Of a DNA stretch of 25,403 nucleotides, positions 1 to 25,403 are shown one piece after another. Numbering within the stretch: position 1 is the first letter of the stretch; each line of letters begins with the position of its first letter. The stretch covers positions 1-25,403 of the IMG/VR virus record IMGVR_UViG_3300020580_000052. The stretch is one strand, 5' to 3'. This DNA is from a virus. The translations under genes were made by a program, and so were the position numbers. The notes beneath the pieces were generated by a model. That model saw only the letters and a list, made by a program, of their open reading frames with translations, made no database searches and was not told the origin of the DNA.

Positions 1-519
1 ATTACAGTTAATACCGTATCTGCAGGTGGTGTAGCTACATTTACTTTAACTACTAAGGGCTCATATACTGCCCTACCAGTCAATCCAGTCTCTGTAACTG
101 ATGCAACTACTCCTGGCGCAACTCCAAGTGCAACATTCAATTTGAAATATGATGTTAAGTCTGTTACTGTAGGTGGAACTAATACTGGTTATGGTGCAAA
201 TACTGAAGTAGTATTCAATGGTGGTGGTTATACTACTCAAGCAACTGCAACTGCAACTGTGGTTGGCGGAGCAATCCAGACTCCATTGACAATGGTATTA
301 AATGGTGTTGGATATACTAGCATTCCAACCGTCACAGCATTATCATTTGGTCCTACACAATATGCAAGAAAGCTAAACAATCGTACTGTTGAAACTTTTG
401 CTGGCAACCGTTACAAGTGGGAACTTACCGGAACTGAATTAACTGGTACTGGTACTGCAAATGGTCCGAATACACAAGGTGTACAGACATTAGGCCAAGC
501 ATTTATTCAATCAGTCTAA
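1..519 (+). CDS. Repetitive virion structural protein, 3' part (5' end outside window)
   Basis: The reading frame is open from base 1 to the TAA at 517-519, so this is the C-terminal 172 residues of a longer protein. A TTG at 142 lies inside the frame and is not a likely start. The residues are rich in Gly, Thr, Val and Ala. They carry imperfect beta-type repeats of the form G-x-GYT-x-x-P-x-VT, seen for example as GVGYTSIPTVT and GGGYTTQATATA, which are common in phage baseplate and fibre proteins. No enzyme motif is visible. The gene is followed directly by a strong terminator and then by a late promoter and an adhesin gene. I infer a virion (tail or baseplate) component, but the exact role cannot be assigned from the C-terminus alone. 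Confidence 0.7.
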   Translation: MTVNTVSAGGVATFTLTTKGSYTALPVNPVSVTDATTPGATPSATFNLKYDVKSVTVGGTNTGYGANTEVVFNGGGYTTQATATATVVGGAIQTPLTMVLNGVGYTSIPTVTALSFGPTQYARKLNNRTVETFAGNRYKWELTGTELTGTGTANGPNTQGVQTLGQAFIQSV

Positions 520-537
520 TCGTTTCATCTGATGTAC

Positions 538-566
538 AAAAAAGCGAGTCCTAGACTCGCTTTTTT
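538..566 (+). terminator. Rho-independent terminator after the partial virion gene
   Basis: An A-run and GCGAGTC are followed by a CTA loop, then GACTCGC and six T. This is a 13-base symmetrical stem including the A/T tails. It starts 19 bases after the stop codon at 519 and would end the upstream transcript before the next late promoter. Confidence 0.9.
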
Positions 567-579
567 CATTTGTAAAACA

Positions 580-587
580 TATAAATA
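580..587 (+). promoter_or_regulatory. T4-type late promoter box TATAAATA
   Basis: This is an exact match to the T4 late promoter consensus TATAAATA, with 23 bases between the box and the ATG at 611. It lies just after a terminator, as expected for an independent late transcription unit encoding the adhesin. A T4-like phage would read it with a gp55-type sigma factor, which is not encoded in this window. Confidence 0.85.
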
Positions 588-610
588 TACACATATATTT
601 CGGAAACGAT

Positions 611-2251
611 ATGACAAAACAAGTAATCAATACTGGAACAAATCCAAATGATGGAACAGGGGATACGCTTCTTTCTGCTATGCAGAAAATCAATGCGAAC
701 TTCACTGATTTATACACAACAAATTATTCCACAAACGTAGTTAATACATTCAATAATCGATCTGGTGCAGTGAATTTACTCTCAGCAGATGTAACTGGCG
801 CACTAGGGTATACCCCAATTAATAAAGCTGGTGACACGTTCACTGGTTTAGTTGTTATGAATAATGGGTTCGTTTCTGGACAGTCTGGTGTTTTCGATTC
901 AAACTTAGTCGGTGTAGGATCATTACCAGGTGCGCCTGCGGGCACAATGATTCGCGCTATCAATCTTGATACTAATCAATCAATTCTTACGATGGATTCA
1001 TTTGTCAATGCAGGCGGAACAATGTCCGCAATAGCATTGCGCGGAAGTAGAGGAATTGGTTCTGCACCAACTGCAATACAGACTAGTGACATAGTTGGTC
1101 AAATATCAGCTTATGGTTATGGAACAACACAATTTAATGCATCTTCCTCAGGTCAAATCAATTTTGTATCTGAAGGTGGCTTTACTAATGCATCTACTCC
1201 AACAGCAATTGCATTCCAAGTTACTGCAAGTGGCTCGAATACTCCATCTGAGCAAATGCGTTTAACTTCTGCTGGGAATTTAATTCTTGATAGCTCCGGT
1301 GCTATACAAATTCCTGTAGGAAACACAGGACAGCAACCATCACCAGCATCCCAAGGTATGATTCGTTTCAATACTACTACAAGTAGATTTGAAAATTACA
1401 ACGGCATCGGTTGGATTAATCACGTCAAGTTAGCTGGTGACACAATGACTGGAACATTAACTGCGCCAGCCCTAGTAGGAACGACAGGTGCAGCAACATT
1501 AGATAGCTTTGTTATCGGTAGTATCACACCAGAAGCAGCTACAGTCACAAACTTGACTGCAACTGGCACGCTGACAGGATTTAGTGGTCGTTTATTAAAT
1601 GTACAAGTATTCTCTACCCCTGGTACTCCAACATATACAGCTACTGCTGGTACAAATAAAATTGTAGTAGAAGTTCAAGGTGGTGGTGCAGCTGGAGGTG
1701 GCACTCCAGCAACATCTGCAAGTTCCTCGTCAGTTGGTGGGGGCGGTGGTGCGGGTACTTATGCAAAATGCTTAATCACGAGTGGATTTTCTGGAACAAC
1801 TGTAACTGTTGCTGCATCTGCGGCTGGAGTGTCTGGTGCGGCTGGAACAGCAGGAAATACATCAAGTTTCGGAACTTTTGTGTCTTGTCCTGGAGGCACT
1901 GCAGGCCTAGTAGGTGCCAATCTAACTACAGTTCAATTAGTAGGCACTGGTGCATTAGCAACTGCTGCTACTATATCCGGCGGAGTTGCAACAACTATAA
2001 CTACGTTCCGCGGTGGAATTGGAAGCATGGCCATGGTAGTTCTTGCTAATACTGCAACAGGATCTTCATCTGGCGGCGGCGCAACATCACTATTTGGATC
2101 GGGTGGTTCTACAGTAGCTAGCACTACCACTGGTATAGCTGCATCTGGTTATGGAGCAGGTGGAAGTGGTGCTAGCGCGTTAGCTTCTCAATCAGCGCAA
2201 ACTGGCGGAGCAGGTGGACAAGGTATAGTAATAGTTTATGAATATTCGTAA
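611..2251 (+). CDS. Tail fibre / adhesin-like protein with glycine-rich C-terminus
   Basis: This is a 546-residue protein. Residues 1-36 carry the pattern NTGTNPNDGTGDTLLSAMQK followed by INANFTDLY. T4-like phage fibre and baseplate-associated proteins often start this way, so I take it as the virion-attachment end. The middle (about 40-330) is beta-rich, with two AGDTxTG motifs (near residues 74 and 276) typical of fibre shafts. From about residue 340 a module begins with a TYTATAGTNKIVVEVQGGG-like strand, followed by glycine-rich stretches (GGGGGAG, GAGGSG) and the ending GGAGGQGIVIVYEYS. Gly-rich ends of this kind occur in phage adhesins that bind host surfaces. It has its own late promoter and terminator. 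The assignment is by composition and motif, so the receptor and exact fibre position are unknown. Confidence 0.8.
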   Translation: MTKQVINTGTNPNDGTGDTLLSAMQKINANFTDLYTTNYSTNVVNTFNNRSGAVNLLSADVTGALGYTPINKAGDTFTGLVVMNNGFVSGQSGVFDSNLVGVGSLPGAPAGTMIRAINLDTNQSILTMDSFVNAGGTMSAIALRGSRGIGSAPTAIQTSDIVGQISAYGYGTTQFNASSSGQINFVSEGGFTNASTPTAIAFQVTASGSNTPSEQMRLTSAGNLILDSSGAIQIPVGNTGQQPSPASQGMIRFNTTTSRFENYNGIGWINHVKLAGDTMTGTLTAPALVGTTGAATLDSFVIGSITPEAATVTNLTATGTLTGFSGRLLNVQVFSTPGTPTYTATAGTNKIVVEVQGGGAAGGGTPATSASSSSVGGGGGAGTYAKCLITSGFSGTTVTVAASAAGVSGAAGTAGNTSSFGTFVSCPGGTAGLVGANLTTVQLVGTGALATAATISGGVATTITTFRGGIGSMAMVVLANTATGSSSGGGATSLFGSGGSTVASTTTGIAASGYGAGGSGASALASQSAQTGGAGGQGIVIVYEYS

Positions 2252-2261
2252 TTACAAAAAC

Positions 2262-2287
2262 AAAAAGCGCTCACGTGAGCGCTTTTT
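2262..2287. terminator. Bidirectional terminator between convergent genes
   Basis: A perfect 26-base palindrome: AAAAAGCGCTCA, then CG, then its reverse complement. It lies between the plus-strand adhesin (stop at 2251) and the minus-strand neck-like gene (stop at 2305). The A-run on one side and T-run on the other make it able to stop transcription from both directions. The arms are identical to those of the terminator at 7379-7405. Confidence 0.92.
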
Positions 2288-2304
2288 CATTTCTACTGTT
2301 AAAT

Positions 2305-3129
2305 TTAACCGATTAAAAACGACGGTGGCATACTGCCATTTGACATGTCTTGATAGTTTTTCAAGTCTTCTTCTAATTTAGCCATTTCTTCTTTAGCTTC
2401 TGCTTTTAATTCAGCACCATTCAAACTAGTTCCGCCTTGTGGTCCAGCCAAACTTTGGAATTTACTACGCGCTTCACCTAACATAAATTTAGCTTTAGCG
2501 TAAGCATAATCTTGCACCCATGGAAACGAAGAATAGCTATTCAAAATTGCTTGATCTGTTCTATAGTTATAAACCCATAGTAATACTACCTCGCCGCCGT
2601 CTGGAACTTTACGACTAATAACAAGTTTTTTTGATACTGGATCGAATGTATATTGAATGTGGCCGCCGAACATACGCATTGCTAATGATTGATATTCAGA
2701 GAATAATTCATATGAAGCTAATCCGCCGACCTTACCAGCAGTAAGCATATACGTATTCAAATATCCTGACGCAAATGGTTCGAACTGTGATGCTGCTGTT
2801 CCTGTCACACTACCGATACCGCGACGCAAAATTTGACGCACACTTATTGTTTCAAGCGGCAAATAATAATCTGTTTGATCTTTGATTAGTTCCATAAACG
2901 CATAGCTTTCTTCTACTGAGTTAGCTGAACGTTGGCGATATTTTTGCATCGCGTAAGAAATAGCTAGATCATAGTGTTCTTTATCTAAATCGATATCGAC
3001 CATTTGATCACCAAGACTATAGCGAATATAATCTTTAATTAATTTTTTTTGTGTCTCAGCGTCAGGCAATGTCGGTGCCATATATTGCTGTGGTGGCGGG
3101 TTATAGGGAAATACAGGATTGAGTGCCAT
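2305..3129 (-). CDS. Neck / head-completion-type structural protein (gp13-like candidate)
   Basis: This is a 274-residue protein. A Pro-rich N-terminus (about 1-25) is followed by helical segments around IKDYIRYSLGDQMVDIDL and HYDLAISYAMQKYRQRS (residues about 31-70), then beta-rich sequence with LPLETISVRQILRRGIGS (about 97-115). The C-terminal part (about 215-262) is helical and rich in Lys, Glu and Ala. The order 'short helical head with an acidic strand, then a helix ending in KYRQRS' resembles phage head-tail connector and neck proteins. In T4-like genomes the partner of gp14 and gp15 would be gp13, but that name is inference. The Shine-Dalgarno GGAG is 6 bases before ATG and lies inside an RNA hairpin (see 3131-3175). 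A late box is at 3150-3157. Convergent with the adhesin gene, sharing its terminator. Confidence 0.65.
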   Translation of the reverse strand: MALNPVFPYNPPPQQYMAPTLPDAETQKKLIKDYIRYSLGDQMVDIDLDKEHYDLAISYAMQKYRQRSANSVEESYAFMELIKDQTDYYLPLETISVRQILRRGIGSVTGTAASQFEPFASGYLNTYMLTAGKVGGLASYELFSEYQSLAMRMFGGHIQYTFDPVSKKLVISRKVPDGGEVVLLWVYNYRTDQAILNSYSSFPWVQDYAYAKAKFMLGEARSKFQSLAGPQGGTSLNGAELKAEAKEEMAKLEEDLKNYQDMSNGSMPPSFLIG

Positions 3130-3130
3130 A

Positions 3131-3175
3131 AAAATACTCCGATTACTGATATTTACCAGTTAGTCAGAGTATTTT
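3131..3175 (-). promoter_or_regulatory. Hairpin that buries the Shine-Dalgarno of the neck-like gene
   Basis: On the minus strand AAAATACTC (3175-3167) can pair with GAGTATTTT (3139-3131), nine base pairs. The 27-base loop holds an inner CTGG/CAG pairing. The right arm contains most of the GGAG ribosome site of the gene starting at 3129. The left arm and loop contain the last codons and the TAA (3162-3160) of the preceding small gene. A ribosome finishing the small gene would open the stem, so the arrangement looks like a translational coupling switch. It could instead act as a weak terminator, since five T follow. Confidence 0.5.
3150..3157 (-). promoter_or_regulatory. Late-promoter-like box GGTAAATA upstream of the neck-like gene
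   Basis: The minus strand reads GGTAAATATC, with 20 bases between the box and the ATG at 3129. This spacing matches the other late boxes in the window. It lies in the loop of the 3131-3175 hairpin. Transcripts starting here would lack the left arm and so leave the ribosome site free. Confidence 0.5.
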
Positions 3176-3378
3176 ATAAGTAGAGATAATTTGTGCGGTT
3201 CTGATTCTACTAAAATAATATTTTTTATATCCCAAAATTCTCGTCTAATCGTTCTCTTAGAGAATTCAATAACCTCAAATTCTACCATCCAATAAACATC
3301 GTCAAACACCTTTCGTTGAAATACTAGCCGACCAAAATAATGTGATTTTTTATGAAATACTTGATCATTCGCTTTCAT
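3160..3378 (-). CDS. Small SH3-like array protein 12 (last in operon)
   Basis: A 72-residue protein of unknown function, last in a chain of twelve small genes. Residues 4-18 (NDQVFHKKSHYFGRL) fit the family's first strand pattern 'G/D-x-V-Y/F-x-K-x-x-x-F-G-x-V'. The middle has FWDIKNIILVESE, and the protein ends LSLLIKYSD, the family's C-terminal helix. It is closest to its upstream neighbour, with which it shares the spaced pattern WD-KNII-VESE-H-L-L, so the pair looks like a duplication. Its start overlaps the upstream stop by four bases (ATGA). Its stop codon lies inside the hairpin that covers the next gene's ribosome site. Fold and function are inferences from the pattern only. Confidence 0.75.
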   Translation of the reverse strand: MKANDQVFHKKSHYFGRLVFQRKVFDDVYWMVEFEVIEFSKRTIRREFWDIKNIILVESEPHKLSLLIKYSD

Positions 3379-3596
3379 GATTTCAAAATCAATTCTAGAT
3401 AGTGCTTTTCTGATTCTACTTTTATAATGTTTTTAGAATCCCAATAATTGTGACGTAGATTAGTTATATCACCAGACTCAGAGTCTGGAATAATTTCCAA
3501 GAATGGCCTACTCTTATACATCACTGATTCTCCTGTCGCAGTTCCGAATTTCTTCCATCTTTTGTGATAATACCTATTATCAAATTCATCTATCAT
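3375..3596 (-). CDS. Small SH3-like array protein 11
   Basis: A 73-residue unknown protein. It begins MIDEFDNRYYHKRWKKFGTA, where YYHKRWKKFG is the family's strand-1 motif without the usual preceding GD. The motif NYWDSKNIIKVESE sits before a shortened tail that ends LELILKS, lacking the final KYA/KYG residues of most members. It is coupled to both neighbours by 4-base ATGA overlaps (3375-3378 and 3593-3596). The close match to the next gene downstream suggests a local duplication followed by divergence in the central segment, where the two differ most. No catalytic motif, signal peptide or membrane segment is visible. Confidence 0.72.
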   Translation of the reverse strand: MIDEFDNRYYHKRWKKFGTATGESVMYKSRPFLEIIPDSESGDITNLRHNYWDSKNIIKVESEKHYLELILKS

Positions 3597-3841
3597 CGTC
3601 TAGCATCCCCAAATTTTAATTTGTAGAACAATAATTCTTGTTCCGTAATCTTTTCACAATCAGAAGCAAGCCAATAGTCACAGTCATCACATTCTACATT
3701 ATACATCCGATGATATTTTTCTTCTTCATCATCAAAGAAGGTCGTATTGATATCATTGACAGTGCCAACTAGATTGTATTTTCTGTTGTAAAGATGATCG
3801 CCTATATTAAATATAGGTAGGTTAGTAACTGTTTGTTCCAT
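3593..3841 (-). CDS. Small SH3-like array protein 10
   Basis: An 82-residue acidic protein. FNIGDHLYNRKYNLVGTV (about residues 10-27) is the family strand-1 motif. The middle is rich in Asp, Glu and Cys (VECDDCDYWL, then CEKITEQE), and the tail is LLFYKLKFGD. The segment 'V-x-DD-x-YW ... E-x-LLFYKLKFG' is closer to the members at 14771-15152 than to its neighbours, so it links the two arrays. The three clustered cysteines do not form a standard zinc knuckle. The gene begins 20 bases inside the end of the upstream gene, the longest overlap in the chain. Confidence 0.72.
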   Translation of the reverse strand: MEQTVTNLPIFNIGDHLYNRKYNLVGTVNDINTTFFDDEEEKYHRMYNVECDDCDYWLASDCEKITEQELLFYKLKFGDARR

Positions 3842-4124
3842 ATTTAAGAATCACTGCTAGTCGTTGTTTTGGAGTATCTTCTTTAAGTAAAATACCATGC
3901 TTATAAAAATTCAGAAATCCCGGTGGGGAATCTTCAATACAATAAGAGTAACATACTACACCAAATTTTTTCATGAAACCATTCTCAGCTACTACTTTAG
4001 CACCCAATCGCTTTCCAAAGAATTTATATTTTTTTCTGAATCCAACTACATGCCACCATTCTTCTGAAGGCGGATAGTAGATCACATCACCTTTCTCAAT
4101 AGAACGCATTTCATCTTTAGTCAT
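3822..4124 (-). CDS. Small SH3-like array protein 9
   Basis: At 100 residues, the longest array member. After a short helical start, IEKGDVIYYPPSEEWWHVVGF (about residues 9-29) carries the GDVIYY strand motif with an inserted aromatic loop. A basic stretch (RKKYKFFGKR) follows, and the tail KEDTPKQRLAVILKYG ends with extra TNSY. The DTP-x-QRLA-x-x-LKYG tail is one of the clearest copies of the family signature. Four-base overlap with the upstream gene (4121-4124). The function is unknown. The basic and aromatic surface could suit nucleic acid or protein binding, but nothing in the sequence proves it. Confidence 0.73.
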   Translation of the reverse strand: MTKDEMRSIEKGDVIYYPPSEEWWHVVGFRKKYKFFGKRLGAKVVAENGFMKKFGVVCYSYCIEDSPPGFLNFYKHGILLKEDTPKQRLAVILKYGTNSY

Positions 4125-4357
4125 GAGTATTTTAATTGTATCGCTAGTCTATTTTGTGGGGTGTCTGGGCCTTGACATTTAATTGTATTGTGTTTCCACC
4201 AATGTTCGACGCCGACTAAAGATGGTCCAATACCGTTATGGCTATACACATCAACAGCTACAGTCATCATGATTTTTCTAGGATTTTCACGAACAATTCC
4301 AAAACGATCCCATCTCTTATCATAGACAAAATCAAATTTTTTAAATTCATTGTCCAT
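4121..4357 (-). CDS. Small SH3-like array protein 8 (type A copy)
   Basis: A 78-residue protein starting MDNEFKKFDFVYDKRWDRFG. It contains SHNGIGPS (near residues 39-46), WWKHNTIKC and the tail GPDTPQNRLAIQLKYS. It is strikingly similar to the gene at 4552-4785: both share FKKFDFVY, HNGIGPS, KHNT-x-KC and NRLAI at the same spacing. A different family member sits between them, giving an A-B-A'-B' order. The start lies 11 bases inside the upstream gene. The first seven codons (MDNEF...) match those of the next gene upstream at DNA level. Unknown function, no enzymatic motif. Confidence 0.76.
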   Translation of the reverse strand: MDNEFKKFDFVYDKRWDRFGIVRENPRKIMMTVAVDVYSHNGIGPSLVGVEHWWKHNTIKCQGPDTPQNRLAIQLKYS

Positions 4358-4562
4358 ATTTAATATCCATCATCAATTTTGTTTGGGGTGAATCATCATT
4401 TACTGCAACTATATTTTTTTCTAACCACAACTTAGTATTTGAACCAAGTGCGTCAGTAACTTTAACATGAATAAACCCTCGATCCGCCAAAAAAGTTACC
4501 TTTCCGAATTTATGATAAAGTTTATGATAAACAATGGCACCGACTTTAAATTCATTGTCCAT
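4347..4562 (-). CDS. Small SH3-like array protein 7 (type B copy)
   Basis: A 71-residue protein starting MDNEFKVGAIVYHKLYHKFG, one of the best copies of the strand-1 motif. The central part is distinct from the type A copies. It ends LWLEKNIVAVNDDSPQTKLMMDIKYGQ-like, the family tail in which DDSPQTKL replaces DTPQNRL. The first strand also resembles residues 315-327 (VWVYHTKYRKIG) of the 403-residue protein that heads the operon. Eleven-base overlaps join it to both neighbours. The type B partner is the gene at 4775-5017. Confidence 0.75.
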   Translation of the reverse strand: MDNEFKVGAIVYHKLYHKFGKVTFLADRGFIHVKVTDALGSNTKLWLEKNIVAVNDDSPQTKLMMDIKYGQ

Positions 4563-4785
4563 GTTTAATCCTGATGGCTAAACGATTTTTAAGATTGTCT
4601 GGTCCATAGCATTTTACAGTATTATGCTTAAACCAATATTCAGTGCGAATGAATGATGGTCCTATACCGTTGTGTTTATAAACATCAATTTTTAATGTTT
4701 GTTTAAAAGCTGTCTCGCTTACAATACCAAACGAATCAATTAATTTATTATAAACAAAATCAAATTTTTTAAATTCAGTCTGCAT
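4552..4785 (-). CDS. Small SH3-like array protein 6 (type A copy)
   Basis: A 77-residue protein starting MQTEFKKFDFVYNKLIDSFG, with HNGIGPSF, YWFKHNTVKCYGPD and NRLAIRIKHGQ. It is the closest relative of the gene at 4121-4357. The conserved NGIGPS and KHNT motifs are specific to these two members of the array, so they likely mark a sub-family. The tail has lost the TPQ (DNLKNRLAI). The stop and next start overlap by 11 bases within AAACATGGACAATGA. Function unknown. Confidence 0.76.
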   Translation of the reverse strand: MQTEFKKFDFVYNKLIDSFGIVSETAFKQTLKIDVYKHNGIGPSFIRTEYWFKHNTVKCYGPDNLKNRLAIRIKHGQ

Positions 4786-5017
4786 ATTTTATTTGAAGTG
4801 CTAATCGTTTTTGTGGAGTATCTTCTTCTAAAATTACTATATTAGACAAATACCATTGTCCATGTATGTCAGGATTATGATCTTCCACCTCGACTTCATA
4901 TATTAATTCTTCCGAATTTTGTAGGGCGGCACGACCCCAGCTAGTGAGCAAAGAACCAAATTGTTTTCGTTTTTTATGAAATACTATCGTGCCAATTTTT
5001 AATTCCATAATAATCAC
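4775..5017 (-). CDS. Small SH3-like array protein 5 (type B copy)
   Basis: At most 80 residues. The longest frame begins at a GTG (5017) that overlaps the preceding stop as GTGA. An in-frame ATG nine bases later (5008) gives MELKIGTIVFHKKRKQFG, which aligns better with other members, so the true start may be 5008. The strand-1 motif is followed by a divergent centre (YEVEVEDHNPDIHGQWYL), then SNIVILEEDTPQKRLALQI and KYAD. It is the type B partner of 4347-4562 in the A-B-A'-B' order. No clear Shine-Dalgarno precedes either start, in line with coupling to the upstream gene. Confidence 0.73.
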   Translation of the reverse strand: MIIMELKIGTIVFHKKRKQFGSLLTSWGRAALQNSEELIYEVEVEDHNPDIHGQWYLSNIVILEEDTPQKRLALQIKYAD

Positions 5018-5247
5018 AAATATTTTAATGAAATAACAAGTTTTTCTTCTTCAGAACAAACAGGAATGAATTTGCTTTTATCAAGTAAGGACCAATCAGA
5101 TATGAAAACGTCGCACTGATACAATGGATGTTGCAATCCAATATAATTAATATACCTGTCATTGCACATCATTTTTATCTCTGAGACTGTGCAAAACACT
5201 AGTCGATCTAAATCAAAAAATATAGAATTTACTTTGATATCATGCAT
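5014..5247 (-). CDS. Small array protein 4, divergent
   Basis: A 77-residue unknown protein. IKVNSIFFDLDRLVFCTV (about 4-21) keeps the hydrophobic spacing of the family's first strand but lacks the K-x-x-x-FG core. The tail CSEEEKLVISLKYL keeps the last-helix pattern, with SEEEKL in place of TPQNRL. Membership therefore rests mainly on position, size and the tail. The upstream stop overlaps its ATG as TAATG. Function unknown. Confidence 0.68.
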   Translation of the reverse strand: MHDIKVNSIFFDLDRLVFCTVSEIKMMCNDRYINYIGLQHPLYQCDVFISDWSLLDKSKFIPVCSEEEKLVISLKYL

Positions 5248-5543
5248 TACTTGCAGCCATATTTTAGAATAAATGCTAATTCTTCCTGTGGATTATTTAT
5301 TTTGGTCATCTTACTATCTCGTAACCAACAATTCCAATGATGCAAACTTATTGTTCCATACGTTGGTGCATCATCTAAATCCCCTTCGTATCCGTAAGCA
5401 CAAAGATAATGCACCAGCATTGAATCTCCAGAACTACTCAGTAGTGTTTTTACAATTTTCATTTTGCAAAATTCGTCATACTTATTAATTAAATAATAAA
5501 TTTCGTCAGTTGCTGGTGGATTAAGAAGATGCATATCAGGCAT
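5247..5543 (-). CDS. Small array protein 3, divergent
   Basis: A 98-residue unknown protein starting MPDMHLL. The centre has a basic helix-like part (INKYDEFCKMKIVKTLL) and a HHWNCWLRDSKM segment where other members have W-x-x-x-N-I. The tail NNPQEELAFILKYGCK fits the family (PQ-x-x-LA-x-x-LKYG). The junction at its start, in the sequence AAATATGCCTGATATGC, is identical to the junction at the start of the gene at 14961-15152, 9.6 kb away. The two proteins share the start MPDM although the rest differs. Confidence 0.7.
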   Translation of the reverse strand: MPDMHLLNPPATDEIYYLINKYDEFCKMKIVKTLLSSSGDSMLVHYLCAYGYEGDLDDAPTYGTISLHHWNCWLRDSKMTKINNPQEELAFILKYGCK

Positions 5544-5790
5544 ATTTTAACTTTAAAAATAAACGATTTTCGGGAGTGTCGGGATCTAGTTTAATTGTAA
5601 GATTAGTGCTCCATGGATAAACAGCAATGTGATTTAGCGCACGGCAATCTAAATCATGTTCCACACTCACTATAGTATATGGCGCTTCCGCAGTATCTCT
5701 ACATTGAAGCATTTTTCCAAAAAATCCTGTCTTTGTATTAAAGACTGAATCTCCTGCCCTTAATTCTGATCCATTTATATCCTTAGGCAT
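5536..5790 (-). CDS. Small SH3-like array protein 2
   Basis: An 84-residue protein. LRAGDSVFNTKTGFFGKML (about residues 10-28) is a clear GD-x-V-F-x-x-K-x-x-FFGK strand motif, and IKLDPDTPENRLFLKLKYA is a full-length family tail. Between them lies a variable region with VEHDLDC. The stop TGA is part of the junction AAATATGCCTGATATG, whose ATG starts the next gene. No signal peptide or membrane segment. Function unknown. Confidence 0.75.
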   Translation of the reverse strand: MPKDINGSELRAGDSVFNTKTGFFGKMLQCRDTAEAPYTIVSVEHDLDCRALNHIAVYPWSTNLTIKLDPDTPENRLFLKLKYA

Positions 5791-5977
5791 ATTTGAGTTG
5801 TATTGCTAATCTGTTTTGTGGTGTGTCTGGTGATACAACAATAGGTGACGGAATAATCCACCATCTTAAACCATGAACCCATTCATCTAGTTCATAATAA
5901 TTACTTTCTTTAACGTACGATTGCACTTTAACGAATTTATTAGCAAAATAAATCGTATCACCAGACTTCGCATTCAT
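5783..5977 (-). CDS. Small SH3-like array protein 1 (first after the 403-residue gene)
   Basis: At 64 residues, the shortest array member. SGDTIYFANKFVKVQSY (about 5-21) is the strand motif and VVSPDTPQNRLAIQLKYA is the most typical family tail. Its last 43 coding bases (5788-5830 on the plus strand) match those of the gene at 15145-15402 at 38 of 43 positions by eye. This is much closer than the rest of the two genes. The start overlaps the stop of the 403-residue gene as TAATG. Function unknown. Confidence 0.75.
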   Translation of the reverse strand: MNAKSGDTIYFANKFVKVQSYVKESNYYELDEWVHGLRWWIIPSPIVVSPDTPQNRLAIQLKYA

Positions 5978-7188
5978 TATTCCACCTTAAGAATAATCAC
6001 ATCCTCACTCAAGCGACCAGTAAGCTTCACTTCTGTTGCTTTGATTCCACTCATGAATTTACGCAATTGAACTTTACCTGCCTTCATGAATTCAGCAAGA
6101 GTGACTTCTGGCTTACGCACTGTTTTGCACACACTTTTGACTTCATCAAAGCCAACGATGCTTGTGCCTTTGATGCTCATAGTTCCAACAGTTGAATCAG
6201 CAACGTAGCACCCGATTTTGCGATACTTAGTGTGATATACCCAAACTACTTTCGATTCCAAAATGTTGATCGGATTCACTGAAGAAATTTTCAATGCTGC
6301 ATCTTGTTTGCAATACTTCACTTTAGAAACAAGCTTATCTTTGGACGGCGCTTTCTTCACGCGTGGCTTACGAACGGCCTTCTTCGCATTGTCATATGCA
6401 GCAACATCATTCAAAATTGCATTATAAAAATCAATGCGTTTCTTAAAATCTGCTGCCTTAAATTGCGAATAGCCTTCTTTCAGTTGCTTATCTTTTCCTT
6501 CTTGCGCTTCAACCAATTCGTCGCGTTTTGTTTCAAATACTTTCTTGAAACGTGCAAGTCCAGGCTTCGGAAAACTCTTTGCATTAAAATATGCAAATGC
6601 ATCAGGATTCAATTGCTTTTTCGTATAGAAATCACTTTCCATATCTTCGAAAAATACAATATGTTGATCTACAATATCATTCACACGATCACGAACAGAT
6701 GGACGTGCAACTTTAACTGGTGCCTTTTTAACTTTAGATTGATCTTCTAGAATCGGGCCCTCTTCGTCGCTAACAAGTTTGTCATTAGCCATACGAATTG
6801 CTTCATTCACTTTCGAGAGAATGAATTCAATATGATGATCTTTAAGTGGCATCTTTTTCTTTGATGCCATAACTAGACTGCACACAGTCATCGGCGTAAG
6901 CCTTTCAGCAGTCTTACGGTAGCTTTCAAGAGTGTCAGCTTCAACGTCAGTACGACCTTTCAACCACTCTACAACATGCTTACGAGAATCTTTCGGTGTA
7001 AAGTGATGATTGTAATAATTCATGCTGCGACGCAATTTGTTATCGAATTCGTCATCCGATAGCGTCAAGCTTTCATCCCCTTTCCATTCGGGTTCGGGAC
7101 CAGTATATTTTTCTTCAATGTGTTGCGAGGAACGGATTGCGCGGGGCTTTGTCTTACGAGCGCCATCGATCTTAATCTTGCCTGCCAT
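5977..7188 (-). CDS. Lys-rich 403-residue protein with a C-terminal SH3-like segment
   Basis: A highly charged, mostly helical, basic protein of unknown function. It starts MAGKIKIDGARKTKPRAIRS. Lys/Pro/Ala-rich linkers (KVKKAPVKVARP near 152-163 and KKAVRKPRVKKAPSKDK near 269-285) separate two helical parts. Residues about 312-355 (VVWVYHTKYRKIG, then IVGFDEVKSVC) resemble the strand motif of the small proteins encoded downstream. It is the first gene of the operon: a sigma70-type promoter (7215-7243) and a good Shine-Dalgarno (TGGAGA, 7 bases before ATG) precede it, and twelve coupled genes follow. The basic linkers suggest nucleic acid binding, which is inference. No catalytic motif was recognised. 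Confidence 0.82.
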   Translation of the reverse strand: MAGKIKIDGARKTKPRAIRSSQHIEEKYTGPEPEWKGDESLTLSDDEFDNKLRRSMNYYNHHFTPKDSRKHVVEWLKGRTDVEADTLESYRKTAERLTPMTVCSLVMASKKKMPLKDHHIEFILSKVNEAIRMANDKLVSDEEGPILEDQSKVKKAPVKVARPSVRDRVNDIVDQHIVFFEDMESDFYTKKQLNPDAFAYFNAKSFPKPGLARFKKVFETKRDELVEAQEGKDKQLKEGYSQFKAADFKKRIDFYNAILNDVAAYDNAKKAVRKPRVKKAPSKDKLVSKVKYCKQDAALKISSVNPINILESKVVWVYHTKYRKIGCYVADSTVGTMSIKGTSIVGFDEVKSVCKTVRKPEVTLAEFMKAGKVQLRKFMSGIKATEVKLTGRLSEDVIILKVE

Positions 7189-7214
7189 ATTAAATCTCCA
7201 TTGAATGAAACTAT

Positions 7215-7243
7215 ATTGTACAGCAGTTTGGATAATTTGTCAA
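7215..7243 (-). promoter_or_regulatory. Sigma70-type promoter for the small-gene operon
   Basis: On the minus strand, TTGACA (7243-7238), a 17-base spacer and TACAAT (7220-7215). The -35 is a perfect consensus and the -10 matches five of six. Expected start is near 7208, leaving a leader of about 20 bases with TGGAGA before the ATG at 7188. It is host-RNA-polymerase-like and so probably early, in a region otherwise made of late genes. Confidence 0.85.
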
Positions 7244-7281
7244 TAACCGTTGTTTTTATGCAACAACCGCTAAATATCTAT

Positions 7282-7300
7282 ATCAGAATAGTATTCTGAT
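7282..7300. repeat. 19-bp palindrome (possible operator)
   Basis: Perfect inverted repeat ATCAGAATA / TATTCTGAT around a central G. It lies about 40 bases upstream of the -35 of the array promoter and 6 bases after the orphan late-type box. It could be a protein-binding operator or the 5' hairpin of an RNA. Confidence 0.6.
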
Positions 7301-7378
7301 AGTTCAGTGGTTTTGAATTTGGCGAAGGGCATACAAATAAGACCCGAACAGCTTTTTGCAAGCTTGTTGTAAGAAAAG

Positions 7379-7405
7379 AAAAAGCGCTCATTTGAGCGCT
7401 TTTTT
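7379..7405 (-). terminator. Terminator of the 168-residue gene
   Basis: AAAAAGCGCTCA, loop TT, TGAGCGCTTTTT. The stem overlaps the end of the minus-strand gene (stop TAA at 7406-7404), so it ends that transcript. The arms are identical to those of the terminator at 2262-2287. On the plus strand it would also work. Confidence 0.9.
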
Positions 7406-7910
7406 ATTTTGCTTTGATCGTTTTTGTCGTTACATGAACGCGTTCCAAACTTTCAAAATATCCAGTCCAGGGCACATGAACAGTATAAGTCTGACCGTTA
7501 TCTAACTCAACTTTTAGGGAGTATCTATCTGAGTCTAGATACGTTGAGTTTTGATTTTCTTCAAAATCTTTACAAGCTTTTGCGCACTTCTTTGCTTTTT
7601 CTTCATCAACAAACGCAGCAATAAGCTCATATTGCCCATAATCAGTACCAAATGAGTCACCTGTCGTATATTCAGCCCAAACAATATAGACTATATCGCC
7701 AGGTTCGACCTCTGCGCCCACAACCAAATCACAATTTGGGAAATCTCCATTCTTCAGCGAATATGCCAAAGATTCTTTCGCATCTAGCGCAGTAACTTCT
7801 CCGAGATTATTAGTTGTTCTAGAAGAATCTCGCGACCATTCATCGTCATCGACGCGGCCGCCTGTATTTTCGTATTCAGATTCCAACTCTATTAATAATC
7901 CAGTTGCCAT
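7404..7910 (-). CDS. Hypothetical acidic phage protein, 168 residues
   Basis: I do not recognise a characterised family. Residues about 1-50 are acidic and probably flexible. Residues about 70-110 (EPGDIVYIVWAEYTTGDSFG, then YELIAAFVDEEKAKKCAK) look like a small alpha/beta domain. The C-terminus (YSLKVELDNGQTYTVHVPW, then VHVTTKTIKAK) is beta-rich. The phrase GDIVYIVWAEY recalls the GD-x-VY start of the small array proteins, but the rest differs. It is a single-gene unit with its own extended -10 promoter at 7937-7965, the Shine-Dalgarno GAGA and its own terminator. That separates it from the gp15 gene upstream and the array downstream and suggests an early accessory role. Confidence 0.75.
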   Translation of the reverse strand: MATGLLIELESEYENTGGRVDDDEWSRDSSRTTNNLGEVTALDAKESLAYSLKNGDFPNCDLVVGAEVEPGDIVYIVWAEYTTGDSFGTDYGQYELIAAFVDEEKAKKCAKACKDFEENQNSTYLDSDRYSLKVELDNGQTYTVHVPWTGYFESLERVHVTTKTIKAK

Positions 7911-7936
7911 TTTTATCTCAATTCAGTAAAACAACA

Positions 7937-7965
7937 ATTATATCACCAATCCAAAATTAAATCAA
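7937..7965 (-). promoter_or_regulatory. Extended -10 sigma70-type promoter for the 168-residue gene
   Basis: On the minus strand, TTGATT (7965-7960), 17 bases, TATAAT (7942-7937), preceded by TGA in the extended -10 position. The -35 overlaps the stop codon of the gp15 gene (7964-7962). Expected start is near 7930, a leader of about 20 bases. It is an early-type promoter directly behind a late gene. Confidence 0.8.
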
Positions 7966-9335
7966 AGAATAATTTCCCAATTTCCCGCAGCATAAAATCC
8001 ATCAACAGATTTCAACCATTCTGCACCATTCCAACGATATTGAATAGAAGTAGTCAAATTAGTTACATATTCTGTAGCTGACGTTGCTTGTGAATTGAAT
8101 GTCACAATCCAATATGTGCCATTGTACGTAATAATATCGTTTGCATTTGCAATCGCTCCGCCCCAAGCGGTTTCTTGATAAGCTGATCCTGAAGCACCCA
8201 ATTCATTAAGTAACAAATAACTTTGTCCTGTTGTTGCTGCTGGAAAGTTACCTATCCCAGGACCACTGCCCTGAGGATTTACAATCGCATTTACTGGTGG
8301 TAATGTGTTTGTAGGCACTGTATTTTCTATGATGTTGTAAATCAATGTAGTATCATCTAGAGGATTATACACTATGTTGCCCACGACGTCAGCATTACCA
8401 TTGGGTTGGCTCAATTTAATCTGAGACACGCCGTTGCGCAATGTCCCATACATATTAATAAAATTGTGCCAGTTGTCTGGGGTGCCAATTTTAGTATCAG
8501 CATTTAATGTATTCTTTTGTAAATCAATATCACCCTGTTTAAACAATGTAAGTTGATTGCCTAGCAGCACAACATTGAAGTCTAGTGGTGTGATAACTTG
8601 ACGACTCAGTAATGTTCCAGCTAACACTGCTTCATCTGACAATTCCCCTTCTGTATCATGAATGCTTGCGATGATTGTTTGAATTACTCCCATCGTTTGT
8701 ACTTTCGCAGGTGCAGAAATCCAAATCGGCATAGTAAATGTCATAGATGTTACATCAATAGGATTGTCTGTACCAACGGGAACTGTTCTAGAAGTCCAAC
8801 TATTATCTTCTAAAAATATAGTCGTCAAACTAGTCCAATCAATATAATTATCTGTAGATTGAACATCGAATGACATATTGAACAATGGGATGATTTGTTC
8901 TAGCAACTGCATCTTTTGATCTGTATTGCTAGTCCATATTTCAGCTTTCATAGTTAAAATGTACGGTACAGGCATTAATCGTTCGATATTATAATCCATA
9001 CCTTGAGACATAGTATATTGTGATGTAGAAGGATCATAATGTCTATTTCTTACTGACATCGTATTGACAAATGATGGATCCTGAATGCGTGTTCTATCGT
9101 GCTTCAAATCATCTATCTCAACAGCAATGACAGGAACTGTAGGTGTCGTGTTTTCACTATTGTTTGCGATGACAACAGCAGCTTGGCGAGATGGGTCACC
9201 ATATACAACAGGAACTTGTTTCAGTATTTTGTTTCCGTTGGTATCTAATGATTGAAATTGAAAATTATTCAATATCCGCATCATTTGAACTAAGTAGCGT
9301 CTAATTTGATTATCGTAATAAAAATTTCGTAACAT
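7962..9335 (-). CDS. 15: Tail sheath stabiliser / tail completion protein, gp15 family
   Basis: A 457-residue protein. The start LRNFYYDNQIRRYLVQMM, followed by LNNFQFQ, matches the T4 gp15 start pattern 'FxYFYNSSFRRYxxLMxxLFSNIQI'. VPVVYGDPSRQAA corresponds to the gp15 VPITYASK segment, and MPVPYILTMKAEIWTSNTDQ plus LLEQIIPLFN to the region ending in the gp15 QILPYFQP motif. In T4, gp15 caps the tail tube and sheath end and binds the neck. T4 gp15 is 272 residues, so this protein has an extra C-terminal part (from about 270). The last 110 residues form a Trp/Gly-rich module (TYWIVTFNS, RWNGAEWLKS) typical of carbohydrate- or virion-surface domains. The start ATG overlaps the gp14 stop (TAATG) and has the Shine-Dalgarno GGAGAG. 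Confidence 0.88.
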   Translation of the reverse strand: MLRNFYYDNQIRRYLVQMMRILNNFQFQSLDTNGNKILKQVPVVYGDPSRQAAVVIANNSENTTPTVPVIAVEIDDLKHDRTRIQDPSFVNTMSVRNRHYDPSTSQYTMSQGMDYNIERLMPVPYILTMKAEIWTSNTDQKMQLLEQIIPLFNMSFDVQSTDNYIDWTSLTTIFLEDNSWTSRTVPVGTDNPIDVTSMTFTMPIWISAPAKVQTMGVIQTIIASIHDTEGELSDEAVLAGTLLSRQVITPLDFNVVLLGNQLTLFKQGDIDLQKNTLNADTKIGTPDNWHNFINMYGTLRNGVSQIKLSQPNGNADVVGNIVYNPLDDTTLIYNIIENTVPTNTLPPVNAIVNPQGSGPGIGNFPAATTGQSYLLLNELGASGSAYQETAWGGAIANANDIITYNGTYWIVTFNSQATSATEYVTNLTTSIQYRWNGAEWLKSVDGFYAAGNWEIIL

Positions 9336-10588
9336 TATTGATTCTCTCCGTTATCTGCACCAGGTCTCAATGCACCACTCAAACTCTGTAGTGATGGTTG
9401 AGTCGTATTATTATCATCAATAAATGTAGCAGTATTACTATAAAAACCTTCAAGCTGTGTATTATTAGGATTGTTAGTGCTTCCACCTGGAGTGTAATTT
9501 GTTCTAACAGAATCTTCAATTTTAGTCCAACTTGTTCCGCTATATCTGAACAGGCGATTCGGCAAGAAATCTATACGCAAGAAAAAATCTCCTATATTTG
9601 GATTTGTTGGGAAGGTTATTCCTGCCCCAACAGGGAATCCATTCGGCGGCACGCCATCACCACCAAGATATGCTTTCTGTTTAGCATCAGGGGAGTCTGG
9701 TCCTAGGTCAGCATTGATAGTGAAATTACTATTCGATCCGTGATTGGCTCCGCCAGAATTAACATTGTCAGAAGTAACTGTATTAACATCTGAAGAAGGT
9801 TGTATGCCTGGACCCGCGCCAGGATATTCACCTTGAGAATTCGTCACAACTGGTAGTACATACATGTTATCTACATTATATCCTGACATTGGAGTATCAG
9901 TTTCTGCTTCGTCTAACACTGCTTCACTAATGCCTAATTGTGTTTGATAGTTGCTTACTAATTGTCCTACAGGTGTAGTTACATTATCACTCGCAGCAAT
10001 CTGATCTAGAATACTTTGATATTCTTGGGAATCAACAAGAGGTCCACATTTGACGCGCCATAAGTGTGGCCACCAAGTCTGACTGAATCCTTCACTTGCG
10101 TTTGCAGCATCTTGAATAACAAAAAATCTAGCCAGGCTGGCATCTAATGTAGTATTCAGTGGATTATAATCTCTAATGTGCGGCAATTCGATAACATCAC
10201 CTACCATCAATTTTCTGCCTAAAATATCGATCATATCATTGATATGAAACACAATAAAGATGATATCTGAGCTTAAAAATAAGCCGAATTGCGATAAATC
10301 AAAGTCTAGGTTCGCTACGTTATAATGTCCACGAATATCATAAATGCTTGTATCATAGACTCTATCTCTATTTTCTAAGAAAAGCATATCCTGAATATTT
10401 GTTTCTGACTGTGTGGGATAAGTAGGGACCGAAGGATTGTTTGTAGGATCGGCTGGGTTTTGTGGACCCAAATACTTATGAATCAAGCATCCGGTGCCGC
10501 CAGCAGTAAGCATACCTCTTATCTGTTTATCGATAAAACGATAATCCGCAGAATGATCTCCTTGTTTCCATAGACTTAACTTTGGCAT
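9335..10588 (-). CDS. 14: Neck protein, gp14 family
   Basis: A 417-residue protein, longer than T4 gp14 (256). The N-terminal half carries the expected layout: an early helical region, a beta segment around FLSSDIIFIVFHINDMIDIL, then GRKLMVGDVIELPHIRDYNPL, matching the gp14 'EGDLIYFPxxxxLFEI' core. A WWPHLWRVKCGPL segment follows. Residues about 250-417 are low-complexity (Asn, Gly, Ser, Pro) with a small NIGDFFLRIDFLPNRLFRYSG-type beta module near 330-355, found in many virion proteins. In T4, gp13 and gp14 form the neck to which the tail (gp15) attaches. Here gp15 is directly downstream, coupled by TAATG, which supports the call. A late box is at 10611-10618. Confidence 0.8.
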   Translation of the reverse strand: MPKLSLWKQGDHSADYRFIDKQIRGMLTAGGTGCLIHKYLGPQNPADPTNNPSVPTYPTQSETNIQDMLFLENRDRVYDTSIYDIRGHYNVANLDFDLSQFGLFLSSDIIFIVFHINDMIDILGRKLMVGDVIELPHIRDYNPLNTTLDASLARFFVIQDAANASEGFSQTWWPHLWRVKCGPLVDSQEYQSILDQIAASDNVTTPVGQLVSNYQTQLGISEAVLDEAETDTPMSGYNVDNMYVLPVVTNSQGEYPGAGPGIQPSSDVNTVTSDNVNSGGANHGSNSNFTINADLGPDSPDAKQKAYLGGDGVPPNGFPVGAGITFPTNPNIGDFFLRIDFLPNRLFRYSGTSWTKIEDSVRTNYTPGGSTNNPNNTQLEGFYSNTATFIDDNNTTQPSLQSLSGALRPGADNGENQ

Positions 10589-10610
10589 ATATTATTTCTC
10601 ATCATTCAAG

Positions 10611-10618
10611 TATTTATC
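10611..10618 (-). promoter_or_regulatory. Late-promoter box GATAAATA before the gp14-gp15 unit
   Basis: The minus strand reads GATAAATAC, 22 bases before the ATG at 10588. It differs from the T4 consensus TATAAATA only at the first base. A plus-strand late box lies back to back with it at 10652-10659, giving a divergent late promoter pair. Confidence 0.75.
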
Positions 10619-10651
10619 GATATGCCTGTGTTCAATTTTTGGAGATTTTTT

Positions 10652-10659
10652 GCTAAATA
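10652..10659 (+). promoter_or_regulatory. Late-promoter box GCTAAATA before the plus-strand fibre module
   Basis: GCTAAATAC with 26 bases to the ATG at 10686. The same GCTAAATA string recurs at 7269 and 22491. A GAGGG Shine-Dalgarno (10674-10678) follows and identifies the ATG at 10686 as the start, rather than the TTG at 10650, which lies before the box. Confidence 0.68.
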
Positions 10660-10685
10660 CATTTACTAATTTCGAGGGTTCTACC

Positions 10686-11093
10686 ATGACACAAAAAGCA
10701 CTCACAACTCAAGTCGTAGCTAACGGGACTGGAAGCCCGATGCTTGATCAACAAATTGCATTTAATCAACAATTGACAGCACTAGTTGCAAACTCTACTG
10801 CCAACTTTAATGATCTATATTCTGGAACTACTGTAGCGCCTCCAACTATCGCAAGTGCAACAACTATTGCCCCAGCGACGAACTTACTATTCGTGTCTGG
10901 AACTACTGCGATTGTTAATATAACACCCCCAGGAACTATGGCAACAAATGGCGGACAGATTACAATCATCCCTAAGGGCATTTTTACAACTACTACTGCA
11001 GGAAATATTGCATTAGCATCTACTGCTGTAGTTAGCAAGACCTTAACAATGACTTATGACTCTGGTACTACAAAGTGGTATCCTAGTTATTAA
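10686..11093 (+). CDS. Small fibre-module protein with NFNDLY attachment motif
   Basis: A 135-residue protein from ATG 10686, with Shine-Dalgarno GAGGG seven bases upstream. The start at 10686 is preferred because the upstream TTG at 10650 precedes the late promoter box. Residues about 10-48 (VVANGTGSPMLDQQIAFNQQ, then STANFNDLY) match the start of the next gene and of the adhesin at 611, where NxNFTDLY occurs. I read this as a shared virion-docking end. Residues 55-135 form a beta-rich module rich in Thr, Ala and Ile, ending in TLTMTYDSGTTKWYPSY, a frequent ending of phage structural modules. It is probably a short fibre or decoration protein. Confidence 0.75.
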   Translation: MTQKALTTQVVANGTGSPMLDQQIAFNQQLTALVANSTANFNDLYSGTTVAPPTIASATTIAPATNLLFVSGTTAIVNITPPGTMATNGGQITIIPKGIFTTTTAGNIALASTAVVSKTLTMTYDSGTTKWYPSY

Positions 11094-11111
11094 TTTGTAT
11101 ATTAAGTATTC

Positions 11112-11147
11112 GATAGTAACATTAGGGATAATGTTACTATCTTTTTT
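11112..11147 (+). terminator. Strong hairpin with T-run between two fibre genes
   Basis: GATAGTAACATTA, loop GGGA, the exact complement TAATGTTACTATC, then TTTTTT. A 13-bp perfect stem. It lies only 13 bases before the next ATG (11161), whose Shine-Dalgarno AAGGA follows at 11148-11152. No promoter fits between, so the next gene must depend on read-through or processing. Confidence 0.85.
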
Positions 11148-11160
11148 AAGGACCAACTAA

Positions 11161-13104
11161 ATGGCACAAATACCAACATACTCAACTCTAGGGACAATTC
11201 CGCCCATCGGAACAGGAAATCCTCAAGCTGATCAAATGAATTCTCTGATGCATCAGTTAGCTACCATAGCTACTAACTGTGATGCAAACTTTACTGACCT
11301 GTATATTAATGGCGTCGGTACTAGCGGTGGCAATACAGTGTTATACGGAGCAGGCGCCCCATCGAGTGGCACTGGTGCTCAAGGTAACTTTTATATTGAT
11401 ACCGTTGCAAACAATCTTTATGGACCCAAGGGTTCAAGCACTTGGCCGACTGGCACATCATTAATAGGGCCAGCTGGATCGAATGGTAGTAATGGAACTA
11501 ACGGCAATACCATAAATCACGGAACTGGTGCTCCTGGCAGTGGAGTGGGTAATAATGGCGACTTCTATATTGACACTGCAGGTAACATGCTTTATGGCGC
11601 TAAGTCTGCTGGCGCATGGGGCTCTGGAACTAGTCTAGTGGGTCCTGCTGGATCCGGCGGTAGTTCGTCGCCGATGGTAGCCAGTGGTGCAAGTCATGCT
11701 GCAGGTGCAGCGCCAGATCCAGGTGCCACTGCAGGCACATATCGTTTCTTGCGCGAAGATGCCCAATGGGCATCTCCAGATCAAATTAACGGTGCTGTAG
11801 GGACCATTCGTAACATTGCTACTCGATGCCGGCACGATAATGCATATTATGGCACTGTGACTGGCGGTACCAATATTGTGCAAGCTGCTGGAAGAACATT
11901 TCACGTCAACATGGGACCTACAGTATATGGACCACAAATTGTATTAGGTAATTGGATAGCAAATAACACAGGAGAAATAACTCCCACTGGCGGGGCAATG
12001 ATTGAACAATGTTCTATTGAATATCCTGCTGGTCAATTTACCATGGTAACATGGGATACTGCTAACAGTTCTTCTGTTAGAACAGATTCTATTAATATTC
12101 CAGCCGGTGGTGCTGATGTAGTATCTGATCCTGTACCAGTGCGAATTCCAGCTGGCGCATCATTTTGGATCCGTCGTGTTTCTACTTTAGCATCAGGCAC
12201 AGCAGCATCATTTCCATTTGCATTCTATTCGCCTGGACCAAATAATCCATCAACAGATACTCCATTTGTAGGGTACACTGCACTAGGAACAAATACAAGT
12301 GCTGCAAACGTATACCTAATAGGTGGCACATTACCAACGACAAACAACTATATCTCTAACGTTGCTCAGTTGCGTTTTCCATTGGCAATTTTAGGTCTTT
12401 CGAATGTTGCCTCTGTAATGTGTTTAGGTGATTCCCGTTGTGCAGGAACAAATGATGCGAACTTGACAACATTAGCACAAAATCCGCCTGGGGTAACTAA
12501 CGGTTCTGCTGTCGGTGAAGCTGATTGGGGTCGTTGGGGACAAGGCGAAGTTGTCCGTTCAATCGGGCATGCTCGCCCGTACATTAATATGGGCTGTCCG
12601 ACTGATGAAGCTCATATTTTTGTGCAGTCAGGTAACAATACTTTCCGGCCGCGGCAGCAAGCATATCACACTGATGTTGTGGTGCAATATGGAGTGAATG
12701 ACTTAAATGCGGCTGCGAGAACTGCTTCTGCTATTGAAACTGACTTACAAACTATCTATGCGATGTTTCCAACAAAGAGAGTTTGGCAATGTACCATTCT
12801 TCCTGTCGCGACTTCTACTGATAGTTTCGCAACAACAGCTAATCAAACTCCAGCAGCATGTAGCTCTCAACGCACTTTATTAAACAATTGGATCAGAACG
12901 ACACCTTCCCCTCTTGTTGGATATTTTGATAATAGTTCAGTAATTGAGACTAGTCAAAATAGTTGCATCTGGAATGTCATCACTTTCAATGGTGTTGCAT
13001 TGGGCACGCCATGCGATTCTGCTGGCATACACCCAAGTCCAGCATATTACAAATATATTGACACTCAAAAAACAATCGACCCCACTCGATTTACTAGCAT
13101 CTAA
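11161..13104 (+). CDS. Tail spike / fibre with SGNH (GDSL-type) esterase domain
   Basis: A 647-residue protein. Residues 18-48 carry the attachment motif (GTGNPQADQMNSLMHQLA, then ANFTDLY). Two tandem repeats of about 47 residues follow (about 61-107 and 118-165), each with G-x-GAP, FYIDT, LYG-x-K, GTSL and GPAGS, ending in collagen-like GxxGxxG runs. Residues about 210-400 are beta-rich. The C-terminal 230 residues are an SGNH hydrolase: block I VMCLGDSRCAG with Ser425, block III VVQYGVNDL with Asn513, and the last block SAGIHPSP with His624. The usual Asp three residues before the His is Ala621, and Asp619 lies two residues earlier. Such domains remove acyl groups from surface polysaccharides, so a receptor-processing spike is likely. 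Shine-Dalgarno AAGGA precedes the ATG. Confidence 0.85.
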   Translation: MAQIPTYSTLGTIPPIGTGNPQADQMNSLMHQLATIATNCDANFTDLYINGVGTSGGNTVLYGAGAPSSGTGAQGNFYIDTVANNLYGPKGSSTWPTGTSLIGPAGSNGSNGTNGNTINHGTGAPGSGVGNNGDFYIDTAGNMLYGAKSAGAWGSGTSLVGPAGSGGSSSPMVASGASHAAGAAPDPGATAGTYRFLREDAQWASPDQINGAVGTIRNIATRCRHDNAYYGTVTGGTNIVQAAGRTFHVNMGPTVYGPQIVLGNWIANNTGEITPTGGAMIEQCSIEYPAGQFTMVTWDTANSSSVRTDSINIPAGGADVVSDPVPVRIPAGASFWIRRVSTLASGTAASFPFAFYSPGPNNPSTDTPFVGYTALGTNTSAANVYLIGGTLPTTNNYISNVAQLRFPLAILGLSNVASVMCLGDSRCAGTNDANLTTLAQNPPGVTNGSAVGEADWGRWGQGEVVRSIGHARPYINMGCPTDEAHIFVQSGNNTFRPRQQAYHTDVVVQYGVNDLNAAARTASAIETDLQTIYAMFPTKRVWQCTILPVATSTDSFATTANQTPAACSSQRTLLNNWIRTTPSPLVGYFDNSSVIETSQNSCIWNVITFNGVALGTPCDSAGIHPSPAYYKYIDTQKTIDPTRFTSI

Positions 13105-13130
13105 CTAAATTTGTAATAATTGTTTAGAGC

Positions 13131-13156
13131 GGGCTCACTGAGCCCTCTCTTTCTTT
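13131..13156 (+). terminator. Terminator after the esterase spike gene
   Basis: GGGCTC, loop ACT, GAGCCC, followed by the pyrimidine tract TCTCTTTCTTT. The stem is short (6 bp) but GC-rich. It lies 26 bases after the stop codon. Confidence 0.7.
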
Positions 13157-13200
13157 ACTTCTTTATTCAATCGTGATATACTTTTCCTTTTAAAGGAAAA
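13152..13200 (+). promoter_or_regulatory. Possible sigma70-type promoter and palindromic ribosome site
   Basis: TGATATACT (TGn plus TATACT) around 13173-13181 fits an extended -10, with a weak TTTACT -35 about 17 bases upstream. It is followed by the inverted repeat TTTTCCTTT-T-AAAGGAAAA (13182-13200), whose right arm is the Shine-Dalgarno of the gene starting at 13204. Pairing of the arms would hide that site. No late box is seen here. Confidence 0.45.
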
Positions 13201-13203
13201 TAT

Positions 13204-13539
13204 ATGTACGATAGCACAAACGTAATTCAAACGACTTTACCAGGCAATACCACCTTTAGCAGTCTTATTGATCCATCATTGCCAGACAATGTAGTAAGAG
13301 TATATACTGGAGCACCCGGTGTTTCATTACCTACTGATGCACCATCAGGTGCTACTGGTACAAACGGATTCACTTTGCTTCAATTAGGAACAACACAATT
13401 TTATCAAGAACAAGGCGCAGTATGGATGCGATCAGTGGCATTGTCAGTGACAGGCCCTCAACCATGGTTTAAACTACTACCCCTATTAATCCTAATGCAG
13501 CCTATGGATATCCATATGGACTCACAAATCTGTCACTAG
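13204..13539 (+). CDS. Knob-domain fibre protein, N-terminal part (frameshifted)
   Basis: A 111-residue frame with an AAAGGA ribosome site. Residues about 20-92 form one pyocin-knob-like module: NVVRVYTGAPGVSLPTDAPS, GTNGFTLLQL, FYQEQGAVWMRS and GPQPWFKLL. After TTTAAA near 13468-13473 the frame runs into 19 unrelated residues. In contrast, the -1 frame from 13473 continues without a stop as TTTPINPNAAYGYPYG into the gene at 13545. One extra A in the AAA run would join both frames into one protein of about 205 residues. I infer a one-base deletion or sequence error in a single two-module gene, and less likely programmed shifting. Modules of this kind sit at fibre tips. Confidence 0.65.
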   Translation: MYDSTNVIQTTLPGNTTFSSLIDPSLPDNVVRVYTGAPGVSLPTDAPSGATGTNGFTLLQLGTTQFYQEQGAVWMRSVALSVTGPQPWFKLLPLLILMQPMDIHMDSQICH

Positions 13540-13544
13540 AATAT

Positions 13545-13820
13545 ATGGCACTAACTAGTACTGAATCCCTTTCGTCTCATTTAATACCGGGCATTTATAT
13601 TGGTGATGTTAATGAGTGTTCTAATCTTGGTGCTGAAATTCCTACTGGAGCTACCGGTCATGGTTTTGCGATGGAAGTTAAAACATTCCCGTTTATATAT
13701 AGTGGTGCAACTCGTCAAGGTTATGTTCAAACATATACTGATACTGCCGGCGAATGGAAACGAGTAGCTACAATCCCAGGTGGAAATTTTGGCTCTTGGG
13801 TCCAAGTAGCAACATTCTAA
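13545..13820 (+). CDS. Knob-domain fibre protein, C-terminal part
   Basis: A 91-residue frame. It contains a second pyocin-knob-like module: LIPGIYIGDVNECSNLGAEI, PTGATGHGFAMEVKTF, GYVQTYTDTAGEWKRVA and FGSWVQVATF. The pattern (GIY, NLG-x-x-PTGATG, Q-x-YTD, W-x-R, W) parallels that of the preceding frame, so the two are tandem copies of one module. No ribosome site precedes the ATG at 13545, and the same frame stays open upstream to 13473. This supports its being the second half of the 13204 gene. Its TAA abuts the stop of the convergent Nudix gene with no terminator between. Confidence 0.65.
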   Translation: MALTSTESLSSHLIPGIYIGDVNECSNLGAEIPTGATGHGFAMEVKTFPFIYSGATRQGYVQTYTDTAGEWKRVATIPGGNFGSWVQVATF

Positions 13821-14267
13821 TCAATAAATCTCTTCCACAAGTTTAATCTTGTCTTGAATAGTCTCAACTTTAACCGTGTTCCACAGTCCAGGATGTAAGG
13901 GCTGTGGATGAGCCTTTAAGGGACTCCAGCAATATCCATCATGTTCTACATTCAAATCAGGAATGAATTCATCATCTACGATAACAATATATGTATAATA
14001 GAAAAAATTTGTATCAGGTGAAGTATATGTTTCTAGAGGAATAATTTTTTTAGAAGAAACATGAAACCCAACTTCCTCATACATTTCGCGTTCTAAACAT
14101 TCAATGTTGTTTTCACCAGATTCTTTCTTTCCGCCAACAAGGCCCCAAGTCCCAGAATAAGAGCCTTCATCTGATCTTAGTAACCACAGAAATCGTTTTG
14201 TTTTTAATGAGTAGATCAAAGCACCAGCAGCTTCGATAATTTTTGGTTGTGTGTAAATTTTGTTCAT
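13821..14267 (-). CDS. Nudix hydrolase
   Basis: A 148-residue protein from the ATG at 14267. A longer frame from a TTG at 14300 would run through a hairpin and a promoter-like box and is unlikely. The Nudix box G-x5-E-x7-RE-x-x-EE-x-G-F is complete: Gly46, Glu52, Arg60, Glu61, Glu64, Glu65 and Gly67. These bind the metal and cleave nucleoside diphosphates linked to another group (X). The surrounding beta strands (AAGALIYS, FLWLLRSDEG, GTWGLVGGK) are typical of MutT-like enzymes. Phages use such enzymes to clean nucleotide pools or to remove caps from RNA or cofactors, and the substrate cannot be told here. A TAAATA box lies 5 bases before the start and no Shine-Dalgarno is seen, so the mRNA may be leaderless. 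Confidence 0.92.
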   Translation of the reverse strand: MNKIYTQPKIIEAAGALIYSLKTKRFLWLLRSDEGSYSGTWGLVGGKKESGENNIECLEREMYEEVGFHVSSKKIIPLETYTSPDTNFFYYTYIVIVDDEFIPDLNVEHDGYCWSPLKAHPQPLHPGLWNTVKVETIQDKIKLVEEIY

Positions 14268-14272
14268 ACAGA

Positions 14273-14280
14273 TATTTACG
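14273..14280 (-). promoter_or_regulatory. Late-like box CGTAAATA five bases before the Nudix start
   Basis: The minus strand reads CGTAAATA TCTGT ATG. If it is a late promoter, transcription would begin at or next to the ATG. The same close spacing occurs at the two genes around 22476-22505. Confidence 0.35.
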
Positions 14281-14286
14281 CACTTG

Positions 14287-14316
14287 AGCACTGGGAGCAA
14301 AAAAGCGCCCAGTGCT
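14287..14316. repeat. Inverted repeat between the 49-residue ORF and the Nudix gene
   Basis: AGCACTGGG and CCCAGTGCT (9 bp) flank a loop with a run of six A (six T on the minus strand). On the minus strand the first arm can also pair imperfectly with GCGCT just before TTTTTT, which would make a terminator. The two pairings exclude each other, as in an attenuator. A simple terminator or processing hairpin is also possible. Confidence 0.5.
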
Positions 14317-14333
14317 TATGACATGATTTTAAA

Positions 14334-14483
14334 TCAAGTTATTGGAGGTTCTTCATGCGGAGGGATGGGATTAACCAGTGGTGCGGGTTCAGGTGCAGGG
14401 TTACCAACTTGTGTCGCCATAAGACACACAATTTTTGCTTCAGCTTCTTTGATAATCTTTTCGATATCTGATAGTATAGACAT
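14334..14483 (-). CDS. Small 49-residue Pro-rich protein
   Basis: A short frame with a strong ribosome site: TTAGGAGAG six bases before the ATG at 14483. The product starts MSILSDIEKIIKEAEAKIVC, an amphipathic helix with a Cys, and continues into a Pro-rich tail (NPAPEPAPLVNPIPPHEEPP). A helix plus Pro-rich tail could be a small adaptor or inhibitor, but no family was recognised. It has a late-like box (CTTAAATA, 14516-14523) 32 bases upstream and an inverted repeat after it. Size, ribosome site and independent promoter support a real gene. Confidence 0.6.
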   Translation of the reverse strand: MSILSDIEKIIKEAEAKIVCLMATQVGNPAPEPAPLVNPIPPHEEPPIT

Positions 14484-14515
14484 TTAACTCTCCTAAATTG
14501 TAAATTGAGTAAAAG

Positions 14516-14523
14516 TATTTAAG
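14516..14523 (-). promoter_or_regulatory. Late-like box CTTAAATA before the 49-residue ORF
   Basis: The minus strand reads CTTAAATAC, 32 bases before ATG 14483, after the end of the small-gene operon at 14560. It fits the NNTAAATA pattern of the other late boxes but is weaker than the consensus. Confidence 0.45.
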
Positions 14524-14559
14524 AAAAGAATCCTACAAAAATCCTATACTTTGTATCTA

Positions 14560-14778
14560 TTAGTTACTCTTAGTTATCTGCCAAGCTCGAAATGCTTGTG
14601 TTATATCTACATAAACTTGAACTACTGGATTGTAGTCAAAGGGTTCTCTGCGTGAGACTCTTACTGTGGCATTATCTACTTGTCCTGAATCAATTTGACT
14701 TTGAACATAATGAAAGAAATCTTGAACTTTAAAGAAATTTTGCAATACAGCAACACCGTTTAGTTTATAATCATCCAT
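14560..14778 (-). CDS. Small hypothetical protein at the end of the second small-gene cluster
   Basis: A 72-residue protein of unknown function. It begins MDDYKLNGVAVLQNFFKVQD, has a helical middle (FFHYVQSQIDSGQVDNATV) and a beta-like part (VVQVYVDITQAFRAW). It lacks the GD-x-VY strand and LKYA-type tail, so it is not a clear member of the SH3-like family, although its start is coupled to the upstream member by an 8-base overlap. The stop is followed by a weak inverted repeat (TACAAA/TTTGTA) and a T-rich stretch that may end the operon. Confidence 0.65.
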   Translation of the reverse strand: MDDYKLNGVAVLQNFFKVQDFFHYVQSQIDSGQVDNATVRVSRREPFDYNPVVQVYVDITQAFRAWQITKSN

Positions 14779-14968
14779 ATTTTATCCTGTATAACAATGA
14801 TTCGTTTTCAGAAAGTTCTATTACTTCATTCGGAATCCAATAAAAGTCATCGTCACTATCCACATCATACCAATGTATAGGATCGCTTTCATAGTAACCT
14901 ACGACCGTTCCTACCTTTTTCTTTTCAGTATTAAACAGGACAGTTCCAATTGGTAACATATTATCCAT
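14771..14968 (-). CDS. Second-cluster SH3-like small protein (copy 1)
   Basis: A 65-residue protein: MDNMLPIGTVLFNTEKKKVG, then VDSDDDFYWIPNEVIEL and the tail SENESLLYRIKYG. It is a near twin of the next gene upstream, sharing MLPIGTVLFN, the SDDxxxW segment and the tail spacing. IGTVLFN-x-x-x-K-x-G is the strand motif of the family in the first cluster. The pair looks recently duplicated. Overlaps both neighbours by 8 bases. Function unknown, with an acidic surface (pattern DSDDD) in the middle. Confidence 0.75.
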   Translation of the reverse strand: MDNMLPIGTVLFNTEKKKVGTVVGYYESDPIHWYDVDSDDDFYWIPNEVIELSENESLLYRIKYG

Positions 14969-15152
14969 GTTTTATAACATAAAAGAGTGCTTCTTTTTCA
15001 GGAACCAATTCAACGTCTTGTGGAGCCCAAAACCATTCATCGTCAGAATCTATATCATAATAATTTTTTTCATATGAATATCCGATGACCATCCCCATTT
15101 TCTTATATTTGTTATTGAACAATACTGTTCCGATTGGTAGCATATCAGGCAT
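14961..15152 (-). CDS. Second-cluster SH3-like small protein (copy 2)
   Basis: A 63-residue protein: MPDMLPIGTVLFNNKYKKMG, then YYDIDSDDEWFWAPQDVELV and the tail PEKEALFYVIKHG. It pairs with the gene at 14771. Its start lies inside a 19-bp sequence (15140-15158) identical to 5531-5549 in the first cluster, so the start MPDM is shared with the unrelated-looking member at 5247-5543. This points to exchange at gene junctions. Function unknown. Confidence 0.75.
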   Translation of the reverse strand: MPDMLPIGTVLFNNKYKKMGMVIGYSYEKNYYDIDSDDEWFWAPQDVELVPEKEALFYVIKHG

Positions 15153-15402
15153 ATTTTATTTGTATCGCTAATTTGTTTTGTGGTGTGTTTGGGTCAACTT
15201 TAATCAAATGATCTGGGTTTGCAACAAATCTAAATTTGATTTCGATTATATCTGCCTCATCTTCATATACTAATAAAATATGATCTTCTATATTTTTGTA
15301 TGTCTGAATTCCTCTGACTACACAGAAAAATCCTGGGTGGTCATCATTTACAACTTGTTTGAAGTCGTAATAGACTAAATCGCCTTTGTTGAAATCAATC
15401 AT
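15145..15402 (-). CDS. Second-cluster SH3-like small protein with typical tail
   Basis: An 85-residue protein. FNKGDLVYYDFKQVVNDDHPG (about 4-24) has the GDLVYY strand, and the centre contains an FFCVVRGIQTY strand and a basic/acidic stretch. The tail KVDPNTPQNKLAIQIKYA is the full family signature. Its 3' coding end is nearly identical to that of the gene at 5783-5977 (38 of 43 bases by eye at 15150-15192), while the upstream parts differ. It overlaps its neighbours by 8 bases at both ends. Function unknown. Confidence 0.76.
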   Translation of the reverse strand: MIDFNKGDLVYYDFKQVVNDDHPGFFCVVRGIQTYKNIEDHILLVYEDEADIIEIKFRFVANPDHLIKVDPNTPQNKLAIQIKYA

Positions 15403-15661
15403 TTTTTATTTTATGAACTAACATTTCTTTTTCGTTATCGAAAAATATACAATCATGCGTAGGCCAATGTGTTCTAAACGTAACGCATTCAGGAAATGAT
15501 CTATAATCAACATATGCGCCAGCTAAATTTTGCATAGTGATTTCACCATATTGCTTTTCTTTCCAATTAAATGCATATTCTTTGGCAAGAAAGTGTTTGT
15601 CATACTTCTGCATTTCTTTTTGGATGGCTATCTTCTTTTCTCGCCAAGTTTTGCCTGACAT
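15395..15661 (-). CDS. Divergent second-cluster small protein
   Basis: An 88-residue protein. The first 27 residues are basic and helical (TWREKKIAIQKEMQKYDKHF). Then comes a beta-rich part (YGEITMQNLAGAYVDYRSF and CVTFRTHW), and the end NEKEMLVHKIKND keeps only the spacing of the family tail. The GD-x-VY strand is absent, so family membership is tentative. It overlaps the next gene by 8 bases and begins three bases after the stop of the zinc-ribbon gene. Function unknown. Confidence 0.65.
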   Translation of the reverse strand: MSGKTWREKKIAIQKEMQKYDKHFLAKEYAFNWKEKQYGEITMQNLAGAYVDYRSFPECVTFRTHWPTHDCIFFDNEKEMLVHKIKND

Positions 15662-15664
15662 GAT

Positions 15665-15853
15665 TTATTTCTCGTTATCCCAACCGTATGTTAGGCCACA
15701 ACTTAAACATTCTCTGTATTCAATGAATCTAATTTCATCATCATTAAGAGGTTTAAGCTTGCCTTCAGAAATTTTACCATTATAATAAGGACAGTTTTCT
15801 AACTTATCAGATTCTATCTGAATATTAACACATCCACAAATTTTACATTGCAT
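15665..15853 (-). CDS. Small zinc-ribbon protein
   Basis: A 62-residue protein with two Cys pairs, C3-KI-C6 and C49-LS-C52, plus Cys8 and Cys21. The layout CxxC ... CxxC with short beta segments fits a zinc ribbon of the type found in small phage regulators and in RNA-polymerase- or translation-interacting proteins. The charged middle (EGKLKPLNDDEIRFIEYREC) has no known motif. It lies between the helicase-like gene and the small-gene cluster in one operon, with a weak Shine-Dalgarno (AAAGGAAATT). The ligand and target are unknown. Confidence 0.75.
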   Translation of the reverse strand: MQCKICGCVNIQIESDKLENCPYYNGKISEGKLKPLNDDEIRFIEYRECLSCGLTYGWDNEK

Positions 15854-15865
15854 TTGAAATTTCCT

Positions 15866-17350
15866 TTAATCTATCAAATTTAATTCTTCATTTTGATACA
15901 TAGAATTATTCATAGTCTTATGACCTCTCACTTTTTTATCAACGTCAGGCAATCTAACCATAATAATTATGTCATCTTTGTTGTGTTTGCCACTCAAAAC
16001 AAATTTTTTCCAACTGTTTTTGTGTTTTCCAGGACCATCGAGTATTAAAATTTGATCTGTGAAGTTGTGTTGAGTAGAGATATTCTTATCTAACCAATTT
16101 TCCATGTAGTCATACTTATTTTTACTTGCATTATGCCTGCTGAAGGACCCGTAAGATGTAGTTCCTTCGTTTTTATGTTCTATGTCTATCTTGTGCTGAA
16201 TTTCAGCGTCAGTCAAATTATTTCCTATATTTACAAATTTGTACCTTTTATTCGACGCCACTCCCCTTTTTTGGGCCATGCGTCTACTAAGCTTACCACT
16301 ATATTGATTTACTGATATCTGTCCGGCCGCAAGTTCAAATGATTGGACTTCTGTATATACTTTAATCTTATAACCAACTTCATGATAGTGAAACACTCTG
16401 CCAGAGGCTTGTATGATAGTGTTATACGGTGATTTCGATTTCCAATCATGCCAAAATACTATATCTTTGTGAAAACCGACTTCCGTTGATCTTGTGCAAG
16501 TTTGATTTATAACCAATAATACCCTCAGTGAGGTATCTTGCTCATAACTCTCACGCATCCTACTTATGTATGACGAATGTTTAGACCAGTCAAATCCTTC
16601 ACCACCTTTAATTACTTTAATTTTCAAATTAATTTTCGCATTCTTAGAAGAGGCCAATAACAGTTTTTCAAGAGCATGTTGTTTTTTACCTAACTGAGTT
16701 ATACGTAATACTCCAATGAATTTATCTTTAGAATAGAATAATTCGTCTAAAGCAGTGTTTCCTTGTGGTGTAATGATATTAGCTATATCATCATAAAATT
16801 GTTCTGCTTCTTCAACTAAATTGTTCGCTAAAAACCAAGCGGCACCTCTATAAGAGGCGGGCGGAACAAATTCAGTTTTATATGGGTCCAAATCACTGCA
16901 CAACATTTCTTCGTTCGAGGCTGAATACCCTAATACTTTTATATGCTCTTTTTGAAGTCTCTTATATACCTTAATTGCAAAAGTTTGTTCAGAGTCAGTT
17001 CCGTAATCAGATTCATTAAAATGCAAATAAAAAGGTTTTTTGCGTTTATCTAATACATCAAGCCGATTCTCTAGGTCAGTAATATCGCGGGACAGGAAAA
17101 CCTCAAACCCATTTTCCTCTAACTCTTCGAGTTGTTCCTTTTCATCTAGCCTATCTAGCGCTGAAAAATATATATGAACAGCGTCGGGTGTGAGAGTTTT
17201 GAAACAAATGCTTATTCCTCTCTTACCAGATTTTATTGGTGCAATTGCAGCAACGCAATCTGAATTTAAAAGGCCTGGCTGCAATTGTTTTTCGCAATAT
17301 TCAAATATTTCTGGTCTATTTTGTTCAAACCATTTTTTAGTGTAGATCAT
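15866..17350 (-). CDS. Degenerate SF2 helicase-like protein
   Basis: A 494-residue protein. The ATG at 17350 has AAGGAG five bases upstream and overlaps the HNH stop as ATGA, so it is preferred over an ATG eight codons earlier. Motifs in SF2 order: a phosphate-loop-like APIKSGKRG near 37-45, a Walker B-like YLHFNESDYG near 108-117, a motif III-like GYSAS near 141-145 and a motif VI-like QASGRVFHY near 314-322. The key positions deviate: GKR instead of GKT/S, and NESD instead of DExD. It may therefore be an inactive or unusually tuned ATPase. The C-terminal 150 residues are basic (KLSRRMAQKRG, GKHKNSWKKF). It follows an HNH endonuclease gene, an arrangement suggesting DNA or RNA remodelling, but the substrate is unknown. 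Confidence 0.7.
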   Translation of the reverse strand: MIYTKKWFEQNRPEIFEYCEKQLQPGLLNSDCVAAIAPIKSGKRGISICFKTLTPDAVHIYFSALDRLDEKEQLEELEENGFEVFLSRDITDLENRLDVLDKRKKPFYLHFNESDYGTDSEQTFAIKVYKRLQKEHIKVLGYSASNEEMLCSDLDPYKTEFVPPASYRGAAWFLANNLVEEAEQFYDDIANIITPQGNTALDELFYSKDKFIGVLRITQLGKKQHALEKLLLASSKNAKINLKIKVIKGGEGFDWSKHSSYISRMRESYEQDTSLRVLLVINQTCTRSTEVGFHKDIVFWHDWKSKSPYNTIIQASGRVFHYHEVGYKIKVYTEVQSFELAAGQISVNQYSGKLSRRMAQKRGVASNKRYKFVNIGNNLTDAEIQHKIDIEHKNEGTTSYGSFSRHNASKNKYDYMENWLDKNISTQHNFTDQILILDGPGKHKNSWKKFVLSGKHNKDDIIIMVRLPDVDKKVRGHKTMNNSMYQNEELNLID

Positions 17351-18051
17351 ACTATCTCCTTTCTGGACTTGCATTTATCAAAATGCCAGCGCTTCATAAC
17401 ATTTTGTTGGCCACTTAACCTACAATGAGGACATTGTACGATTGGACTCATTCGCTTTTGTTTTACTTTAGTCAATTTTGCATAACACTTAATTTTATGT
17501 CGAGGTAAATTCCATGAATGAAATAGTTTCTTGCAATGCTCACACTCATGAGTCGGTGCTAATTTATCTTTATTTTCTTCTCTATATTTTCTACCTGCTT
17601 CTGCTATCTTTAGTCTTGTTTCTTCAGATTTTGTTGTTCCGATTAAACCTTTACTTATATTTTGTTTATGATCTTCGGATAAGGTAGAACCTACTTTAGC
17701 TTTTCTAATTTTAGCTTTTCGTTCTTCTGTAAATATTGTTCCTTCTTGTGCTTTTGCAGTAAGCTCTCGAATCCATCCGAATCTTTTATTCTTTGATCTG
17801 GCGCCGCTAAACTTTGCAGTCGATACTGTCATCATATGAACAGCTAGAATTAAATCTCTGTTGCCTGGATAAATTTTAACCAAGAGTTGATGTGCCAAAA
17901 AGTGTTCAGGGGCAGTAAGTGCAACCAAATTTGTAACGGCATCTTTTCCACCTAGACATTTTGGGATAATATGGTGTAATTCTGAATAACCCGTAAGTTT
18001 TCGATTTTGGGCGCGAGTTATAAGAAGATTGTAATGTTTTTCATAGTTCAT
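17347..18051 (-). CDS. HNH endonuclease with NUMOD-like repeats and two zinc knuckles
   Basis: A 234-residue protein. The HNH motif covers residues 24-54: ELHHIIPKCLGG (His26, His27), then NLVAL (Asn41) and EHFLAH (His50, His54). Residues about 106-152 hold NUMOD3-type repeats (FTEERKAKIRKAKVG, LSEDHKQNISKG, KSEETRLKI), DNA-binding elements of homing endonucleases. Two Cys/His knuckles follow, with Cys170, Cys173, His185 and Cys189, and then Cys207, Cys210, His223 and Cys227. T4-like phages often carry such mobile nucleases next to structural genes, and this one sits just past the major capsid gene. A sigma70-type promoter ends six bases before the ATG, so the mRNA may lack a leader. Confidence 0.88.
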   Translation of the reverse strand: MNYEKHYNLLITRAQNRKLTGYSELHHIIPKCLGGKDAVTNLVALTAPEHFLAHQLLVKIYPGNRDLILAVHMMTVSTAKFSGARSKNKRFGWIRELTAKAQEGTIFTEERKAKIRKAKVGSTLSEDHKQNISKGLIGTTKSEETRLKIAEAGRKYREENKDKLAPTHECEHCKKLFHSWNLPRHKIKCYAKLTKVKQKRMSPIVQCPHCRLSGQQNVMKRWHFDKCKSRKEIV

Positions 18052-18052
18052 T

Positions 18053-18087
18053 CTTGCATTATATAAGAGCCTATACGAAAATGCAAG
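18053..18087 (-). promoter_or_regulatory. Sigma70-type promoter of the HNH operon, with flanking inverted repeat
   Basis: On the minus strand, TTGCAT (18086-18081), 17 bases, TATAAT (18063-18058). The -10 is perfect. CTTGCAT and ATGCAAG (18053-18059 and 18081-18087) form an inverted repeat that brackets the core promoter and could bind a regulator. The ATG at 18051 is about seven bases after the -10, so transcription would start at the start codon. Confidence 0.72.
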
Positions 18088-18098
18088 TCTATATTAGT

Positions 18099-18126
18099 AA
18101 AAATGGACACCGAAGTGTCCATTTTT
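18099..18126 (-). terminator. Terminator after the major capsid gene
   Basis: On the minus strand AAAAATGGACAC, loop TTCG, GTGTCCATTTTT. A 12-bp perfect stem with the very stable UUCG tetraloop and a T-run, 26 bases after the capsid stop. It separates late capsid transcription from the HNH operon promoter. Confidence 0.92.
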
Positions 18127-18151
18127 AATCAACATATTACCAAACAAAAAA

Positions 18152-19330
18152 TCAAGAAAACTGAAGATTTGTAATTGCGATTTCACCAAGATAGTCAGCC
18201 GAATTTCCGAAGGAACTTGCCGTATTTGTGAGTTCAACATATCCATAACGAGTCATAAAGCCAATTACTGGTTCGAACGTATTTGGATCCAATACAACAC
18301 CGCTTGACATCAACGGAATGTAAGGACAATAAAACGCTGCGGCATCGGCCTCAGACGAACCCTTGTAACCAACTAGAACTGGTGTTGAGTCATTTGCATA
18401 GCTATTGACATAAACACGCATTGCTCCGTTGAGGGTGCCCACGAATTTGGTATTTGTAGGTGCCTCGAATGTTCCTTCAGTAGTGCGAGCAAAAGCTGAA
18501 GTTGTTGCTGATTGCAATACAGTCAATGCAGCTGGGGAAACGATACACCAGTTACCAGCACCACGACGAGTACGTTGAGCGATCAAGTTTGCAGTACGGT
18601 TGATAAGAACAGCCAATGCTGCATGTTCGTCACCAACGAATGTTGCTGTACCGCTAACTGCTGATTGATCGTATGTGTATTCAGTTGAAGCTAGAGCATA
18701 CAATGAACCAAGAATTTCTTGGTCGATTTCAACAGTAATTTCTTGTGCTAGTGCTGCCATGATTTCTGCTTCGATATCAAGACCGTGCATTGCTTGAGCA
18801 TCTTGTGCAGATTCAAAAGTCCAACGTGCTGATAGCTTACGAGTGCGAGCTTCAACAGTTTGCTTCAAAATCTGGATGTTCAAACGACGACCAGGTACGC
18901 CTTCAAGTGTAGCTGTAGAATCAGCACGACCAGTAGCGGAGCTACCAGAGTATGCAACAGCAATCTTGAATGGTGATAGTGCTTCATCACCGCTTGTAGT
19001 GCTTGTGTTAAATGTGCTGCTATCAGTCATATTGTCTGCGTAACGAACACGTAGAGTATGGATCTGAGAAACAGGACCAGTCATTGGCTGAACACCAATA
19101 ATTTCGTTAGCGATCACAGTTGGCATCACACGACGAATGACCGGAAGAATAACACGGTTTAAAGTCGCAACGTTACCAGCAGTAGTGCCGCCAGCAGTTG
19201 CATTTTCCAACAAGTTTTTGCGAGTATTTTCCAATACCGCAGCCATTGCCGTACGACGAGATCCTTGCAGTCCATCCAACAGGGCTGTCTTGGTCTCACC
19301 CCAACGGCTTTCAAGTAGTTCTTGTGACAT
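18152..19330 (-). CDS. 23: Major capsid protein, gp23 family
   Basis: A 392-residue protein (T4 gp23 is 521). The segment NRVILPVIRRVMPTVIANEI, followed by IGVQPMTGP (about 58-86), is the hallmark of the T4-type shell protein. SQIHTLRVRY (88-97) and the C-terminal MTRYGYVELTNTASSFGNSA (about 356-375) also fit. It forms the hexameric head lattice (HK97-type fold). T4 gp21 cuts gp23 after Glu in an (I/L)xE context, and a matching site here is LLE42, which would remove a 42-residue N-terminal delta domain. This is inference. A strong Shine-Dalgarno (AAGGAG) is eight bases before the ATG. It is the last gene of the core-protease-scaffold-shell unit and has its own terminator. Confidence 0.97.
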   Translation of the reverse strand: MSQELLESRWGETKTALLDGLQGSRRTAMAAVLENTRKNLLENATAGGTTAGNVATLNRVILPVIRRVMPTVIANEIIGVQPMTGPVSQIHTLRVRYADNMTDSSTFNTSTTSGDEALSPFKIAVAYSGSSATGRADSTATLEGVPGRRLNIQILKQTVEARTRKLSARWTFESAQDAQAMHGLDIEAEIMAALAQEITVEIDQEILGSLYALASTEYTYDQSAVSGTATFVGDEHAALAVLINRTANLIAQRTRRGAGNWCIVSPAALTVLQSATTSAFARTTEGTFEAPTNTKFVGTLNGAMRVYVNSYANDSTPVLVGYKGSSEADAAAFYCPYIPLMSSGVVLDPNTFEPVIGFMTRYGYVELTNTASSFGNSADYLGEIAITNLQFS

Positions 19331-19359
19331 TAAAATTTCTCCTTAAATTGTCATTTACT

Positions 19360-20463
19360 TTAGTTAAGCCCTGCTAAACGCTTGATTTCATCGATTTTCA
19401 CGACATTCTCTGCGTTACTTTTAGCAGTTTTATCACCAGTCATTGCACTCTTACTTTCAGTCAAATTCTTCTTTCCAGAAGTAGTTTCAACCTTAGCAGT
19501 ATTGTTCAAAACAGCCGGTAGATATTTATCAAATGCAGTCTTGAGGCGATCAGTCTGCACATTCTCTAGCAATTGTGCCATAACTTGACGTTTGTCTTTG
19601 TTAAGCACATCTAGCATTTCACCTAGAACAGCGCGTCTATTCATCTGATCCTTAATAATACGTGCTTCTGTATCTTTGGATTCAACGATAGTGCGAGCCT
19701 TAGAAAGAGTTTTCTTAGCTTCAAGAATTTGGTTGTCTTTCTCAGTAAGCTGCTTTTGCATTTTATTAATCATTTGATTTTCGTTCATATGTGTTGCGGC
19801 AAACTCAGTAGAGAACGCTTCGAACAACTTACGACCGAACATGTTTTCACGCGCTTGAGAAATATCTTCCTTCAATTGGTTTAATTCAACTTCCAATTTT
19901 GAAGAAATTGCTTCTTTAACAAGCTTTGCGCTATTTTTAACGAATTTCTTTTGAACTTCATCAAGCTTATCTTTAGCTTGGGCTACAAGCTTAACCTTAG
20001 TCTCAACAAGTTCCTTCTTATCAGTTGCAAATTCAGAAATTTCTTCTGAAAGCTTGCTGATAACAAACTTTTCAAGCTTTTGTACAGATTCTTTTTGAAC
20101 CTTTCTATCAGAACGTAGTTCCTTGATTTCTTCAGCAAGCTTGGAAGTCATAAACTTCTCGAACTTTGCCATACCTTCTTTCATTGAACGACGGAACTTA
20201 ACGCGATCTTCTGCAAGAGCACGCTTGTCTTCCATAAATTCTTTGATTTCGGCAGTCAGGCTTTCAGTAACCATTTTATCTAGGGACTCAACCATAACAG
20301 ACCTATCGTGGTCGTAGCGACGCGCAAATTCCTCTCGGAGTTCTGCACGCACTTGTTCCTTAGCTTCGTTTAGTTTTGCTTCCCAGGCTTCTGATAGAGC
20401 GATCTTAGTGTCCTCAGTAATGATTCCACTGTCAAGCAATGCTTTTAATGCATCAGTGCTCAT
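19360..20463 (-). CDS. 22: Prohead core scaffolding protein, gp22 family
   Basis: A 367-residue, almost entirely helical and highly charged protein. The N-terminal half carries three related blocks of about 35 residues around SLDKMVTESLTAEIKEFMED (about 60-80), FEKFMTSKLAEEIKEL (about 101-116) and LEKFVISKLSEEISEF (about 130-145), predicted coiled coil. In T4-type heads gp22 is the main scaffold, cut to small peptides by gp21 during maturation. The place directly between protease and capsid genes is the gp22 position. Shine-Dalgarno AAGGAG seven bases before the ATG. A Lys-rich end (VKIDEIKRLAGLN) resembles gp22 tails that contact the shell. Length is above T4's 269. Confidence 0.9.
   Translation of the reverse strand: MSTDALKALLDSGIITEDTKIALSEAWEAKLNEAKEQVRAELREEFARRYDHDRSVMVESLDKMVTESLTAEIKEFMEDKRALAEDRVKFRRSMKEGMAKFEKFMTSKLAEEIKELRSDRKVQKESVQKLEKFVISKLSEEISEFATDKKELVETKVKLVAQAKDKLDEVQKKFVKNSAKLVKEAISSKLEVELNQLKEDISQARENMFGRKLFEAFSTEFAATHMNENQMINKMQKQLTEKDNQILEAKKTLSKARTIVESKDTEARIIKDQMNRRAVLGEMLDVLNKDKRQVMAQLLENVQTDRLKTAFDKYLPAVLNNTAKVETTSGKKNLTESKSAMTGDKTAKSNAENVVKIDEIKRLAGLN
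19523..19530 (-). promoter_or_regulatory. Possible internal late box for the capsid gene
   Basis: The minus strand reads GATAAATA inside the scaffold gene (codons for FDKYL), about 190 bases before the capsid ATG. T4 gene 23 has its own late promoter, so this could provide extra capsid expression. It also simply encodes protein, so chance is possible. Confidence 0.25.
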
Positions 20464-20497
20464 ACTCTATTCTCCTTAAATTTACTACAATTTTTCA

Positions 20498-21121
20498 TTA
20501 GAGTTTCAACTCTCTAATAAGTTTCAACATTTGCTCTTTGAGATATTGTTGAGCCTTTGCGTCGCCACTTACTTCTTTTGCAATCTCAATCACTCTGTGC
20601 CCATACTGCAAGTTCATTATACCTTCATAAATTGCAGTTGGATATGCGTTGGGCGCGCTGGGTTGGGCAACAATATCAACTGTTACAATCTCAAAATCGC
20701 TAACATCACCAGTCGATTCGCTTACATTGCCGCTACCTCTTGAACTAACACCTAGCTTGACACCGCTTGAAAGTAGCGTCTTTGCAATGTTACCCATTGG
20801 GGTATCAACAATCTTAAGCTTACCGAAACCGTTAGGGCCATCCATCCACATTTCTGTGATACAATGGCTTACGCGATCTAAATTGATTTTCAAGTCATCT
20901 GGGTGATCTAACTCACCCAGGACTGGAATATCTTTGCGTAGAGACTCATTAAGAGTATCTACAGCATTTTTAATTTCGTGTACTGGATATACACGCTTGT
21001 TAGCGTTTCTGACTCCACCCTGAACAAAAATACCCTTCATATACAAATGCTTACCTTCCTTATCAGATTCAGTAATGATTTGCGCGTCGTTAAACGTTAG
21101 GTTTTCTCTTAGTAGAGCCAT
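20498..21121 (-). CDS. 21: Prohead maturation protease, gp21 family
   Basis: A 207-residue protein (T4 gp21: 212). Catalytic motifs are visible: GELDHP with His73, GVSSRG with Ser126/Ser127, and VDIVAQPSAP with Asp149. These match the Ser-His-Asp prohead protease (S77) family. The NKRVYP segment at 41-46 is typical of the family's N-terminal domain. The enzyme cuts scaffold, internal proteins and gp23 inside the prohead. A moderate Shine-Dalgarno (AAGGAAG) is five bases before the ATG, ten bases after the previous stop. It is in the expected T4 order, between the small core proteins and gp22. Confidence 0.95.
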   Translation of the reverse strand: MALLRENLTFNDAQIITESDKEGKHLYMKGIFVQGGVRNANKRVYPVHEIKNAVDTLNESLRKDIPVLGELDHPDDLKINLDRVSHCITEMWMDGPNGFGKLKIVDTPMGNIAKTLLSSGVKLGVSSRGSGNVSESTGDVSDFEIVTVDIVAQPSAPNAYPTAIYEGIMNLQYGHRVIEIAKEVSGDAKAQQYLKEQMLKLIRELKL

Positions 21122-21130
21122 TATGCTTCC

Positions 21131-22141
21131 TTATTTCTTGCCAGACTTGTTGCCGTTCAGACCCTTGCCGTTGATTTCAGAATCTTTATTGATCTTAACC
21201 GACTTGCCATTGCCTGCTTCTTTACCAGTCTCTTTCTTATCGCCTGGATCTTTAGCCTTGCCCCACCATTGCTTGCCTGCGTCACCGCCTGGCACATTTG
21301 CAAATTTACCTGCATGTGGCAAATCACTTGGCTTCTTAGCATTAGTCTTTGGTGAAGTACCATCAGGTGCTTTTTCAGAGCCACCCTTAGCGATATTAGC
21401 AGTAGTTCCGCCCATATCATTCTTACCAGCAACAATACCTTTCTTATTCACACCAACTGAAGTTCCTTTAGAACCTACTTCGTGACCTTCAGACTTGTTA
21501 GATGGAAGAGAAACTTTTTCAACATACTCACGCATGAATTCAAAATCTTCTTCTAAATCTTTACCTGATCCGGATCCGGAACCTGAATCAAATTCTTTAC
21601 TTTCGAAACTATGTTCTTCTTCACCATCACCAAAATCTTCGTGATCGTCATCGCCCATACCTTCTTCGCCATCCATGCCGTCTGAGCCCATATCTCCGCC
21701 CATTTCGCCATTCATGTCGCCACCTTCTTCTTCGCCACCCATCAAGCGATCAAATTCAGCCTTAAGATCGTCAAGCGCATCTTCTAGATCGACAACACGA
21801 TTTTCTAGGCCGCCTTCTTCGCCGCCCATTGAACCGTCAGCATCAAAGTCATGATCCATTTCGTCACCGCCGAAATCATCACCTTCTTCATCGCCACCGA
21901 AGTCATCTCCAGCGAATTCGTCGCCGTCACCTAGTTCGTCACCTTCTTCATTCATGCCGTTTTCGTCAGCTTCGATTTCGTGCATCAAGCCAGAAACCTT
22001 GTCGCCACCAAAATCTTCTTCATCCATGATAGATTCATAAATTTGACGAGACTTTTCTACAACGATCTTGTGGAAGAGTTCGCTTGCTTTTGCATGATCT
22101 TCATTGATGATAAATTCAATCAATTTTTCATAATTGTTCAT
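21131..22141 (-). CDS. Acidic/basic internal core protein at the gp68 position
   Basis: A 336-residue protein. Residues about 1-38 form a helix (LIEFIINEDHAKASELFHKI) typical of prohead core proteins of T4-like phages. Residues about 40-190 are extremely acidic and Gly-rich (repeats such as GDDFGGDE, GGEEG), with a short coiled part (NRVVDLEDALDDLKAEFDRL). Residues about 215-336 are basic, rich in Lys, Gly and Asn. The strong change of charge suggests an internal or scaffold protein that contacts both shell and core, or DNA after cleavage. T4 has gp67 and gp68 in this place between portal and protease. Naming it gp68 is positional. Shine-Dalgarno AAAGGAGA is nine bases before the ATG. Confidence 0.75.
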   Translation of the reverse strand: MNNYEKLIEFIINEDHAKASELFHKIVVEKSRQIYESIMDEEDFGGDKVSGLMHEIEADENGMNEEGDELGDGDEFAGDDFGGDEEGDDFGGDEMDHDFDADGSMGGEEGGLENRVVDLEDALDDLKAEFDRLMGGEEEGGDMNGEMGGDMGSDGMDGEEGMGDDDHEDFGDGEEEHSFESKEFDSGSGSGSGKDLEEDFEFMREYVEKVSLPSNKSEGHEVGSKGTSVGVNKKGIVAGKNDMGGTTANIAKGGSEKAPDGTSPKTNAKKPSDLPHAGKFANVPGGDAGKQWWGKAKDPGDKKETGKEAGNGKSVKINKDSEINGKGLNGNKSGKK

Positions 22142-22175
22142 ACTCGTTTCTCCTTTGAAACAGCTTTTGCAATAA

Positions 22176-22183
22176 TATTTAAT
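22176..22183 (-). promoter_or_regulatory. Late-like box ATTAAATA before the core-protease-capsid unit
   Basis: The minus strand reads ATTAAATATT, 34 bases before ATG 22141, just after a terminator (22193-22220). It fits the NNTAAATA pattern and would start transcription of the core, gp21, gp22 and gp23 genes. Confidence 0.5.
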
Positions 22184-22192
22184 ACAGATATA

Positions 22193-22220
22193 AAAAAACA
22201 GGCAATTATGCCTGTTTTTT
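22193..22220 (-). terminator. Terminator after the 79-residue core protein gene
   Basis: AAAAAACAGGCA, loop ATTA, TGCCTGTTTTTT: a 12-bp perfect stem including the A/T tails, 16 bases beyond the stop codon at 22237. Confidence 0.9.
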
Positions 22221-22236
22221 CGTTAAAAAATTTTAA

Positions 22237-22476
22237 TTAGATGCCCAAACCGCCTAATTCTCCGCCTTGTGCAGCAGAAGCGCCATATTGTGTCTGAACT
22301 TTTTTGACTTTCTTAGCTAATTCTAACTTTCGAATATCATTCATAATTCGCATACGTTTGATTTGTCTAAGAGTCAATTTGGTTTTACGTAGGTCGTTAA
22401 GCTTTAGAGAAGAATTATCTTCTTTCTCATTAGCATACCCTAGTGGAGCTTTGTCAAACATTTCGTCAAGTCGCAT
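22237..22476 (-). CDS. Small basic prohead core-type protein at the gp67 position
   Basis: A 79-residue protein. It starts MRLDEMFDKAPLGYANEKED, then a basic helical part (LRKTKLTLRQIKRMRIMNDI, then RKLELAKKVKKVQTQYG), ending Gly/Ala-rich (AAQGGELGGLGI). Small proteins with a 'KLTLRQIxKxRxMxDxR ... VKKVQxQYG' pattern lie between portal and protease in T4-like phages. T4 gp67 occupies this place, though gp67 is acidic. The name is therefore positional. No Shine-Dalgarno is seen. A GATAAATA box ends five bases before the ATG. The start region forms an inverted repeat with that of the divergent gene at 22505. Confidence 0.72.
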   Translation of the reverse strand: MRLDEMFDKAPLGYANEKEDNSSLKLNDLRKTKLTLRQIKRMRIMNDIRKLELAKKVKKVQTQYGASAAQGGELGGLGI

Positions 22477-22481
22477 GTAAT

Positions 22482-22489
22482 TATTTATC
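22482..22489 (-). promoter_or_regulatory. Late-like box GATAAATA, minus strand
   Basis: The minus strand reads GATAAATA ATTAC ATG. The box is five bases before the start of the 79-residue core protein gene, which predicts a leaderless or nearly leaderless mRNA. Confidence 0.5.
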
Positions 22490-22490
22490 C

Positions 22491-22498
22491 GCTAAATA
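22491..22498 (+). promoter_or_regulatory. Late-like box GCTAAATA, plus strand
   Basis: GCTAAATA ATATTT ATG. Six bases before the start of the gene at 22505. The same GCTAAATA string precedes the fibre gene at 10686. Confidence 0.5.
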
Positions 22499-22504
22499 AT
22501 ATTT

Positions 22505-23002
22505 ATGCGACTAAATGAATTTATCAAAGACCTTTCTACGTCTGAAAAACATTCCTATGCAGAGGAAATTTGGCAACTAATTAATCACACCTATAAAGAT
22601 TTAGGTTTATACGGTGCATCTCTTTCTAACTTATTGCAAACTGCAGGAAAATGGAAAGTAGAAGTTAGCCAAGACAATCATATTATAGCAGGTGCATTAT
22701 TCAGAAACCTTAAAGGTAATAAATTAAGATTAGTATTTCATAATGGTTCTTCTGAAGGCAAATTAGCACTTAAACGTATCATGAAAGAAACACTAATTAA
22801 TGGCAATGGTTATTGGGGAGAAATTTCTGGGCCGCTAGAACAATCCATAATTAAACTAGGCGCAAAGCCCGTCCCTAGTAAATTTGCAGAAGAGATTTTA
22901 GATCTTCCTATAGATCAATATGAAAAAGATGGCATTCACTATTATAGAAATATTGAAGGCCATCTTAAGATAGAAGCTATTTACGGCAAACCTATATTTT
23001 AA
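22505..23002 (+). CDS. GNAT-like putative acetyltransferase family phage protein
   Basis: A 165-residue protein on the strand opposite to its neighbours. It starts MRLNEFIKDLSTSEKHSYAE. The layout (helix EEIWQLINHTYKDLG, a strand pair KWKVEVSQDNHIIAGALFRN, a 'NGSSEGKLALKRIMKE' loop-helix and the C-terminal HYYRNIEG) recalls phage proteins with a GNAT-type fold. The GSSEGK-x-AL segment sits where the acetyl-CoA loop would be. This is a fold-level guess without a proven catalytic residue. The start MRLNEF resembles N-terminal capsid-targeting leaders of T4-like internal proteins. The last four bases overlap the stop of the convergent portal gene, and there is no terminator between. Confidence 0.65.
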   Translation: MRLNEFIKDLSTSEKHSYAEEIWQLINHTYKDLGLYGASLSNLLQTAGKWKVEVSQDNHIIAGALFRNLKGNKLRLVFHNGSSEGKLALKRIMKETLINGNGYWGEISGPLEQSIIKLGAKPVPSKFAEEILDLPIDQYEKDGIHYYRNIEGHLKIEAIYGKPIF

Positions 23003-24723
23003 ATTCCGCCGCCTGCACCACTTGAGCCAGCTGCATTAGGCGCAGCAGGTTGTCCTGGAGTAGCAATACCTGCTTGACCCTCAATACCGCCAGGCTCCAT
23101 TCCCATATCACCTTCAAGACCACCCAATCCTTCAAGATCAGTTGAAATACCACCTGGGGTAATACCTGCGCTACGGAAGTTTGTATCTTCTTCATCACCC
23201 TCAGCATCGCGTGTTCCATGCTCTTCGGCCCATAACTTGTCATTTTCAGCCATTTCTTCTTCAGTCAAGCCTAGATAACGAGTCAATAAAAATCTCTTGC
23301 TCAAATAAGGGATAGCCTCTAACTGAGTAAATGTTGAAATACGGGTGTTATCAATTTCTGCTTGACGATTCTTAGAAAAGTTCTGAGGTTCATTGAAGTA
23401 AAGTTTAAACAAACTACTATCGATGTTAAATCCTCTCCAACGCAAGAACATTTTAAATTCACGATCTAGAACGTCAGAGATAATGTTCTGCAAACGCTTA
23501 CAATATTGATTGAAACGCCATTCTTGAATCAATGCTACACCAACTTTACCGTCATTGACAGTGTTAGTGCCATCTTCTGGGCCTGTTGGCAAATAAGATG
23601 AAGGAATACGCAATCCTCTCATTAGACGATTATTGAAATATTTCAAATCATCAATTTCACCTAGATTTTGGCCTCCAGGAAGAATTTCTACTCGACTGCC
23701 TTTACCTGCTGAATTTACAGGGAAAAAGAAATCTTCATTCATTGACAATGGATTATATGACGCATCTAGAACGTTTGCCCCACCCCCCGTTTGAGATGGA
23801 ATACGTCTTTGGTGAATTTCATTCTTAGTTCGTTCTAAGAAAGCCATTGCTAAGTGAGCAGGCATATCACCCACATCGACATAAAATACTCTACGTTCTG
23901 GGGCGCGTTGAATACGATAGATCAAAATTGCATCTTCAAGCAATTCTTTCTGCTTAAAGACTTTAAAGATATTTTCTAGAACGCTATTACCGAAAGGCCA
24001 GTTAATATCAAGTCCTTCGGTCAATGATAAATGGACGATATGTTCAGCTTCAATAGCATCTTCATTAAGCTTATGATCGAAACGTGATCCACCTGCATAT
24101 GGGGTGTTAGGCTGACTATATGATCCACTGGGACCGCCCACTTGAGGGTGATTTGTTGCAACGTCACTGACATTAACTTGTGTAACCGTTAGGTTCTGCA
24201 AATTGACGTTGATATCTTTAATAACATACTGTTCTGGTTCTTTACCTTCACTTTCATTTACAATGACCTTTACAACTTTGGACATATCTACCCAACTAAG
24301 TTGAAATGTCTCTGGGTCACGAATGAATACTTGATCGCCATATTTGATAGTATTACGAAATACTTTAAAAATTCTTTTGTCAAATTGATTAATGTTATAC
24401 CATTGTTGCAATTGACCTTTTATAATTTCAACTTCACTATCTGTAGGGGTTTCATGATACTCAACCCTAAATGCGGTATTGTTTTCTATGTTAAGTTGAG
24501 TAGAGAAATCAGCAATAATATCCAAACAACCGTTGATTTCTGCATCACCGTCCATCTGTTCATACTGATTGTAACGTTCAACACGGTTCGGATGCCCGAT
24601 ATATACATCAGGCAACTGACTTTGATAGTTGTGATATGCTGGTTGTGCTTTTTGGGCGCTAGCCATGGGACTAGCAGACCCATATACATTCGCCGACTTA
24701 AAATGTTTTTGCCACTTTGCCAT
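22999..24723 (-). CDS. 20: Portal vertex protein, gp20 family
   Basis: A 574-residue protein (T4 gp20: 524). T4-type portal hallmarks: DAEINGCLDIIADFSTQL (about 60-77), IYRIQRAPERRVFYVDVGDM (about 268-287), FFFPVNSAGKGSRVEILPGG (about 335-354), LKYFNNRLMRGLRIPSSYLP (about 363-382) and QEWRFNQYC. The dodecameric portal starts head assembly, pumps in DNA with the terminase and later binds the neck. The C-terminal 70 residues are acidic, then Gly/Pro-rich, and probably disordered. A late box (24750-24757) lies 26 bases before the ATG. No strong Shine-Dalgarno is visible. Confidence 0.97.
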   Translation of the reverse strand: MAKWQKHFKSANVYGSASPMASAQKAQPAYHNYQSQLPDVYIGHPNRVERYNQYEQMDGDAEINGCLDIIADFSTQLNIENNTAFRVEYHETPTDSEVEIIKGQLQQWYNINQFDKRIFKVFRNTIKYGDQVFIRDPETFQLSWVDMSKVVKVIVNESEGKEPEQYVIKDINVNLQNLTVTQVNVSDVATNHPQVGGPSGSYSQPNTPYAGGSRFDHKLNEDAIEAEHIVHLSLTEGLDINWPFGNSVLENIFKVFKQKELLEDAILIYRIQRAPERRVFYVDVGDMPAHLAMAFLERTKNEIHQRRIPSQTGGGANVLDASYNPLSMNEDFFFPVNSAGKGSRVEILPGGQNLGEIDDLKYFNNRLMRGLRIPSSYLPTGPEDGTNTVNDGKVGVALIQEWRFNQYCKRLQNIISDVLDREFKMFLRWRGFNIDSSLFKLYFNEPQNFSKNRQAEIDNTRISTFTQLEAIPYLSKRFLLTRYLGLTEEEMAENDKLWAEEHGTRDAEGDEEDTNFRSAGITPGGISTDLEGLGGLEGDMGMEPGGIEGQAGIATPGQPAAPNAAGSSGAGGGI

Positions 24724-24749
24724 TGTTTGGGACCATTATATGTGTCTAT

Positions 24750-24757
24750 TATTTATG
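24750..24757 (-). promoter_or_regulatory. Late-promoter box CATAAATA before the portal gene
   Basis: The minus strand reads CATAAATAATAG, 26 bases before ATG 24723. One mismatch to TATAAATA. The box lies just past the stop of the tape-measure-like gene at 24761. Confidence 0.7.
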
Positions 24758-24760
24758 ATT

Positions 24761-25403
24761 TTAGTAACTCGTTTTGTAAATCTTAGACAACATTTCATTG
24801 TTGAGTGTCATTTGATCTACTAAATTTTTCAACAAATTACTTTGGACATTAGACATTCCTGCATTTTGTTTAGAATAATAATTACCATCTTCTTGAATAT
24901 TAACCAATGATTGCAATGTAGCTAACATCTTTTCATCTATCAATTCGCTTCTATGGTCAGCGTTTGCATCTCTAGTTGTAGTATCTAATTTTAGTTCATC
25001 CATATTGAAATCAACTGGTATAGAACGTCCATCTGGAAGAGGAACAATTGCTTCAGTGCCATGCAGAGTAGTAGTAAATCCGCTAGTAGGGCCTGAGGCA
25101 ATACCTCCCATAGCGTATCCAATCGGAACATCTACAGGAGCCGCGCCAGTGCCGCCAGTATTTCCAGCAGCAACATTTGCTTTTTCATTGGTGGCAAAAT
25201 AATTCTTTAAAGTCGTTAATAATTGATCAAACAGCCCAGTAGTTTTGTCAGTTGGAGTATTCTCTGCTACACTATTTTTTGCATTATCACCAAAATGTTT
25301 CTTTGATTCGTCTAACAAAGGCTTTAACCAAGTAAGAGTATCATGAATCATATTAGAGTATTCTTTTACTGCTCCAGTGGCGTCCGTTTCAATCATTGAT
25401 TTA
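24761..25403 (-). CDS. Tape-measure-like tail protein, C-terminal part (5' end outside window)
   Basis: The frame is open to the window edge, so the ATG at 25396 need not be the start. The visible 213 residues begin with helical sequence (EYSNMIHDTLTWLKPLLDES). They then carry IGYAMGGIASGPTSGFTTTL, then HGTEAIVPLPDGRSIPV, the C-terminal motif of many phage tail tape-measure proteins ('GGIA-x-GP-x-SGY ... LHGTEAVVPL'). The last 60 residues are helical. Tape-measure proteins set tail length and are ejected during infection. T4 uses gp29, which is not homologous by eye, so this would be a non-T4 type. A structural or lysozyme-associated protein with the same tail motif is possible. Confidence 0.65.
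   Translation of the reverse strand, partial: KSMIETDATGAVKEYSNMIHDTLTWLKPLLDESKKHFGDNAKNSVAENTPTDKTTGLFDQLLTTLKNYFATNEKANVAAGNTGGTGAAPVDVPIGYAMGGIASGPTSGFTTTLHGTEAIVPLPDGRSIPVDFNMDELKLDTTTRDANADHRSELIDEKMLATLQSLVNIQEDGNYYSKQNAGMSNVQSNLLKNLVDQMTLNNEMLSKIYKTSY

Follow-up and report, generated by a model that had tools for sequence, protein, structure and literature searches.

A tandem array of small genes for predicted SH3-like barrel proteins among the neck genes of a T4-like phage lineage

The sequence analyzed (hereafter the window) is an IMG/VR virus fragment of 25,403 bases, and genes were read from this fragment alone. Judged from these predicted genes, the window specifies proteins of a T4-like head and neck. 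It encodes a portal protein (PF07230, Pfam), a capsid protein sharing 65–68% identity with the capsid proteins of Phosso, Vibrio 2.275.O, PA5oct and their relatives, and, by profile matches, a tail sheath stabiliser and the head-tail adaptor Ad2. Amid these particle-building genes lies a tandem array of small genes (array A). Its upstream border is g403 (5977–7188, minus strand), a phrog_11903 gene (PHROGs E = 6e-60) that is first in the transcription unit. Its downstream border is the Ad2 gene (phrog_211; 2305–3129, minus strand; PHROGs E = 1.3e-33), which in most relatives directly follows g403.

Array A comprises twelve minus-strand genes of 64–100 amino acids, as a previous sequence-only reading had proposed. 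In the order of transcription, and with the E-value at which a family profile recovered each, these are a12 (5783–5977, 64 aa, 1.2e-9), a11 (5536–5790, 84 aa, 2e-12), a10 (5247–5543, 98 aa, 1.8e-5), a9 (5014–5247, 77 aa, 2.6e-7), a8 (4775–5017, 80 aa, GTG start, 2.5e-16), a7 (4552–4785, 77 aa, 5e-8 with a5 removed too), a6 (4347–4562, 71 aa, 4.6e-14), a5 (4121–4357, 78 aa, 2e-12), a4 (3822–4124, 100 aa, 4.6e-7), a3 (3593–3841, 82 aa, 3.2e-9), a2 (3375–3596, 73 aa, 1.2e-7) and a1 (3160–3378, 72 aa, 8.7e-11). The first of them overlaps g403 by 1 nt, and all 11 junctions from a12 to a1 overlap, by 8, 8, 1, 4, 11, 11, 11, 4, 20, 4 and 4 nt. Use of an in-frame ATG three codons downstream of the GTG of a8 would abolish its overlap. 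A second, smaller cluster on the minus strand (array B) contains b4 (15145–15402, 85 aa, 2.9e-11), b3 (14961–15152, 63 aa, 1.6e-8) and b2 (14771–14968, 65 aa, 2.2e-11). It may be headed by b5 (15395–15661, 88 aa), which overlaps b4 by 8 nt and is a borderline member (E = 0.019). The G+C content of the two arrays (3160–5977 and 14771–15661) is 0.33, compared to 0.38 for the window.

The E-values above are from leave-one-out profiles, in which the query and its nearest relatives were kept out. All 12 array A members were found (2.5e-16 to 1.8e-5), including a10, the most divergent, while the best background and shuffled controls for the twelve scored 0.079 and 0.017. BLASTP also linked individual pairs (a5/a7, 1e-33; a6/a8, 1e-9; a1/a2, 7e-9). 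On this sequence comparison, the twelve genes of array A form one paralogous family. At 14771–15402, which the previous reading had suggested including in a profile comparison, three genes belong to the family (E = 1.6e-8 or better). All 16 proteins together gave an initial alignment whose diversity precluded a locus search. Scanning 36 members against Pfam and NCBIfam, SH3-like families included, gave no score above a curated cut-off, the best scores being single chance-level matches (0.0041 and 0.0077). There was likewise no fitting PHROGs family, no match to the PADLOC models, which describe defence systems and not the inhibition of such systems, and no match among solved structures by sequence profile. 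We considered an origin from the C-terminal part of g403, with which an 11-residue likeness (VYHTKYRKIGC) exists, and rejected it as the hhalign probability was 1%.

Two sequence features had been described for the family. The N-terminal strand pattern GD-x-V-Y-x-K-x-x-x-FG-x-V occurs in most members and is weak in a9, a10 and a12. The C-terminal DTPQxRLAIQxKYA-like tail is clear or nearly so in seven of the twelve (a4, a5, a6, a7, a8, a11 and a12), and the rest have only a shorter L...[LI]K core. The broader description, of constant ends and a changing middle, holds for the proteins and also at the DNA level.

We modelled two members using AlphaFold. The a8 model (36-row alignment, pLDDT 87) is a five-strand SH3-like barrel (strands 11–14, 19–23, 38–44, 52–56 and 60–63) followed by a C-terminal helix (68–77) that corresponds to the conserved tail. 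The a10 model (pLDDT 76) has the same strand-helix order, and its alignment took in other family members, which may bias it towards the a8 fold. Both models show the order of an SH3-like small beta-barrel (five strands, with a short helical turn before the last), so the predicted structures agree with the barrel that had been suspected from the strand pattern. A common predicted fold and profile homology, the absence of which would have spoken against a related set, were thus both found. The matches that Foldseek and VIA-align gave, to chromo, PWWP and tudor structures among others, were weak throughout but consistent. The top Foldseek match was the HspQ-type structure 5ycq. The likeness to known small barrels (chromo barrel, PWWP, tudor, HspQ) is one of fold (best VIA-align Z = 7.2 over 72 residues), whereas sequence identity is low and no Foldseek match reached E ≤ 0.001. 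As the SH3-like barrel is a common fold, no common function follows from this likeness.

Most joints between genes fall within the conserved tail. At 6 of the 11 array A junctions, and at those of array B, the next start codon lies inside the tail codons, and in the 8-, 11- and 20-nt overlaps the next ATG is located within the tail's Lys-Tyr/His codons (tATGxx). Tail DNA is common to b4 and a12, and among relatives some tails are identical in long blocks, that is 45 nt between A1 and A2 and 35 nt between B3 and B5 of a 32-kb relative (G001), and 32 nt between C2 and C4 of L008. More than 63 nt upstream, identity drops to 10–33%. Comparing gene pairs, which are not independent of one another, identical amino acids were encoded by identical codons at 65% in tails versus 51% in bodies when tails were similar, and at 52% in tails and bodies alike when tails were dissimilar. 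Tail DNA that is nearly the same in genes with unrelated bodies suggests that the joints undergo recombination or gene conversion. The shared tails would fit conversion, exchange between joints, or a duplication whose body was then replaced, and they could stem from the last of these rather than from repeated exchange.

To place the array in its lineage, we fetched g403 relatives from IMG/VR, counting distant ones where the fragment covers the locus. Nearly all of these distant relatives, like phage Paride, have Ad2 immediately after g403 and no array gene in between; in L026 an unrelated ORF separates the two. Array A thus splits a gene pair that is otherwise adjacent. It was detected only in the closest relatives, which are L003 (same array), the contigs behind L004–L007, and L008. 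Other T4-like phages had been suggested as places in which the same arrays might occur, and this held for the closest IMG/VR relatives and not for the distant g403 relatives. No annotated phage was matched at E ≤ 1 by tblastn with a4, a5, a8 and b3, and a profile search of Paride, phiM12, Phosso and Vibrio 2.275.O found no family members. Searching IMG/VR with the tail pattern, which requires a canonical tail and would miss diverged arrays, returned only the four known relatives. The same pattern gave ten single matches in cellular genomes, none repeated, and we read these as chance.

The array changes quickly where it is present. Array A has 12 copies in the window, 14 in the contigs behind L004–L007 and at least 7 in L008, where the contig ends; array B has four versus eight copies between close relatives, and G001 has 22 copies in two arrays. 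Ten of the 12 array A genes of the window have G001 counterparts at 62–94% identity, a12 and a5 have none there, and four G001 genes conversely have no counterpart in the window. The best match of a5 in the 14-copy relative is at 44%. This turnover occurred despite 82–97% identity among close relatives in the proteins flanking the array. The differences in copy number and content between near relatives support the earlier description of a diversifying set, in the sense of rapid turnover.

Diversification in the sense of positive selection was not supported overall. Between the window and G001, dN was 0.127 and dS 0.570 for pooled bodies (ratio 0.22), and dN was 0.037 and dS 0.220 for tails, compared to dN/dS of 0.03–0.09 for neighbouring genes. 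By these substitution estimates, the array genes are under purifying selection that is weaker than that on their neighbours. A dN/dS below 1 does not demonstrate diversifying selection, and weaker constraint would look alike.

An early-type promoter had been proposed to drive the array. We found a sigma-70 promoter match, TTGACA-17-TACAAT (7215–7243, minus strand; 11 of 12 positions), upstream of g403 and hence of the whole unit. Nearly all relatives, Paride included, carry an 11/12 or 12/12 match 52–61 nt ahead of g403, and of 2000 stretches of 120 bases drawn at random from the window 3 reached 11. Terminator-like hairpins, with both strands scored, occur before this promoter (7378–7405) and after Ad2 (2262–2287). 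At the other end of array A, about 28 nt upstream of Ad2, we read GGTAAATA (3150–3157, minus strand) as a putative late promoter core. It is a weak match; many relatives have GATAAATA or GCTAAATA in the same place. Structural genes of the lineage, including Ad2 of many relatives, have GNTAAATA about 26–34 nt upstream, and in several relatives nothing clear was seen. The TAAATAY core does not exceed its chance frequency in the window as a whole, so the late motif is inferred from its position and conservation. The conserved sigma-70 promoter upstream, together with the T4-late-type motif at the adaptor, indicates that array A is likely made early in infection.

Among other signals near the arrays, a possible operator is the inverted repeat TATCAGAATAcTATTCTGATA (7281–7301), which precedes the promoter of g403 by about 38 nt. 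It is present in L003 and L006 and was not seen in L008. For array B itself there is no clear promoter. Within 18040–18140, a hairpin after the capsid gene is followed by TTGCAT-17-TATAAT before a homing endonuclease gene, and this is possibly the promoter of array B.

The array had been described as unusual, and as a kind of arrangement it is known. Tandem arrays of >30 similar genes, read as tandem duplication, were reported for the jumbo phages G and 121Q (Hua et al., 2017; PMC5646251). The present arrays share with them many similar genes head to tail, with 12 plus at least 3 members in the 25-kb window and 22 in the 32-kb relative, as read from fragments. What is new is the family, its place and its joint. 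In 121Q, we found a family of 25 members (53–90 aa; motif LGTNYQE), 23 of them within 155.7–162.2 kb and many overlapping. No homology to the 121Q arrays was detected: a profile search of the G and 121Q genomes was empty at E ≤ 1 and profile-profile probabilities with four 121Q families were at most 0.3%. Several tandem small-gene families (L069–L086) are located at about 133–180 kb of 121Q, among them the 25-member family and a dispersed one with the motif EExxFQxS.

Repeated junctions are also a feature of PeSL cassettes (Arbiol, 2010; Comeau, 2014), which have been proposed to shuffle genes between T4-like phages (PMC4503421). As described there, a PeSL is a promoter and stem-loop between genes, whereas the repeated joint of the array is itself coding sequence and carries a start codon. 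Measured against that description, the array is organized differently: there are no gaps between its genes, and a promoter and hairpin occur once, upstream only.

Taking these results together, we give a probability of about one half to the reading in which small SH3-like barrel proteins, most likely early products, are encoded by an array that is specific to the lineage and both grows and shrinks. The tail could act at three levels. As protein, it would be the helix closing the barrel; as RNA, it would contain the next gene's start codon, which would allow coupled translation; and as DNA, it would offer a stretch of homology where complete cistrons or their bodies may be gained, lost or swapped with the overlap intact. 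The variable bodies may be surfaces that bind different host or host-defence proteins, giving the phage a limited and changing repertoire of inhibitors or adaptors, a tentative proposal from sequence to which we give slightly less than even odds. The fullest version, in which early SH3-like anti-defence binders are exchanged cistron by cistron through a coding joint that is simultaneously part of the protein, a point of translation restart and a site of recombination, is unlikely. DNA mimicry was rejected, as net charges range from −8 to +6 and the set is not uniformly acidic.

The location of array A between the genes for the tail sheath stabiliser and the head-tail adaptor, and the frequency of SH3-like folds in binding roles, would suit virion decoration or accessory neck proteins, the products attaching to the particle and their variable faces altering surface binding. 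This is quite improbable given that the array has a sigma-70 promoter upstream and a late-type motif downstream, with the former and not the latter in front of the unit, and that relatives with the same neck genes have no array at this place. The products might alternatively be subunits of a mixed ring or filament, coupled translation from overlapping genes yielding matched amounts of the variants; the fold matches include R67 DHFR, in which SH3-like barrels form an oligomer. Such matches are weak (Z under 8), and copy number and composition differ between close relatives, so we regard hetero-oligomers as very doubtful. The raised dN/dS, the turnover, the restriction to one lineage and the low G+C of the arrays are instead what duplication and recombination could produce by expanding a small early gene under weak constraint, most copies having little present function. 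A dN/dS of about 0.2, reading frames that are intact in every copy, and the preserved overlaps point to selection on the proteins, making this amplification rather unlikely.

The preferred reading, of an early and changing set of small barrels, bears on where large phages get their small early proteins and how these diversify. With near relatives of 12, 14 and at least 7 copies, and with outgroups that have no array, gains, losses and exchanges can be traced; the fold, the promoter and the joint render the functional question testable with cloned genes.

Two further proteins of the window were noted. A 502-aa protein (15866–17374) is helicase-like by eye; it matched no Pfam family above the cut-off and, within the limits applied, no PHROGs family. 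A 168-aa protein (7404–7910) has weak DUF7336 similarity, below the Pfam cut-off, and contains a segment, ESLAYSLKNG, that resembles the tail of the array family and gives a weak profile match.
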